From Streptomyces fildesensis (GTDB lineage: Bacteria > Actinomycetota > Actinomycetes > Streptomycetales > Streptomycetaceae): a DNA stretch of 64,000 bases. A model generated the notes under the pieces. It worked only from the letters and a program-made list of their open reading frames with translations. It searched no databases and was not told the origin of the DNA. Below are positions 1 through 64,000 of this stretch, piece by piece. The DNA lies in contig NZ_JAAIKO010000005.1 in assembly GCF_016107395.1 (NCBI RefSeq), positions 310,001 through 374,000 of the forward strand, read 5' to 3'. A program made the translations under genes and the position numbers. Every line of letters starts with the position of its first letter. The first letter of the stretch is position 1.

Positions 1-118
1 GCCAGTAGACGAGCGCGACGAACAGGCCCAGGCCGACGATCCAGCCGATCCGTGCGGACCAGTCGGTGACCTGCTGGGACTTCTGGTCCGCCGCCAGCAG
101 AAGAGTCAGAGTTGTCAC
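1..118 (-). CDS. membrane protein, N-terminal part only (gene downstream of pyrC)
   Basis: Only the first 39 codons are in the window; the gene runs off the left edge. It begins with GTG, and the bases GTGA are shared with the pyrC stop codon, so the two genes overlap by 4 bp and are likely translationally coupled. The visible peptide starts [14 protein letters not shown] and then enters a hydrophobic stretch (WIVGLGLFVALVYW) that should be a first transmembrane helix. In Streptomyces pyr operons a small membrane gene commonly sits between pyrC and carA; I infer this is that gene. No function can be assigned. Confidence 0.7.
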   Translation of the reverse strand, partial: MTTLTLLLAADQKSQQVTDWSARIGWIVGLGLFVALVYW

Positions 119-1401
119 GCGAGTTTCCCGTCCACGACCGTCGCCCTGCCCCGCAGGAAGGTGGCGATCACCCGGCCCGGCAGCTCGCGGCCCTCGTACG
201 GGGTGTTGCGGCTGCGGGAGGCGAAGCCCGCGGGGTTCACCACTCCACGGTATGCCGGATCGACGAGAGTGAGGTTCGCGGGCTCGCCCGCGGCGACCGG
301 CCGTCCGTGTCCTGCCAGCCGGCCGATGGCGGCGGGCCGCGCCGACATGCGGTCGGCGACGCCGGCCCAGTCGAGCAGACCGGTGTCGACCATCGTCTGC
401 TGGACGACGGACAGCGCGGTCTCCAGGCCCACCATGCCCATGGCGGCCGCGGCCCACTCGCAGTCCTTGTCCTCGTGCGGGTGCGGCGCGTGGTCGGTGG
501 CGACGCAGTCGATGGTGCCGTCGGCCAGCGCCTCGCGCAGCGCCATGACGTCGGCCTCGGTGCGCAGCGGCGGGTTGACCTTGTAGACCGGGTTGTACGA
601 GCGGACCAGCTCGTCGGTGAGCAGCAGGTGGTGCGGGGTGACCTCGGCGGTCACGTTCCAGCCCTTGGACTTGGCCCAGCGGACGATCTCGACGGAGCCG
701 GCCGTGGACAGGTGGCAGATGTGCACCCGGGAGTCGACGTGCGCGGCGAGCAGCACATCGCGGGCGATGATCGACTCCTCGGCGACGGCCGGCCAGCCGA
801 TCAGGCCCAGTTCGCCGGAGACGATGCCCTCGTTCATCTGGGCGCCCTCTGTGAGGCGGGGCTCCTGGGCGTGCTGGGCGACGACACCGTCGAAGGCCTT
901 CACGTACTCCAGCGCGCGGCGCATGATCACCGCGTCGTCGACGCACTTGCCGTCGTCGGAGAAGACCCGCACACCGGCGGCGGAGTCGGCCATCGCGCCG
1001 AGCTCGGCGAGCTGCTTGCCCGCCAGGCCGACGGTGACGGCGCCGACCGGCTGCACGTCGCAGTAGCCGGACTCGCGGCCGAGCCGCCAGACCTGCTCGA
1101 CGACGCCCGCGGTGTCCGCGACGGGGAAGGTGTTGGCCATCGCGTGCACGGCGGTGTAGCCGCCGATGGCGGCGGCGCGGGTGCCGGTCAGGACCGTCTC
1201 GGAGTCCTCGCGGCCCGGCTCGCGCAGATGGGTGTGCAGGTCGACGAGGCCCGGCAGGAGGATCATGCCGTCGGCCTCGACGACGGTGGCGTCGCCGGCC
1301 TCCAGAGCGGTTCCGACGGCGGCGATCGTCTCGCCGTCGATCAGGACGTCCTGCGGGTCGCCGCCAAGGATCTTCGCGCCTCGGATCAGGGTCTTGCTCA
1401 T
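115..1401 (-). CDS. pyrC: dihydroorotase
   Basis: Converts carbamoyl-aspartate to dihydroorotate, the third step of de novo pyrimidine synthesis, in the cytoplasm. The 428-residue length fits class I dihydroorotases. The metal-binding HTHLR motif is at residues 56-60, a VFSDDGK segment lies mid-protein where the family has a bridging acidic or lysine ligand, and the late ATDHAPH motif carries the catalytic Asp. The ATG overlaps the pyrB stop codon by 4 bp (ATGA), and its own stop overlaps the next start by 4 bp (GTGA), so it is an internal gene of a tightly coupled operon. Regulation is expected through the PyrR leader upstream of pyrR. Confidence 0.97.
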
Positions 1402-2429
1402 GACTGGTGGTTCTCCTCGGTGCGGGCGGCGGGGGCGGCCGTGGCGATGGCGGGTTCGTTCCCGCCGAGCAGCAGGTACAGGACGGCCATCCGGATGCTG
1501 ACGCCGTTGGCGACCTGCTCGACGACGGTGCAGCGCTCGGAGTCGGCGACCTCGGCGGTGATCTCCATGCCGCGGTTCATCGGGCCGGGGTGCATGACGA
1601 TGGCGTGTTCCGGCAGGGCGGCCATCCGGCCGCCGTCGAGGCCGTAGCGGCGGGAGTACTCGCGCTCGGTGGGGAAGAACGCGGCGTTCATCCGTTCGCT
1701 CTGCACCCGCAGCATCATCACGGCGTCGGACTTGGCGAGCACCGCGTCCAGGTCGTAGGAGACGTCGCAGGGCCAGGTGTCCACGCCGATCGGCAGCAGG
1801 GTCGGCGGGGCGACCAGGGTGACCTGGGCGCCGAGCGTGTTGAGCAGATGGACGTTGGAGCGGGCGACCCGGCTGTGCAGGATGTCGCCGACGATCGTGA
1901 TCCGGCGGCCCGCCAGATCGCGCCCGCTTCCGTCACCGGGACCGCGGTGGAACGTGGGGCCGCCGTCCTTCGCGCCCGCCAGGTGGCGGCGCATGGTGAA
2001 GGCGTCGAGCAGCGCCTGGGTGGGGTGTTCGTGGGTGCCGTCACCGGCGTTGACGACCGAGCCGCCGATCCAGCCGGAGGTGGCGAGCCGGTGCGGGGCT
2101 CCGGAGGAGCCGTGCCGGATGACGACGGCGTCGGCGCCCATCGCCTCCAGGGTCAGCGCGGTGTCCTTGAGGGACTCGCCCTTGGAGACCGAGGAGCCCT
2201 TGGCGGAGAAGTTGATGACATCGGCGGAGAGCCGCTTGGCGGCGGCCTCGAAGGAGATGCGGGTGCGGGTCGAGTCCTCGAAGAAGAGGTTGACGACGGT
2301 GCGGCCGCGCAGGGTCGGCAGCTTCTTGATCGGCCGGTCGGCCACGCGGGCCATTTCCTCGGCGGTGTCGAGTACGAGGATGGCGTCGTCGCGGGTCAGG
2401 TCGGCGGCCGAGATCAGGTGGCGCTTCAT
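1398..2429 (-). CDS. pyrB: aspartate carbamoyltransferase catalytic subunit
   Basis: Joins carbamoyl phosphate and aspartate, the committed step of pyrimidine synthesis. The 343-residue protein has the carbamoyl-phosphate loop STRTR at residues 53-57, then [10 protein letters not shown], then the [10 protein letters not shown] helix near residue 130, and MHPGPMNRG near the C-terminus; together these define the catalytic chain. A Gly-rich insertion ([11 protein letters not shown]) lies in the segment before the aspartate domain and looks like a lineage-specific loop. No pyrI regulatory chain is nearby, as expected for actinobacteria. It follows pyrR after an 83-bp gap containing a hairpin and overlaps pyrC by 4 bp. 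Confidence 0.97.
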
Positions 2430-2478
2430 CGGGTCACTCCGAAGGGGGTACTGGGACGGCGGAGGGCATGCTCGTGGG

Positions 2479-2501
2479 CCCGGACCACACAGGGGTCCGG
2501 G
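2479..2501 (-). terminator. hairpin in the pyrR-pyrB gap
   Basis: An 8-bp perfect stem (CCCGGACC / GGTCCGGG) with a 7-nt loop lies between the pyrR stop and the pyrB start. There is no U tract. It could be a partial terminator, an mRNA-stabilising element or an attenuator component. The loop does not match the PyrR-binding consensus, so direct PyrR control here is not supported. Confidence 0.4.
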
Positions 2502-2512
2502 TCGTGCTTGCG

Positions 2513-3118
<606 letters not shown>

Positions 3119-3256
3119 TCTTAAAGGACGCCAGGGATACAGCCTCACGTTACCAGGCGCGCAGGTCGCGTTCTCGGGCGGTCACCCGCACGATAGGCAC
3201 ACCGGTACGAATCGGACGCTCGTGCAGTACAGGGAGACCGGTCCGGACCATTCGGC

Positions 3257-3286
3257 TTGACGAAGTCAAATTACGCTGCGTAACCT
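3257..3286 (+). promoter_or_regulatory. putative bldD promoter
   Basis: TTGACG (3257-3262) and TAACCT (3281-3286) are separated by 18 bp, a plausible vegetative sigma factor promoter, ending 36 bp before the bldD start. The BldD box lies immediately downstream of the -10-like element, a position from which BldD could block transcription. Confidence 0.5.
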
Positions 3287-3289
3287 CAC

Positions 3290-3300
3290 AGTGAGTCACC
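3290..3300 (+). promoter_or_regulatory. BldD operator (autoregulation)
   Basis: AGTGAGTCACC matches the known BldD box (AGTGA, short spacer, TCACC), here with no spacer. It lies between the putative -10 and the bldD ribosome binding site. BldD is known to repress its own promoter in Streptomyces, so this is very likely the autoregulatory site. Confidence 0.8.
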
Positions 3301-3322
3301 GAGATTCCGTCCGGGGAGCCTT

Positions 3323-3823
3323 ATGTCCAGCGATTACGCCAAACAGCTCGGAGCCAAGCTCCGCGCCATCCGCACGCAGCAGGGTCTCTCCCTTCACGGC
3401 GTCGAGGAGAAGTCCCAGGGCCGCTGGAAGGCCGTCGTCGTCGGCTCGTACGAGCGTGGCGACCGCGCCGTGACCGTACAGCGACTCGCCGAGCTGGCGG
3501 ACTTCTACGGAGTGCCGGTCCAGGAACTGCTGCCCGGCACCACGCCGGGCGGGGCCGCCGAGCCGCCGCCGAAGCTTGTCCTGGACCTGGAGCGACTGTC
3601 CCAGGTCCCGCCGGACAAGGCCGGTCCGCTGCAGCGCTACGCCGCCACCATCCAGAGCCAGCGCGGGGACTACAACGGCAAGGTGCTGTCGATCCGCCAG
3701 GACGACCTGCGCACGCTGGCCGTGATCTACGACCAGTCGCCGTCGGTCCTCACCGAGCAGCTCATCGGCTGGGGCGTCCTCGACGCCGACGCGCGCCGCG
3801 CGGTTCAGCACGAAGACGGCTGA
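3323..3823 (+). CDS. bldD: developmental master regulator BldD
   Basis: BldD represses the sporulation regulon during vegetative growth and dimerises on DNA through tetrameric cyclic di-GMP. The 166-residue protein has an N-terminal XRE-type helix-turn-helix (about residues 8-68; SYERGDRAVTVQRLAEL is typical) and a C-terminal domain with the cyclic di-GMP signature RGD-X8-RQDD: RGD at 114-116 and RQDD at 125-128. Both halves are intact, so ligand control should be retained. GGGGAG sits 4 nt before the ATG. The gene is monocistronic, closed by a strong hairpin, and its promoter carries a BldD box. It is divergent from pyrR. Confidence 0.98.
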   Translation: MSSDYAKQLGAKLRAIRTQQGLSLHGVEEKSQGRWKAVVVGSYERGDRAVTVQRLAELADFYGVPVQELLPGTTPGGAAEPPPKLVLDLERLSQVPPDKAGPLQRYAATIQSQRGDYNGKVLSIRQDDLRTLAVIYDQSPSVLTEQLIGWGVLDADARRAVQHEDG

Positions 3824-3854
3824 AAACGGCTGTCAAACACAAGTGCAGAAACGT

Positions 3855-3896
3855 ACCGCCCGGGGCGGTGTCCGCAGGGACACCGCCCCGGGCGGT
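3855..3896 (+). terminator. intrinsic terminator after bldD
   Basis: A perfect 19-bp GC-rich stem with a GCAG loop, followed by TCTGTTT. It lies between the convergent bldD and PLP-enzyme genes and may serve both directions. Confidence 0.85.
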
Positions 3897-3939
3897 TCTG
3901 TTTGCCCCGGAGCCCGGAACGGGCCCGCGGCGGTCTCCG

Positions 3940-5400
3940 TCACTCGTACGGCGCAGTCCGCGCCCGGTAGAGCCGGCCGATGACTTCCGGCAGCAGCCGT
4001 TCGGTCAGCCGGGGCGGCAGTGCCTGCAGCACCGCCAGCACCGGGGCCATCCGCTCCGGGAGCGCCCCGTCGTCGGAAATGCCGGCGAGCTGGAGGGCCA
4101 GAGCGACCTCCTCGGGGCCGAGCGTGTCGGGATCGAGCTGGGCGGCGAGCCCGGCGAGCCCTTCGTCGACGGTGGCCGGGCCGAGGTCACGGGCCCGCCG
4201 TACGGCGCCGCCGAGCTCCTCCAGCAGCAGGGCGATCCGCCCGGGGGACGCCACCACGGCCGTGACGGTCAGATGCAGATTGGGCGGGGAGCCGCCGAAG
4301 GCGGGCTGCGGCTGCAGGAACCACCCGCGCAGCCGCATCTCGTCGGCGACGACGAAGGGGTCCAGCCCCGGGTCGTCGGAGGCCACGGCGACCAGCGACG
4401 CCTGCGGGCTGCCCAGCACCCGCAGCCCGTCGATTCGGCCGATGCCCCCGACGAGGGCCTGTACCGCCTCGTGCACGCGCCCGGAGAGCTCGGCGTAGGC
4501 CGAGGGGCCGATCCGCCGCAGGACCGCCCAGGCGGCGGCCAGCGGCCCGGCGGACTTGGTGCCCTGGAGCGTCGCGTTGACCACCGGGTAGCCGGGCCAT
4601 GAGGCGTCCGCGAACCAGCCGTGCCGGCGCAGCTCGGCGTCCCGGAAGAGCAGCACCGAGGCGCCCTTGGGGGTGTACGCGTACTTGTGCAGGTCCACCG
4701 AGAGCGACGTGACGCCCGGCACCGCCAGGTCGAACGCGGGCGGCCGGGGCAGCGTCCTGGGCAGGTGCGCCAGGTACCAGCCGCCGATGCAGGCGTCGAC
4801 ATGGCACAGCACCCCGCGCCCGGCCGCCGCGGCGGCGATCTCGGTGACCGGATCGATCACCCCGTGGGCGTAGGACGGTGCCGAGGCCACCACCAGGGCC
4901 GTCCGGTCGGTGGTGGCGGCCGCCATGGCCTCCGGGCGGGCCCGGAACGTCACCGGGTCCACCGGGACCGTGACGACGGTCAGGCCGAAGAGCGCGGCGG
5001 CCTTGCGGAAGGCCGCGTGGGCGGTGGCGGGCAGCACGAGTTCCGGGGCGGTGACGCCCCGGGTGCGGCGGGCGTGGTTCCGGGCGGTCAGCACGGCGAG
5101 CAGACAGCTCTCGGTACCGCCGCTGGTGAAGGTGCCGGCTGTCCTGTCGTCCCCGCCGAGCAGTCCGGCGACCCGGCCGACGATGTCGTTCTCCAGGGCC
5201 ACCACGCTGGGAAAGGCCGTCATGTCCAGGCCGTTGACCCCGGCGAAGGCCGCCTGGGCGCGCTCCGCGAGGTCGTCGAGACCGTCCAGCCCGGAGTCGT
5301 AGACGTACGCCATGGTGCGGCCGCCGCGCACCGGCAGGTCCTGGGACCGCAGCGCCGTCAGCCGGTCGATGATCTCCTGATCGGTCTCCTGATCGGACAT
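3940..5400 (-). CDS. PLP-dependent lyase/decarboxylase-like protein (sphingosine-1-phosphate lyase type)
   Basis: A 486-residue fold-type I PLP enzyme of the group II decarboxylase superfamily. TFTSGGTESCLLAVLTARNH (about residues 90-110) binds the cofactor phosphate, CHVDACIGGW gives the aspartate that contacts the pyridine nitrogen, and VDLHKYAYTPKGAS carries the Schiff-base lysine. DLHKYAYTPKG resembles sphingosine-1-phosphate lyases and their bacterial relatives more than glutamate decarboxylases. The substrate is unknown. The C-terminal 80 residues form a Leu/Pro-rich helical tail. It is convergent with bldD, and downstream of it on the other side lies the nusB terminator, so it appears to be a single-gene unit. 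Confidence 0.75.
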   Translation of the reverse strand: MSDQETDQEIIDRLTALRSQDLPVRGGRTMAYVYDSGLDGLDDLAERAQAAFAGVNGLDMTAFPSVVALENDIVGRVAGLLGGDDRTAGTFTSGGTESCLLAVLTARNHARRTRGVTAPELVLPATAHAAFRKAAALFGLTVVTVPVDPVTFRARPEAMAAATTDRTALVVASAPSYAHGVIDPVTEIAAAAAGRGVLCHVDACIGGWYLAHLPRTLPRPPAFDLAVPGVTSLSVDLHKYAYTPKGASVLLFRDAELRRHGWFADASWPGYPVVNATLQGTKSAGPLAAAWAVLRRIGPSAYAELSGRVHEAVQALVGGIGRIDGLRVLGSPQASLVAVASDDPGLDPFVVADEMRLRGWFLQPQPAFGGSPPNLHLTVTAVVASPGRIALLLEELGGAVRRARDLGPATVDEGLAGLAAQLDPDTLGPEEVALALQLAGISDDGALPERMAPVLAVLQALPPRLTERLLPEVIGRLYRARTAPYE

Positions 5401-5433
5401 GCCAGCGAAACTAGGCCACCGTCCGGGAAACGC

Positions 5434-5480
5434 ACCAGGCCCAAAGCAGAAGATTGTTCAGCTTCTGCTCCGGGCCTGGT
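5434..5480 (-). terminator. terminator of the efp-nusB transcript
   Basis: ACCAGGCCC pairs with GGGCCTGGT and AGCAGAAG with CTTCTGCT, separated by a 2x2 internal loop, with a 9-nt apical loop. On the minus strand the stem is followed by GCGTTTCCC. It lies just past the nusB stop. Confidence 0.75.
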
Positions 5481-5494
5481 CGGTGCGGGTGACG

Positions 5495-5920
5495 CTATCG
5501 CCGGAGAGTCGGCTTGAGGTCCTTCAGACGGGCCAGCAGCCCGTTGACGAAGGCGGGCGACTCATCGGTGGAGAACTCCTTGGCGAGCTGGACCGCCTCG
5601 TCCAGCACGACCGCGTCCGGGGTCTCGTCCTCCCAGATCAGCTCATAGGTGCCGAGCCGCAGGACGTTCCGGTCGACGACCGGCATCCGGTCCAGCGTCC
5701 AGCCCACCGAGTAGGTCGCGAGCAGCTCGTCGATGCGGGGCGCGTTGGCGGCGTACCCCTCGACCAGCTGCATGGTGTACTCGGTGACCGGCGGCTGCCG
5801 GTCGTCGGTCCGGGCGAGCCGGATCCAGTCCGCCATGGCGGTCTTCGGGTCGACACCCCGCTGATCCGCTTCGAAGAGGATCTGGAAGGCACGCTTGCGG
5901 GCCTTGTTCCGAGCAGCCAC
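5495..5920 (-). CDS. nusB: transcription antitermination factor NusB
   Basis: NusB pairs with ribosomal protein S10 (NusE) to bind boxA RNA and support rRNA antitermination. The 141-residue all-helical protein starts with the typical ARNKARKRAFQILFEAD helix and has the conserved PVVDRNVLRLGTYEL and AVQLAKEFSTDESPAFVNG segments. Start is GTG, one base after the efp stop codon, so translation is likely coupled to efp. It is the last gene of the operon; a terminator follows within 60 bp. Confidence 0.97.
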   Translation of the reverse strand: MAARNKARKRAFQILFEADQRGVDPKTAMADWIRLARTDDRQPPVTEYTMQLVEGYAANAPRIDELLATYSVGWTLDRMPVVDRNVLRLGTYELIWEDETPDAVVLDEAVQLAKEFSTDESPAFVNGLLARLKDLKPTLRR

Positions 5921-5921
5921 G

Positions 5922-6488
5922 TTAGCTGTTCACCCGGCCGAGATAGTCACCCGAACGGGTGTCGACCTTGATCTTCTCACCGGTGGTGATGAAGAGCGGA
6001 ACGCCGATCTCGTAGCCGGTCTCGAGCCGGGCCGGCTTGGAGCCACCGGTGGACCGGTCGCCCTGGACACCCGGCTCGGTGTACTCGATGACCAGCTCGA
6101 CGGAGGCCGGGAGCTCGATGTAGAGCGGAGCGCCCTCGTACATCGCCACGACGGCCTCGAAGCCTTCGAGGAGGTAGTTGGCGGCGTCGCCGACGACCTC
6201 GGGGGTGATGTACACCTGGTCGAAGGTGTCGGTGTCCATGAAGACGAAGTCGGTGCCGTCCTTGTAGGAGAACTGCATACCGCGCTTGTCGACGTTGGCC
6301 GTCTCGACCTTGATGCCGGCGTTGAAGGTCTTGTCGACGACCTTGCCGGACAGCACGTGCTTGAGCTTCGTGCGGACGAAGGCGGGGCCCTTGCCGGGCT
6401 TGACGTGCTGGAACTCGACAACGGTCCAGAGCTGGCCGCCGTCGAGCTTGAGCACGAGGCCGTTCTTGAGGTCGTTCGTGGATGCCAC
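5922..6488 (-). CDS. efp: translation elongation factor P
   Basis: EF-P relieves ribosome stalling at polyproline stretches. The 188-residue length and three beta-barrel domains (KOW-like N-terminal domain, then two OB folds) fit. The apex loop reads [10 protein letters not shown], with Lys at the position modified or used directly at the peptidyl transferase centre. GTG (6486-6488) is chosen because it gives the conserved start ASTNDLKNG and has AGGAGA 10 nt upstream; the reading frame stays open further upstream but without family similarity. It is followed by nusB after one base. Confidence 0.96.
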
Positions 6489-6541
6489 GGTTGCGGAATC
6501 TCCTGAAAGTGCAGCTTCGGAGACCGAGGGGGCGCGCCCTT

Positions 6542-7651
6542 TTACAGGGCGAGCAGTTCCTTGGTCGTAATGGTGAGTAGCTCGGGCCCGCCGTCCGTCG
6601 GTGGACGTACGACGAGTGTGTCGTCGATGCGGACACCGCCGCGGCCCGGAAGGTGGACCCCCGGTTCGACGGTGACCGGCACGCAAGCGTCCAGTTTACC
6701 CATGGCCGCAGGTGACAGCCGAGGGTCCTCGTCGATTTCGAGTCCCACGCCGTGTCCCGTCACCTCTCCGAGGGCCTCCCCGTAGCCCGCGGCGGCCAGT
6801 ACGGAGCGTGCCGCGTGGTCCACATCACGGCAGGCCACACCGGGTGCGAGCGCCTCCCGGCCGGCCCGCTGGGCGGCGAAGACCAGCTCGTACAGCTCGA
6901 TCTGCCAGTCGGCGGGAGAAGTCCCCACGACGAAGGTGCGGCCGACCTCGCAGCGGTATCCGCGGTAGCAGGCGCCGAGCCGGACGGTGAGGAAGTCGCC
7001 CTCCTCGACGCGCCGGTCGGTGGGGACGTGCCGCGCGGCCCCCGAGTGCGGCCCGGTGCCCACACAGGTGGGGAAGGCCGGACCGTCCGCGCCGTGGTCG
7101 ACCAGCCGGCGCTCCAGTTCCAGCGCGAGGTGCCGCTCGGTCCTGCCGACCAGGATCGACTCCAGCAGCTCGCCGAGCGCCTGGTCGGCGAGTTCGGCGG
7201 CGATCCGGATCGAGGCGATCTCCTGCTCGTCCTTGACCACCCGCAGCTGTTCCACGGCCCCGCGGAGGTCGGTCAGCCGCAGGCCTGGCGCGACCGAGCC
7301 GATCGCCCGGTGCCGGCTGACCGTGAGGTGGTGTTCCTCGACGGCCAGCGTGTCGCCCCGCCGGTCGAGGACCAGTCCGGCGGCGGCCACCACCGGATCG
7401 CCGTCCGACCGGGCCAGGACCACGGTCCGTACGTCCTCCGGCGGCTGCGCCTCGGACAGGTCCCCGACCGCGGGGCGGCTGCGGACCAGCGCGTCCTGGT
7501 CGCCGGGGCCGATCAGCAGGACCGCGCCGGCCGGCGCGCAGCCGGTCAGATAGCGGACGTTCGCGGGGCGGGAGACCAGCGCCGCCGCCGCTCCGGACGC
7601 CGCGCATCGGTCGCGCAGGCGCTCTCTGCGGGCTGCGTGCACGTCGGACAT
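6542..7651 (-). CDS. M24 (Xaa-Pro aminopeptidase-like) protein with altered metal site
   Basis: A 369-residue protein with the two-domain layout of proline peptidases: creatinase-like N-terminal domain (about 1-140) and pita-bread domain (150-360). HSGAARHVP (202-210) and GHGVGL (299-304, metal-ligand His300) and VEPG (Glu329) are conserved. The first metal Asp is replaced by Arg (residue 224, in [11 protein letters not shown]), the second by Glu235 (CEVGRTF), and the final Glu by Asp343 ([10 protein letters not shown]). Three of five ligands deviate, so it may be catalytically weak or a non-peptidase. It lies 53 bp upstream of efp, a common arrangement for M24 genes. Confidence 0.8.
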
Positions 7652-7720
7652 GTCGCGAGCGTACGTGCGGGCCGTCCGGGGGGCCGCCCGAGCGCGTCCG
7701 ACCGGGGACGGCCCGCCGGG

Positions 7721-8419
7721 CTACCAGACGGGCGGGCCCTGGACGCTGCGGGCCACGACCCGGTCCAGGGCCGCGGCCGCCGCGACCACGTCGAGCTGCG
7801 AATTGTCGATGATCGGCAGTCCTGATCCGTACCAGCCGGCCATCCGGCCGTGGATCCGGGCGACCTCCTCGTCGGACAGCCGCCGGTTCCCGTTGCGCGC
7901 GGCGTTGCGGGCCAACACCACGTCCAGGCCCGGGAGCAGGACGACCGGCAGCAGGCCGGGGCCGACGTGCCGCTTCCAGCCACCGAGGCCGACGACCGGC
8001 CGGTCCGGGAAGACCGCGTCGTCGATGATGCACGATATGCCGTTGGCCAGGAAGTTCCGGGCCGAGAAGCCGCAGGTGCGGCGGGCCAGCCGGTACTGGG
8101 CCTCGGAGTGCTCGTTCCAGCCGGCCTGCGGGTCCGCGAAACCGGAGCGGACCCACTCGCGGACGTCGTCGAGGCTGATGTGGGCGGTCGGTACGCCGCG
8201 GTTGTCCGCCCAGTGCCGGGCGATGGTGGTCTTGCCGGCCCCGGCCGCGCCGATCAGCAGGACCGCCACGGGCCCCGGGCCGCCGCCCGGCGGCGAGCCG
8301 CCGGAAGCGGCGGGCAGCTGGACCGGGCCGGCGGCAGGCAGGGGGAAGTGGCCGGTGGTGCTGGGGGCCGGCTGAGGTCCCGGCCGGCCGGGCTGCGGTG
8401 CCCCCACAGCGTGCTGCAT
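7721..8419 (-). CDS. P-loop NTPase of unknown function (kinase-like)
   Basis: About 232 residues. A Pro/Gly-rich N-terminus (1-50) is followed by a Walker A motif, GAAGAGKT at 57-64, and a fold reminiscent of small-molecule kinases or zeta-toxin-like proteins: SLDDVREWV after strand 2 and a late ARNAARNGNRRLSDEEVARI helix whose Arg residues could act as a lid. The substrate cannot be told. I chose the ATG at 8417-8419 because GGAG lies 9 nt upstream; an in-frame ATG five codons earlier is the alternative, and anything further upstream would run into aroQ. It sits between aroQ and the M24 gene on the same strand. Confidence 0.65.
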   Translation of the reverse strand: MQHAVGAPQPGRPGPQPAPSTTGHFPLPAAGPVQLPAASGGSPPGGGPGPVAVLLIGAAGAGKTTIARHWADNRGVPTAHISLDDVREWVRSGFADPQAGWNEHSEAQYRLARRTCGFSARNFLANGISCIIDDAVFPDRPVVGLGGWKRHVGPGLLPVVLLPGLDVVLARNAARNGNRRLSDEEVARIHGRMAGWYGSGLPIIDNSQLDVVAAAAALDRVVARSVQGPPVW

Positions 8420-8555
8420 CCCGTCCCACTCCATCTCGTGCCGGAGGTTCTGCTTCCGTGACGGCCGGGAACAGGCCGTTCGAACCGAACCGTACCGTCC
8501 CCGGAGGCTCTTGTGTGAACGGCCGGGGAGCGGCACAGGTGCCCGGACGGCGATG

Positions 8556-10601
<2,046 letters not shown>

Positions 10602-10605
<4 letters not shown>

Positions 10606-11786
10606 CGGATCGCCAGGTTCTCGAGGTACCCCTGGACGTTGCGCCGGGTCTCGCCCACCGAGTCGCCGCCGAACTTCTCCGCGACCGCGTCGGCGAGCAC
10701 CAGCGCGACCATGGCCTCCGCGACGATCCCGGCGGCCGGCACCGCGCAGACGTCCGAGCGCTGGTGATGGGCCGCGGCGACCTCACCGGTGGTGACGTCG
10801 ACGGTGGCCAGGGCGCGCGGCACCGTCGCGATCGGCTTCATCGCCGCCCGGACCCGCAGCAGCTCACCGGTGCTCATCCCGCCCTCGGTGCCGCCGGAGC
10901 GGCCGGTGGAGCGGCGGATGCCCTCGGGGCTGGGCACGATCTCGTCGTGCGCCTGCGAACCCGGCACCCGGGCCAGCCCGAAGCCGTCGCCGACCTCGAC
11001 GCCCTTGATCGCCTGGATGCCCATCAGGGCGGCGGCCAGCCGCGCGTCGAGCCGGCGGTCCCAGTGGACGTGGCTGCCGAGTCCGACGGGAACGCCGTAC
11101 GCCAGCACCTCGACGACTCCGCCCAGGGTGTCGCCGTCCTTGTGGGCCTGGTCGATCTCGGCGACCATCGCGTCGCTCGCGTCGGAGTCCAGGCAGCGCA
11201 CCGGGTCGGCGTCGAGGCGGGCCTCGTCGGCGGGCACCGGCACGACCCCGTACGGGGCCTTGGCCGCGGCCAGTTCGACGACATGGCTGACGATCTCGAT
11301 GCCCGTCGTCTCCTTGAGGTAGGAGCGGGCGACGGCGCCCAGCGCGACGCGGGCGGCGGTCTCCCGGGCGCTGGCGCGCTCCAGGATCGGCCGGGCCTCG
11401 TCCAGCGCGTACTTCTGCATACCGGCGAGGTCCGCGTGGCCGGGGCGCGGGCGGGTCAGCGGCGCGTTGCGCCCCAGACCGGCCAGGATCTCCGGGTCGA
11501 CGGGGTCGGCCGCCATGACCTGTTCCCACTTGGGCCACTCGGTGTTGCCGACCATGATCGCGACCGGGCTGCCCATGGTCAGGCCGTGCCGTACGCCGCC
11601 GAGGAAGGTGACCTCGTCCTGCTCGAACTTCATCCGGGCACCGCGGCCATAACCCAGCCGCCGGCGCGCCAGCGCGTCCGCCACCATCGCCGTGGTGACG
11701 GGTACGCCGGAGGGCAGCCCCTCCAGCGTCGCGACGAGTGCGGGGCCGTGCGACTCCCCCGCGGTCAGCCAGCGCAACCTGCTCAA
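10602..11786 (-). CDS. aroC: chorismate synthase
   Basis: Makes chorismate from EPSP, with reduced FMN. The 394-residue protein opens with [13 protein letters not shown] and contains [26 protein letters not shown] and the C-terminal [12 protein letters not shown] region, all family signatures. I set the start at the TTG at 11784-11786 because AGGAG lies 5-6 nt upstream and similarity begins exactly there. First gene of the aroC-K-B-Q operon; 172 bp separate it from aroE. Confidence 0.96.
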
Positions 11787-11958
11787 CGGTGCTCCTCTTG
11801 CTCGCGCCTCGAACGTCCGAAATTCAACGGCACGGCCGGGTGCGCGGCCCTGGCCCGCCACCACCGATCCTCCCACGGCCGGGGCGGACGTCCCGCCTCC
11901 GGTCCAGGTTGTGGACGTGGCGGCGCGGCGGGCTCAGAACGGGTGGACGCCGCCGGTG

Positions 11959-12801
11959 TCAGACACCCAGTGCCGCCTCGCCGGCGGCGCGCATCGCCGC
12001 GAGCGGTGCGGGAGTCCGGCCGGTCATCCGCTCGACCTGGAGCACGGCCTGGTGCACCAGGAGGTCGAGGCCGCCGACGACCTCGCCGCCGCGGGCCGTC
12101 CAGGCGGCCGCGAGGGCGGTCGGCCACGGGTGGTACAGCACGTCGAAGAGCGCGCCCGGCCGCTCCGGCACGAACTCGGCGAGGCCGTCGGTGGCGCCCG
12201 CCGGGGTGGTGGCGATCACCAGCGGTGCCTCGAACGCCTTCGCCGCGTCGCCCCAGTCCTCGGTGCGCACCCGCACGCCCAGCCGTTCGCCCCACTCGCG
12301 CATCTCGGCGGCGCGCGCGGCGCTGCGCACGTACACGGTGACCTCGCCGGCGCAGATCCGGGCGAGCGCGGCCAGCGCGGACGAGGCGGTCGCCCCGGCG
12401 CCGAGCACCACCGCGGACTCCACGCTCGTCACACCGTGTTCGCGCAGCGCGGCGGCGATTCCCGGGATGTCGGTGTTGTCGCCGGTCAGCCGGCCGTCCG
12501 CGGTGAAGACCACGGTGTTGACGGCCTCGACGGAGGCCGCGGTGGCGCTGACCTCGTCCAGCAGCGGGATGACCGCGCGCTTGAGCGGCATCGTCAGCGA
12601 CAGCCCGGCCCAGCTGCCCGGCTCCCCCGTGCCGTCCCGGACCCCGGCCAGGAAGCCGGGCAGCGCCGCCTCACCCACCTCGAAGGGGTCGTAGCGCCAG
12701 CCGGTGAGACCGAGCTCGGCGTACGCGGCCCGGTGCAGCACCGGTGAGAGCGAGTGGGAGATCGGCGAGCCGAGGACTCCGGCCCGGCGTGGTGCACTCA
12801 T
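11959..12801 (-). CDS. aroE: shikimate dehydrogenase
   Basis: Reduces 3-dehydroshikimate to shikimate with NADPH. The 280-residue protein has the substrate motif SPISHSLSPVLHRAAY near the N-terminus, LTMPLKRAV with the catalytic Lys, GDNTD and the nucleotide loop VVLGAGATASSALAAL. The GAGAT variant of the usual GxGG motif is still glycine-rich. The ATG overlaps the mltG stop by one base (TGATG), so it is coupled to mltG, an arrangement common in actinobacteria. Confidence 0.93.
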   Translation of the reverse strand: MSAPRRAGVLGSPISHSLSPVLHRAAYAELGLTGWRYDPFEVGEAALPGFLAGVRDGTGEPGSWAGLSLTMPLKRAVIPLLDEVSATAASVEAVNTVVFTADGRLTGDNTDIPGIAAALREHGVTSVESAVVLGAGATASSALAALARICAGEVTVYVRSAARAAEMREWGERLGVRVRTEDWGDAAKAFEAPLVIATTPAGATDGLAEFVPERPGALFDVLYHPWPTALAAAWTARGGEVVGGLDLLVHQAVLQVERMTGRTPAPLAAMRAAGEAALGV

Positions 12802-14612
12802 CAGCCGGTGCCCTTGTTCTTGTTGAACTCCTGGACGTTCTTCTGGTGCTCCGTGTAGCTGTCGGTGAAGCGCGTGTCGCCCTTCTTGACCGTGACGAAG
12901 TACAGCCAGTTGCCCGTCGTCGGGTGCAGCGCCGCGTCGATCGCCTGGTGTCCCGGGTTGCCGATCGGACCGGGCGGCAGGCCCTTGTGGAGGTAGGTGT
13001 TGTACGGCGACGGGAACTTGGTGTCCTTGGTGGACGTGTTCAGCGTGGAGCGGCCCATGGCGTAGTTGATCGTCGAGTCGAAGCCCAGCGCCATGTCCTT
13101 GTCGAGGCGGTTGTAGATGACCCGCGAGACCTTGCCGAACTCCTCGTCCTCCTGCGCCTCGGCCTGGATGAGGCTGGCGATGGTGACGATCTGCAGCGGC
13201 GTCTTGTGGACCTTCTTCGCCTCTTCCTCGATGTTGTCCTTTTTGTACTCGCTCTGGGCCTGCGCGACCATCTGCTTGAGCAGGTCGAGCGGCTTGGTGG
13301 CCTTGCCGACGCTGTACCTCGACGGGAAGAGGAAGCCCTCGACATTGCCCTGCGCCCAGGCGGGCAGGCCCAGGTCGGCGCCCTTGGCGGCGGCCTGTGT
13401 GGTGCCCGCCTTGATGCTCAGCCGCTTGTCGATGGCGGCGTAGATCTCGGTGGCCCGCAGCCCCTCGGGAATGATGATGGCGCTCTGCTTGGTCGGGTCG
13501 GTCATCATCGTGACCGCCGCCGCGGCCGACATCTCCTCGTGGAGGAGGAAAATGCCGGCCTGGATGCTCTTGCCCTTGGGATTCTTGCCGGCCGCCGCGG
13601 TGAAGGCGTCGACGCTCTTGACCACGCCGGCGGTCTTGAGAATGTTGCCCATGTCCGTGAGCGTCGAGCCCTTGGGGATCGTGACCTGCACGTCTCCGGT
13701 GCCCTCGCCCGAGAAGTCGGGTGCCGCGCCGAAGTGGCTCTCGTAGAACTGGTAGCCGAAGTAGCCGGCACCGCCGACGCCGCCGCCGAGGACCAGCAGG
13801 ACGACCAGGCAGGCGCAGCCGCTGCGGCGCTTCTTGCCCTCTTTCTTGCCGCCCTTGCCGCCGCGCTTGCGGCCGCCGCGGCCGGCCGGGGTGTCGTCGT
13901 CCGGCTCTTCCTCGTCCGTGCCGTCGGCGAAGAAGGCGTGCGTCTCGGGCTCGGACTCGGCCTCCCAGTCGCCGGTGTTGTCAGGGGCGGACCGCATCGG
14001 CTGCTGGGGCTGCTGCTCCGGCGGCTGCCGGTGCTGCGGCTGCTGCGGGGGCGGGTAGCCGCCCTGGCCGTAGAAGTCGGGCTGCTGGGAGCCGTAGGGA
14101 TCGGCCGGCGGCTGGCCGCCGTAGGGATCGCCGGGGTTGGCACCGTACGGGGCGGACGAACCCCCGGAGGTGTCCCAGTCGTTGTACTGCTGCTGGCCCT
14201 GTTGCTGGCCCTGCTGGAGGTGCTGTTGCTGCTGCTGCTGGCCCTGTTGCTGGCCCTGCTGGAGGTGCTGTTGCTGCTGCTGCTGCTGCGGGTACTGCTG
14301 TTGCTGCTGGGGGTACCCCTGCTGCGGGTACTGCTCCTGCTGGGGGTACTGCTGCTGTTGCGGATTCTGCGGGTATTGCTGCTGTTGGGGGTTCTGCTGC
14401 TGGTTCTGGGGGTATTGCTGCTGCGGGGGGTACTGCTGCTGGGGAGCCTGCTGACCGTTGTACGGGTACTGCGGCTGCTGCCCGGTGGCGTAGGGGTCCC
14501 AGTCGTCCTGCGGCTGCGGCTGGCGCGGCTGCTGCTGGTACCCCTGGTCACCGAAGAGCGGGTCCTCGGGATGCCACGGTTCGGAGCCGGAGCCCCGGCC
14601 ATAGTCAGTCAT
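12801..14612 (-). CDS. mltG: endolytic transglycosylase MltG with a long Gln-rich cytoplasmic tail
   Basis: YceG/MltG cleaves nascent peptidoglycan and sets glycan length at the membrane. The 603-residue protein is about 250 residues longer than E. coli MltG. Residues 1-210 are Gln/Pro/Tyr/Gly-rich and cytoplasmic, then an acidic stretch and a Lys/Arg-rich anchor lead to one transmembrane helix (CLVVLLVLGGGVGGAGYFGY, near 270-290). The YceG domain follows, with the catalytic Glu in ASLIQAEAQEDEEFGKV and the GFDSTINYAMG loop. A 15-residue unit is tandemly duplicated in the tail. Terminal KNKGTG. Coupled to aroE by TGATG. Confidence 0.93.
   Translation of the reverse strand: MTDYGRGSGSEPWHPEDPLFGDQGYQQQPRQPQPQDDWDPYATGQQPQYPYNGQQAPQQQYPPQQQYPQNQQQNPQQQQYPQNPQQQQYPQQEQYPQQGYPQQQQQYPQQQQQQQHLQQGQQQGQQQQQQHLQQGQQQGQQQYNDWDTSGGSSAPYGANPGDPYGGQPPADPYGSQQPDFYGQGGYPPPQQPQHRQPPEQQPQQPMRSAPDNTGDWEAESEPETHAFFADGTDEEEPDDDTPAGRGGRKRGGKGGKKEGKKRRSGCACLVVLLVLGGGVGGAGYFGYQFYESHFGAAPDFSGEGTGDVQVTIPKGSTLTDMGNILKTAGVVKSVDAFTAAAGKNPKGKSIQAGIFLLHEEMSAAAAVTMMTDPTKQSAIIIPEGLRATEIYAAIDKRLSIKAGTTQAAAKGADLGLPAWAQGNVEGFLFPSRYSVGKATKPLDLLKQMVAQAQSEYKKDNIEEEAKKVHKTPLQIVTIASLIQAEAQEDEEFGKVSRVIYNRLDKDMALGFDSTINYAMGRSTLNTSTKDTKFPSPYNTYLHKGLPPGPIGNPGHQAIDAALHPTTGNWLYFVTVKKGDTRFTDSYTEHQKNVQEFNKNKGTG
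14193..14282 (-). repeat. two tandem 45-bp units in mltG
   Basis: The sequence starting CTGGCCCTGTTGCTGGCCCT at 14193 recurs at 14238, giving a 45-bp period (15 codons, in frame), inside a longer run of CTG/CAG-type triplets encoding Gln. Such in-frame repeats are prone to length change by slippage; the reading frame is kept. Confidence 0.8.
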
Positions 14613-14681
14613 CGATCCCCTTGGTACGCGTCGGTACGCGGGGCGATCGCATCCTCGGAACTGGCCGCCCCTTGCGAAACG

Positions 14682-14703
14682 GGCGGCGCCAAGTGGCGCC
14701 GCC
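14682..14703 (-). terminator. hairpin between ruvX and mltG
   Basis: A perfect 9-bp stem GGCGGCGCC / GGCGCCGCC with an AAGT loop lies 30 bp after the ruvX stop. No U tract follows on the minus strand. It may end or attenuate the alaS-ruvX transcript ahead of mltG. Confidence 0.5.
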
Positions 14704-14732
14704 GTGTCGCGCGGAACGTTACCGTACCGCGA

Positions 14733-15197
14733 TCAGATGACCACTTCGACGCTCTCCCCCGCTGGTTTCCCCGACACCCGTTCGGTCTCGAGGGCGCTCT
14801 GCAGGATGACGATCGCGGCTGCTTGATCGACCACCGCACGGCCCTTCTTGGCCTTGACGCCCGATGCCCGCAGGCCCTGGGTGGCGGTGACCGTGGTCAT
14901 CCGCTCGTCCACCAGCCGCACCGGGACGGGCGCGATGATTTTTGCCACATCCTGCGCGAACGCCCGGACCTTGACCGCCGCGGGACCCTCGTTCCCGCTC
15001 AGCGAGCGCGGCAGCCCCAGGACGACCTCGATCGGCTCGTACTCCTCGATGATCGCCGCGAGGCGGCGCAGCGCCGCCGGGACGTCCCGCCCCGGAACCG
15101 TCTCGACCGGTGTCGCGAGGACCCCGTCGGGGTCGCACGAGGCGACCCCGATCCGGGCATCCCCGACATCGACGGCGATACGCCTGCCTCTGCGCAC
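14733..15197 (-). CDS. ruvX: YqgF/RuvX family Holliday junction resolvase-like nuclease (pre-16S rRNA processing)
   Basis: RNase H-fold nuclease known as YqgF or RuvX, implicated in 16S rRNA 5' maturation. The 154-residue protein has AVDVGDARIGVA with the first acidic residue, LPRSLSGNEG, LVDERMTTVTA with the second, and a VDQAAAIVIL helix with the third. All catalytic acids are kept. GTG start, 2 bp after the alaS stop, so it follows alaS in an operon, the usual actinobacterial arrangement. Confidence 0.93.
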   Translation of the reverse strand: MRRGRRIAVDVGDARIGVASCDPDGVLATPVETVPGRDVPAALRRLAAIIEEYEPIEVVLGLPRSLSGNEGPAAVKVRAFAQDVAKIIAPVPVRLVDERMTTVTATQGLRASGVKAKKGRAVVDQAAAIVILQSALETERVSGKPAGESVEVVI

Positions 15198-15199
15198 CG

Positions 15200-17869
15200 T
15201 CAGGCCTTCTCTTCGACCAGGCGCTGGACCGCGGCGACGGCCTCGTCCACGGCGGCCGGGTTCTGGCCGCCGCCCTGCGCGACGTCGTCCTTGCCGCCGC
15301 CGCCACCACCGAGGGTCTTGGCGGCGGACCTGACGAGTTCACCGGCCTTGATACCGCGCTCGCGAGCGGCCTCGTTGGTGGCGATGACGGTGAGCGGGCG
15401 GCCGTTGGCCACGGTGAACAGCGCGACGACGGCGGCCCGGCCGCCCCCGATGCGCTGCCGCACGTCCAGGACGAGCTTGCGCAGGTCGTCGGCGCCGGTG
15501 CCCTCCGGCACGGTGCCGGTGACCAGGGCCACGCCCTTGATGTCCTGGGCGCCCTGCGCCAGTCCGGCCGCTGCCTGCAGGACCTTGTCGGCGCGGAACC
15601 GCTCGATCTCCTTCTCCGCGTCCTTGAGCTTGGCGAGCATGCCCGAGATCTTGTCGGGCAGCTCCTCGGGACGGCCCTTCACCAGCTCGGTGAGCTGCGC
15701 GACGACCGTGTGCTCACGGGCCAGGAACTTGTACGCGTCCACCCCGACCAGCGCCTCGACCCGGCGCACTCCGGAGCCGATGGACGACTCACCGAGCAGC
15801 TTGACCAGCCCGAGCTGGGCGGTGTTGCCGACGTGCGTACCGCCGCACAGCTCCTTGGAGAAGTCGCCGATGGTGACCACGCGGACCCGGTCGCCGTACT
15901 TCTCGCCGAACTCGGCGATGGCGCCCTGCTTCTTGGCCTCTTCCATGCTCATGACCTCGGCGGTCACGTCGAGCTCCCGGGCGAGCACCTCGTTGATCTT
16001 CTGTTCGACGTCGGTGAGCACCGTGCCGGGTACGGCGGCGGGCGAGCCGAAGTCGAAGCGGAAGCGCCCCGGGGAGTTCTCGGAACCGGCCTGGGCGGCG
16101 GTGGGGCCGAGCGCGTCCCGCAGCGCCTGGTGCGTGAGGTGCGTCGCGCTGTGCGCGCGGGCGATGGCCCGGCGGCGCACCAGGTCGATCTGGGCGAGCG
16201 CGCCGGCGCCGAGGGTGACCTCGCCGACCTGGACGACGCCCTTGTGCACGCTGACGCCGGCCACCGGCTGCTGCACGTCGCGGATCTCGATGATCGCGCC
16301 GGTGTCGATCCTGATCCGGCCGGTGTCGGCGAGCTGGCCGCCGCCCTCGGCGTAGAACGGGGTGCGGTCCAGGACGATCTCGACCTCGTCGCCCTCGTGG
16401 GCGGCCGGCGACGGGACACCGTCGACGAGCAGTCCGACGACGGTGGCCTCGTTCTGGTTGGAGCTGTAGCCGGTGAACTCGGTGGTGCCGGAGCGGTCGG
16501 CGACCTCACGGTAGGCCGAGAGGTCGGCGTGGCCCTGCTTCTTGCCGCGGGCGTCGGCCTTGGCGCGGTCCCGCTGCTCCTTCATGAGCCGGCGGAAGCC
16601 CTCCTCGTCCACCGACAGGCCCTGCTCGGAGGCCATTTCGAGGGTGAGGTCGATCGGGAAGCCCCACGTGTCGTGCAGCAGGAACGCCTTGTCGCCGGAG
16701 AGGACGGTGCCGCCGGCGGCCTTGGTCTCGCTGACGGCGGAGTCCAGGATGTTGGTGCCGCCGCTGATCGCCTTGAGGAAGGCGACCTCCTCGGAGAGGG
16801 CGACGGTCTCGATGCGCTTGCGGTCGGTGACCAGCTCCGGGTACTGCTCGCCCATCGTCTTGATGACGGTGTCCACGAGCTCGCCGACGACCGGCCCGGT
16901 GGCGCCCATCAGCCGCATGTTGCGGATGGCGCGGCGCATGATGCGGCGCAGCACGTAGCCGCGGCCCTCGTTGCCGGGGGTGACCCCGTCGCCGATGAGC
17001 ATCACGGAGGTGCGCATGTGGTCGGCGACGACGCGCAGCGAGACGTCGGTGCCGTGGTCGGCGCCGTACCGGACACCGGTGAGTTCGGTGGCCGTGTCCA
17101 TCACCACGCGCAGGGTGTCGGTCTCGTACATGTTCTGCACGCCCTGCAGGATCATCGCGAGGCGTTCGAGGCCGAGGCCGGTGTCGATGTTCTTCGACGG
17201 CAGCTCGCCGAGGATCTCGAAGTCGTCCTTGCCCTGGCCGGGGCCGCGCTCGTACTGCATGAAGACCAGGTTCCAGATCTCCACGTAGCGCTCGTCGTTG
17301 ACGGCCGGGCCGCCCTCCTCGCCGAACGCCGGGCCCCGGTCGTAGTTGATCTCGGAGCAGGGTCCGCACGGTCCGGGGACGCCCATGGACCAGTAGTTGT
17401 CGGCCTTGCCCAGGCGCTGGATCCGCTCGGCGGGGACGCCCACGACCTCGCGCCAGATGCGCTCGGCCTCGTCGTCGTCCAGGTACACGGTGACCCAGAG
17501 CTTCTCGGGCTCCAGGCCGTAGCCGCCGTCCGCCACGGAGCTGGTGAGCAGCTCCCAGGCGTACGTGATGGCGCCTTCCTTGAAGTAGTCGCCGAAGGAG
17601 AAGTTGCCGCACATCTGGAAGAACGTGCCGTGCCGGGTGGTCTTGCCGACCTCTTCGATGTCGGGCGTCCGCACGCACTTCTGCACGCTGGTGGCGCGCT
17701 CGAAGGGCGGCTTGACCTCGCCGAGGAAGTACGGCTTGAACGGGACCATGCCCGCCGGGACCAGCAGCAGCGTCGGGTCGTCGGCGATGAGGGACGCCGA
17801 GGGCACGACCGTGTGCCCGCGCTCCTCGAAGAAGCGCAGCCAGCGGCGGCGGATTTCTGCCGACTCCAT
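15200..17869 (-). CDS. alaS: alanine--tRNA ligase
   Basis: Charges tRNA-Ala. The 889-residue protein has the class II catalytic core (about 1-250), a tRNA-recognition region, the editing domain with [15 protein letters not shown] and the CGGTHV zinc motif, and a C-terminal oligomerisation/C-Ala domain ending in a Gly-rich segment ([17 protein letters not shown]). The start [18 protein letters not shown] is family-typical. The ATG overlaps the preceding gene's stop by one base (TGATG). Confidence 0.98.
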
Positions 17870-18225
17870 CAGTGATTGTCCTTCCGGTTGTACGACTGCT
17901 TGTGCGACTGCTTGTAGGACTTCTGGGGGTGTGACTGCTGCGGGAGCGGCTGCGGTGCGTCGAGTTCGGCCCGGCGCTGCCCGGGGAGGTCTCCCTCGGC
18001 GGCCTCCAGGCCCAGCGCGTCCTTGAGTTCGATCTCGCGCTCGGTCATCCCGGCGCGCACGTCCTGGGCGAAGAGCCGCAGGCGGGCGCCGGTTTCGAGC
18101 GCCTTGTCGGCCGCCGTCGCGGCGAGGCTGTCCGGGGAGAGCCTGCGCACCGCGCGGTTGACCTTGGTGGTGGCCCAGACGCCCGCGGCGGCGCCGGTGA
18201 AGAACCAGAACAGGCGGCGGAACAT
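17869..18225 (-). CDS. small conserved protein (DUF6167-like) upstream of alaS
   Basis: A 118-residue protein with a hydrophobic N-terminal segment ([18 protein letters not shown]) likely to anchor it in the membrane, then a charged helical region ([20 protein letters not shown]) and a Gln/Ser/His/Lys-rich tail with near-repeats of [10 protein letters not shown]. This fits the small DUF6167-type proteins found between a DUF948 gene and alaS in streptomycetes. No catalytic motif is visible. Its stop overlaps the alaS start by one base, so it is co-translated with alaS. Function unknown. Confidence 0.8.
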
Positions 18226-18231
18226 GGTGTG

Positions 18232-18666
18232 TCAGCCCTTCGAACGGTTGCGTCGGCTGCCGCGCCGGGCGGCCGGCAGCGCCTTGCCGACCACGACGGT
18301 GCGGGTCTTCCCCGCGCCCTTGGCCTGCAGGCCGACCGCGCGCCGCACCCCGTAGCCGAAGGCGGCGACCTTCACCAGCGGCCCGCCGAAGGTGGAGGCC
18401 ACCGTCGAGGAGAGCGCGGAGGCGTTGGCGGTCACCTCGGCGACGTCCGCGGTGATCGTGTCGACCCGGTCCAGCTGGGTGTGCGCGGAGCGGAGCGCCG
18501 AGGTCGCCTCGCCGAGCAGCGGAACGGCCTGTTCGGTGACGTTCGCGACCAGTTCGGTGGTCTTCCTGAGCGTCTGGGACAGCCGGACGAGCGCCACCGC
18601 CAGGAACGACACCAGGATCGCCCAGAAGACGGCCACGATCAGGCCGGCCACCTCTCCACCGGACAC
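18232..18666 (-). CDS. DUF948 domain membrane protein
   Basis: About 144 residues. A single N-terminal transmembrane helix ([21 protein letters not shown]) is followed by a helical, coiled-coil-prone region rich in Thr/Val/Ala ([20 protein letters not shown]) and a basic tail ([13 protein letters not shown]). This is the DUF948 pattern. I chose the GTG at 18664-18666 because GGGAG lies 9 nt upstream and the mature start becomes SGGEVAG; an in-frame start nine codons upstream exists but lacks a good site. First gene of the alaS group. Function unknown. Confidence 0.82.
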
Positions 18667-18848
18667 GTTGCTGCGCTCCCTCACCGTCACCACTTCACAA
18701 CAACAATCAGCTACCGACCCTATCGCGCCCGGCCTCGGCGTTCGTACCGCATTCCCGGCGCGGCGGCAGCGTCGCAGGGTAGTGCCCCGGGCCCCCGGAG
18801 GTGGCGTGATTGTACGTTCCGCTTACCACCCCGTACTCTCCGTAGACC

Positions 18849-20999
18849 ATGGACACTGCGGGAAACCTCCCCGCCGAGCTGAACAGCTTCGTCGGGCGGG
18901 CCGCCGAACTCTCGGCCCTCGCCGGTTTGCTGGAGCAGGCGCGGCTGGTCACCATCACCGGGGTCGGCGGCGTCGGCAAGACCCGGCTGGCGGTGCGGAC
19001 GGCACGGCAGGTGGCCGGCAGGTTCCCCGACGGGGTGTGGCTCGTGGAGCTGTCCGCCCTGTACAACGCGGAGCTGCTGGAACACAGCCTGGCCGAGGCG
19101 CTGAAGCTGGCCGACCACACCGGACGGCCGCCGCGGACCGTGCTCGCCGAGGAACTGGCCGAACGTGAACTGCTGCTGGTGCTGGACGGTTTCGAGCATG
19201 TGGTGCGGGAGTGCGCGGAACTCGTCGCGGAACTGCTGCGCCGGGCGCCCGGGCTGCGGGTGCTGGCCGCCGCGCGCCGGCCGCTGGGCATCACCGGCGA
19301 GCACACCGTCCCGCTGGCGCCGCTGCCCGCGGCGGCCGCGGACGGTGACGCCGTCCGGCTGTTCGCCGACCGGGCGGCCGCCGTGCTGCCGGGCTTCACG
19401 GTCACCGCGGCCGACCAGGAGGCCACGGTGGAGCTGTGCCGGCGGCTGGACGGCATTCCGCTGGCGCTGGAACTGGCGGCGGGCCGGCTGCGGGCGCTCT
19501 CGGTGGGCCAGGTGCTGCAGCGCCTCGACGACCGTTTCCGGCTGCTGACGGGCGGCGACCCCAGCGCGCCGACCCGGCATCACACACTGCGGACCGCGAT
19601 CGGCTGGAGCCACGAACTGTGCACGCCCGCCCAGCGGCTGCTGTGGGCCCGGCTCTCGGTCTTCGCCGGACTGTTCGACCTGGAGGCCGCGGAGTACGTG
19701 TGCTCCAGTCCCGATCTGCCCGCCGAGGACGTCATGGAGACGGTCGCCCAGCTGGTGGCGCAGTCGGTGGTGGCCTGCGAGGCGGGCGTCGGATACCGGA
19801 TGCTGGAGACCGTCCGCGAGTACGGCGCCGGCTGGCTGGAGGCGCTGGACGACACGGAGCGCATGCAGCGCCGGCACCGCGACTGGTACCTCGGGCTGGC
19901 CACCTGGTGCGAGCTGGACTGGTTCAGCCCCCGGCAGGCCGAGGTCGCCGCCCGGGTCGAGACGGATCTGCCCAATCTGCGGCTGGCGCTGGAGTTCAGC
20001 CTCAGCGGCGCCGAGGATCCGCACGTGGGCCAGTACCTCGCGGCCACCCTCTGGTTCTACTGGGTGGGCTGCGGCCGGCTGTCCGAGGGCCGGCTCTGGC
20101 TGGCCAGAGCGCTGGAGCTGGAGACCTCGCACGCCGAGGCGCGGGCCAAGGCGATGTGGGTGTACGGGTATGTGGCCGTGCTGCAGGGCGATCCGGTGTG
20201 CGCGCTCGGCGTGCTGCAGGAGTGCCGCGACGAGGCCGCGCTGACGGGCAACGCGCCGGCCTCGGCGTACGCGGTGCACCGGCTGGGATGCCTCGCGCTG
20301 CTGTCGGACGACATGGTCAGGGCCGAGGAGCTGATCGGGGCGGCGCTGGACGCCTACCGCGAGATCGGCGAGCTCAACAGCAATGTGCTGATGGCGCAGG
20401 TCGAGCTGGCGATGGCGGTCGCCTTCCGGGGCGATCTGGAGCGGGCGGTGGCGCTGAGCGAGGAGGTCCGCGACATCTGCCGCGACCACGGTGAGCGCTG
20501 GGCGCTGGCCTACGCGCTCTATGTACTGGGGTACGCGGCCTGGCTCGGCGGGGACCCGGCCACCGCCCGGGAACTGGTCGAGGAGTGCCTGGTCATCGAC
20601 CACGCCTTCCACGACCTGGTCGGCGCGGTGCTCGCCATCGAGCTGCTGGCGCTGATCACCGAGGGCGAGGGCGCGCCGTACGAGGCGGCGGTGCTGCAGG
20701 GCGCGGCCGGCCGGCTCTGGCGCTCGGTGGGCCTGCGGCTGTTCGGCTCGCAGTTCTTCAACGCGCCGCACGAGCTGTGCGAGAAGCGGGCCAGGACCGC
20801 CCTGGGCGATGCCGCCTATGAGGCGGGGCTGGCTGAGGGCGCGCGGTTCGGCCTGGACGCGGCGGTGGCACGGGCGCTGCGCGAGCTGCCGGCGGAGCAG
20901 CCGCCTGAGCGGCTCGGCACGGTGGCGCGGGTGGCCGGCCCCCGTACGCACGAACCCGCCGCCTCCCCTGCCGTGGGCGGCGGGGAGACGGCGGGCTGA
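18849..20999 (+). CDS. STAND-type ATPase with TPR-like repeats, no DNA-binding domain
   Basis: A 716-residue signalling-type NTPase of the AfsR/MalT-like class. FVGRAAELSAL starts the nucleotide-binding module, Walker A GVGGVGKT is at 38-45, the kinase-2 strand VLDGFEHV at 111-118, and CRRLDGIPLALELAAGRLRAL is the GLPL-like motif of NB-ARC proteins. The second half is Ala/Leu-rich helical repeats (TPR/SHD-like). Relatives usually have a SARP or LuxR helix-turn-helix; none is visible at either end, which terminates in a Pro/Ala tail. It may work through a protein partner. It is a lone plus-strand gene, divergent from the DUF948 gene and convergent with rpsD. Confidence 0.8.
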   Translation: MDTAGNLPAELNSFVGRAAELSALAGLLEQARLVTITGVGGVGKTRLAVRTARQVAGRFPDGVWLVELSALYNAELLEHSLAEALKLADHTGRPPRTVLAEELAERELLLVLDGFEHVVRECAELVAELLRRAPGLRVLAAARRPLGITGEHTVPLAPLPAAAADGDAVRLFADRAAAVLPGFTVTAADQEATVELCRRLDGIPLALELAAGRLRALSVGQVLQRLDDRFRLLTGGDPSAPTRHHTLRTAIGWSHELCTPAQRLLWARLSVFAGLFDLEAAEYVCSSPDLPAEDVMETVAQLVAQSVVACEAGVGYRMLETVREYGAGWLEALDDTERMQRRHRDWYLGLATWCELDWFSPRQAEVAARVETDLPNLRLALEFSLSGAEDPHVGQYLAATLWFYWVGCGRLSEGRLWLARALELETSHAEARAKAMWVYGYVAVLQGDPVCALGVLQECRDEAALTGNAPASAYAVHRLGCLALLSDDMVRAEELIGAALDAYREIGELNSNVLMAQVELAMAVAFRGDLERAVALSEEVRDICRDHGERWALAYALYVLGYAAWLGGDPATARELVEECLVIDHAFHDLVGAVLAIELLALITEGEGAPYEAAVLQGAAGRLWRSVGLRLFGSQFFNAPHELCEKRARTALGDAAYEAGLAEGARFGLDAAVARALRELPAEQPPERLGTVARVAGPRTHEPAASPAVGGGETAG
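20955..20984 (+). terminator. possible terminator overlapping the 3' end of the STAND gene
   Basis: CCCGCCGCC (20955-20963) and GGCGGCGGG (20976-20984) can form a 9-bp stem within the last codons. No U tract. It would separate the gene from convergent rpsD. Confidence 0.35.
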
Positions 21000-21021
21000 G
21001 AGTACGGGGGCTCTCGCTGGA

Positions 21022-21633
21022 TCAGCGGGCGTAGTACTCGACGACGAGCTGCTCGTCGCAGATCACCGGGATCTCGCGACGGTTCGGGTCGCGGTCCAGG
21101 CGGAAGGCCAGGGCCTGCAGGTTGACCTGCAGGTACTTCGGCGTCTCGCCCTCGCCGGCCCAGCCACCCTCACGGGCGACCTGGAACGGGGTCTTCTCGC
21201 GGCTGCGCTCGCGGACCATGACGACGTCGTCGGGGCGCACGCGGAAGGAGGGCTTGTCGACCTTGCGGCCGTTGACCTCGATGTGACCGTGCACGACCAT
21301 CTGCCGGGACTGGTAGATGGTGCGGGCCAGACCGGCCCGCAGGACGAGCGCGTCCAGACGGCGCTCCAGCTCGATGATCAGCGCTTCGCCTGTCTTGAGG
21401 TCGACCTTCCGAGCGCGGTCGTAGGCACGGCGCATCTGCGTTTCGCTGATGTCGTACTGGGCACGCAGACGCTGCTTCTCGAGCAGACGGGTCTTGTAGT
21501 CGCTGTTCTGCTTGCGACCGCGACCGTGCTCGCCGGGCGGGTAGGGGCGGGCCTCGAAGTACTTGACTGCCTTCGGGGTCAGCGCGATGCCGAGCGCACG
21601 CGACTTCTTGACCTTGGGACGCGACTGGTTCAC
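21022..21633 (-). CDS. rpsD: 30S ribosomal protein S4 (zinc-independent form)
   Basis: Primary 16S rRNA-binding protein and translational regulator. The 203-residue protein has the S4 RNA-binding domain ([20 protein letters not shown] onward, about residues 91-150) and the conserved PGEHGRGR region. The N-terminal zinc-coordinating cysteines of the classical form are absent; only one Cys (in PVICDEQL) is present, so this is the C-minus type. GTG start with GGAGG 10 nt upstream. As is common in actinobacteria it lies outside the S13-S11-rpoA cluster. An iron box lies 23 bp upstream of its start. Confidence 0.97.
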
Positions 21634-21655
21634 GTGGAACGATCCTCCATGTAAA

Positions 21656-21674
21656 TTAGGTAAGGCTTACCTTA
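21656..21674. promoter_or_regulatory. iron box (DtxR/IdeR/DmdR-type operator)
   Basis: TTAGGTAAGGCTTACCTTA matches the actinobacterial iron box consensus (TTAGGTTAGGCTAACCTAA) at 16 of 19 positions and is a near-perfect inverted repeat around a central G. It lies 14 bp before the DUF2470 gene start, directly ahead of its ribosome binding site, and 23 bp before the divergent rpsD start. Confidence 0.75.
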
Positions 21675-21688
21675 GCTGAGGAGATCGC

Positions 21689-22486
21689 ATGATTCGACCC
21701 GGGAACCCCATGCCTGCGCACGGTCAGCCGCGCCCCGACGTGGACGATGCGCTCCGGATGCCATCGGCAGCCGAACGCGCGCGAACTCTAGTCGAGGGTA
21801 ACCCGTCGGCTGTCCTGGTCATTCCCGGGCTGGACCCCGTACTGCCCGGTCAGATGGTCCCCGAGATGCGCAGCGTCGGCCCCGAGGGCGACGTGTTCCT
21901 GCTGTTCCCGGTGGATTCCCCGGCCGTGCGGGCCGCCACCCACGCCGAGGCCGACGAGCTGACCGCTGTGCTGGAGATCACGGACGTCGCACCGGTCTCG
22001 GTGCCGTACCGGATCCGCGGGCGGGCCTGGATCGCGGGCTGGCTGACGCCGGTGCGCGACGAACCGGTCGTGCCCGGCACCGCGCTGCTCCGGCTGGAGG
22101 TCGGCGAGGCGTCCGTGGACGACCTGTGGGGCGCGGAGCAGGTGGAACCCGACGAGTTCGCCGACGCCACCGCCGACCCGCTGGCGGCCCACGAGTCCGA
22201 GCTGCTCCAGCACCTGGCCGCCGCGCACGAGGACCAGGTGGGGTGGCTGTGCGGGCTCGTCGGCGGCTACGGCGGACGGGGCCCCGAGTGCGCCGGCACC
22301 CGGACGGCGGTGCCGGTGGCGCTGGACCGCTTCGGGCTGCGGGTCCGCTTCACCGACCCCGACGGCAGCTTCGACGCGCGCTTCGACTTCCCCGAACCGG
22401 TGCGCGGCCACGAGGAGTTGCACCACACGATGCACACCCTCTTCGACGCGGCCCGCGCCTCCGCGGACGATCTTCACGGGGCGTAG
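21689..22486 (+). CDS. DUF2470 protein, probably iron-regulated (HugZ-like haem/iron link)
   Basis: A 265-residue cytoplasmic protein with two parts: a split-barrel-like N-terminal region (about 15-150: AVLVIPGLD, RIRGRAWIAGWLTPV) resembling flavin-reductase/PNPOx barrels, and a C-terminal DUF2470 region (about 165-260: ESELLQHLAAAHEDQVGWL, then DRFGLRVRFTDPDG and HHTMHTLFD). The same two-part order occurs in HugZ-type haem-degrading proteins. Haem-oxygenase activity is not shown. The iron box upstream supports de-repression under iron limitation. GAGGAG sits 5 nt before the ATG. A YciI-like gene follows after 10 bp. Confidence 0.72.
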   Translation: MIRPGNPMPAHGQPRPDVDDALRMPSAAERARTLVEGNPSAVLVIPGLDPVLPGQMVPEMRSVGPEGDVFLLFPVDSPAVRAATHAEADELTAVLEITDVAPVSVPYRIRGRAWIAGWLTPVRDEPVVPGTALLRLEVGEASVDDLWGAEQVEPDEFADATADPLAAHESELLQHLAAAHEDQVGWLCGLVGGYGGRGPECAGTRTAVPVALDRFGLRVRFTDPDGSFDARFDFPEPVRGHEELHHTMHTLFDAARASADDLHGA

Positions 22487-22496
22487 CCTGACCTTC

Positions 22497-22796
22497 ATGT
22501 TCGTACTCGACATCACGTACACCGCCCCCGTGGAGCAGGTCGACGCCGTCCTCGCCGATCACGTCGGCTGGCTGGACCTGCAGTACGCGGCCGGGGCTTT
22601 CCTGGCCTCGGGCCGCAAGGAGCCGCGCGAGGGCGGGGTGATCCTCGCGGTGGCCCGGGACCGGGCGGCGATCGAGGAGATCGTCTCCGGCGACCCGTTC
22701 GTCACCGCGGGGGTCTGCGCCTACCGGATCACCGAGTTCCTGGCCACGAAGACGGTGCCGGCGATGGCGGAGTACCGCCAGGAACTGCCGGTCTGA
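22497..22796 (+). CDS. YciI-like protein
   Basis: A 99-residue ferredoxin-fold-like small protein. The pattern FVLDITYTAPVEQVDAVLADH, then a conserved Gly-rich GWLDLQYAAGAFLASGRK and a DPFVTAGVCAYRITEF segment match the YciI (DGPF-related) family, whose biochemical role is mostly unknown. It follows the DUF2470 gene after 10 bp with no clear ribosome binding site of its own, so it may be part of the same iron-responsive transcript. It is convergent with rarA. Confidence 0.8.
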   Translation: MFVLDITYTAPVEQVDAVLADHVGWLDLQYAAGAFLASGRKEPREGGVILAVARDRAAIEEIVSGDPFVTAGVCAYRITEFLATKTVPAMAEYRQELPV

Positions 22797-22830
22797 TCAC
22801 GGGCCCGGCCACTTCGCCCTGCCGGCGGGG

Positions 22831-24180
22831 TCACTCCCCCGACAGGCGTTCCCGGACGCGGTCGAGGATGTCGGCGTACCGGGCCTCCGCACCGTAGCGG
22901 GTGGGCTCGTAGTAGCGGCGGCCGTGGATCTCGTCGGGGGCGTACTGCTGGGCGGCGATGGCGCCGGGCAGATCGTGCGGGTACTGGTAGCCCTGCGCGT
23001 GGCCGAGCTTGGCCGCGCCCTTGTAGTGCCCGTCGCGCAGATGCGGCGGCACCGGCCCCGCCAGGCCCTTGCGCACATCGGCGAGCGCCGCGTCGATCGC
23101 CATGTACGCCGCGTTGGACTTCGGCGCCAGGGCGAGCGCGATCGCGGCCTGCGACAGGATGATGCGCGCCTCGGGGAAGCCGATCATCGCGACGGCCTGC
23201 GCGGCGGCGACCGCGGTCTGCAGCGCGATGGGGTCGGCCATGCCGACGTCCTCGCTCGCCGAGATCATCAGCCGGCGGGCGATGAAGCGGGGGTCCTCCC
23301 CCGCCTCGATCATGCGCGCCAGATAGTGCAGCGTGGCGTCCACGTCCGAGCCCCGGATGGACTTGATCAGGGCGCTCGCCACGTCGTAGTGCTGGTCGCC
23401 GTCCCGGTCGTACTTCACCGCGGCCCGGTCGACGGACTCCTCCAGCGTGCTGAGGGTGATCTCCGCTTCGCCCTTGGCGATGGCCGCGCCGGCGCCCGCC
23501 TCCAGGGCGGTCAGGGCCCGCCGTGCGTCCCCGCCCGCGATGCGCAGCAGATGGGCCTCGGAGTCGGCGGGGAGAGTGACGGCGCCGCCGAGACCGCGCT
23601 CGTGGGTCAGCGCCCGGCGCAGCACTCCGCTCAGGTCCTCGTCGGTGAGCGGCTCCAGGGTGAGCAGCAGCGAGCGGGACAGCAGCGGGGAGATGATCGA
23701 GAAGTACGGGTTCTCGGTGGTGGCCGCGATCAGGGTGACCCAGCGGTTCTCGACGGCCGGCAGCAGCGAGTCCTGCTGCGCCTTGCTGAAGCGGTGGATC
23801 TCGTCCAGGAAGAGCACCGTCTCCCGGTCGTAGCCGCCGGACTGCCGCTTGGCGCTCTCGATGACCGCGCGGACCTCCTTGACGCCCGCGGTGATCGCCG
23901 AGAGCTCGACGAAGCGCTTGTTGGTGGCCTTGCTGACCACGTACGCGAGCGTCGTCTTGCCGGTGCCGGGCGGGCCCCACAGGATCACCGAGGACGGCCC
24001 CGCCGGGCCGCCGCTGCCCTCGCCGACGAGCCGGCGCAGCGGTGCTCCCTGCTTGAGCAGATGCTGCTGGCCGACCACCTCGTCCAGGACGCGCGGACGC
24101 ATCCGCACGGCGAGCGGGCTGTTGCCCGGCTCCCTCTCCTGGCGTTCCTCGGCAGCTGCGGTGAACAGGTCGGGCTCCAT
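22831..24180 (-). CDS. rarA: replication-associated recombination protein A (MgsA/RarA AAA ATPase)
   Basis: AAA+ ATPase of the clamp-loader-related MgsA/RarA/WRNIP1 family that acts at stalled forks. The 449-residue protein has Walker [15 protein letters not shown], Walker [16 protein letters not shown], sensor [11 protein letters not shown] and the C-terminal MgsA tetramerisation region ([15 protein letters not shown], later [19 protein letters not shown]). Its ATG is only 10 bp after the stop of the gamma-glutamyl hydrolase-like gene, so it may be transcribed with the catabolic module. Confidence 0.96.
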
Positions 24181-24190
24181 TCGTCCGAGC

Positions 24191-24910
24191 CTATGGCACG
24201 GGTGTGACAGCGCCTCCTGCCGCGGCCAGCAGCGCCCGCACCAGCCGCGGGTCGGAGCCCATCTCGGGGTGCCACTGCACGCCCAGCGCGAAGCCGGGCC
24301 CGGGCAGCTCGACCGCCTCCACGGTGCCGTCCTCGGCGTACGCGCTCACCGTCAGACCGGCGCCGAGCGAGCCGACGGCCTGGTGGTGGTAGGTCGGCAC
24401 CTTCTCCGGGGCCGGGGTGATCCGGGCCAGCAGGGTGCCCGGCACCGGTGTCACGACGTGGTCGCCGAAGACCCCCGGCGTGACGGCGTGCCCGTCGTGG
24501 CCGACCTGCTCCGGGAGGTGCTGGACGAGCGTCCCGCCGCACAGCACGTTCAGCAGCTGCATCCCGCGGCACACGGCCAGGACGGGTGTGCCGGAGTCGA
24601 TCGCGGCCCGCAGCACCGCCAGTTCCCACCGGTCGCGCTCGCGCGCCTGCGGCCCGGTGCGCGGATGGCGCGGTTCCCCGTAGAGCGAGGGTTCGACGTC
24701 GGGGCCGCCGGCGACGATGACGGCGTCCATCCTGGCGACCGCCGCGGCCGCGACGTCGGGATCGTCCGGCGGCAGCAGCGCGGCGATGCCGCCCGCGGCG
24801 CGGACCATGCGGGGGTAGACCTCCGGCAGGAGTACGGCGCTGGTCTCCCAGACGCCCCACCTGGCGGTGTCGAGATAGGTCGTGACGCCGACCAGCGGCT
24901 GCTCGGGCAT
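24191..24910 (-). CDS. class I glutamine amidotransferase-like gamma-glutamyl hydrolase (PuuD type)
   Basis: A 239-residue hydrolase of the peptidase C26/PuuD group, which splits gamma-glutamyl amides. The nucleophile elbow is [13 protein letters not shown] with the catalytic Cys, and GVQWHPE carries the His and Glu of the triad; [13 protein letters not shown] is the family's oxyanion region. AGGAGG lies upstream of the ATG at good spacing. It is in line with the ethanolamine-type permease, and with the nearby glutamine synthetase-like ligase it would remove glutamate after oxidation of a gamma-glutamylated amine. The downstream neighbour is rarA, 10 bp away. Confidence 0.88.
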
Positions 24911-24996
24911 GAACTGATCCTCCTGGATGACGGGGTCGATTGTGGCGCGGACGGCTGCCGGGCGTCCGGAGCCGCGCGGGTGTCGCGCGGCGGCCG

Positions 24997-26496
24997 TCAG
25001 TCCCGTGCCAGCTCGGCCTCGGCGGCGGCCAGTGCCGCGAACTCCTCCTCGGGGGCGGAGGCGACCAGCCGCTTGCGGCTGTAGAGGGCGAAGTAGGCGA
25101 TGGCCACGGCGTAGACGGCGAGCGCGGTGAGGGCCGCGTCGATGTCGACCAGGAACGTGGCGACCACGGCCGCGACGGCGAGCACGAAGGCGACGGCGGA
25201 GGTGACGATGCCGCCGGGGGTGCGGTAGGGCCGGTGCAGGGCGGGCTCGCGCAGCCGCAGCACGATGTGCGACAGCGCCATGAGGACGTAGCTGACCGCC
25301 GCGCCGAAGACCGCCATGTTCAGGACCTTGGACCCGTCGTCGGCGTTGGCCGCCGCCAGGACGAAGCCGATGGTGCCGGGGACCACCAGCCCCAGGTACG
25401 GGGCCTTGCGCTTGCTGGTCAGGGAGAGGAAGCGGGGCAGATAGCCGGCCCGGGACAGGGCGAACAGCTGCCGCGATCCGGCGTAGATGAGCGAGAAGAA
25501 CGAGGCGACCAGACCGGCGAGACCCGCGTAGTTGACGATCTGGCTCAGTGCGGAGGACTTCCCGCCGTTGGCCGTCTGCAGCGCTTCGACCAGCGGGTTC
25601 CCGGACTCCTTGAGCGCGTCGGCGCCGCCCGCTCCGACCGTCGGAAGCAGGGTGATGACGGCGAGCACCACGAGGATGCCGATGGAGAGCGCCATGGCCC
25701 TGGGCAGGCTCTTCACCGGGTCCTTGGTCTCCTCGGCGGCGAGCGGAACGCCTTCGACGCCCAGGAAGAACCACATTCCGAAGGGGAACGCGGCCCAGAT
25801 CCCCATCAGGCCGAAGGGCAGCCAGGATCCGGCGCCGACCGCGTCGGTCACCTTGATGTCGTTGAGCCGGCTCGCGTCGAAGGAGCCGAGGGCTCCGACG
25901 GCGAAGACCACCAGCGCGAGGACGGCGACGGCGGTGACGACGAAGCTGAACCGCAGCGCCTCGCCGACGCCCCACAGATGCACGCCGATGAAGATCACGA
26001 AGCAGGCGAGGAAGACCGGCCAGCCGGAGGTGAGCCCGAAGAGGTTGAGGGACTCGACGTAGGCACCGATGAACGTGGCGATGGCGGCGGGCGCGAGCAC
26101 GTACTCGATGAGGATGGCGGTACCGGTGAGGAAGCCGCCCCAGGGTCCGAGGGCGCGGCGGGCGAAGCCGTAGCCGCCGCCGGCCGTGGGCAGCACCGAG
26201 GACATCTCGGCGAGCGAGAAGACCAGGCAGGTGTACATCAGGCCCATCAGGGCGGTGGCGATGGCCAGTCCGCCGAAACCGCCCTCGCGCAGGCCGAAGT
26301 TCCAGCCGGAGTAGTCGCCCGAGACGACGTAGGCGACGCCGAGTCCGGTGAGCAGCAGCCAGCCCGCGGTGCCGCGGCGCAGGGTGCGGCGCTCCAGGTA
26401 GTCGTCGCCGCCGGGCGGGGCGCCGGGCGGGGTCGCCGTCGCCGTGCTGCCTGCCGTGCTGCCTGTTGGGAACGGTGAATCGCCGGGCTGGGGCAT
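24997..26496 (-). CDS. APC-family permease, ethanolamine-permease type
   Basis: A 499-residue integral membrane protein with about 12 predicted helices. After a Pro/Gly/Thr-rich cytoplasmic tail (1-35), the sequence VVSGDYSGWNFGLREGGFGG matches the first-helix signature I associate with ethanolamine permeases (Eat type) rather than general amino acid permeases; SVLPTAGGGYGFARRALG and WFFLGVEGVPLAAEETKDP are further APC signatures. Likely imports ethanolamine or a related amine. A GGTTTGAACGCATACCTT motif shared with the regulator/ligase intergenic region lies 31 bp upstream of its start. It is followed by the hydrolase gene on the same strand. Confidence 0.85.
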   Translation of the reverse strand: MPQPGDSPFPTGSTAGSTATATPPGAPPGGDDYLERRTLRRGTAGWLLLTGLGVAYVVSGDYSGWNFGLREGGFGGLAIATALMGLMYTCLVFSLAEMSSVLPTAGGGYGFARRALGPWGGFLTGTAILIEYVLAPAAIATFIGAYVESLNLFGLTSGWPVFLACFVIFIGVHLWGVGEALRFSFVVTAVAVLALVVFAVGALGSFDASRLNDIKVTDAVGAGSWLPFGLMGIWAAFPFGMWFFLGVEGVPLAAEETKDPVKSLPRAMALSIGILVVLAVITLLPTVGAGGADALKESGNPLVEALQTANGGKSSALSQIVNYAGLAGLVASFFSLIYAGSRQLFALSRAGYLPRFLSLTSKRKAPYLGLVVPGTIGFVLAAANADDGSKVLNMAVFGAAVSYVLMALSHIVLRLREPALHRPYRTPGGIVTSAVAFVLAVAAVVATFLVDIDAALTALAVYAVAIAYFALYSRKRLVASAPEEEFAALAAAEAELARD

Positions 26497-26526
26497 GCGT
26501 CACTCCCGTACGGGACGAGGGGTAAA

Positions 26527-26544
26527 GGTTTGAACGCATACCTT
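26527..26544. promoter_or_regulatory. putative GntR/FadR operator upstream of the permease
   Basis: GGTTTGAACGCATACCTT lies in the permease promoter region, within a longer inverted repeat TAAAGGT-N10-ACCTTTA (26523-26546). It shares 15 of 18 positions with the site at 27393-27410, as expected for a common local regulator. Confidence 0.65.
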
Positions 26545-26613
26545 TACGGCTGTCGCGGAGATGCGCAAGCCCCCGGCAGGGACCGGCCGGCCGGTTCGCC
26601 GGCCACGGCGGGG

Positions 26614-27369
26614 TCAGGCGAGGAAGCCGCGCAGCAGGGCCGCGGTGCCCTCGGCGTGCTCGCGCATCACCGCCGCCGCGGCCTCCTCCTCGCCGTCGAG
26701 AATGGCCTCGACCAGCGCGGTGTGCTGGCCCTGCGAGTGTTCGAGGTTGCGTACCAGGATGGGGATGCAGTCCAGGAGTTCGTTGACCTGGGCGCGCACC
26801 GCGGCGTACTGCGTGACCAGCGAAGGGGAGCCGCAGAGCTCGGCGATGGCCAGGTGCAGCAGGGTGTCGGCGCGCCGGTAGTCTGCGGTGGGCGCGTCGC
26901 CCGTCTCGCGCAGCCGGCGGCGCAGCAGGTCCGTCTGCTCCCCGGTCAGTTCGGTGCGGGCGCAGAGACCGGCCGCCCCGACCTCCAGGACCTCGCGGAA
27001 GCGCAGCACGTCGTCCAGGCCGCCGGTGCCCAGTCCGGCCGCCCTGCGCCGCAGTTCGTTCTCCGCGTCCGCCCGGCCCGCGCCGTGGGACGGCGGGCGG
27101 TTGCGGACGAAGGTGCCGCCGTGCCGGCCGCGGCGGGTCTCGACCAGCCCCTGCTCGTGCAGGACCTTCAGTACCTCGCGCAGGGTGACGCGGCTGATCC
27201 GCAGCCGTTCGGCCAGTTCGCGCTCGGCGGGCAGCCGCTCGCCGTCGGGCACCAGACCGAGCCGGACGACCTGGAGCACCTGCTCCAGCGCCTCCTCGAA
27301 ACCATTGCCGCCGCGGACCGGCCGTAGCACCGAGGCGAGCGGATCCGCGGAGATTTGCTGCTCACTCAT
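26614..27369 (-). CDS. GntR-family regulator, FadR subgroup
   Basis: A 251-residue transcription factor. The winged helix-turn-helix spans about residues 25-95 (GERLPAERELAERLRISRVT, then REVLKVLHEQGLVETRRGRHGGTFV), followed by an all-helical FCD effector domain (about 105-245) with DxxxH-type metal/ligand residues in RADTLLHLAIAEL and later MREHAEG. Start chosen at ATG 27367-27369 (MSEQQIS) with AAGGGG upstream; a TTG six codons earlier is less likely. It is divergent from the ligase gene and is the obvious regulator of the module; ligand probably an amine or gamma-glutamyl amine. Confidence 0.88.
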   Translation of the reverse strand: MSEQQISADPLASVLRPVRGGNGFEEALEQVLQVVRLGLVPDGERLPAERELAERLRISRVTLREVLKVLHEQGLVETRRGRHGGTFVRNRPPSHGAGRADAENELRRRAAGLGTGGLDDVLRFREVLEVGAAGLCARTELTGEQTDLLRRRLRETGDAPTADYRRADTLLHLAIAELCGSPSLVTQYAAVRAQVNELLDCIPILVRNLEHSQGQHTALVEAILDGEEEAAAAVMREHAEGTAALLRGFLA

Positions 27370-27392
27370 GCGCGGGCCCCTTCCCAATCAAT

Positions 27393-27410
27393 GGTTCCAA
27401 CCCATACCTT
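27393..27410. promoter_or_regulatory. putative GntR/FadR operator between regulator and ligase genes
   Basis: GGTTCCAACCCATACCTT lies in the 74-bp divergent region. It contains the small inverted repeat GGTT-CC-AACC and shares the core GGTT-NN-AAC-N-CATACCTT with the site upstream of the permease. Position fits control of both the regulator and the ligase operon. Confidence 0.65.
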
Positions 27411-27443
27411 AGTGCTTCCGCCCGATCCGAGAGGACCTCCCTC

Positions 27444-28805
27444 GTGGCAGATCGCACACCCCCCCTGTCCGTCGACGCCCTGCGCGCCCTGGTGGCAGCG
27501 GGGAAGATCCACACCGTCATCCTCGGCTTCGCCGATATGCAGGGGCGGCTGCAGGGCAAACGATTCGCCGCACCGTTCTTCCTCGACGAGGTGCTGGCCC
27601 ACGGTACCGAGGGCTGCAACTACCTGCTCGCGGTGGACGTCGACCTCAACACCGTCGACGGCTACGCGATGTCCTCCTGGGAACGCGGCTACGGCGACTT
27701 CGCCATGCACCCCGACATCAGCACCCTGCGCCACGTCCCCTGGCAGGACGGCACGGCGCTGCTCATCGCCGACCTCGCCTGGAACGACGGCAAGCCGGTG
27801 GTCGCCGCGCCCCGGCAGATCCTGCGCCACCAGCTGGGCCGGCTCGCGGACCAGGGCTGGACCGCCCATGCCGGCACCGAGCTGGAGTTCATGGTCTTCC
27901 GCGACACCTACGAGCAGGCGTGGGACGGCGGCTACCGCGGCCTGACCCCCGCCAACCAGTACAACGCCGACTACTCGGTGCTCGCCACCTCCCGCGTCGA
28001 GCCGCTGCTGCGCCGGATCCGCAACGAGATGGCCGGGGCGGGCCTGACCCCGGAGTCCGCCAAGGGCGAGTGCAATCTCGGCCAGCACGAGATCGTCTTC
28101 CGCTACGACGAGGCGCTCGTCACCTGCGACCAGCACACCGTCTACAAGACCGGGGCCAAGGAGATCGCCGCCCAGGAGGGCGCCTCGCTCACCTTCATGG
28201 CGAAGTTCAACGAGCGCGAGGGCAACTCCTGTCATATCCACCTCTCCTTGCGGGACGAGGCGGGACGCCCTGTCATGGCGGGCGAGGACGGCGAGATGTC
28301 GCCCCTCATGCGGCACTTCCTGGCCGGGCAGCTCGCCGCCCTGCGCGACTTCTCCCTGTTGTACGCGCCCAACATCAACTCCTACAAGCGTTTCCGGCCG
28401 GGCTCCTTCGCCCCCACCGCGGTCGCCTGGGGCGTCGACAACCGCACCTGCGCGCTGCGCGTCGTCGGGCACGGCGCCTCGCTGCGCCTGGAGAACCGCG
28501 TCCCGGGCGGCGACGTCAACCCGTACCTGGCCGTGGCGGGCATGGTCGCGGCGGGTCTGTACGGCATCGAGCACAAGCTCGAACTGCCGGAGGCCTGCAC
28601 GGGCAACGCCTACACCGCCGACTACGCGCAGGTGCCCGGCACCCTGCGGGAGGCCGCCGGACTGTGGGCGGCCAGCCCGATCGCGCGGGAGGCCTTCGGC
28701 CAGGACGTCGTCGACCACTACAGCAACATGGCGCGGATCGAGCAGGAAGCGTTCGACACCGCCATCACGGACTGGGAGCGGTTCCGCTCCTTCGAGCGGA
28801 TGTAA
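27444..28805 (+). CDS. glutamine synthetase-like gamma-glutamyl-amine ligase (GlnA4 type)
   Basis: A 453-residue member of the glutamine synthetase superfamily. Conserved catalytic segments are present: AGTELEFMVF (metal Glu), CNLGQHEIVFRYDEAL, NSCHIHLSL (metal His), INSYKRFRPGSFAPTAVAWG (ATP/Glu site) and LRLENRVPGGDVNPYLAVAG. The N-terminal VILGFADMQGRLQGKR is typical of GlnA-like enzymes that glutamylate amines. Streptomyces GlnA4 is known to glutamylate ethanolamine, and the permease and dehydrogenase neighbours fit this, so I infer a gamma-glutamylethanolamide-type synthetase. GTG start. Followed by the ALDH gene after 12 bp. Confidence 0.88.
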   Translation: MADRTPPLSVDALRALVAAGKIHTVILGFADMQGRLQGKRFAAPFFLDEVLAHGTEGCNYLLAVDVDLNTVDGYAMSSWERGYGDFAMHPDISTLRHVPWQDGTALLIADLAWNDGKPVVAAPRQILRHQLGRLADQGWTAHAGTELEFMVFRDTYEQAWDGGYRGLTPANQYNADYSVLATSRVEPLLRRIRNEMAGAGLTPESAKGECNLGQHEIVFRYDEALVTCDQHTVYKTGAKEIAAQEGASLTFMAKFNEREGNSCHIHLSLRDEAGRPVMAGEDGEMSPLMRHFLAGQLAALRDFSLLYAPNINSYKRFRPGSFAPTAVAWGVDNRTCALRVVGHGASLRLENRVPGGDVNPYLAVAGMVAAGLYGIEHKLELPEACTGNAYTADYAQVPGTLREAAGLWAASPIAREAFGQDVVDHYSNMARIEQEAFDTAITDWERFRSFERM

Positions 28806-28817
28806 GGAAGCAGCCCC

Positions 28818-30185
28818 GTGACCGAGCACCACCAGGTACTCAACCCCGCCACCGAGGAGGTCGTCGCCACGGTCGCGGCGACCACCCCGGAGGGCGTGGA
28901 CACCGCCGTCGCCGCGGCGGCCAAGGCCCAGCAGGGCTGGGCGGCGCTGGCCCCGGCCGACCGGGCGCGCGGCCTGCGCCGGTTCGCCTCCGAGGTCGAC
29001 GCGCACGCCGAGGAGCTCGCCGCGCTGGAGGTCCGCGAGGCCGGCCACACCCTCGGCAACGCCCGCTGGGAGGCCGGGAACGTCCGTGATCTGCTCGACT
29101 ACGCCGCCGGCGGCGTGGAACGGCTCAGCGGCCGGCAGATCCCGGTCGCCGGCGGCATCGACCTCACCTTCCACGAGCCGATCGGCGTCGTCGGCGTCAT
29201 CGCCCCGTGGAACTTCCCGATGCCGATCGCGGCGTGGGGCACCGCCCCGGCGCTCGCGGCGGGCAACGCCGTCCTGCTCAAACCGGCCGAGACCACCCCG
29301 CTGACCGCACTGCGGCTGGCCGAACTCGCCCTGTCCGCGGGCCTGCCCGAAGGGCTCTTCCAGGTACTGCCCGGCGCGGGCCCGGTCACCGGGACCCGGC
29401 TCGTCGAGCACCCGGACGTGCGGAAGATCGTGTTCACCGGCTCCACCGCCGTCGGCAAGCGGATCATGGAGCAGTGCGCACGTCAGGTGAAGCGGGTCAC
29501 CCTCGAACTCGGCGGCAAGAGCCCGAACATCGTCTTCGCCGACGCGGACCTGGAGAAGGCCGCGGCGGCGGCCCCGATGGCGTTCCTGGACAACGCGGGC
29601 CAGGACTGCTGCGCCCGCACCCGGATCCTGGTCCAGCGGGAGGTCTACGAGCGGTTCCTGGAGCTGCTGGTCCCGGCGGTCGAGGCCGTCCGGGTAGGCG
29701 ACCCGTCGGACCCCGCCACCGAGATGGGCCCGCTGATCTCGGCGGTCCAGCGGGATCGGGTCCGCTCGCTCGTCACGGACGACCTGCCGGTCGCCGCCCG
29801 CGGCAGCGCCCCGGAAGGACCCGGCTTCTGGTACCCGCCGACGGTGCTGGCCCCGGTCGGCGCCGCCGCCCCCGCCGCCACCGAGGAGATCTTCGGGCCG
29901 GTCGCCGTCGTCCTGCCCTTCGAGGACGAGGCGGACGCGCTGCGGCTCGCCAACGCCACCCGCTACGGGCTGTCCGGCTCGATCTGGACCCGCGACCTCG
30001 GCCGGGCCCTCCGGATGTCGCGCGGGGTCGCGGCGGGCAACCTGTCGGTCAACAGCCACAGTTCGGTCCGCTACGCGACGCCGTTCGGCGGCTTCGGGGA
30101 ATCCGGCCTCGGCCGGGAACTGGGCCCCGACGCCCTCGCCGCCTTCACCGAGACCAAGAACGTCTTCATCAGCACTGAGGAGTAG
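28818..30185 (+). CDS. NAD(P)-dependent aldehyde dehydrogenase
   Basis: A 455-residue aldehyde dehydrogenase. APWNFPMPIA (130-139) and KPAETTPLTAL bind the cofactor, FTGSTAVGKRI is the Gly-rich turn, LELGGKSPNIVF carries Glu230 and NAGQDCCARTRI the catalytic Cys264; ATEEIFGPVAVVLPF and NLSVNSHSS are C-terminal signatures. In context it probably oxidises the aldehyde formed from a gamma-glutamylated amino alcohol. GTG start with GGAAG upstream. Six bp separate it from the SDR gene, so ligase-ALDH-SDR form one transcript. Confidence 0.92.
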   Translation: MTEHHQVLNPATEEVVATVAATTPEGVDTAVAAAAKAQQGWAALAPADRARGLRRFASEVDAHAEELAALEVREAGHTLGNARWEAGNVRDLLDYAAGGVERLSGRQIPVAGGIDLTFHEPIGVVGVIAPWNFPMPIAAWGTAPALAAGNAVLLKPAETTPLTALRLAELALSAGLPEGLFQVLPGAGPVTGTRLVEHPDVRKIVFTGSTAVGKRIMEQCARQVKRVTLELGGKSPNIVFADADLEKAAAAAPMAFLDNAGQDCCARTRILVQREVYERFLELLVPAVEAVRVGDPSDPATEMGPLISAVQRDRVRSLVTDDLPVAARGSAPEGPGFWYPPTVLAPVGAAAPAATEEIFGPVAVVLPFEDEADALRLANATRYGLSGSIWTRDLGRALRMSRGVAAGNLSVNSHSSVRYATPFGGFGESGLGRELGPDALAAFTETKNVFISTEE

Positions 30186-30191
30186 CAGCGC

Positions 30192-30983
30192 ATGTCAGAG
30201 CCATCCACCACCGAAGTCTGCCGCCGCCTCGTCGGCCGTACCGCGGTCATCACCGGCGCCGGCAGCGGCATCGGGCTGGCCACCGCACGCCGCTTCGCCT
30301 CCGAGGGCGCGAACGTGGTCGTCGCCGATATCGACGAGGGGTCGGGCAAGGCCGCGGCCGAGGAGGTCGGCGGGATCTTCGTCAAGGTCGACGTCACCGA
30401 CCCCGAGCAGGTCGAGGCGCTGTTCAGGACGGCGTACGACACCTACGGATCGGTCGACATCGCCTTCAACAACGCCGGGATCTCGCCGCCCGACGACGAC
30501 TCGATCCTCACCACCGGCCTGGACGCCTGGCGCCGGGTCCAGGAGGTCAACCTGACCTCCGTCTACCTGTGCTGCAAGGCCGTGCTGCCGTACATGCAGC
30601 GGCAGGGCAAGGGCTCGATCATCAACACCGCGTCGTTCGTGGCCAAGATGGGCGCGGCCACCTCGCAGATCTCCTACACGGCGTCCAAGGGTGGCGTCCT
30701 GGCCATGACCCGCGAGCTGGGCGTGCAGTTCGCCCGCGAGGGCATCCGGGTCAACGCGCTGTGCCCCGGCCCGGTCAACACCCCGCTGCTCCAGGAGCTG
30801 TTCGCCAAGGACCCGGAGCGCGCCGCCCGCCGGATCGTGCACATTCCGGTGGGCCGCTTCGCCGAGCCGACGGAGATCGCCGCCGCGGTGGCGTTCCTCG
30901 CCAGCGACGACTCCAGCTTCATGACGGCGAGCGAGTTCCTCGTGGACGGCGGCATCGGCGGGGCGTACGTCACCCCGCAGTAG
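30192..30983 (+). CDS. short-chain dehydrogenase/reductase
   Basis: A 263-residue classical SDR. TGAGSGIG (21-28) binds the cofactor, VVADID after strand 2 suggests NAD preference (acidic residue), NNAG follows, and the catalytic Ser/Tyr/Lys occur in INTASFVAK and SYTASKGG; VNALCPGPVNTPLL and the C-terminal FLVDGGIGGAY are typical. It could oxidise the alcohol of a gamma-glutamylated amino alcohol ahead of the aldehyde dehydrogenase. Last gene of the plus-strand operon; a hairpin follows. Confidence 0.9.
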   Translation: MSEPSTTEVCRRLVGRTAVITGAGSGIGLATARRFASEGANVVVADIDEGSGKAAAEEVGGIFVKVDVTDPEQVEALFRTAYDTYGSVDIAFNNAGISPPDDDSILTTGLDAWRRVQEVNLTSVYLCCKAVLPYMQRQGKGSIINTASFVAKMGAATSQISYTASKGGVLAMTRELGVQFAREGIRVNALCPGPVNTPLLQELFAKDPERAARRIVHIPVGRFAEPTEIAAAVAFLASDDSSFMTASEFLVDGGIGGAYVTPQ

Positions 30984-30992
30984 CCGCGGGTT

Positions 30993-31021
30993 CCGCCGCG
31001 CCCGGAGGACGGGTGCGGCGG
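30993..31021 (+). terminator. terminator after the ligase-ALDH-SDR operon
   Basis: An 11-bp stem, CCGCCGCGCCC / GGGTGCGGCGG, with one G-U wobble and a 7-nt loop, lies 10 bp after the SDR stop, between it and the convergent VKOR gene. Confidence 0.6.
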
Positions 31022-31040
31022 GCCTACCGGGCCCCCGGGC

Positions 31041-31679
31041 TCAGATGAGCGTCTTCCAGTACGACCACCAGCGGGTCAGGATCAGCATCGCGATGATGCC
31101 GTACCAGAGCACCGGCACGACCCAGTGGAACTCCAGGACCGCGCTACGCACCCCGGCCGGGACCTTGATGATGCCGTGCTTGATGTTGTGCACGGCCGTG
31201 TACCAGAAGAGCGCGATGGTGACGACCCAGGCCAGGGAGCACCACAGGCACAGGGAGTTGATGTTGTACAGCGACTGGTACTGCAGCCAGGTCACGAACC
31301 CGACGCCGAACAGGGTGCCGGCCTGCAGGCCGAGCCAGAACCAGCCCCGGTAGCGGGCGCCCGCGAGCACACCGACGCCGATGCACACCACGATCGGGTA
31401 GGCGATCAGGCCGATCATCGGGTTCGGGAAGCCGAACGCGTGGGCCTGTTCGCTCTTCATGATGTTGCCGCAGGAGATGATCGGGTTCAGGCTGCAGCCC
31501 GGGACGAAGTTCGGGTCTTCGAGGAGCTTGAACTTGTCCCAGGTGATCACGAAGGACGCGAGCGTGCCGAGCGCGCCGCAGATCACCAGCAGCCACGCGA
31601 AGGGACGTCCCGTCCCGATGGTGTTCCCGGTCTCGCGGTCACCGTCGGTGAGAGTCTGGTCGAGCGCCGAAGTCGTCAT
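31041..31679 (-). CDS. vitamin K epoxide reductase (VKOR) family protein
   Basis: A 212-residue membrane protein with about five hydrophobic helices. The active-site CLWC is at residues 144-147 and the loop cysteines are Cys62 and Cys70 in CSLNPIISCGN, the full four-cysteine set of bacterial VKORs, which reoxidise DsbA-like proteins using quinone. No fused thioredoxin domain is present. No dsb gene is nearby. It is divergent from the ABC ATPase remnant and convergent with the SDR gene. Confidence 0.93.
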   Translation of the reverse strand: MTTSALDQTLTDGDRETGNTIGTGRPFAWLLVICGALGTLASFVITWDKFKLLEDPNFVPGCSLNPIISCGNIMKSEQAHAFGFPNPMIGLIAYPIVVCIGVGVLAGARYRGWFWLGLQAGTLFGVGFVTWLQYQSLYNINSLCLWCSLAWVVTIALFWYTAVHNIKHGIIKVPAGVRSAVLEFHWVVPVLWYGIIAMLILTRWWSYWKTLI

Positions 31680-31833
31680 ATCGCCGTTCCGTAGATCCGT
31701 CGTTATCCCGCGCGACCTTCATTGTGCACCAGTGGCAGGGCCCGCAGGTGCCCGGTGGTCCATCGAACGGTGGACACGGGAGTGTCCTCCTGGTCGTCCC
31801 CCGCGGCGCGTGCCCAGGAGGATTCCTACCGGC

Positions 31834-32211
31834 ATGGGAAACGAGGCGGTGCGGGTGCGGGGCCTCCGCAAGCGGTACGGCGAGGTCACCGCGGTCGACG
31901 GAGTCGATCTCGACATCGAACGCGGCGAGGCGTTCGGGATCCTGGGCCCCAACGGGGCGGGCAAGAGCACGACGGTCGAGATCCTGCAGGGGCACCGGTC
32001 GGGGGACGGCGGCGAGGTGACCGTGCTGGGCGAGGACCCGGACCTGGCCGGCCGCGCCTGGCGCTCACGGGTCGGCATCGTCTGGCAGGACGAGTCGGCG
32101 CCGGCGGAGCTGACCCTCCGCGAGAGCGTGCGGCACTTCGCGCGGTACTACCCGCGACCGCGCGATCCGGCGGAGGTCATCGCCCTGGTCGGTCCGGAGG
32201 ACAAGGCCGGT
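31834..32211 (+). pseudogene. truncated ABC transporter ATP-binding protein gene (N-terminal remnant)
   Basis: An AGGAGG site precedes an ATG (31834) opening a DrrA-like ATPase: VRGLRKRYGEVTAVDGVDL, Walker A GPNGAGKST (residues 38-46) and the Q-loop IVWQDESAP (82-90). Similarity continues to about residue 126 (EVIALVGPEDKAG) and then stops before the LSGGQ signature, Walker B and H-loop. The frame then runs into the hisS terminator and the antisense of hisS. No permease partner follows. The rest of the gene appears to have been lost in a deletion with its right end near 32212-32250. Non-functional as an ATPase. Confidence 0.75.
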
Positions 32212-32259
32212 CACCAGCGCGATGCGGCACGGGCTGATCTGACCCCGCGTCCCGCACAG

Positions 32260-32301
32260 GGCGAAGGGCCCGGACAGCGACAGCTGTCCGGGCCCTTCGC
32301 C
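32260..32301 (-). terminator. terminator of hisS
   Basis: A perfect 19-bp stem, GGCGAAGGGCCCGGACAGC / GCTGTCCGGGCCCTTCGCC, with a GACA loop, lies 18 bp past the hisS stop. Confidence 0.85.
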
Positions 32302-32319
32302 GCAGGTCGGAGCAGCGGG

Positions 32320-33582
32320 TCAGGCCAGCTTCTCCTGGAGGGTGGCGACCAGCGCGTCCAGGGCGACCGCCGTCTGCTCACCGCTCCGCATGTCCTTGAG
32401 CTGCACCACGCCCTCGGCCAGATCACGCTCACCGGCCACGATCGCGAAGCGGGCGTCGGCGCGGTTCGCCGACTTCATCGCGTTCTTCAGGCCCTTGCCG
32501 CCGAACGCGAAGTCGGTGGCGATACCCGCCCGGCGCAGCTCGGTGACCGTGCCGAAGAGCGTGCGGCGCGCCTCCTCGCCGAGCGGTACGGCGAACACGT
32601 CGGTCGTCGCGGGCAGTTCGAGCTCGACGCCCTCGGCCTTGAGCGCCAGCACCGTACGGTCCACGCCCAGCGCCCAGCCGACGGACGGCAGCGCGGGGCC
32701 GCCGATCATCTCGGACAGGCCGTCGTACCGCCCGCCGCCGCCGACGGCGGACTGCGAGCCGAGACCGCCGTGCACGAACTCGAAGGTGGTGCGGGTGTAG
32801 TAGTCCAGGCCGCGCACCAGCTTCGGGTCGTCCTCGTACGCCACGCCCGCGGCCGTCAGCAGCTCGCGCACCTGCTCGTGGTACTCCTTGCACGCCTCGC
32901 ACAGGTAGTCACGGAGCATGGGGGCACCGGTCAGCTGCTTCTGCACCGCGTCGCGCTTGTCGTCCAGAACGCGCAGCGGGTTGATCTCCGCCCGGCGCAC
33001 GGTGTCCTCGTCCAGGTCGAGACCGGCCAGGAACTGCTGGAGCGCGGCCCGGTAGACCGGACGGCACTCCTTGTCGCCGAGCGAGTTGAGCAGCACCCGG
33101 AAGTTCTTCAGGCCGAGTGCCTTGTACGCGTCGACGGCCAGGATGATCAGCTCGGCGTCCAGCACCGGGTCCTCGGTGCCGATCGCCTCGGCGCCGACCT
33201 GCGAGAAGTGCCGGTACCGGCCGGCCTGCGGGCGCTCGTAGCGGTAGTACGAGCCCGAGTACCAGAGCTTGACCGGCAGGTTGCCGAGCTTGTGCAGGTT
33301 GTTCTGCAGGGCGGCGCGCAGCACGGAGGCGGTGCCCTCGGGGCGCAGCGCGAGCGTGGTGCCGCCCTTGGTGGTGAGGGTGTACATCTCCTTGCTGACG
33401 ATGTCGGTGGACTCGCCGACGCCGCGGGAGAAGAGTTCGACCGCCTCGAACCCGGGGGTCTCGATATAGCCGTAGCCGGCCCGCTTGAGCGGTGCGGAGA
33501 TCGCCTCGCGCACCGCGAGATACGCCGCGGAGTCCGGCGGGATCAGGTCGTACGTGCCCTTGGGGGCCTGGAAGGTACTCAC
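32320..33582 (-). CDS. hisS: histidine--tRNA ligase
   Basis: Charges tRNA-His. About 420 residues: class II core with [11 protein letters not shown] at the N-terminus, motif 2 around [18 protein letters not shown], the histidine-binding [15 protein letters not shown] and [11 protein letters not shown], and a C-terminal anticodon domain ending [11 protein letters not shown] set the GTG start at 33580-33582, which begins the conserved sequence with AAGG 6 nt upstream. A GTG five codons earlier (33595-33597) would overlap the MBL stop as GTGA and is an equally credible start. Operon with the MBL gene. Confidence 0.96.
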
Positions 33583-33593
33583 AGGAAGCCTTG

Positions 33594-34304
33594 TCACAAT
33601 CCTCGTCGCGGAGCCGGTGAACCGGCTCCGAAGCCGCGGGCCGCTTCCCCCAGGTAGGGGTTGGCGGCGCGCTCGCGGCCGATGGTCGTCTGGGGGCCGT
33701 GGCCGGACAGCACCACGGTCGAGTCGTCGAGCGGCAGGCACACCCGCGCCAGCGACTCCATCAGCTCGTCCGCGGAGCCACCGGGCAGGTCGGAGCGTCC
33801 GACGGAGCCGGCGAACAGCAGGTCGCCCGAGAAGAACACCGACGGCACGTCGGAGGTCTCGGGAAGCCTGAAGGTCACCGACCCCTTCGTATGGCCCGGC
33901 GCGTGCGAGACGGTGAACTCCAGGCCGGCCAGCCCGAGGGCGGCGCCGTCGGTCAGCTCCCGGACGTCGTCGGGTTCCCCGATCGTCAGCTCGCCCAGCA
34001 GCTGCTGCCCGATGGAGCGCCCCAGGGCCTTCTCCGGGTCGCTCATCATGTAGCGGTCCCGGGGGTGGATCCAGGCCGGGACGTCATGGGCCCCGCAGAC
34101 CGGCACGACGGACGCCACATGGTCGAGGTGGCCATGGGTGAGGATGACGGCGACGGGCTTGAGGCGATGCTTGGCGAGCGTGTCCTCGACGCCCTGGGTC
34201 GCTTGGTGACCCGGGTCGATGATCACGCACTCCTCACCGGCGGCGGGGGCGACCACATAACAATTGGTCCCCCAGGCCCCGGCGGGGAACCCGGCAATAA
34301 GCAC
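33594..34304 (-). CDS. metallo-beta-lactamase fold hydrolase (glyoxalase II-like)
   Basis: A 236-residue cytoplasmic MBL-fold protein. The dinuclear site motif LTHGHLDHV, later [12 protein letters not shown] and [15 protein letters not shown], and the final [15 protein letters not shown] supply all metal ligands, as in glyoxalase II-like hydrolases. The physiological thioester is unknown. GTG start with AAGGA upstream. It immediately precedes hisS and is divergent from the cyclophilin gene across 218 bp. Confidence 0.9.
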
Positions 34305-34522
34305 GTTCGTCCTTCTGTCGTCCGCGGAGCTGTCGGCAGCTCACGAGCCTACCGGCGCGGGAGTGGCCGCCGCGAACCCGTATCGTCCCGCAGGTGCGCC
34401 TGTGCGTGGCGCGCGGGTACTGGACTGCGGGCCGGGTGGGGCGCGAAGATCTGCCGCACGCGGATTCACGTTCGAGATGACGTTTTCGAGAAGACTGAAG
34501 CAGAAGACCGGGAGACGGCGAA

Positions 34523-35347
34523 GTGGTCACCAAGGAACAGCGGCGGCGACAGCTCGCCCGAGAGAAGTTCGAGCGGCAGCAGCAGCGCAGGACCGCGGAG
34601 CAGTCCAAGGCCCGCCGGCGCAACAGCGTGATCGCCGCCGTGGTGGCCGTCGTGGTGGCCGCCGGCGCCACCGCGTACGCGACGGGCAGCCTGGACGGCA
34701 AGGAGAAGTCGAAGACCGACGCGGCCGCCAGTCCGTCGGCCACGACGCCTTCCAAGGCGCCGGACCCGTGCGCCAAGCCGGGCGCGGGCACCCCGGGGAA
34801 GCAGCAGTGGAAGACCGAGCCGGCGATGGACATCGACAAGAGCGCGAAGTACACCTTCACGCTCCAGACCACCTGCGGTGACATCGCGATGGCGCTGGAC
34901 GCGGCGAAGGCGCCGGCCACCGTGAACTCGTTCAAGTTCCTCGCCGACAAGGGCTTCTTCGACCACACCAAGTGCCACCGGCTCACCGCCGACAACATCT
35001 TCGTCCTGCAGTGCGGCGACCCGACCGGTACCGGCCAGGGCGGCCCCGGCTACACGATTCCGGACGAGAACCTCAAGGACCCGGCCGTCGCGAAGGGCAC
35101 CTACCCGGCGGGCACGATCGCGATGGCGAACACCGGGCAGCCGCACACCGGCGGCAGCCAGTTCTTCCTGGTCTACAAGGACAGCCCGCTGCCGGCGTCC
35201 TACACGCCCTTCGGCACCATCGGCGCCGACGGCATGAAGGTGCTGCAGAAGATCGCGGCGGCGGGCGCGGCGGCCCCCGACGCCCAGCAGAACACCGCCC
35301 CGAACGCGACCGTGGTGATCAACAAGGCGGTCGTGAAGCAGTCGTGA
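34523..35347 (+). CDS. membrane-anchored cyclophilin-type peptidyl-prolyl isomerase
   Basis: A 274-residue protein: basic cytoplasmic segment (1-33, rich in Arg/Gln), one transmembrane helix (SVIAAVVAVVVAAGATAYA, about 35-53), a Ser/Thr/Pro linker and an extracellular cyclophilin domain (about 105-270). TLQTTCGDIAMALDAAKAPA opens the domain, FDHTKCHRL carries the active-site-region residues, and GGSQFFLVYKDSPLPASYTP is the classical cyclophilin core. Probably assists folding of exported proteins. GTG start with GGAG 8 nt upstream. Not cotranscribed with hisS, which is on the other strand. Confidence 0.92.
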   Translation: MVTKEQRRRQLAREKFERQQQRRTAEQSKARRRNSVIAAVVAVVVAAGATAYATGSLDGKEKSKTDAAASPSATTPSKAPDPCAKPGAGTPGKQQWKTEPAMDIDKSAKYTFTLQTTCGDIAMALDAAKAPATVNSFKFLADKGFFDHTKCHRLTADNIFVLQCGDPTGTGQGGPGYTIPDENLKDPAVAKGTYPAGTIAMANTGQPHTGGSQFFLVYKDSPLPASYTPFGTIGADGMKVLQKIAAAGAAAPDAQQNTAPNATVVINKAVVKQS

Positions 35348-35520
35348 ACCCCTGATGAGCCGGGCCCCGGCGGTAAATTTCGCGTGTGCTGGATGCGGAC
35401 AGCCGGGGCGCCGGTCGCCTATGTTGGCGTTGGACCGGTCAGGGCGCAGCCCGGCCGGAGGAAACTGTGAACGATGCCCGCGAGCCGGAAAGCGGCCGGG
35501 CATCACGTGGAGGAGGCGCT

Positions 35521-36750
35521 GTGAGCAGCGACCCATGGGGCCGCGTCGATGAGACGGGGACCGTGTACGTGCGTACGGCCGACGGGGAGCGGGAGGTCGG
35601 TTCGTGGCAGGCGGGGTCTCCGGATGAGGCACTGGCCTACTTCGAGCGCAAGTACGAGGGGCTTGTCGTCGAGATCGGCCTCCTCGAGCGGCGGGTGAAG
35701 ACCACCGACCTCGCGCCCAAGGACGCGCTGACCGCGATCGAGCACCTTCGGGCGTCGGTCACCGAGGCGCACGCGGTGGGCGACCTGGCGGCGCTCGCCA
35801 CACGGCTGGACGCACTCGTCGGGCTGGTGGAATCGCGCCGCGAGGAGCGCAAGGTCGCGAAGGCGAAGGCGACCGACGAGGCCAAGGTGGCCAAGGAGGA
35901 GCTGGTCGCGGAGGCCGAGGGGCTGGCCGAGAGCGAGCAGTGGCGGACCGCGGGCGAGCGGCTGCGCGCCCTGGTGGACACCTGGAAGGCGCTGCCGCGC
36001 CTGGACCGCAAGGCCGACGACGAGCTGTGGCACCGTTTCAGCCACGCCCGTTCGGTCTTCTCCAAGCGGCGCAAGGCGCACTTCGCGTCGCTGGACTCCC
36101 AGCGCGAGGAGGCCCGCCGCGCCAAGGAGAAGCTGGTCACGGAGGCGCTGGCGCTGTCGAACTCCACCGACTGGGGTCCGACCGCCGCCCGCTACCGCGA
36201 GCTGATGACGGAGTGGAAGGCCGCAGGCCGCGCGCAGCGCGAGTCCGAGGACGACCTGTGGAACCGCTTCCGCGGCGCCCAGGACCAGTTCTTCCAGGCC
36301 CGCACCGAGGTCTTCAACGAGCGCGACTCCCAGGAGCGGGAGAACCTCGCGCTCAAGGAGGAGCTCGCCATCGAGGCCGAGAAGATCCTTCCGGTGACGG
36401 ATCTCAAGGCGGCCCGTGCGGCGTTCCGCGCGATCAACGAGCGCTGGGAGGCCGTCGGCCATGTGCCGCGCGACGCCCGGCCCCGTATCGAGGCCCGGAT
36501 GCACGCGGTCGAGCGCGCGATCCAGGACTCGGAGGAGAACGAGTGGCGCCGGACGAACCCGGAGGCGCGGGCCCGCGCCGCGGGTCTGACGGGCCAGCTC
36601 CAGGCGGCCGTCGACAAGCTGCGCACCCAGGCCGAGGCCGCCCGGGCCGCGGGCAACGCGTCGAAGGCCGACAAGCTCACCCGTGAGCTCGAGGGCCGGC
36701 AGGCCCTGCTGGACCAGGCCCTGAAGGGCCTGGAGGAGTTCGGCGGCTGA
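35521..36750 (+). CDS. DUF349 domain protein
   Basis: A 409-residue, highly charged and almost wholly helical protein. Four DUF349 repeats are visible, each with a core like EQWRTAGERLRALVDTWKAL or DWGPTAARYRELMTEWKAAG followed by DLWNRFRGAQDQFF. A coiled-coil tail (LRTQAEAARAAGNASKADKL) closes the protein. No catalytic motif; function in actinobacteria unknown. The GTG start has a GGAGGAGG-like site; the frame is open further upstream without family similarity. Convergent with relA, separated by a strong hairpin. Confidence 0.9.
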   Translation: MSSDPWGRVDETGTVYVRTADGEREVGSWQAGSPDEALAYFERKYEGLVVEIGLLERRVKTTDLAPKDALTAIEHLRASVTEAHAVGDLAALATRLDALVGLVESRREERKVAKAKATDEAKVAKEELVAEAEGLAESEQWRTAGERLRALVDTWKALPRLDRKADDELWHRFSHARSVFSKRRKAHFASLDSQREEARRAKEKLVTEALALSNSTDWGPTAARYRELMTEWKAAGRAQRESEDDLWNRFRGAQDQFFQARTEVFNERDSQERENLALKEELAIEAEKILPVTDLKAARAAFRAINERWEAVGHVPRDARPRIEARMHAVERAIQDSEENEWRRTNPEARARAAGLTGQLQAAVDKLRTQAEAARAAGNASKADKLTRELEGRQALLDQALKGLEEFGG

Positions 36751-36780
36751 GCAGGCCCTGAGGCCCGCACCGCACGACGA

Positions 36781-36817
36781 AGCGGCCCCGGTACGGATCT
36801 TCCGTACCGGGGCCGCT
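36781..36817. terminator. bidirectional terminator between the DUF349 gene and relA
   Basis: A perfect 17-bp stem, AGCGGCCCCGGTACGGA / TCCGTACCGGGGCCGCT, with a TCT loop. It sits between convergent 3' ends and can serve both. Confidence 0.85.
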
Positions 36818-36828
36818 CGCGTACGGGC

Positions 36829-39258
<2,430 letters not shown>

Positions 39259-39307
39259 GAGCACTCCTCACGCGGGTGGGAGCACCCATGGTATCGATCT
39301 GTGGCAG

Positions 39308-39343
39308 GAGGCGGGCGCCCGGTGGTTTCCGGGCGCCCGCCTC
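39308..39343 (-). terminator. terminator of apt
   Basis: A perfect 15-bp stem, GAGGCGGGCGCCCGG / CCGGGCGCCCGCCTC, with a TGGTTT loop, between the apt stop and relA. It implies that relA also has its own promoter in the remaining short gap. Confidence 0.8.
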
Positions 39344-39384
39344 CGGGCGGTGCTGTGGTGCCGCAGGGCGCTGTGCCTGTGGTG

Positions 39385-39945
39385 TCAGACGATGATCAGT
39401 GCGTCCAGCGGGGCGCCCGCGAGGGCGGTGGAGAGCCGTTCGCGGCCCTTGAGGAAGCCGAGCTCCAGCAGGACCGCGACCCCGGCCACCTCCGCGCCGG
39501 TCCGCCGGATGAGCTCCAGCGAGGCCTCGGCGGTGCCGCCGGTGGCCAGCACGTCATCGATGACCAGGACCCGGTCGCCGGGGGCGAGGGCGTCCTGCTG
39601 CACCTCTATCTCGGCGCTGCCGTACTCCAGCTCGTAGCGCTGCGACAGCGTCGCGCCGGGCAGCTTGCCCGCCTTGCGCACGGGCACGAAGCCGAGGTGG
39701 GCCCGGGCCGCCGCGGGGGCGGCGAGGATGAACCCGCGCGCCTCCAGTCCGGCGACCTTGGTGGCGCCATGGCGCGCGCAGAGCACGGCCAGGGCGTCCA
39801 CCAGGGCGTTGAACGCGTCGGGGTCGGCCAGCAGCGGGGTGATGTCCTTGAACATCACACCCGGCTGCGGGTAGTCCGGCACGTCCCGGATCCGGCCGAG
39901 CAGCTGCTCGCGCAGCGCTTCGGCGCCGGCCGCGGTCGCCGTCAC
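39385..39945 (-). CDS. apt: adenine phosphoribosyltransferase
   Basis: Salvages adenine to AMP with PRPP. The 186-residue protein has IRDVPDYPQPGVMFKDITPL, AGLEARGFILAAPAA, the flexible loop GATLSQRYELEYG and the PRPP motif VLVIDDVLATGGTA. GTG start overlaps the secF stop by 4 bp (GTGA). The secD-secF-apt-relA order is conserved in actinobacteria. Confidence 0.96.
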   Translation of the reverse strand: MTATAAGAEALREQLLGRIRDVPDYPQPGVMFKDITPLLADPDAFNALVDALAVLCARHGATKVAGLEARGFILAAPAAARAHLGFVPVRKAGKLPGATLSQRYELEYGSAEIEVQQDALAPGDRVLVIDDVLATGGTAEASLELIRRTGAEVAGVAVLLELGFLKGRERLSTALAGAPLDALIIV

Positions 39946-41102
39946 CGCCGCTTCCCGGAAGGACGGTTCTTGCCACGGTTGCGGGCGGCCTGGGGACGCT
40001 GGCCGACCACACCGCCGGCGGCGGCACGGTCGCCGTCCTCCGGCTCGTCGTCCTCGGCGTCCTCGGCGGCGGCGACGTCCTCACGGGCGCGCCGGTCCTC
40101 GTCGGCCGGGTCCACGCCCTTGGCGGCGTCGGCCTTGCGCTTGGCCAGCACGCGCTTCTTGAGGGCCTTGATCTCCGGGTCGCGCTCCTTGAAGTCCGCG
40201 ACCAGCGGGGTCGCGATGAAGATCGAGGAGTACGCACCGGCGGTGAGGCCGACGAAGAGCGCGAGCGCGATGTCGTTGAGGACACCGGCTCCGAGGATGC
40301 CGCCACCGATGAACAGCAGGGCACCGACGGGGAGCAGCGCGACGACCGTGGTGTTGATGGAACGCACCAGGGTCTGGTTCAGGCTGCGGTTGGCCAGCTC
40401 GCTGTACGTGTAGCGGGTCTGCTTGGTGATGCTGCGGGTCGTCTCCTTGAGACCGTCGAAGACGACGACGGTGTCGTAGAGGGAGTAACCGAGGATCGTC
40501 AGCAGACCGATCACGGTGCCCGGGGTGACCTCGAAACCGACGAGGGCGTAGACGCCGACGGTGATCGTGAGGTCGTGGATCAGGGCGACGAGGGCGGCGA
40601 TGGCCATCCGCCACTCGAAGGCGATGGCGAGATAGATCACCACCAGGATCATGAAGATGATCAGGCCGGTGAAGGCCTTCTTCGAGATCTCCTCACCCCA
40701 GCTGGGGCCGACGATCTGTGCGTCGATCTTGGTCGAGCCGCCGAGGTCGGTGGCGACCTGCTCCTGAATGGTCTTCGACTCCTCGGTGGAGATGTCGCTG
40801 ACCTGGATCCGGACGCCGCCGTTGCCGAGCTTCTGCACGGTGGCGACATGACCGCCGGTGTGGCCGGCGATCTTGTTCTGCACGTCGGTGACCGAGTACG
40901 GCGTCTTGCCGGTGGTGAAGACCGCGCCACCGGAGAACTCGATGCCGAGCTTGAGGCCGTTGATCGCCAGGCCGGCGATGGCCACGATCGTGATCAGGAT
41001 CGAGACGCCGTACCAGAGGTTGCGCTTGCCGACGAAGTCGTAGGCGATCTCGCCACGGTGCAGCCGGTGTCCGAGCTGTCCGAGATTACCGAGCTTGGAC
41101 AT
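39942..41102 (-). CDS. secF: protein translocase subunit SecF
   Basis: Partner of SecD in proton-driven late steps of Sec export. The 386-residue protein has six predicted helices, the short periplasmic P1-like domain after helix 1 (LGIEFSGGAVFTTG), and conserved LTITVGVYALVGFEVTPGTV, LGYSLYDTVVVFDGLKET and RSINTTVVALLPVGALLFIGG. The cytoplasmic C-terminus is long, acidic then basic (AEDEPEDGDRAAAGG-like, ending GKNRPSGKRR). ATG overlaps the secD stop by one base. Confidence 0.96.
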   Translation of the reverse strand: MSKLGNLGQLGHRLHRGEIAYDFVGKRNLWYGVSILITIVAIAGLAINGLKLGIEFSGGAVFTTGKTPYSVTDVQNKIAGHTGGHVATVQKLGNGGVRIQVSDISTEESKTIQEQVATDLGGSTKIDAQIVGPSWGEEISKKAFTGLIIFMILVVIYLAIAFEWRMAIAALVALIHDLTITVGVYALVGFEVTPGTVIGLLTILGYSLYDTVVVFDGLKETTRSITKQTRYTYSELANRSLNQTLVRSINTTVVALLPVGALLFIGGGILGAGVLNDIALALFVGLTAGAYSSIFIATPLVADFKERDPEIKALKKRVLAKRKADAAKGVDPADEDRRAREDVAAAEDAEDDEPEDGDRAAAGGVVGQRPQAARNRGKNRPSGKRR

Positions 41103-42880
41103 CAGGCCTCCTTCGTCTCGGTGCTCGTCCTGCGGCGGACGCGGCGGATGGGGGCCTGGACACCCAGGCCCTTCGGGTCGAGGCCGGACCACTTGTGGCC
41201 CTCCGCGAAGAACTTGTTGCGGGCCAGGATCGTCATCAACGGCTTGGTGAAGAGGAACACCACCACGACGTCGAGCAGGGTGGTCAGACCCAGCGTGAAC
41301 GCGAAGCCCTGGACCTTGCCGACCGTGACGGCGAACAGCACCGCGGCGGCCAGGAAGGACACGAAGTCCGACACCAGGATGGTGCGCCGGGCGCGCGGCC
41401 AGCCGCGGGCCACGGCGGGCTGCAGCGAGCGGCCCTCGCGCAGCTCGTCACGGATCCGTTCGAAGAAGACGATGAACGAGTCCGCGGTGATACCGATGGC
41501 GACGATGGCTCCACAGACGGCCGGCAGGTTCAGCGCGAAGCCGATGGCCGGGCCGAGCAGGGACATCAGCGTGTAGGTGAGTGCCGCCGACACCAGGAGG
41601 CTGACGATCGCGACGAGGCCGAGGCCCCGGTAGTACGCCAGCATGTAGAGCACGACCAGCGCGAGGCCGACGGCGCCCGCGATGAGGCCGCCGCGCAGCT
41701 GCTCGCCGCCGAGTGCGGCGGAGACCGTGGTCACGTCGCTGATGTCGAAGGACAGCGGCAGCGAACCGTAGGACAGGACGTTCGACAGGTTCGTCGCGGA
41801 CGTCTGGGTGAAGCTGCCGAAGATCGTCGCGCTGCCGCCGGGCAGGGCCTGCGAAACCGAGGGCGCCGAGACGACGTTGCCGTCGAGGTCGATCGCGAAC
41901 TGGTTCAGCGGGGGCTGCTGGGCGGCGAGCTGCGTGGTGACCCTCGTGAACTTCTTGGCGCCACCGCCGGTGAAGCTGAGGTCGACGACCCAGCCGTTGC
42001 CGGACGTGGTGTCGAACTTCGCACTGGCCTTGGAGACGTCCTTGCCGTCGAGGACGGCCGGGCCGAGCGCGTACTTGTACCAGATCTTGTCCTTGCCGTC
42101 GCCACGCTCGCCGCAGCCGACGACCTTGTTCTCCGGCTTGACACCCTGGTTCGCGGCCAGCCGCTGCTTCGGGTCGTTGCAGTCAAGGGCGGTGAACTTG
42201 GCCTGCAGATCGGCCGGAATCGTGCTGTCCAGCGTGCCGGCCGGGGGCGCGGACGGGGTGGGCGTCGGGGTCGGCGCCTTGGCCGGGTCGGCCTTCAGAC
42301 CGTCGGTGACCGCGCGGCCCTGAGTGGTGGCGCTCGACGAGGGAGTGGCCTTCGTCGAGGGCGTGCTCTTCGGCGTGGCCGTACCGGTCGGCTTGGTACC
42401 GGGCTTGCCCGACGGAGTCGCCGAAGGGGTCACGGACGGGGTGGGCGTCGCCGGCGGCGTCTTGGCCGCCGGGGGGTTCGCCTGCTCGGCGAGCACCTGC
42501 CGGAAGTACAGCTGGGCGGTCGTGCCGACCTGCTCCTGCGCCTGCTTGGGGTCGGTGCCCTTGGGGATGTTGACAATGATGTGATTGTCGCCCTGGGTCT
42601 GCACCTCCGCCTCGGAGACACCAAGACCGTTCACACGCTGGTTGATGATGCTCACAGCGGTGTTCATGTTGGTCTTGTTGACCGCGCCGGCCTGATCGCT
42701 CTTGGCGGTCAACGTGATGCTGACACCGCCTGCGAGGTCGATGCCCAGTCGCGGCTTGGTGTTGTGCGAGAGGAACATCGTCCCCGTCAACGCCACGAGC
42801 GCGATCAGGATCGCGGCCAGGGCGCGCCCGGGGTACCCCTGACTCCCCGAGGACCTGCGGCCCTTCTTGGGTGCTGCCAC
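41102..42880 (-). CDS. secD: protein translocase subunit SecD
   Basis: The 592-residue protein has an N-terminal helix (AAILIALVALTGTMFLSH), the motif TKPRLGIDLAGGVSITL, a large P1 domain, and five C-terminal helices with LGGEQLRGGLIAGAVGLALV and CGAIVAIGITADSFIVFFER. An insertion of about 80 residues rich in Thr/Pro/Ser/Ala (near 145-225, e.g. TPSVTPSATPSGKPGTKPTG) interrupts the extracytoplasmic P1 domain; similar low-complexity inserts are known in streptomycete SecD. GTG start with GGGAGA 9 nt upstream. 90 bp after yajC. Confidence 0.96.
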   Translation of the reverse strand: MAAPKKGRRSSGSQGYPGRALAAILIALVALTGTMFLSHNTKPRLGIDLAGGVSITLTAKSDQAGAVNKTNMNTAVSIINQRVNGLGVSEAEVQTQGDNHIIVNIPKGTDPKQAQEQVGTTAQLYFRQVLAEQANPPAAKTPPATPTPSVTPSATPSGKPGTKPTGTATPKSTPSTKATPSSSATTQGRAVTDGLKADPAKAPTPTPTPSAPPAGTLDSTIPADLQAKFTALDCNDPKQRLAANQGVKPENKVVGCGERGDGKDKIWYKYALGPAVLDGKDVSKASAKFDTTSGNGWVVDLSFTGGGAKKFTRVTTQLAAQQPPLNQFAIDLDGNVVSAPSVSQALPGGSATIFGSFTQTSATNLSNVLSYGSLPLSFDISDVTTVSAALGGEQLRGGLIAGAVGLALVVLYMLAYYRGLGLVAIVSLLVSAALTYTLMSLLGPAIGFALNLPAVCGAIVAIGITADSFIVFFERIRDELREGRSLQPAVARGWPRARRTILVSDFVSFLAAAVLFAVTVGKVQGFAFTLGLTTLLDVVVVFLFTKPLMTILARNKFFAEGHKWSGLDPKGLGVQAPIRRVRRRTSTETKEA

Positions 42881-42970
42881 CTTCTTGTATCTCCCTGTCC
42901 AACCAGCCCCCGGGCCTGCGCGCCCGTGGGGTGGCCACGAAGTGATGTGAGAGTCCGGACCGACGCGCCC

Positions 42971-43405
42971 TTACTTGGGGTCGGTGCCGTCCTTCTTCGG
43001 CTCGTCCTCCGTCTTGCTCAGGTCGATGCGCTCGTCATCGGCGGCCTCGGCCGTCACGGCGTCCTCATCGGTGGCCGCGTCCCCGTCGGTGTCCTCGGAG
43101 CCGTCCTCCAGCTCGTCCGGCTCGATGCCGTGCACGATCCGGTCGTACTCGGACTGGTCCAGGACGGCGCCGATGGAGTTCTTCGCGAAGTGCGCGTGCA
43201 CCCCGTCGGCCAGCTCCAGGAGGACGGTGTCCTCGTTGACTTCCTTCACCACGGCGTACATGCCGCCGATGGTGCGGACACCGGAGCCCGGTTCCATCTG
43301 GTTCCGCATCGTCGCCGCCTGCCGCTGCTTGTTCTTGGCAGACCGGGTCATGAGGAACATGGCACCGATAAGGATGATGAACGGGAGGAGCAAGCCGATA
43401 CTCAC
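42971..43405 (-). CDS. yajC: Sec translocon accessory protein YajC
   Basis: A 144-residue protein with one N-terminal helix (IGLLLPFIILIGAMFLMTR) and the YajC core RSAKNKQRQAATMRNQMEPG then VRTIGGMYAVVKEV. The C-terminal half is an acidic tail (SEDTDGDAATDEDA), longer than E. coli YajC. GTG start. It lies between ruvB and secD. Confidence 0.95.
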   Translation of the reverse strand: MSIGLLLPFIILIGAMFLMTRSAKNKQRQAATMRNQMEPGSGVRTIGGMYAVVKEVNEDTVLLELADGVHAHFAKNSIGAVLDQSEYDRIVHGIEPDELEDGSEDTDGDAATDEDAVTAEAADDERIDLSKTEDEPKKDGTDPK

Positions 43406-43565
43406 GATTTACAACGTTCCTTCGCACGGCCGCGGTGGCTGGCCTGATCTACGGGGGTGTATGCCGTTCCGGAGGAAGGGCGTCGGCGGAGTCTAAGCGA
43501 GTCCTCGCCGGTGAAACAACGCCCAGCATGGCACTGGGGTTCCTGGGGGGCGAGTCCCCATGCCG

Positions 43566-44642
43566 TCACGGTCCGAACAGGCCACCCTGGCCGGGGCCCC
43601 CGGGCTGCTGGGGCGGGACCAGGCCGAGGTGCGTCCAGGCCGCCCGGGTAGCCACCCGGCCACGGGGAGTACGCGCCAGCAGACCCTCCCGGACCAGGAA
43701 CGGTTCGGCGACCTCCTCGACCGTCTCGCGCTCCTCACCGACGGCGACCGCCAGTGTCGACAGACCGACCGGGCCGCCGCCGAACAGCTGGAGCAGGGCG
43801 CGCAGCACCGCCCGGTCCAGCCGGTCGAGGCCTCGGGCGTCCACCTCGTAGACCTCCAGGGCCTGCGTGGCGATCTCGCGGGTGATCCGGCCGTCGGCTC
43901 TGACCTGCGCGTAGTCCCGGACCCGGCGCAGCAGCCGGTTGGCGATACGGGGCGTGCCGCGGGAGCGGCCGGCGATCTCCGCACCGCCGTCCGTCTCGAT
44001 CTCGACGTCCAGCAGCCGGGCCGAGCGGTGGATGACGCGTTCCAGCTCGGCGGGGGCGTAGAACTCCATGTGGCCGGTGAAGCCGAAGCGGTCCCGCAGC
44101 GGGGGCGGCAGCAGGCCGGCCCGGGTGGTGGCGCCGACCAGGGTGAAGGGCGGCAGCTCCAGCGGGATGGCGGTGGCGCCGGGACCCTTGCCGACGATCA
44201 CGTCGACCCGGAAGTCCTCCATCGCCATGTAGAGCATCTCCTCGGCGGGCCGGGACATGCGGTGGATCTCGTCCAGGAACAGCACCTCGCCCTCCTGGAG
44301 GGAGGAGAGGATCGCGGCGAGGTCGCCCGCGTGCTGGATGGCCGGGCCCGAGGTGATGCGGATCGGGGCGCCCATCTCGGCGGCGATGATCATCGACAGG
44401 GTGGTCTTGCCGAGGCCGGGCGCTCCGGAGAGCAGCACGTGGTCGGCGGTGCCGCCGCGCTTCTTGGCGGCCTTGAGCACCAGGTCCAGCTGCTGCCGCA
44501 CCCGTTCCTGCCCGACGAACTCACCGAGGTCCTTCGGCCGCAGCGCGGCCTCGACGGCCTGGTCCTCACCGTCGGCATCGGAGCCGACCAGCCGGTCCGG
44601 CAGCTCGCCGGCGGTCGGGGGTGCGGGCTCGTCCCAGTTCAT
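43566..44642 (-). CDS. ruvB: Holliday junction branch migration ATPase RuvB
   Basis: Hexameric motor of RuvAB. The 358-residue protein has Walker [12 protein letters not shown], Walker [18 protein letters not shown], sensor [13 protein letters not shown], Arg finger [13 protein letters not shown] and the C-terminal winged helix ([21 protein letters not shown]). The N-terminal 50 residues are a Pro/Ala/Glu-rich extension. ATG start. Order ruvC-ruvA-ruvB is standard. Confidence 0.97.
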
Positions 44643-44661
44643 GTCGGACTTTCGGGTCGTC

Positions 44662-44729
44662 GGTGCGGGGCTCGTGGGTGCGGGGCTCGTCGGGTCGTAG
44701 CGGCGTCAGGCAGTCGGTGCGGGGATCGT
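44662..44729 (-). repeat. short direct repeats in the ruvA-ruvB gap
   Basis: GGTGCGGGGCTCGT occurs at 44662-44675 and 44677-44690 (15-bp period) and again with one change (GGTGCGGGGATCGT) at 44716-44729. No protein or RNA signal explains them. Confidence 0.6.
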
Positions 44730-44749
44730 GTCCGTGCGGCGGCATGCCC

Positions 44750-45373
44750 TCAGCGGGTGCGGTTCAGGGTCTGGAGGGCCGCTCGCAGCAGTGCGGACAC
44801 ATTGGGCGCTCCGCCCCCGGCCAGCTCCGCCTCTGCCTGCGGCGCGACCGCTGAGACCGCTTCGTCGGCCTCGCGGGTGGCGTAGCCGAGCCCGATGAGC
44901 GCCGCGTGCAGCTGGTCGCGCCAGGAAGCGCTGACGGGGCTGCCGATCCCGCGGTTCGCCCCGGGGCCGACGGGCTCGCCGAGCCGGTCCTTCAGTTCCA
45001 GCAGGAGCCGCTGGGCGCCCTTCTTGCCCACGCCGGGGACGGCGGTGAGCGCTTTCTCGTCCCCGGTGGCCACCGCGATCCGCAGGGCGTCCGGGGAGTG
45101 CACGGCGAGCATCGTCTGCGCGAGGCGCGGGCCGACGCCGCTGACGGTCTGCAGCAGCTCGAAGACCAGCCGCTCGTCGTCGTCCGCGAAGCCGTACAGG
45201 GTGAGCGAGTCCTCGCGGACGATCAACGACGTCGAGAGTCTGGCCGGCTGCCCGGTCCTGAGGGTGGCGAGGGTGCCCGGGGTGCACAGGACGGACATGC
45301 CGATGCCGCCCACCTCGATGACCGCGGCGTCCGGGGCGAGTGCGGCGACCGGGCCGCTGACGAAGGCGATCAT
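44750..45373 (-). CDS. ruvA: Holliday junction branch migration protein RuvA
   Basis: Junction-binding subunit. The 207-residue protein has the OB-fold N-terminus ([20 protein letters not shown]), two helix-hairpin-helix motifs ([18 protein letters not shown] and [19 protein letters not shown]) and a C-terminal RuvB-binding domain ([20 protein letters not shown]). The ATG overlaps the ruvC stop by 4 bp (ATGA). Confidence 0.96.
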
Positions 45374-45909
45374 GCTCGGGGCTCCTGGATTCGTGCCGGC
45401 CGGTGGGCGGCGATGGCCTGTTGGAGACGGTTGGTGGCGGTACCGCGCCAGAGGTGGCAGATGGCCAGCGCCAGCGCGTCCGCGGCGTCGGCCGGCTTGG
45501 GCGGGGCGTCCAGGCGCAGCAGCCGCGTCACCATGGCGCCGACCTGGGCCTTGTCCGCCCGTCCGCTGCCGGTGACGGCGGCCTTGACCTCGCTGGGGGT
45601 GTGCAGATGGACGGGGAGTCCGCGCCGGCTGGCGCAGAGCATCGCGACGGCGCTGGCCTGGGCGGTGCCCATGACCGTGCTGACGTTGTGCTGGCTGAAC
45701 ACCCGCTCCACGGCGACGACTTCCGGCCGGTACTCGTCCAACCACGCCTCGATGCCGCGCTCGATGAGGACGAGTCGGTGCCCGATATCCGCGTCGGCCG
45801 GGGTGCGCACCACGCCTACGCCCAGCATCGTCAACGGGCGCCCGGGGACGCCGTCCACGACTCCGATGCCGAGCCGGGTCAGTCCCGGGTCCACGCCGAG
45901 TACCCGCAC
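45370..45909 (-). CDS. ruvC: crossover junction endodeoxyribonuclease RuvC
   Basis: Cleaves Holliday junctions. About 179 residues with the RNase H-like acids: Asp7 in [13 protein letters not shown], Glu in [14 protein letters not shown], and the [14 protein letters not shown] cluster. I set the start at GTG 45907-45909, which gives the standard MRVLGVDPG opening with a GAGG site upstream; a TTG five codons earlier is possible. No SOS box was recognised upstream. Confidence 0.95.
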
Positions 45910-45985
45910 CCCGTCACCCCTCAAGCCCTGTCGGTCAACTGTTCCTGCAGGTTAGCCGTTCCCACCGACAACGCCGCCAACGCCG

Positions 45986-46017
45986 ACGGGCCGGCGGGAT
46001 GTGTCCCGCCGGCCCGT
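45986..46017 (-). terminator. terminator of yebC
   Basis: A perfect 14-bp stem, ACGGGCCGGCGGGA / TCCCGCCGGCCCGT, with a TGTG loop, 18 bp after the yebC stop and upstream of ruvC. Confidence 0.8.
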
Positions 46018-46035
46018 GGTGCTGACAACGCGGAA

Positions 46036-46788
46036 TCAGGCGTCGACCTGCTCCATGACCTCGTCGCTCACGTCGAAGTTGGCGAAGACGTTCTGCACGT
46101 CGTCGCTGTCCTCCAGCGCGTCGATCAGCTTGAAGATCTTGCGGGCGCCGTCCTCGTCGAGCTCCACCTGCATGGTGGGGACGAAGTTGGCGTCGGCCGA
46201 GTCGTAGTCGATGCCCGCGTCCTGGAGCGCGGTACGGACCGCGACCATGTCGGTGGCCTCGCTGATGACCTCGAAGGACTCGCCGAGGTCGTTGACCTCT
46301 TCGGCCCCGGCGTCCAGCACGGCGCCCAGCACGTCGTCCTCGGAGAGTTCACCCTTGGGGACGATGACGACGCCCTTGCGGTTGAACAGGTACGAGACCG
46401 AGCCCGGGTCCGCCATGGCGCCGCCGTTGCGGGTCATCGCGACCCGGACGTCGGAGGCCGCGCGGTTGCGGTTGTCGGTGAGGCACTCGATGAGCACCGC
46501 GACACCGTTCGGCCCGTAGCCCTCGTACATGATCGTCTGGTAGTCGGCGCCGCCGGCTTCCAGACCGGCACCGCGCTTGACCGCGCTGTCGATGTTCTTG
46601 TTCGGGACCGAGCTCTTCTTCGCCTTCTGGATGGCGTCGTAAAGGGTCGGGTTACCGGAGACGTCACCGCCACCCATGCGCGCCGCCACCTCGATGTTCT
46701 TGATCATCTTGGCGAACAGCTTGCCGCGCTTGGCGTCAACCACGGCCTTCTTGTGCTTGGTGGTAGCCCATTTAGAGTGGCCGGACAT
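46036..46788 (-). CDS. yebC: YebC/PmpR family DNA-binding or translation-assisting protein
   Basis: A 250-residue YebC-family protein: [21 protein letters not shown] opens the basic N-terminal domain, followed by the [18 protein letters not shown] ending of domain 3. The family was described as transcription factors and more recently as ribosome-associated factors helping polyproline synthesis. ATG start. Sits between pdxT and the ruv genes as usual in actinobacteria. Confidence 0.95.
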
Positions 46789-46848
46789 CGCCAGCTCCTT
46801 ACAACGTCGCCAGTAGAAATGAACAGAAGAGATCCTACCGGGGTCGGG

Positions 46849-47445
46849 CTAGCCCGCGGTGCGCACCATGTCGACGAAGAGCTCGTGAACCCGGTGGTCG
46901 CCGGTCAGCTCGGGGTGGAACGAGGTGGCCAGCAGGTTTCCGGAGCGTACGGCGACCACGGTGCCGTCCTCGAGCCGGGCCAGTACCTCGGTCCGCTCGC
47001 CGGTCGACTCGACCCACGGGGCGCGGATGAAGACGCCCTCGACCGGGCCGCCGCCGATGCCGGTGATCTCCACGGCCGCTTCGAAGGACTCGTTCTGCCG
47101 CCCGAAGGCGTTGCGGCGCACGATCATGTCGATGCCGCCGATGGTCTCCTGGTCGTCCCGGCCGTCCAGGATCTTGTCGGCGAGCATGATCATTCCCGCG
47201 CAGGATCCGTAGGCCGGCATTCCGGCCGCGACCCGCTCGCGCAGCGGCTCCAGCATGCCGAAGATGACCGCCAGCTTGGACATCGTGGTGGACTCGCCGC
47301 CGGGGATGACCAGGCCGTCGATCCCGGCGAGCTCGGCCGGCCGGCGCACAGGCACGGCCTGTGCGCCGGCGGCGGTGAGCGCCGCGAGGTGTTCGCGTAC
47401 ATCGCCCTGCAGGGCCAGTACGCCGATGGTGGGTATGGCGCTCAC
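46849..47445 (-). CDS. pdxT: pyridoxal 5'-phosphate synthase glutaminase subunit PdxT
   Basis: Supplies ammonia to PdxS. The 198-residue class I amidotransferase has [26 protein letters not shown], the nucleophile in [12 protein letters not shown] and the His/Glu pair in [10 protein letters not shown] used the GTG at 47443-47445; it starts the conserved [13 protein letters not shown] and lies 7 bp after the pdxS stop. No strong ribosome binding site is visible, which suggests coupling to pdxS. Confidence 0.96.
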
Positions 47446-47452
47446 GGTCCGG

Positions 47453-48364
47453 TTACCAGCCGCGGTTGGCGTAGCGCTCGGACTCGGGGAGGGTGTCGCA
47501 GTTGATGCCGACCATGGCCTCGCCCAGACCGCGCGAGACATCCGCGATGACCTTGGGGTCGTCGTAGAAGGTGGTGGCCTTCACGATGGCGGCGGCGCGC
47601 TGCGCCGGGTCGCCGGACTTGAAGATGCCGGAGCCGACGAAGACACCCTCGGCGCCGAGCTGCATCATCAGGGCGGCGTCCGCCGGGGTGGCCACACCGC
47701 CGGCGCTGAAGAGCACGACGGGCAGCTTGCCGAGGCCCGCGACCTCCTTGACCAGCTCGTACGGGGCCTGGAGGTTCTTGGCGGCGACGAACAGCTCGGT
47801 CTCGTCCAGGGTGCCGAGGCGGCGGATGTCGGTGCGGATCTGGCGCATGTGGCGCACGGCCTCGACGACATTGCCGGTGCCGGCCTCACCCTTGGAGCGG
47901 ATCATGGCCGCGCCCTCGGCGATCCGGCGCAGGGCCTCGCCCAGGTTGGTCGCGCCGCAGACGAAGGGGGTGGTGAAGGCCCACTTGTCGCTGTGGTTGA
48001 CCTCGTCGGCCGGGGTCAGGACTTCGGACTCGTCGATGTAGTCGACACCGAGCGCCTGCAGGACCTGGGCCTCGACGAAGTGGCCGATACGGGACTTCGC
48101 CATGACGGGGATGGACACCGCGTTGATGATGCCGTCGATCATGTCCGGGTCGGACATACGGGCCACGCCGCCGTCCTTGCGGATGTCGGCGGGCACCCGC
48201 TCCAGGGCCATGACCGCGACGGCGCCGGCGTCCTCGGCGATCTTCGCCTGCTCGGCGTTGACGACGTCCATGATCACGCCGCCCTTGAGCTGCTCGGCCA
48301 TACCGCGCTTGACGCGCGCGGTGCCGGTCTCGGGGTTCTGGGCGGTGGCGGGGGTGGTGGACAC
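47453..48364 (-). CDS. pdxS: pyridoxal 5'-phosphate synthase lyase subunit PdxS
   Basis: Forms PLP from ribose 5-phosphate, glyceraldehyde 3-phosphate and ammonia. The 303-residue TIM barrel has [40 protein letters not shown], the catalytic Lys in [29 protein letters not shown] and [23 protein letters not shown] start with GAGG 7 nt upstream. No MocR/PdxR regulator is adjacent. Confidence 0.97.
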
Positions 48365-48446
48365 GGTATGACCTCACTCGATGACGAATGGTGCGTTGTA
48401 CCCATCCTGAACCGGTCCACCTGGCCGGAAAAGGGCCAATCCGGGG

Positions 48447-48995
48447 TCAGTGGCCTGCCGCGCCGTCCGCTGTGAACGCCATCGGTGGCTCGTCGTCCAT
48501 CTCGAAGGCCAGCGGGAAGGGCGCGTGGCCGGCCAGCCGGAACCAGCGCACGACCCGGTGCCTGCGCACCGCCCGCGCCGCCCGGACCGCGTCGTTGTGG
48601 AAGCGGCGGGCCATCGGCACCCGGCGTACGGCCTGGGTCAGTTCGCCGACGGTCTCCTCGCCGCCGGGCGCGGCCAGCACCGCCTCGACGGCGTCCGGTT
48701 CGGCGAAGACCGCGCGCAGCGCCTGGCTCAGCTCGCTCTCGGCCACCTCTCGGTGCTCGTCCTCGGCCTGCCGGGCGGCGTGCGCGGACTGGTAGAGGAC
48801 GATGGACGCCGCCGGGTCCAGCACCCCGGACGTCGCGAGCTCCTGGGCCACCGAGGCGCGGCGCAGCAGCTGCGCGTCCAGGGCGGCACGGGCGGCGTCG
48901 ATACGGGCGTGCAGCCGGTCAAGGCGGCCCGCGGTCCAGCTCAGGTACAGGCCGATGGCAACGACAGCCACCGCGACCCAGATGAAGGTGGTCAC
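48447..48995 (-). CDS. LemA-like membrane-anchored protein
   Basis: About 182 residues. One N-terminal transmembrane helix (FIWVAVAVVAIGLYLSW) is followed by a helical bundle; RLHARIDAARAALDAQLLRR recalls the LemA family core in which an Asp-x-Gln-Leu-x-Arg-Arg helix follows the membrane anchor. The C-terminal part (MARRFHNDAVRAARAVRRHR, then RLAGHAPFPLAFEM) also fits LemA-like ends. Function unknown. GTG at 48993-48995 chosen; TTG three codons earlier is the alternative. It lies between pdxS and the mannosyltransferase gene. Confidence 0.7.
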   Translation of the reverse strand: MTTFIWVAVAVVAIGLYLSWTAGRLDRLHARIDAARAALDAQLLRRASVAQELATSGVLDPAASIVLYQSAHAARQAEDEHREVAESELSQALRAVFAEPDAVEAVLAAPGGEETVGELTQAVRRVPMARRFHNDAVRAARAVRRHRVVRWFRLAGHAPFPLAFEMDDEPPMAFTADGAAGH

Positions 48996-49026
48996 GGGCG
49001 GCAAGGCTACCGTCGCGCCGGGTACT

Positions 49027-50232
49027 TCAGTCCCGGGCGAGCCCCAGGCGGGCGCGCAGGCCGACGCGTTCGTCGGTGGCGACGGCGGTGGCGCCCTCCG
49101 TCACCGTCTCGTAGACGGACAGGATGTCGGCGCCGACCGTGCTCCAGTCGAAGCGGCGGACGTGCCTGCTGCCCAGTTCCCGCAGCTCCGCGAGGCGCTC
49201 GGGGTCACCGAGCAGCCGCACCGCGGCGGCCGCGAGCGCGTCGGCGTCCTCGACGGGGAACAGTTCGCCCGCCGCACCGCCGTCCAGGACCTGGCGGAAG
49301 GCGTCCAGATCGCTGGCGAGCACCGGGGCGCCGGCCGACATCGCCTCGACGAGGATGATGCCGAAGCTCTCGCCGCCGGTGTTGGGGGCCACGTACAGGT
49401 CGACGCTGCGCAGCAGCCGGGCCTTGTCCCGGTCGCTGACCATGCCGAGGAACTCCACCTGGCCGCGTAGGTGTTCCGGCAGGGCCTCGACGGCTTCCTT
49501 CTCGTCACCCTTTCCGGCGACCAGCAGCCGGGTGTCCGGGCGTTCGGCGATGATCTTCGGCAGGGCCCGCATCAGGGCGGGCAGGCCCTTGCGCGGCTCG
49601 TCGATCCTGCCGATGAACCCGATCGTCCCGCCCGGCCGCGGCACGCCGTCCAGGGCCGTGCTGCGCGCCCCTTCCGACTGCCACTTCGGCTCGGCCTCGG
49701 CGGTGGCGAAGAAGTCGACGTCCACGCCGTTGGGGATGACCACCGCGTCGCCGCCGAGGTGCTCCACCAGGGTGCGCCGGGCGTACTCGCTCACCGCGAT
49801 GCGCGCGCGGATCTTCTCCAGCGCGGGCTGCAGGATCGGATAGGCGGCGATCATGGCCCGCGAGCGCGGGTTGGAGGTGTGGAAGGTCGCGACGATCGGC
49901 CCCTGGGCCGCCCAGCAGGCCAGCAGGCCGAGGGACGGCGAGGTCGGTTCGTGGATGTGGATGACGTCGAAGCCGCCGTCGTGCAGCCAGCGGCGCACCC
50001 GCGCGGCGGACAGGAAGCCGAAGTTGAGCCGGGCCACCGAGCCGTTGTACGGCACGGGGACGGCGCGGCCCGCGGAGACCACGTACGGCGGGAGCGGCGT
50101 CTCGTCGTCGGCGGGCGCGAGCACGGAGACCTCGTGGCCGAGCTTGATCAGGTGCTCCGCGAGGTCGCGGATGTGGAACTGGACGCCGCCGGGGACGTCC
50201 CAGGAGTACGGGCAGACGATCCCGATCCTCAA
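49027..50232 (-). CDS. pimA: phosphatidylinositol mannosyltransferase-like GT4 glycosyltransferase
   Basis: A 401-residue GT-B fold enzyme. The N-terminal RIGIVCPYSWDVPGGVQFHI with the GGVQ acceptor loop, VIHIHEPTSPSLGLL, FHTSNPRSRAM, and the C-terminal donor site GRIDEPRKGL and APNTGGESFGIILVEAMSAG match PimA, which puts the first mannose on phosphatidylinositol. The start is TTG inside a TTGA overlap with the acyltransferase stop, with GGAG 5-6 nt upstream. Operon with acyltransferase and CDP-alcohol phosphotransferase genes, which supports the PIM assignment. Confidence 0.88.
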   Translation of the reverse strand: MRIGIVCPYSWDVPGGVQFHIRDLAEHLIKLGHEVSVLAPADDETPLPPYVVSAGRAVPVPYNGSVARLNFGFLSAARVRRWLHDGGFDVIHIHEPTSPSLGLLACWAAQGPIVATFHTSNPRSRAMIAAYPILQPALEKIRARIAVSEYARRTLVEHLGGDAVVIPNGVDVDFFATAEAEPKWQSEGARSTALDGVPRPGGTIGFIGRIDEPRKGLPALMRALPKIIAERPDTRLLVAGKGDEKEAVEALPEHLRGQVEFLGMVSDRDKARLLRSVDLYVAPNTGGESFGIILVEAMSAGAPVLASDLDAFRQVLDGGAAGELFPVEDADALAAAAVRLLGDPERLAELRELGSRHVRRFDWSTVGADILSVYETVTEGATAVATDERVGLRARLGLARD

Positions 50233-51146
50233 AGTTTCTCCGTTCCGGAACTGTTCGGACGCGCTTCGAGATCGGCGAGCCACAGCCGTTGGAGCATGTG
50301 CCAGTCCTGGGGGTGCTCGGCGATCCCGGAGGCGTAGGCGTCGGCGAGGTCCTGGGTCATGACCGCGGCCTTCTCGGCCCGTTCCCCGAGCTCGGGGACC
50401 TCGACCGGCGGGTGGATCCGGCCCCGCATGATCGTCGAGTCGTCGTACCAGAGGGTGACCGGCAGCAGCAGCGCGCCGGTCTGCTGCGCGAGCATCGCGG
50501 GGCCGGCGGGCATCCGGGTGGCCTCGCCGAAGAACTTCACCTCGATGCCCGAGGCGGACAGGTCGCGGTCGGCGACGAGGCAGACCAGGCCGCCCGCGCG
50601 CAGCCGGCGGGCGAGGGTGCCGAAGGCGGAGCCGCCGGTGTGCGGCAGTACCTCCATGCCGAGTCCCTCGCGGTAGGCCACGAACCGGTCGTACAGCGTC
50701 TCGGGCTTGAGACGTTCCGCGACGGTGGTGAACGGGACGCCGATCTTGGTGGTCACCCAGGCGCCGGCCAGGTCGTAGTTGCCCATGTGCGGCAGCGCCA
50801 GGATGACGCCCTTCCCGGCGGCCAGGCCGTCCTTCAGGATGTGCGCGTCCTGGATGTCGACGCCGGTGCGGAAGCGGTCCCGGTCCCAGGAGGGCATCCG
50901 GAAGGACTCCATCCAGTACCGCAGGTAGGAGCGCATTCCGGCCCGGGACAGCTCGCGCAGCCGGGCCTCGTCCGCGTCCGGCACGACACGGGCGAGGTTG
51001 GACTCCAGCCGGAGCACTCCCTTGCCGCGCCGCCGCCAGACCAGGTCGGCGATCTGCCGGCCGAGGGCGTTCGCCACCGGTTCCGGCAGCTTCTTCACCG
51101 CACTCCAGCCCAGGCCGTAGAGGCCGTCGATCAACCGGTCCTTCAC
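50229..51146 (-). CDS. phosphatidylinositol mannoside acyltransferase-like protein
   Basis: A 305-residue LpxL/HtrB-type acyltransferase. The catalytic His-x4-Asp is LPHMGNYDLAGAW; LVADRDLSASGIEVKFFGE and AMLAQQTGALLLPVTLWYDD are further family motifs. In mycobacteria the equivalent enzyme acylates PIM1/PIM2 on mannose. GTG start overlaps the pgsA-type stop by 4 bp (GTGA). Membrane-associated, cytoplasmic face. Confidence 0.88.
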   Translation of the reverse strand: MKDRLIDGLYGLGWSAVKKLPEPVANALGRQIADLVWRRRGKGVLRLESNLARVVPDADEARLRELSRAGMRSYLRYWMESFRMPSWDRDRFRTGVDIQDAHILKDGLAAGKGVILALPHMGNYDLAGAWVTTKIGVPFTTVAERLKPETLYDRFVAYREGLGMEVLPHTGGSAFGTLARRLRAGGLVCLVADRDLSASGIEVKFFGEATRMPAGPAMLAQQTGALLLPVTLWYDDSTIMRGRIHPPVEVPELGERAEKAAVMTQDLADAYASGIAEHPQDWHMLQRLWLADLEARPNSSGTEKL

Positions 51147-51814
51147 GCGGCGCCGCCCCCGTTCGCACCGGCGACGGCGTCGGCCGCGTCGGCCTCCGCC
51201 GCCTCTCGGCGCACGGTGACGACCCGCTGGATCAGGGTCACCAGGCTGCCCGCGGCGACGACCCACAGCGCGATCGGCAGAAGCCACTCGATATAGGGAA
51301 CGCCGAACTTGTGCAGCCCGGCGAGACCGCACAGGACGAGGGTGATGACGAGCCGCTCGGCACGCTCCACCAGCCCGTTGACGTTCACCGGCAGGCCGAT
51401 GGCCTCACCGCGGGCCTTGGTGTAGGACACCACCTGGCCGCTGGCGAGGCAGAAGATCGTCACCGCGCAGAGCACGAGGTCGTCACCGCCCCCGGCGTAC
51501 CAGAGCGCGAGCCCGCCGAAGACCGCCGAGTCGGCGACCCGGTCGAGGGTGGAGTCGAGGAAGGCGCCCCATCGGCTGGACACCCCGGACTGCCGCGCCA
51601 TGTTCCCGTCGACCAGGTCCGAGAAGACGAACAGGGTGATGACGACGGTGCCCCAGAAGAACTCGCCCATGGGGTAGAAGACCAGCGCACCCGCCATCAC
51701 TCCCCCGGTGCCGATGAGGGTCACCGCGTCGGGGGTGACCCCGATGCGCAGCAGGAACGAGGCGAACGGCGTGAGAACACGCGTGAAGAATGCACGCGCG
51801 TACTTGTTCAGCAT
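51143..51814 (-). CDS. pgsA: CDP-alcohol phosphotransferase, probably phosphatidylinositol phosphate synthase
   Basis: A 223-residue membrane enzyme with about six helices. The CDP-alcohol motif D-x2-D-G-x2-A-R-x8-G-x3-D-x3-D is complete in DLVDGNMARQSGVSSRW continuing GAFLDSTLDRVAD. In actinobacteria this gene next to pimA makes phosphatidylinositol phosphate, the PIM precursor. First gene of the three-gene operon; a 297-bp divergent region lies upstream. Confidence 0.88.
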   Translation of the reverse strand: MLNKYARAFFTRVLTPFASFLLRIGVTPDAVTLIGTGGVMAGALVFYPMGEFFWGTVVITLFVFSDLVDGNMARQSGVSSRWGAFLDSTLDRVADSAVFGGLALWYAGGGDDLVLCAVTIFCLASGQVVSYTKARGEAIGLPVNVNGLVERAERLVITLVLCGLAGLHKFGVPYIEWLLPIALWVVAAGSLVTLIQRVVTVRREAAEADAADAVAGANGGGAA

Positions 51815-52111
51815 GGCCTTCCCGGATGGATCGGTGGATGTCGGCTGGCCCGGTCGGCCACTGGACGGCCCATCGTAGCCAGCCCTCGTCGTCCGTATGC
51901 GGGAGGCACCCGCCGGTACCCTGGGGACGTACGACGTATGGACGCACCGTGACCGCCGTGGGAAGGTCGGATAACCGCGGGCGTCGCCGGAAACCCTCCC
52001 TTTGTACCCCGTCCCGGGGCACCTCCGGTGCGGTCTCCCGTGACGTTGCGCGTTTGTGCCCCTGCAGAGGGCGCGGTCCCCCATGCAGTGACGGACATGG
52101 AGGCGAGACCC
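51815..52111. other. divergent promoter region between pgsA and the EF-G-like gene
   Basis: 297 bp without a credible gene. It must hold promoters in both directions. Visible features are a short palindromic run around TACGACGTA (about 51929-51940) and a small GC hairpin CCCCGTCCCGGGG. No recognised operator or riboswitch was found. Confidence 0.6.
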
Positions 52112-54328
52112 GTGGGTGGAGCAGCCGACAGGAGAGACGTACATCCAGGAGCCGCCGGAAGGGCACCGGCGGCCGGCCGGCCCGAGAAGGTGCGCAATGT
52201 GGTGCTGGTCGGCCACAGCGGAGCGGGCAAGACCACACTCGTCGAGGCCCTGGCGCTGGCAACCGGCGCGGTGAACCGGGCAGGGCGGGTGGAGGACGGC
52301 GGATCGATCTCCGATCATGACGAGATCGAGCAGCGGCAGCAGCGGTCGGTGCAGCTGTCTCTTGTGCCGGTCCTCTGGGGCGATATCAAGATAAATCTGC
52401 TGGACACTCCCGGATACGCCGACTTCGTCGGGGAGTTGAGGGCCGGTCTGCGAGCAGCGGACGCGGCCCTCTTCGTCGTTTCGGCGGCGCAGGACGCCTC
52501 GGGCGTGGGCGGCGCGACCCGGTTGGTGTGGGACGAGTGCGCGGCGGTCGGGATGCCGCGGGCCGTGGTGGTGACGCATCTGGAGGCGGCCCGGTCCGAC
52601 TTCGACGAGATGACGGCGCTGTGCGCCCGGGTCCTCGGCGACGACTCCCCCGAGTCGGTGCTGCCGCTGTACCTGCCGCTGCACGGCGAGCAGGGCCCGG
52701 ACGGGCACGCCCCGGTCACCGGGCTGATCGGGCTGCTGTCGCAGCGGGTCTTCGACTACTCGACGGGCGAGCGGACCGAGCGGGCCCCCGAGCCCGGGGA
52801 GGTGCCGCTGATCGAGGAGGCCCGCAACCGGCTCATCGAGGGGATCATCGCCGAGAGCGAGGACGAGACCCTGATGGACCGCTACCTCAGCGGCGAGGAA
52901 CTGGACCTCAAGACCCTCACCGAGGACCTGGAACGGGCGGTCGCCCGCGGCACGTTCCACCCGGTGCTCGCCGCCGCCCCCGCGGCCGACGGCGCCCGGC
53001 AGGGGCTCGGCACCCTGGAGCTGCTGGAACTGATCACCGGCGGCTTCCCGACCCCGCTGGAGCGCGAGGCGCCACCGGTGAGCGCCCTGCAGGGTGGCCC
53101 GTGCCCGCCGCTGACCTGCGATCCCGACGGGCCGCTCGCCGCCGAGGTGGTGAAGACCTCCTCCGACCCGTACGTCGGGCGGATCAGCCTGGTGCGGGTC
53201 TTCTCCGGGACGCTGCGGCCGGACGAGACGGTCCATGTCTCGGGGCACGGCATGGAGGACCGCGGGCACGCGGACCATGACGTGGACGAGCGGGTGGGCG
53301 CGCTGTCCTCGCCCTTCGGCAAGCAGCAGCGCGGGGTGGCGAGCTGTGTCGCGGGCGATCTGGCCTGCGTCGCCAAACTGACCCGCGCCGAGACCGGCGA
53401 CACCCTCTCGGCCAAGGACCGGCCGCTGCTCATGGAGCCGTGGGTGATGCCCGACCCGCTGCTCCCGGTGGCCATCCAGGCGCACAGCAAGGCCGACGAG
53501 GACAAGCTCTCGCAGGGTCTGGCGCGGCTCGTCGCCGAGGATCCCACGATGCGTCTCGAGCAGAACCCGGACACCCGGCAGGTGGTCCTGTGGTGCCTGG
53601 GCGAGGCGCATGCCGATGTCGCGCTGGAACGGCTGCGCAGCCGCTACGGGGTCCAGGTGGACGCCGTGCAGCACCGGGTGTCGCTGCGCGAGACGTTCGG
53701 TGAGCAGGCCACCGCGCGCGGCCGGCACGTCAAACAGTCCGGCGGGCACGGCCAGTTCGCGATCTGCGAGATCCAGGTCGATCCGCTGCCGGCCGGCTCC
53801 GGCATCGAGTTCGTCGACAAGGTGATCGGCGGCGCGGTACCGCGGCAGTTCATCCCGTCGGTGGAGAAGGGCGTCCGCGCGCAGGCCGCCCGGGGTGTGG
53901 CCCTCGGCCACCCGGTGGTGGACATCCGGGTCACCCTCACCGACGGCAAGGCGCACTCGGTGGACTCCTCCGACGCCGCGTTCCAGACCGCCGGGGCGCT
54001 CGCCATGCGGGAGGCGGCCGCCGGGGCCAGGATCGACCTGCTGGAACCGGTCGTCGAGGTCGGGGTGCTGGTCTCCGACGACTACGTCGGTTCGGTGATG
54101 AGCGATCTTTCCGGACGGCGCGGCCGGGTCCTGGGCAACGAACCGGCCGGTCCTGGCCGCACCCTGGTGCGGGCCGAGGTGCCGGAGATCGAGATCGGCC
54201 GGTACGCCGTCGACCTGCGGTCCCTGTCGCACGGCACCGGCCGCTTCAGCCGCGCGTACGCCCGCCACGAGCCGATGCCCCCGCCGCTCGCGGCCAAGCT
54301 CAGGGAACAGGCGGATTCCGCCAAGTAA
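52112..54328 (+). CDS. elongation factor G-like GTPase with degenerate G motifs
   Basis: About 738 residues with EF-G domain order: G domain, domain II (DPYVGRISLVRVFSGTLRPDE), III, IV (VSLRETFGEQATARGRHVKQ) and V (VGVLVSDDYVGSVMSDLSGR). Walker A GHSGAGKT (34-41) and G3 DTPG (98-101) are kept. Switch I, normally RGITI, reads RSVQL, losing the Mg-binding Thr, and G4 NKxD is replaced by THLE (155-158). This is the FusA2-like group of unknown role, found beside a canonical fusA elsewhere in actinobacterial genomes. GTG 52112-52114 chosen because GGAGG lies 8 nt upstream; ATG 52097 lacks a site. Confidence 0.85.
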   Translation: MGGAADRRDVHPGAAGRAPAAGRPEKVRNVVLVGHSGAGKTTLVEALALATGAVNRAGRVEDGGSISDHDEIEQRQQRSVQLSLVPVLWGDIKINLLDTPGYADFVGELRAGLRAADAALFVVSAAQDASGVGGATRLVWDECAAVGMPRAVVVTHLEAARSDFDEMTALCARVLGDDSPESVLPLYLPLHGEQGPDGHAPVTGLIGLLSQRVFDYSTGERTERAPEPGEVPLIEEARNRLIEGIIAESEDETLMDRYLSGEELDLKTLTEDLERAVARGTFHPVLAAAPAADGARQGLGTLELLELITGGFPTPLEREAPPVSALQGGPCPPLTCDPDGPLAAEVVKTSSDPYVGRISLVRVFSGTLRPDETVHVSGHGMEDRGHADHDVDERVGALSSPFGKQQRGVASCVAGDLACVAKLTRAETGDTLSAKDRPLLMEPWVMPDPLLPVAIQAHSKADEDKLSQGLARLVAEDPTMRLEQNPDTRQVVLWCLGEAHADVALERLRSRYGVQVDAVQHRVSLRETFGEQATARGRHVKQSGGHGQFAICEIQVDPLPAGSGIEFVDKVIGGAVPRQFIPSVEKGVRAQAARGVALGHPVVDIRVTLTDGKAHSVDSSDAAFQTAGALAMREAAAGARIDLLEPVVEVGVLVSDDYVGSVMSDLSGRRGRVLGNEPAGPGRTLVRAEVPEIEIGRYAVDLRSLSHGTGRFSRAYARHEPMPPPLAAKLREQADSAK

Positions 54329-54488
54329 CGCCGCAGGAAGGCCGGTCGGCGGTCCGTGTGCACCCCGCGCGGACCGCCGCGCCGATACTGTGGGCATTGC
54401 TCCAGAAGTGTGACGGCCCCGCTCGCGGGGAATGGGCCGGTGGAGCCGTTGTGCCCGCGGGGTCGTGTGGGGGAATGAGGGGGCGGTA

Positions 54489-56138
54489 GTGGCAGACGGC
54501 AAGGGGTTCGACTTCAGCCCCGGGGCGCAGGTCCCGCTGATCGGTACGGAGGGCGGCACCGCCGCAACCCAGGCCCTGTCGTCCGCGGCCTATCGGGACT
54601 CCCCGGTCGAGGACCTCAGGAAGGCCAACGAGGACGCGGTCTTCACCCCTCCCCGGCTCTCGCTCTTCGAGCCCAACCTCGGTGAGGCGTTCGCCCGTTC
54701 CGTCCAGGTGCGGATGCTCGGCGCGGCGCGCGGCGAACTCGTGCAGTCCTTCGGTGCCGAACCGCAGTCCGTCGTCGAGCACTGTCTCGCCGCGAACCGG
54801 ATCCGGCAGGAGCGCGACAACCGGCTGACGATCGTGATGGCCGTCTTCGGGCTGCTGTTCCTGCCCGGGGTGCTGATCTGGCTCGGCGCGTTCCAGCTGC
54901 GCAGGTCGCTGGCGAAGGCGCAGGACTCGAAGGCGGGCCCGCTGGGCGCGGTGATCCTGCTGATCGTCGTCGCGTTCGCCGCCCTGCTCATCATCAAGCC
55001 GCCGCTGACCGGGTTCTGGCGCCAGTACCTGCGCGTCATGATGCTCGTACCGGTGCTGGGCTGGTTCTGGGCCAAGCGCATCTGCGAGCAGACCGCGAAG
55101 GACCTGCGCGAGCGCTGGGCCGGCCTGGTCTCCGGCACCGGCGTCGGCGCCAAGATCCCCGAGGCCGTACCGCGCAACCCGAACCAGACCAGGGCGGAGA
55201 CGCTGCGGCAGAGCCTGGCGAAGCTCTCCGCCGAGCAGAACAGCAACGTGGTCTTCTATGCGGGCCCCAAGGGAATACTGGGCATGGGCACCCGCTGGGG
55301 CAGCTGGCAGATGGCCGAGGAGCTGGTGCCACGCGACGGCCTCGCCGAGATCCACCCCTTCCGCAGCTGGGACGTCATCCGCGCCATCCACGACAAACTG
55401 CGGATGCTGGAGCGCGGCCCGCTGCACACCGGAGGCTTCCCCAAGGCGTCGATACGGCACTGGGTCGTCGCCCCGACCGGGGAGAACGCCAAGGCCATCT
55501 CCCGGCCCACCGGCGCCGAGGTCGAGGCGTTCACCGTCAAGGACTTCGAGATCCAGCGGATCTGCAACAACCAGCAGTTCGGCAAGGGCAACCGGCACTA
55601 CCTCGGCATCCAGTTCGTCCTGTGGGACGGCCAGTTGGTGATAACGCTGATGGTCACGGTGACCGTGCTGGCGCAGACCCTGCGGGTCGAGGTGACGGGC
55701 CACGCGCTGGGCCCCGTGCACCCGATCTTCACCGCACCGCCGGCGCCCAACTCCAAGACCGTCTCGCACCCGGTCAAGTTCTGGGAGACCCACACGGTGC
55801 AGCTACCGCTGATCCACCCCGGCGAGGTGGTCCGGCTGGCGGCCCGCGCGCCGCTCACCCGGTTCCCCAGCGTGCTGGACCACCTCGGCGGCACGCTCGC
55901 ACTGCCCGAGCCGTTCGGCCTCCGGCACACCTGGGCGGACAAGCCGTGGAAGCACCGCTTCATGGCCGACGACGCGCTGCGCGCCGCGACCCCGGTGCTG
56001 CGCGCGGTGCACGCCGCGGCGATCCACGTCATGAAGGAGAACGGCGTCGACACCTCGCACTTCACCAACCGCTCGCTGATGCTGAGCGGCCTGGTCCAGG
56101 GCGCGGAACCCCGCAAGGCGGACGCGTACGACGCGTAA
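54489..56138 (+). CDS. membrane protein of unknown function
   Basis: A 549-residue protein. After about 110 soluble residues come two or three transmembrane helices (LTIVMAVFGLLFLPGVLIWL; AVILLIVVAFAALLII; LRVMMLVPVLGWFWA), then a roughly 340-residue soluble C-terminal region with no recognised motif (NVVFYAGPKGILGMGTRWGS, AISRPTGAEVEAFTVKDFEI). The C-terminal part looks folded rather than low-complexity. GTG start with GAGGGGG upstream. It follows the EF-G-like gene by 160 bp and is followed by a large palindrome. Function unknown. Confidence 0.75.
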   Translation: MADGKGFDFSPGAQVPLIGTEGGTAATQALSSAAYRDSPVEDLRKANEDAVFTPPRLSLFEPNLGEAFARSVQVRMLGAARGELVQSFGAEPQSVVEHCLAANRIRQERDNRLTIVMAVFGLLFLPGVLIWLGAFQLRRSLAKAQDSKAGPLGAVILLIVVAFAALLIIKPPLTGFWRQYLRVMMLVPVLGWFWAKRICEQTAKDLRERWAGLVSGTGVGAKIPEAVPRNPNQTRAETLRQSLAKLSAEQNSNVVFYAGPKGILGMGTRWGSWQMAEELVPRDGLAEIHPFRSWDVIRAIHDKLRMLERGPLHTGGFPKASIRHWVVAPTGENAKAISRPTGAEVEAFTVKDFEIQRICNNQQFGKGNRHYLGIQFVLWDGQLVITLMVTVTVLAQTLRVEVTGHALGPVHPIFTAPPAPNSKTVSHPVKFWETHTVQLPLIHPGEVVRLAARAPLTRFPSVLDHLGGTLALPEPFGLRHTWADKPWKHRFMADDALRAATPVLRAVHAAAIHVMKENGVDTSHFTNRSLMLSGLVQGAEPRKADAYDA

Positions 56139-56174
56139 AGCCTGTCCGGCGGATCATGGGCACACCGGACGGAA

Positions 56175-56283
56175 GGGGGCCGGGGCCGCAGGGGTGGGTT
56201 TCGAAATGCTGCCGAGCTATTTGTGGGCCGCCAGGCCCGTAAATAGTCGATTTCGGACCCCTGCCCCGGAGGTCCCGGCCCCC
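56175..56283. repeat. 109-nt composite palindrome
   Basis: Four nested stems share one axis: GGGGGCCGGG (56175-56184) with CCCGGCCCCC (56274-56283), 10 bp perfect; GCAGGGGT (56188-56195) with ACCCCTGC (56257-56264), 8 bp perfect; CGAAAT (56202-56207) with ATTTCG (56250-56255); and CTATTTGTGGGCC (56217-56229) with GGCCCGTAAATAG (56234-56246), 13 bp counting two G-U pairs, closed by a GCCA loop. It fills most of the 169-bp space between convergent genes. It may end transcription both ways, but its length and AT-rich inner stems are unlike the simple GC hairpins elsewhere in this window. Confidence 0.8.
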
Positions 56284-56307
56284 GACCCACGACGCACCCG
56301 GCAGGGA

Positions 56308-56853
56308 CTAGTGCGGCCAGACGTCCGCGAGCATCTTGCGGGTGTCTGCCAGCAGTTGCGGCAGGACCCGGGTGTGCCCGATGACCGGCATGAAGTTGGT
56401 GTCGCCGCCCCAGCGCGGCACCACGTGCTGGTGCAGATGCGCGGCGATCCCCGCGCCCGCCGCCCCGCCCTGGTTCATGCCGATGTTGAAGCCGTGCGCC
56501 CCGGACGCGGTGCGCAGCGCCGTCATCGCGCGCTTGGTCAGCCCGGCCAGCTCGGCGGTCTCCGCCAGATCCAGCTCGGTGTAGTCCGCGACGTGCCGGT
56601 AGGGGACCACCATCAGGTGGCCGCCGTTGTACGGGTAGAGGTTGAGCACCGCGTAGACGTGCTCGCCCCGCGCGACGATCAGGCCGTCCTCATCGGATTT
56701 GGACGGGATCGAGCAGAACGGACATCCGTCGCCGGCCTCCGGGCCGGTCGGCTTGTTCTCACCCTGGATGTACGCCATACGGTGCGGGGTCCACAGGCGC
56801 TGGAACGCGTCCTGCGTACCCACTCCGATCTGCTGCTCCGGCTCACTCGTCAT
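56308..56853 (-). CDS. HIT family protein
   Basis: A 181-residue histidine-triad nucleotide hydrolase/transferase. The triad is HLHQHVVPRW, preceded by NIGMNQGGAAGAGIAAH; CPFCSIP near residue 45 with later His residues probably binds zinc, as in AP4A phosphorylase-like HIT proteins of actinobacteria. ATG at 56851-56853 (MTSEPEQQ) chosen; in-frame codons upstream have no family similarity. It lies downstream of thrS but beyond a strong terminator. Confidence 0.92.
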   Translation of the reverse strand: MTSEPEQQIGVGTQDAFQRLWTPHRMAYIQGENKPTGPEAGDGCPFCSIPSKSDEDGLIVARGEHVYAVLNLYPYNGGHLMVVPYRHVADYTELDLAETAELAGLTKRAMTALRTASGAHGFNIGMNQGGAAGAGIAAHLHQHVVPRWGGDTNFMPVIGHTRVLPQLLADTRKMLADVWPH

Positions 56854-56915
56854 GCCGATCAGCATAGGACTTCCGGGTCCCGCCACGTGGCGCAGGGGCG
56901 GTTCCCACGGCAACG

Positions 56916-56960
56916 CGCAGGCCCCTGGGGTGCGAGTCGCTCGCGCCCCAGGGGCCTGCG
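56916..56960 (-). terminator. terminator of thrS
   Basis: A 21-bp stem with one G-U pair and a TCG loop (left arm 56916-56936, right arm 56940-56960), 15 bp past the thrS stop. It insulates the HIT gene from thrS. Confidence 0.82.
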
Positions 56961-56975
56961 GTCGTACGCCGTGTG

Positions 56976-58955
56976 TCAGACCTGGACGCGGTCCTCGACG
57001 GCCTTGGCGATCTCGGCGACGGCCTCGTCGACCGGCACGCCGTTCTTCTGGGTGCCGTCGCGGTAGCGGAAGGAGACCGCGCCGGCCTCCATGTCCTCGT
57101 CACCCGCGATGATCATGAAGGGCACCTTGGCCTTCTGGGCGTTGCGGATCTTCTTCTGCATGCGGTCCGAGGAGGCGTCCACGTCGACCCGCAGCCCGAG
57201 GGCCTTCGCCTTGGCGGCGAACTCCTGCAGGTACGGGACGTGCGCGTCACCGATCGGGATGCAGGTCGCCTGCACCGGCGCCAGCCAGGCCGGGAAGGCA
57301 CCCGCGTAGTGCTCAAGGAGCACCGCGAAGAACCGCTCGATCGAGCCGAAGAGCGCACGGTGGATCATCACCGGACGCTGCTTGGAACCGTCGCCGGAGG
57401 TGTACTCCAGGTTGAAGCGCTCCGGCAGGTTGAAGTCGACCTGGATGGTCGACATCTGCCAGGTCCGGCCGATGGCGTCGCGCGCCTGGACGGAGATCTT
57501 CGGGCCGTAGAAGGCGGCGCCGCCCGGGTCCATGACCAGTTCGAGGCCCTGCTTCTCCGCGGCCTTGCGCAGCGTCTCGGTGGCCTCGTCCCAGTTCTCG
57601 TCCGACCCGATGAACTTCTCCGGGTCCTTGGTCGAGAGCTCGAGGTAGAAGTCCTCCAGGCCGTAGTCGCGCAGCAGGTTCAGCACGAAGGTGAGGGTCG
57701 AGTCGAGCTCGTCCGCCATCTGCTCCTTGGTGCAGTAGATGTGCGCGTCGTCCTGGGTGAAGCCGCGGGCGCGGGTGAGGCCGTGCACGACACCGGACTT
57801 CTCGTACCGGTACACGGTGCCGAACTCGAAGAGCCGCAGGGGCAGTTCACGGTAGGACCGGCCCCGGGCGTCGAAGATCAGGTTGTGCATCGGGCAGTTC
57901 ATGGGCTTGAGGTAGTAGTCGGTGCCCTCGTCGAGCTGCATGGGCGGGTACATGCCGTCGGCGTACCAGTCCAGGTGCCCGCTCTTCTCGAAGAGCGCGC
58001 CCTTGGTGGCGTGCGGGGTGTAGACGAACTCGTACCCCTCCTGCTCGTGCCGCTTGCGCGAGTAGTCCTCCATGACCCGGCGGATGACGCCGCCGCGCGG
58101 GTGGAAGACGGCCAGGCCGGACCCGATCTCCTCGGGGATCGAGAAGAGGTCCAGCTCGGAGCCGAGCTTGCGGTGGTCGCGCTTCTCGGCCTCGGCGAGG
58201 AACTCCAGATACGCCTTCAGCTCGTCCTTCGACGGCCACGCGGTGCCGTAGATGCGCTGCAGCTGCTTGTTCTTCTCGCTGCCGCGCCAGTACGCGGCGG
58301 CGCTGCGCATCAGCTTGAAGGCGGGGATGAGCCGGGTGCTGGGCAGGTGCGGGCCCCGGCAGAGGTCCTTCCAGCACAGCTCGCCGGTGCGGCTGTCGAT
58401 GTTGTCGTAGATGGTCAGCTCGCCCGCGCCGACCTCGACGTTCGCGCCGTCGTCGGAGGAGGCGGAGCCCTTGAGGCCGATCAGCTCCAGCTTGTACGGC
58501 TCGGCCGCCAGTTCCTCGCGGGCGTCGTCGTCGCTCACCACGCGGCGAGAGAAGCGCTGGCCACGCTTCTGGATCTCCTGCATCTTCTTCTCGATGCTCT
58601 TGAGGTCCTCCGGGGTGAAGGGGGTCTCGACGTCGAAGTCGTAGTAGAAGCCGTCCTTGATGGGCGGGCCGATTCCGAGCTTCGCCGACGGGAACAGCTC
58701 CTGCACGGCCTGGGCCATGACATGCGCGGCGGAGTGCCGCAGGATGTTCAGCCCGTCCTCGCTGGTCAGGGGGACGGCTTCGACCTCGTCGCCGTCGGCG
58801 ACCGGGTACGCCAGGTCCTTCAGCGCGCCGGCGACGCGCGCGGCGACGATGCTGCGGTCGCCGTCGAAGAGCTCTCCGGCGGTCGTCCCGGTCGTGACCA
58901 CCCGCTCTTCCCGCTCAACGGAATCGCGAATGATGATCACACGGACGTCTGACAC
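56976..58955 (-). CDS. thrS: threonine--tRNA ligase
   Basis: The 659-residue protein has TGS ([15 protein letters not shown] onward), editing domain ([18 protein letters not shown], and [10 protein letters not shown]), class II core with [10 protein letters not shown] (zinc Cys), [15 protein letters not shown], and the anticodon domain. GTG at 58953-58955 chosen: GGGAG lies 7 nt upstream and the product starts SDVRVI; an ATG seven codons upstream is less well placed. No T-box leader was recognised. Confidence 0.97.
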
Positions 58956-59078
58956 CGGTTCTCTCCCATGACTCAATACCGCACGGCGGCGGATGCCGCA
59001 CGGGTGAATCGTACCGAGCCCGGCGGGTCCGCCGCGAAGTGATGGGGGGCGGTGAGCGACCGAGAGGCCGTTCCCGCG

Positions 59079-60332
59079 TCAGGAGTCTCCGCCGCAGGCG
59101 TCCTCGAAGGTGTCGACGCCGCCGTGCAGCGACTTCAGCAGCCGGTCCCGTTCGGCCTCGTCCACCTGGACCGGGGTGACGCCGACGGCCTCGGTGAGCC
59201 GGCGGAAGCCGCCGCGGCTCTCCAGCCGTCCGCTGACCCGGATCGGCAGTCCGACCAGGTGGGCGTGGGCGGCGATACGGTACTCCGCCTCGTCCAGCCG
59301 GACCCGGACCTGGCGGACGTCGGCGCCGGCGAGGACCCGGAGCCGGACCGAACCGCCGCCGGACGGGGTGGGCCGGCGCAGCCGGACGACGGTGCCCGTC
59401 ACCCGGACCGGGACCGACGGTTCGCGGCGCAGATAGCGGGCGCTCGCCGCCTCCAGGGCCGGCAGGTCACCGGGCGAGAACTCCACCGGCTCGGGACGGC
59501 TCGCGAAGCCGCCGGGCGGACCGGCCGCCGGTGACCAGGCGAGCGCCACCTCCATGCCCTCGGTGCCGCGCACCAGCCGGACCAGCGCCTCGGCCAGCTC
59601 ATGGCAGACGCCGAGGTCGACCGCGGCGTCGAACGCCTCCATCCCGCCGGTGGCGCGCTGGAGGTCCACCGCGTCCCGGGCCGCCTGCAGCGCCCGCAGC
59701 AGCGTCGAGGTCGCCGGCCGGCCCTCGGGGACGGGGGCGTACGCGGTGAGCAGATGGCCGCCGGTCACCGGCCCGACCAGGACCTGTTCCAGGAAGCCCG
59801 CGGCATGCGGCCCGTGCCGCTCGCCGAAGTACCCGGCGGTCTGCCGGGCGGCGCGCGCGGCGGCCAGCAGCATCGCCCGGGCGCCGGCCCGCAGCTGCTC
59901 GGCGGTGGTCCACGGCACCGCCTCGCCGATCCGCGGCACCTCGCGCCGCCAGCGGATCTCGTCGCCGGGGACGGTGAGGGCGAGCAGCACCTCGCGGGCG
60001 GACGGGGCGGCGGAGCGCGCGAGTGCGGTGAGCGCCTCACCGAGCAGGTCGGTGTTGTCCGCGTAGCCCGGGTCCGTGGTCCGGCCGCGGCGCGGACGGC
60101 CCTCGGGGACGAGCAGGCTGGTGCCGGTGCCGTTCCCCGTCGGCCGGCCGGCGTCCGCCCCCGCGTCCTGGAGCCGGACGGCGCTGCCGGGCGGGGTCCA
60201 GCGGCTGTAGCGGCCGGGGGCGCCGCCGCGCCGCTCCCAGCCGTGCCGGACGAGCAGCGCGGTCAGTACCGCGGGGTCGACCCGCTCGGGGTCGGGCAGA
60301 ACGGGCTCATCGGTGTCGGTGGGCCGGTGCAT
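59079..60332 (-). CDS. conserved protein of unknown function, coupled to the DUF4365 gene
   Basis: A 417-residue soluble protein that I do not recognise. The first half is Ala/Arg-rich and helical (LLGEALTALARSAAPSAREV, AEQLRAGARAMLLAAARAAR). The last 110 residues alternate beta-strands in an OB- or barrel-like pattern (VRVTGTVVRLRRPTP, VRVRLDEAEYRIAAHAHLVG, IRVSGRLESRGGFRRLTEAV). No catalytic motif is visible. The ATG overlaps the DUF4365 stop by one base (TGATG), so the two products are made together and probably act together. Confidence 0.7.
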   Translation of the reverse strand: MHRPTDTDEPVLPDPERVDPAVLTALLVRHGWERRGGAPGRYSRWTPPGSAVRLQDAGADAGRPTGNGTGTSLLVPEGRPRRGRTTDPGYADNTDLLGEALTALARSAAPSAREVLLALTVPGDEIRWRREVPRIGEAVPWTTAEQLRAGARAMLLAAARAARQTAGYFGERHGPHAAGFLEQVLVGPVTGGHLLTAYAPVPEGRPATSTLLRALQAARDAVDLQRATGGMEAFDAAVDLGVCHELAEALVRLVRGTEGMEVALAWSPAAGPPGGFASRPEPVEFSPGDLPALEAASARYLRREPSVPVRVTGTVVRLRRPTPSGGGSVRLRVLAGADVRQVRVRLDEAEYRIAAHAHLVGLPIRVSGRLESRGGFRRLTEAVGVTPVQVDEAERDRLLKSLHGGVDTFEDACGGDS

Positions 60333-60898
60333 CACGGTCTTCCTCCCGCCCCGACCCGCGCCATGATCTGGCACAGCGCACGGTCGTCGAAGATCCGCGC
60401 GGTCGGTATCCGCACTGTGGTCTTGCGCTTGCCCGTCACGGCGACGCCGGCCAGGTTCGTCCAGTAGCAGCAGTGCCGCAGTTCCAGCCGGTCGTGCCCG
60501 GCCGCCAGCCACTCGTCCTGCGTGCGCGGCACGAGCATCACCACCAGGATCTTGTGCACCGACGCCGGGGTCCTGGCCAGTTTCACCAGGTGCTCGTTCT
60601 CCAGCGTGAAGCCGAAGGTCGGCCCCGCCGGATGCGGGGCGACCTGGTAGGTGCACTTGAGCTGCACCTTTATCGTCACCTCGTCGTCGACGGCGTGCGC
60701 GCGCGAACTGTGGCTGAGATGCCAGTCGATGCCGTTGTCCGGGAAGGGCTGGGCGAGCGAGCAGCCGGCCGCCGCCGCGACCGCGTGCAAATACCCCACC
60801 TGCAGGGTCTCCATGCAACTGGTGGTGGCGAGCCCTCCCCTGAGCGGTGTGGCCCGCTCGGCCGTCGGCTCGCCCGGGGCGGGCTGCGTGAGCGCCAT
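60332..60898 (-). CDS. DUF4365 protein, PD-(D/E)XK nuclease-like
   Basis: A 188-residue protein. METLQVGYLHAVAAAAG, then NGIDWHLSH (Asp58) and VTIKVQLKCT (Gln79-Leu-Lys81) form the E...D...QxK arrangement of DUF4365, a group related to the PD-(D/E)XK nuclease fold and often seen beside restriction or defence genes. Here the neighbour is only the unknown 417-residue gene, with which it overlaps by one base. ATG start; 179 bp separate it from the divergent exonuclease gene. Confidence 0.75.
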   Translation of the reverse strand: MALTQPAPGEPTAERATPLRGGLATTSCMETLQVGYLHAVAAAAGCSLAQPFPDNGIDWHLSHSSRAHAVDDEVTIKVQLKCTYQVAPHPAGPTFGFTLENEHLVKLARTPASVHKILVVMLVPRTQDEWLAAGHDRLELRHCCYWTNLAGVAVTGKRKTTVRIPTARIFDDRALCQIMARVGAGGRP

Positions 60899-61077
60899 CG
60901 CTCTTCCGTGCCTTCCGAGCCGTGCGTTGTCAGTGCGTATCCGTCACCTGTGTCTTCTCCACCAGCGGAGGGTCGCAAACAGTTGCGGTTCAGTGACCAC
61001 GAGTTACGGGTACATACCGCTCAGGGGCGGCAGATCTGACCGCCCGTCAACCTCCCCGACATCCTTGGGAGTACCCC

Positions 61078-61827
61078 ATGCCTCGCTGGTACGACGGACC
61101 ACTGGCCTCCTTCGACACCGAGACCACCGGCGTGGACGTGGAGCACGACCGCATAGTCTCCGGGGCCCTCGTGGAGCAGGACGCTCCCGGCGCCGAACCC
61201 CGTGTCCTGCGCTGGCTGGTGGACCCGGGTGTGCCCGTGCCGGAGGGCGCGCGAGCCATACACGGACTCAGTGACGCCTTCCTGCGGCGGCACGGCCGCC
61301 GGCCGGGTCCGGTCGTCGAGGAGATGGCGCAGGCGCTCGCCGGCCGGGCGGCCCGGTCGGTGCCGCTGGTGGTGATGAACGCGCCGTTCGACCTCACGCT
61401 GCTGGACCGGGAGTTGAAACGGCACCGCGGCGGAACGCTGCACGGCCGGCTGGACGGGGCGGCGCTGTGCGTCCTGGACCCCCGGGTGCTCGACAAGGCG
61501 CTGGACCGCTACCGCAAGGGCCGGCGCACCCTCACCGACCTGTGCGCGCATTACGGCGTCGAGCTGGCGGACGCGCATGACGCCGCGGCGGACGCGACGG
61601 CGTCCCTGGAGCTGGCCCGGGCGATAGGCCGCCGCTTCGCGGAGCGGCTCGCCGAGCTCGGCCCCGCCGAGCTGCACGAACGCCAGACGGCGTGGCACGC
61701 GGGCCAAGCCCGCGGCCTGCAGGCCTACTTCGCCAGGAACGGTACGCCGGAACGCTGCGACCCGTCCTGGCCGCTGCGGCCCGCGCCGATGATCCCCGCG
61801 CAGCGCGCACGGCCCCCTGCCGCCTGA
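61078..61827 (+). CDS. DEDDh-family 3'-5' exonuclease (DnaQ-like)
   Basis: A 249-residue exonuclease. ExoI FDTETTG (12-18), ExoII VVMNAPFDLTLLD and ExoIII AHDAAADATAS (His and Asp) give the complete DEDDh set; the IHGLSDAF segment is typical of polymerase III epsilon-like proofreading nucleases. No UvrC or helicase domain is attached. A separate repair/RNA role rather than replicative proofreading is possible. GGGAG lies upstream of the ATG. A strong hairpin follows. Confidence 0.9.
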   Translation: MPRWYDGPLASFDTETTGVDVEHDRIVSGALVEQDAPGAEPRVLRWLVDPGVPVPEGARAIHGLSDAFLRRHGRRPGPVVEEMAQALAGRAARSVPLVVMNAPFDLTLLDRELKRHRGGTLHGRLDGAALCVLDPRVLDKALDRYRKGRRTLTDLCAHYGVELADAHDAAADATASLELARAIGRRFAERLAELGPAELHERQTAWHAGQARGLQAYFARNGTPERCDPSWPLRPAPMIPAQRARPPAA

Positions 61828-61859
61828 GCGCCAGGACCCGCGCGGCGCCCGTCACGCAC

Positions 61860-61893
61860 GAAACCGGCCGGTCCATGAGGACCGGCCGGTTTC
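61860..61893. terminator. terminator between the exonuclease gene and tRNA-Val
   Basis: A 15-bp perfect stem, GAAACCGGCCGGTCC / GGACCGGCCGGTTTC, with an ATGA loop. It ends with a T-rich side in both directions and so can serve the exonuclease mRNA and the tRNA transcript. Confidence 0.8.
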
Positions 61894-61900
61894 CCTGCTG

Positions 61901-61972
61901 TGGGCGATACTGGGATCGAACCAGTGACCCCTTCGGTGTGAACGAAGTGCTCTCCCGCTGAGCTAATCGCCC
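61901..61972 (-). tRNA. tRNA-Val (anticodon CAC)
   Basis: The minus strand folds as a complete cloverleaf: acceptor GGGCGAT / ATCGCCC, D-arm beginning TAGCTCAG, anticodon stem CTTCG / CGAAG with loop TTCACAC (anticodon CAC, reads GTG valine codons), and T-arm with GGTTCGATCC. The discriminator is A; CCA is not encoded. Confidence 0.96.
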
Positions 61973-62010
61973 GGGACGTCCCGAACAATACAGGGCGCGG
62001 GCCCGTCCGT

Positions 62011-62475
62011 TCAAACGCCATTCCCGGCCGGGCCGGCCACGAGCCGGTCCCGCAGCCCCCGCCGCCCCTGGCGCATCATCAGCGCGTGGTTGGCCCGGAA
62101 GAACGGCCGGCACGGCACCGCGAGGCGCCGCATCAGGGGCTTGCGGACGACCACGTCCTCCTCGAAGAGCAGCCGCGTGCCGCCGCCGTCGGCCGTCACC
62201 GTCCAGCGGACCCAGCCCTCCAGGTCCCCGGTCATCGTCACCTCCAGCACTCCGGCGGCGTCGTCGTGGCGCGACTCGCGCGCGTCGACGACCAGGTCGT
62301 ACGGGAGCACGGAACGGAACCGGAGGGTGCCGGTGGTCTCGCTGGTGCGCCGCACCTCGCGCACCTGCCGCCACCACGACGGGTACTCGTCGGGACGTTC
62401 CAGAACGGCGTAGACGGCATCGGGGCGGGCGCCGAGACGCCAGGTGGTGCGGAAGCGGTAACGGCTCCAGTCCAT
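62011..62475 (-). CDS. SRPBCC (START-like) domain protein
   Basis: A 154-residue helix-grip protein: SRYRFRTTWRLGARPDAVYAVLERPDEYPSWW opens the domain in shortened form (DAVYAVLERPDEYPSWW is the signature), followed by RFRSVLPYDLVVDARES and LEGWVRWTVTADGGGTRLLF. Polyketide-cyclase/dehydrase-like fold binding a hydrophobic ligand; no pathway context here. Upstream of the tRNA gene on the same strand. Confidence 0.88.
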   Translation of the reverse strand: MDWSRYRFRTTWRLGARPDAVYAVLERPDEYPSWWRQVREVRRTSETTGTLRFRSVLPYDLVVDARESRHDDAAGVLEVTMTGDLEGWVRWTVTADGGGTRLLFEEDVVVRKPLMRRLAVPCRPFFRANHALMMRQGRRGLRDRLVAGPAGNGV

Positions 62476-62557
62476 GGAAGCCAGTGTGGGTACTCAGGCA
62501 CGTTCTGAGTACCGGCCCGGATGACGGATCTCGTGGTCCACGCCACACTCCATCGGT

Positions 62558-64000
62558 ATGGAGCCCCTACCGCCACCCGCCCAATGCCCGGCCTGCGGAA
62601 CGTTTCCGCACCCGGCGATGCCCGTACCGGTGTGCCCGCGCTGCGCGCTGCCGCTCACCGGCGAGATCGCCGCGGAGCTACGGGCGGTCGGGACCGCGCT
62701 CGCCGCGGTCGACGCGGAACGCGGCCGTCTCCTGGGCCGCCGGGCCCAGTTGCTCGCCGCGGCGCGCCCGGTGGCCTACCCACCGCCGCCGCCCGGCTGG
62801 GGCCCGCGCCCCGGTCCGGCCGCGGGTCCCTTCGCGGTTCCGTTCGCGCGTCCCGTCGCGGGTCCCGTCCGTGAGACGTCACCGCCGAGCGCGCAGAATC
62901 TGCTGCTCTCCCTCGGCGGCGCCCTGCTCGCCGTCGCGGTGACCGCCTTCACCGTCGTCAACTGGGGACAGCTCGGCATCGGCGGCCGGTCCGCGGTCCT
63001 GGGCGCGCTGACCCTCACCGCGCTCGCCGTTCCCGCGCTCCTGCTGCGCCGTGCGCTGTCGGCTACCGCCGAGGTGATCGCCTGCCTCGGGCTGGTCCTG
63101 CTGCTGCTCGACGCGTACGCCGTGCGGCGGGTGAGCGCGGAGCTCGGCGAGATCCACGCGCTGGTGTACACCGCCGGGTGCCTCGCCGTCGTGAGCGCCC
63201 TCTGGGCGGGCTACGGGCTGCTGCTGCGCGGCCGGCTCGTGCTGCCCGCGCCCGTCGCGCTGGTCCTCGCCCAACTGCCGCTGCCGCTGTGGGCGTGGGC
63301 GCACAGCTCCGTGCGCGGTTTCGCCGCCGCCGTGCTCCTCGCCGCCGCGTCGGACGCAGCTCTCGCCGTAACGGCACCGGGCCGCCGGCTGCCGCGCGGT
63401 CTGCGGACGACCGGCGCCGTGGCCGGCACGGTGTCGGGTCTGCTGGGCCTGGCCGCCGCGCTGTGGCTGTCGCTGGACGCCGCGTCGACCGGCGCCGCGC
63501 TGCAGGCCTGCGGCCTGCTGCTGGCAGGTGCCGCGGTGGCCCTCACGGCCGCCCACCGCCTCCCGGCGGCGGCTCCGGTGCACCCGGTTCCCGTCGCCGG
63601 TACGCCGCCCCTCAGCGCCCCCGTCACCCGGCACCCCGCCGCCGCACTGCTCGCCGCTCTGGCCGCTCTCGTGACCATCGCCGGGACCGGTGGCGTGGTG
63701 CGGACGTGGGTCGCGGACGACTGGGTCGTTCCGGGGTACCTGGGCTGCGCGGTGGCGGTGCTGGCCCTGGCCGCCGCCCTGCGCGGCGGATCGCGTGGCG
63801 CCACGGCCGACGGGGTCGCGACGGGAGCCTCGGCGGCGCATCTGCTGGCGGCGCTGTGGGCGGTGCCCGCGCTGGCCGTGACCTGTTTCGGGCCGCTGAG
63901 CTGGGTGGGTTCGATCTGGTCGGGCGCCCCGCACAGCGCCCACGACGCTCTGACGCCTCATGGGCTGCGGGTCGCTCCGCCGTCCATGGTGGTGGTCGCC
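62558..64000 (+). CDS. zinc-ribbon multi-pass membrane protein, incomplete at the right edge
   Basis: 481 residues are visible and the frame is open to the window end. Two CPxC pairs at the N-terminus (CPAC at 10-13 and CPRC near 26-29) form a zinc ribbon. A Pro/Gly/Ala linker is followed by many hydrophobic helices beginning QNLLLSLGGALLAVAVTAFT. This pattern occurs in large, poorly characterised actinobacterial membrane proteins. Function unknown. ATG start; it is divergent from the SRPBCC gene. Confidence 0.75.
   Translation, partial: MEPLPPPAQCPACGTFPHPAMPVPVCPRCALPLTGEIAAELRAVGTALAAVDAERGRLLGRRAQLLAAARPVAYPPPPPGWGPRPGPAAGPFAVPFARPVAGPVRETSPPSAQNLLLSLGGALLAVAVTAFTVVNWGQLGIGGRSAVLGALTLTALAVPALLLRRALSATAEVIACLGLVLLLLDAYAVRRVSAELGEIHALVYTAGCLAVVSALWAGYGLLLRGRLVLPAPVALVLAQLPLPLWAWAHSSVRGFAAAVLLAAASDAALAVTAPGRRLPRGLRTTGAVAGTVSGLLGLAAALWLSLDAASTGAALQACGLLLAGAAVALTAAHRLPAAAPVHPVPVAGTPPLSAPVTRHPAAALLAALAALVTIAGTGGVVRTWVADDWVVPGYLGCAVAVLALAAALRGGSRGATADGVATGASAAHLLAALWAVPALAVTCFGPLSWVGSIWSGAPHSAHDALTPHGLRVAPPSMVVVA

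Follow-up and report, generated by a model that had tools for sequence, protein, structure and literature searches.

The locus and its predicted hairpin

Within the window, that is, the whole 64,000-nucleotide stretch of Streptomyces fildesensis DNA that was analysed, the gap at 56139–56307 is the spacer between two facing stop codons. To its left lies a plus-strand gene of 568 amino acids without a Pfam match (54432–56138), and to its right a convergent minus-strand gene for a HIT-domain protein (56308–56913), beyond which is a threonyl-tRNA-synthetase-like gene. Genes were called with a codon-trained caller written for this analysis and do not represent a curated annotation. The spacer carries a hairpin unit on the plus strand (56166–56291), which matches a 127-position covariance model, R1, with 129.5 bits (G000:C427:366166-366291) and of which BLAST locates further copies elsewhere in the genome. 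At its 3' end, the unit is separated by 16 nt from the HIT-domain stop codon.

RNA folding recovers, at 56175–56283 of the plus strand, a main hairpin of 109 nt made of stacked stems, just as the initial annotation had described it, and the limits of the gap given there are exact. In the predicted fold, the outer stem (56175–56187 with 56271–56283) is followed inward by a 3x3 internal loop, a GC stem, a CGAAAT/ATTTCG stem, a bulge, and the apical stem CTATTTGTGGGCC/GGCCCGTAAATAG with its GCCA loop. The bulge is one-sided and comprises the five nucleotides GCTGC (56208–56212); it is conserved among close copies, the stretch ATGCTGCCG being mostly invariant in the alignment of 49 copies described below (A1). 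The inner stem, CTATTTGTGGGCC-GCCA-GGCCCGTAAATAG (56217–56246, plus strand), contains A/T and two wobble pairs, as judged from the pair counts of alignments A1 and A3. Folding of positions 56100–56340 gives −135 kcal/mol on the plus strand versus −109.75 ± 5.24 in 200 dinucleotide shuffles (z −4.82; none of the 200 as good), and the fold of the minus strand is weaker (z −1.76; 13/200 shuffles as good).

The further 6-bp inverted repeat reported next to the palindrome, GTCCGG (56144) and CCGGAC (56165), spanning 56144–56170, is present. It is not a fixed part of the unit, given that its left half lies in a flank largely common to G017 and G024, two relatives whose spacers lack the unit; its right half shares nucleotides with the unit's left end. 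An Rfam scan found no family above the gathering cut-off at the hairpin, the sole match in the window being a tRNA (61901–61972), and three Rfam miRNA hairpin models scored far below cut-off at 56172–56297. Likewise, a scan of the window for stems with a T-run detected none at the hairpin, and a role in termination is therefore deduced from position. The ordinary stems of the window are exemplified by a long plain GC inverted repeat, GCAGGCCCCTGGGGTGCGAG/CTCGCGCCCCAGGGGCCTGC (56917–56959), just past the threonyl-tRNA-synthetase gene.

Dispersed copies and conservation of the fold

A BLAST search with the gap against the S. fildesensis genome (9.39 Mb in 470 contigs) gave 58 matches. Once the 16 matches on the reverse strand and a split piece had been merged by hand with the others and a match of 21 bases discounted, 40 distinct places remained (L001–L040), and the 28 best other copies (L002–L029) are 85–93% identical over 106–141 nt. 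The BLASTN comparison proposed in the initial annotation thus yields about 40 dispersed copies in the same genome, which contradicts a single copy and rules out a single-copy terminator. Model R1 was built from alignment A1, which holds 49 copies (29 from this genome and 20 from relatives). Nineteen of the 68 loci that had been hit were left out, two of them because they were duplicates and 17 because they contained insertions, were truncated or were weak. Searches with R1 returned 70 matches at 39 distinct places in the S. fildesensis genome and 65 matches at 35 places in its relative G033 (counted by hand), the matches outnumbering the places because the palindrome is matched on both strands; the match numbers for other genomes in the genus and family searches are accordingly not equal to copy numbers. 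Taken together, BLAST and R1 locate 41 places in the S. fildesensis genome. The palindrome of the window is best read as a member of a family of interspersed, non-coding palindromic repeats found in the Streptomycetaceae.

To describe how the letters of the stem vary, the hairpin was written as 47 pairs, and changes on both sides were counted per pair and per cell. In A1, 92.2% of cells pair, and both-sided changes occur at 23/47 pairs, in 137 cells, compared with 10.6 pairs and 36.9 cells in shuffles (0/500 as high) and with 6–10 pairs and 9–17 cells in slid controls. The 29 copies from the S. fildesensis genome alone account for 18 pairs and 70 cells changed on both sides. Alignment A3, with 32 more distant copies (three GTDB genera included; 4/36 loci left out), shows both-sided changes at 30/47 pairs, in 197 cells, with 95% of cells pairing, values to be read with the fact that A3 was fitted to R1 and hence leans to it. 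A further alignment of 36 loci, A2, was not used, since it holds both strands of some copies. The covariance analysis that the initial annotation had called for therefore finds structural covariation, in A1 as in A3.

Several traits of the family go beyond mere complementarity: the one-sided bulge, a G.U pair in the inner stem, and the motif TATTTG...TAAATA. The last is nearly invariant across copies. The G.U pair is found in 48/49 copies of A1 and in 32/32 of A3, and the pair next to it is U.G in 40/42 (A1) and 23/32 (A3). The bulge varies as GCTGC, GCTGA, GCTCC or the like; it is 4–5 nt long, and its letters are partly changed in other subfamilies. G.U is found in 159 cells versus A.C in 17, or 61 versus 17 when the column pairs 65/82, 66/81 and 58/88 are left aside, and the plus strand of the window is therefore the strand kept foldable, a statement that holds equally for RNA and for single-stranded DNA. 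In other genomes, the CGAAAT/ATTTCG stem is swapped for CTGGAC/GTCCAG with no change in architecture. The architecture also stays the same between two size classes, of 127 nt and about 155 nt, the apical parts of the latter being different.

Distribution, gene context and turnover

Matches to R1 are found in 23/35 genomes of the genus at E <= 0.001, and in 29/150 Streptomycetaceae genomes drawn, belonging to 5/17 genera, at E <= 1e-4. When named genome contigs were scanned for exact matches to the core pattern of the window's subfamily, 16 stretches were located, only in Streptomyces sp. H39-S7 and PH10-H1, records of the window genome or of near ones being possibly excluded from that scan; a blastn search of plasmids and phages gave no match to the hairpin unit. 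All 35 places in G033 lie within 1.86–6.37 Mb of its 9.12-Mb contig, and the outer parts are empty. This genome shows no sign of a lagging-strand bias: with the origin assumed at 4.0–5.0 Mb, the proportion of plus-strand to minus-strand copies (23 and 12 in all) is similar to either side.

Between genes, the copies favour one arrangement. Twenty-four of the 40 copies in the S. fildesensis genome lie between convergent genes, 7+7 between co-directional genes and two between divergent genes; of the gaps in the window that measure 20 nt or more, 7/38 are convergent (Fisher p 0.0002). A minus-strand gene on the right ends close to the unit, its stop codon being at a median distance of 14 nt (n=31), and for a plus-strand gene on the left this distance has a median of 70 nt (n=31). 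An orientation set by one neighbour was dismissed, the co-directional gaps being split 7 versus 7. No Pfam family recurs in more than 3/80 neighbours (among the families listed, 25/133), the neighbouring genes look ordinary, and no gene that might be a partner of the unit was found.

At the window locus, the four nearest relatives, G033, G017, G024 and G004, have no R1 match, and their spacers measure 40, 66, 52 and 21 nt, respectively; no unit was seen by eye in the other 25 of the 29 printed genus spacers. At 18 other loci of the S. fildesensis genome, R1 detects the unit in 9/18 in G033, in 3/10 compared in G004, in 1/15 compared in G024 (one of them ending at a contig end), and in 1/17 in G017, the last a weak match of 34.9 bits; these counts do not include L157, where the match is a fragment of 22.9 bits. 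Where G033 shares the unit, the orientation is the same at 8/9 loci, and the stem letters often differ in paired fashion. The exception is L006, where G033 carries the unit in the opposite orientation, at the apex of arms whose counterparts in G024 make up a plain, terminator-like hairpin of 20 bp. At L013, L020 and L027, little beyond the outer stem remains in G033, which by eye looks like the result of interior deletions, and therefore some of the differences are losses rather than insertions. The differences thus suggest gains as well as losses of units. Inspection of the polymorphic loci by eye revealed no target-site duplication; the relatives compared there are other species, and the spacers have diverged. 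At two loci on different contigs, L025 and L036, about 215 nt of the left flank are common at 91% identity and the right flanks are unmatched, the pattern that joint movement or conversion of unit and left flank would leave. The left flank of L013 contains serial short hairpins of the kind GTGACGTGAGGGGGCCGGGACCGTCCCCCTC, which look like the outer stem alone.

Origin and role of the family

Our preferred explanation, to which we assign a probability of roughly 0.7, is that the family is an interspersed palindromic element similar to REP, ERIC and YPAL and located at terminator positions, with a plus-strand hairpin that ends or shields transcripts, and that it spread via an enzyme or protein recognising the folded strand. 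The unit would multiply within genomes and insert at, or replace, intrinsic-terminator hairpins at gene ends. Once transcribed, the plus strand would form a hairpin of ~110 nt that ends or shields transcripts at the convergent pair, and the bulge, wobble pair and internal loop may have been kept as features by which some enzyme or protein recognises the strand in its folded, single-stranded state. A double terminator, one of the roles initially suggested for the window locus, is plausible from position. A variant of this explanation, clearly less probable and put forward tentatively, sees a distinct genome-amplified structured element, whose bulge, G.U and internal-loop motif would be recognised by an enzyme in folded RNA or folded single-stranded DNA. 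This enzyme, not one of the RAYT type, would copy the element into terminator hairpins, with the stems rewritten between subfamilies and genera and the architecture conserved.

In size, shape and place, the family may work like YPAL, ERIC, NEMIS and REP/BIME elements; the likeness to YPAL, ERIC and NEMIS rests on published descriptions of size, shape and position and not on sequence. YPAL (RU-2) of Yersinia is a 168-bp intergenic palindrome, not A+T-rich, with internal inverted repeats and with targets that span or adjoin dyad symmetry (PMC2229807). It belongs to a different phylum and is described there with target-site duplications of 3–26 bp, whereas none was recognised for the Streptomyces unit. 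ERIC (IRU, RU-1) is a 127-bp intergenic repeat present in tens to hundreds of copies, some at the 3' ends of genes (PMC2229807, PMC10969869). ERIC is given there with TA ends, terminal inverted repeats and a target-site duplication; the Streptomyces unit is GC-rich, and neither TA ends nor a duplication were seen. The Correia/NEMIS elements of Neisseria form classes of ~107 and 155 bp and long stem-loops in transcripts, compared with 127 and about 155 nt here, but have terminal inverted repeats and a target-site duplication, and processing by RNase III is reported for NEMIS (PMC2229807). The bidirectional transcript ends of Streptomyces clavuligerus are similar in that they involve both strands at facing gene ends, but in the accessible text they are not described as a repeat family (PMC8269248). 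REP/BIME elements with RAYT are likewise palindromes interspersed at the ends of genes; convergent gene pairs often flank them, and they form mosaics (PMC2817692, PMC3733652). However, REPs are described as being 20–40 bp long with a GTAG or CGTC tag (PMC2817692, PMC3733652), whereas here the hairpin is 109 nt and no Y1 was found in the S. fildesensis genome.

The search for a mover centred on Y1 tyrosine transposases (Y1_Tnp, PF01797). These have 0 matches in the S. fildesensis genome and none in G033 or G023, while the control matched in 5/14 known genomes. Seven of the 35 genus genomes carry Y1, and six of these seven also have repeat matches, including G013, G001, G029 and G010. Y1 is nevertheless not significantly associated with the repeat (6/23 repeat-positive versus 1/12 repeat-negative genomes, Fisher p 0.38), and 17/28 genomes without Y1 have matches. 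No unit was found beside Y1 at E <= 1 in the 12 Y1 loci examined (of 38 Y1 match rows). The genomes seen to hold the CTGGAC-stem subfamily (G013, G001, G029 and G010) all have Y1_Tnp genes, and most of the genus is without. IS110 is matched in 32/35 genus genomes, repeat-free ones included, and is therefore uninformative as a partner. The search for Y2_Tnp is equally uninformative, with no match anywhere, the control included. By eye, a GTAG tag is not recurrent beside the stem, in a flank profile that is rough and in some rows anchored early; in many copies, however, GACG, the complement of CGTC, is found to the left of the stem at a distance of a few bases. Neither a Y1 gene flanked by repeats nor a tagged palindrome of 20–40 bp, the marks of RAYT-type REPs, was found; the marks of REP/BIME elements in the broad sense, namely a multicopy, dispersed, extragenic palindrome at gene ends in mosaic with short repeats, are all present.

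These observations bear directly on the ways in which the family might have moved. That it is a REP element mobilised by a RAYT would agree with the palindromes lying between convergent genes, which is typical of REPs (PMC3733652, PMC1525189), and with repeat matches in most of the Y1-bearing genus genomes, among them the four that share the CTGGAC-stem subfamily. However, the absence of Y1 matches from the genomes of S. fildesensis, G033 and G023, the lack of a significant association with Y1, the 12 Y1 loci without a unit and the length of the hairpin make such mobilisation very improbable, and it was rejected. A true MITE has terminal inverted repeats, is not autonomous and depends for its movement on a DDE transposase supplied in trans by the cell; such an element would account for the copy number and intergenic position of the unit, its size and inverted-repeat ends, and the pattern of presence and absence. 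This is nonetheless a rather unlikely origin: no target-site duplication was seen by eye, and the paired changes reach along the whole stem to the apex, which a transposase recognising the ends would not need. Of the mobile MITE-like or interspersed palindromic unit first suggested, the general idea is borne out by the dispersed copies, the covariation and the presence/absence differences between close relatives, but the strict MITE, with its duplication and a partner transposase, is not.

Other explanations concern the fold. A multicopy family of structured RNAs acting in trans or in cis, by regulation or protein binding, would suit the strand-biased fold, the conserved bulge and the fixed wobble pair, and the earlier proposal of a structured small RNA is supported as far as this conserved, strand-biased structure goes. 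Set against it, and rendering it unlikely, are the patchy occurrence in genus and family, the turnover between close relatives, the lack of a common class of neighbouring genes among the families listed (25/133) and the lack of an Rfam family above cut-off. Palindrome-templated mutation or conversion between copies could, on the other hand, produce paired changes without selection. If so, the copies would be neutral amplified palindromes whose arms are kept complementary by such processes with no selection on the fold, and this is consistent with same-locus copies in S. fildesensis and G033 that differ by whole sets of paired changes and with the outer-stem remnants, which suggest replication slippage at the palindrome. 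Correction of one arm by the other would, however, tend to erase the one-sided bulge and the nearly universal G.U pair, and we give this account no better chance than a MITE. Finally, an ordinary double terminator, resembling other sites only through GC-rich convergence, would explain the position between convergent genes but is refuted by the identity of the 28 best other copies and the model score of the window copy, which leave its probability close to nil.

Interspersed palindromes are well described in Proteobacteria, and none was found described for Streptomyces in the available parts of the articles consulted (PMC4681348, PMC2817692, PMC1525189, PMC8269248, PMC2267715, PMC3733652, PMC2229807, PMC10969869); the word Streptomyces is absent from the accessible main text of three of them (PMC2267715, PMC3733652, PMC10969869). 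In the open-licence PMC literature, the titles and abstracts searched gave no description of the hairpin family, and none of the sequence strings tried was found in a paper; a description may exist elsewhere. A single genome can supply dozens of copies that vary naturally in sequence and preserve the structure; there are also several subfamilies, and at a given locus some close relatives have a copy and others lack it. Such variation makes both the role of long hairpins at convergent gene ends and movement without RAYT directly testable.

Two shorter repeats accompany the hairpin, and the three together resemble the mosaics of REP elements in their arrangement. For the second repeat, whose core is CGCCTGCGGCGGGCTTTCCCC, 18 genomic sites were located (<=2 mismatches), and 15 of these lie to the left of a hairpin copy, no more than about 600 nt away. 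With the core GCGCCTGCGGCGG, it is seen in the same orientation as the hairpin, partly in series, in the left flanks of L011, L019, L025, L028, L030, L031, L034, L035, L036 and L040. The other is a 30-nt mini-hairpin (TGGGGGCACCCCCGGCCGAAGGTTGGGGGA and variants) with 17 sites in the genome (<=3 mismatches), 13 of them inside or within 250 nt of hairpin places; when inside a copy, it occupies the apical loop or the left arm. It was noted at L024, L030, L031, L032, L034, L035, L036, L037, L038, L039 and L040. In G013 and G001 (L082, L084, L227–L232 and L236–L238), the conserved unit is roughly 300 nt long and extends on both sides beyond the hairpin, with further inverted repeats.
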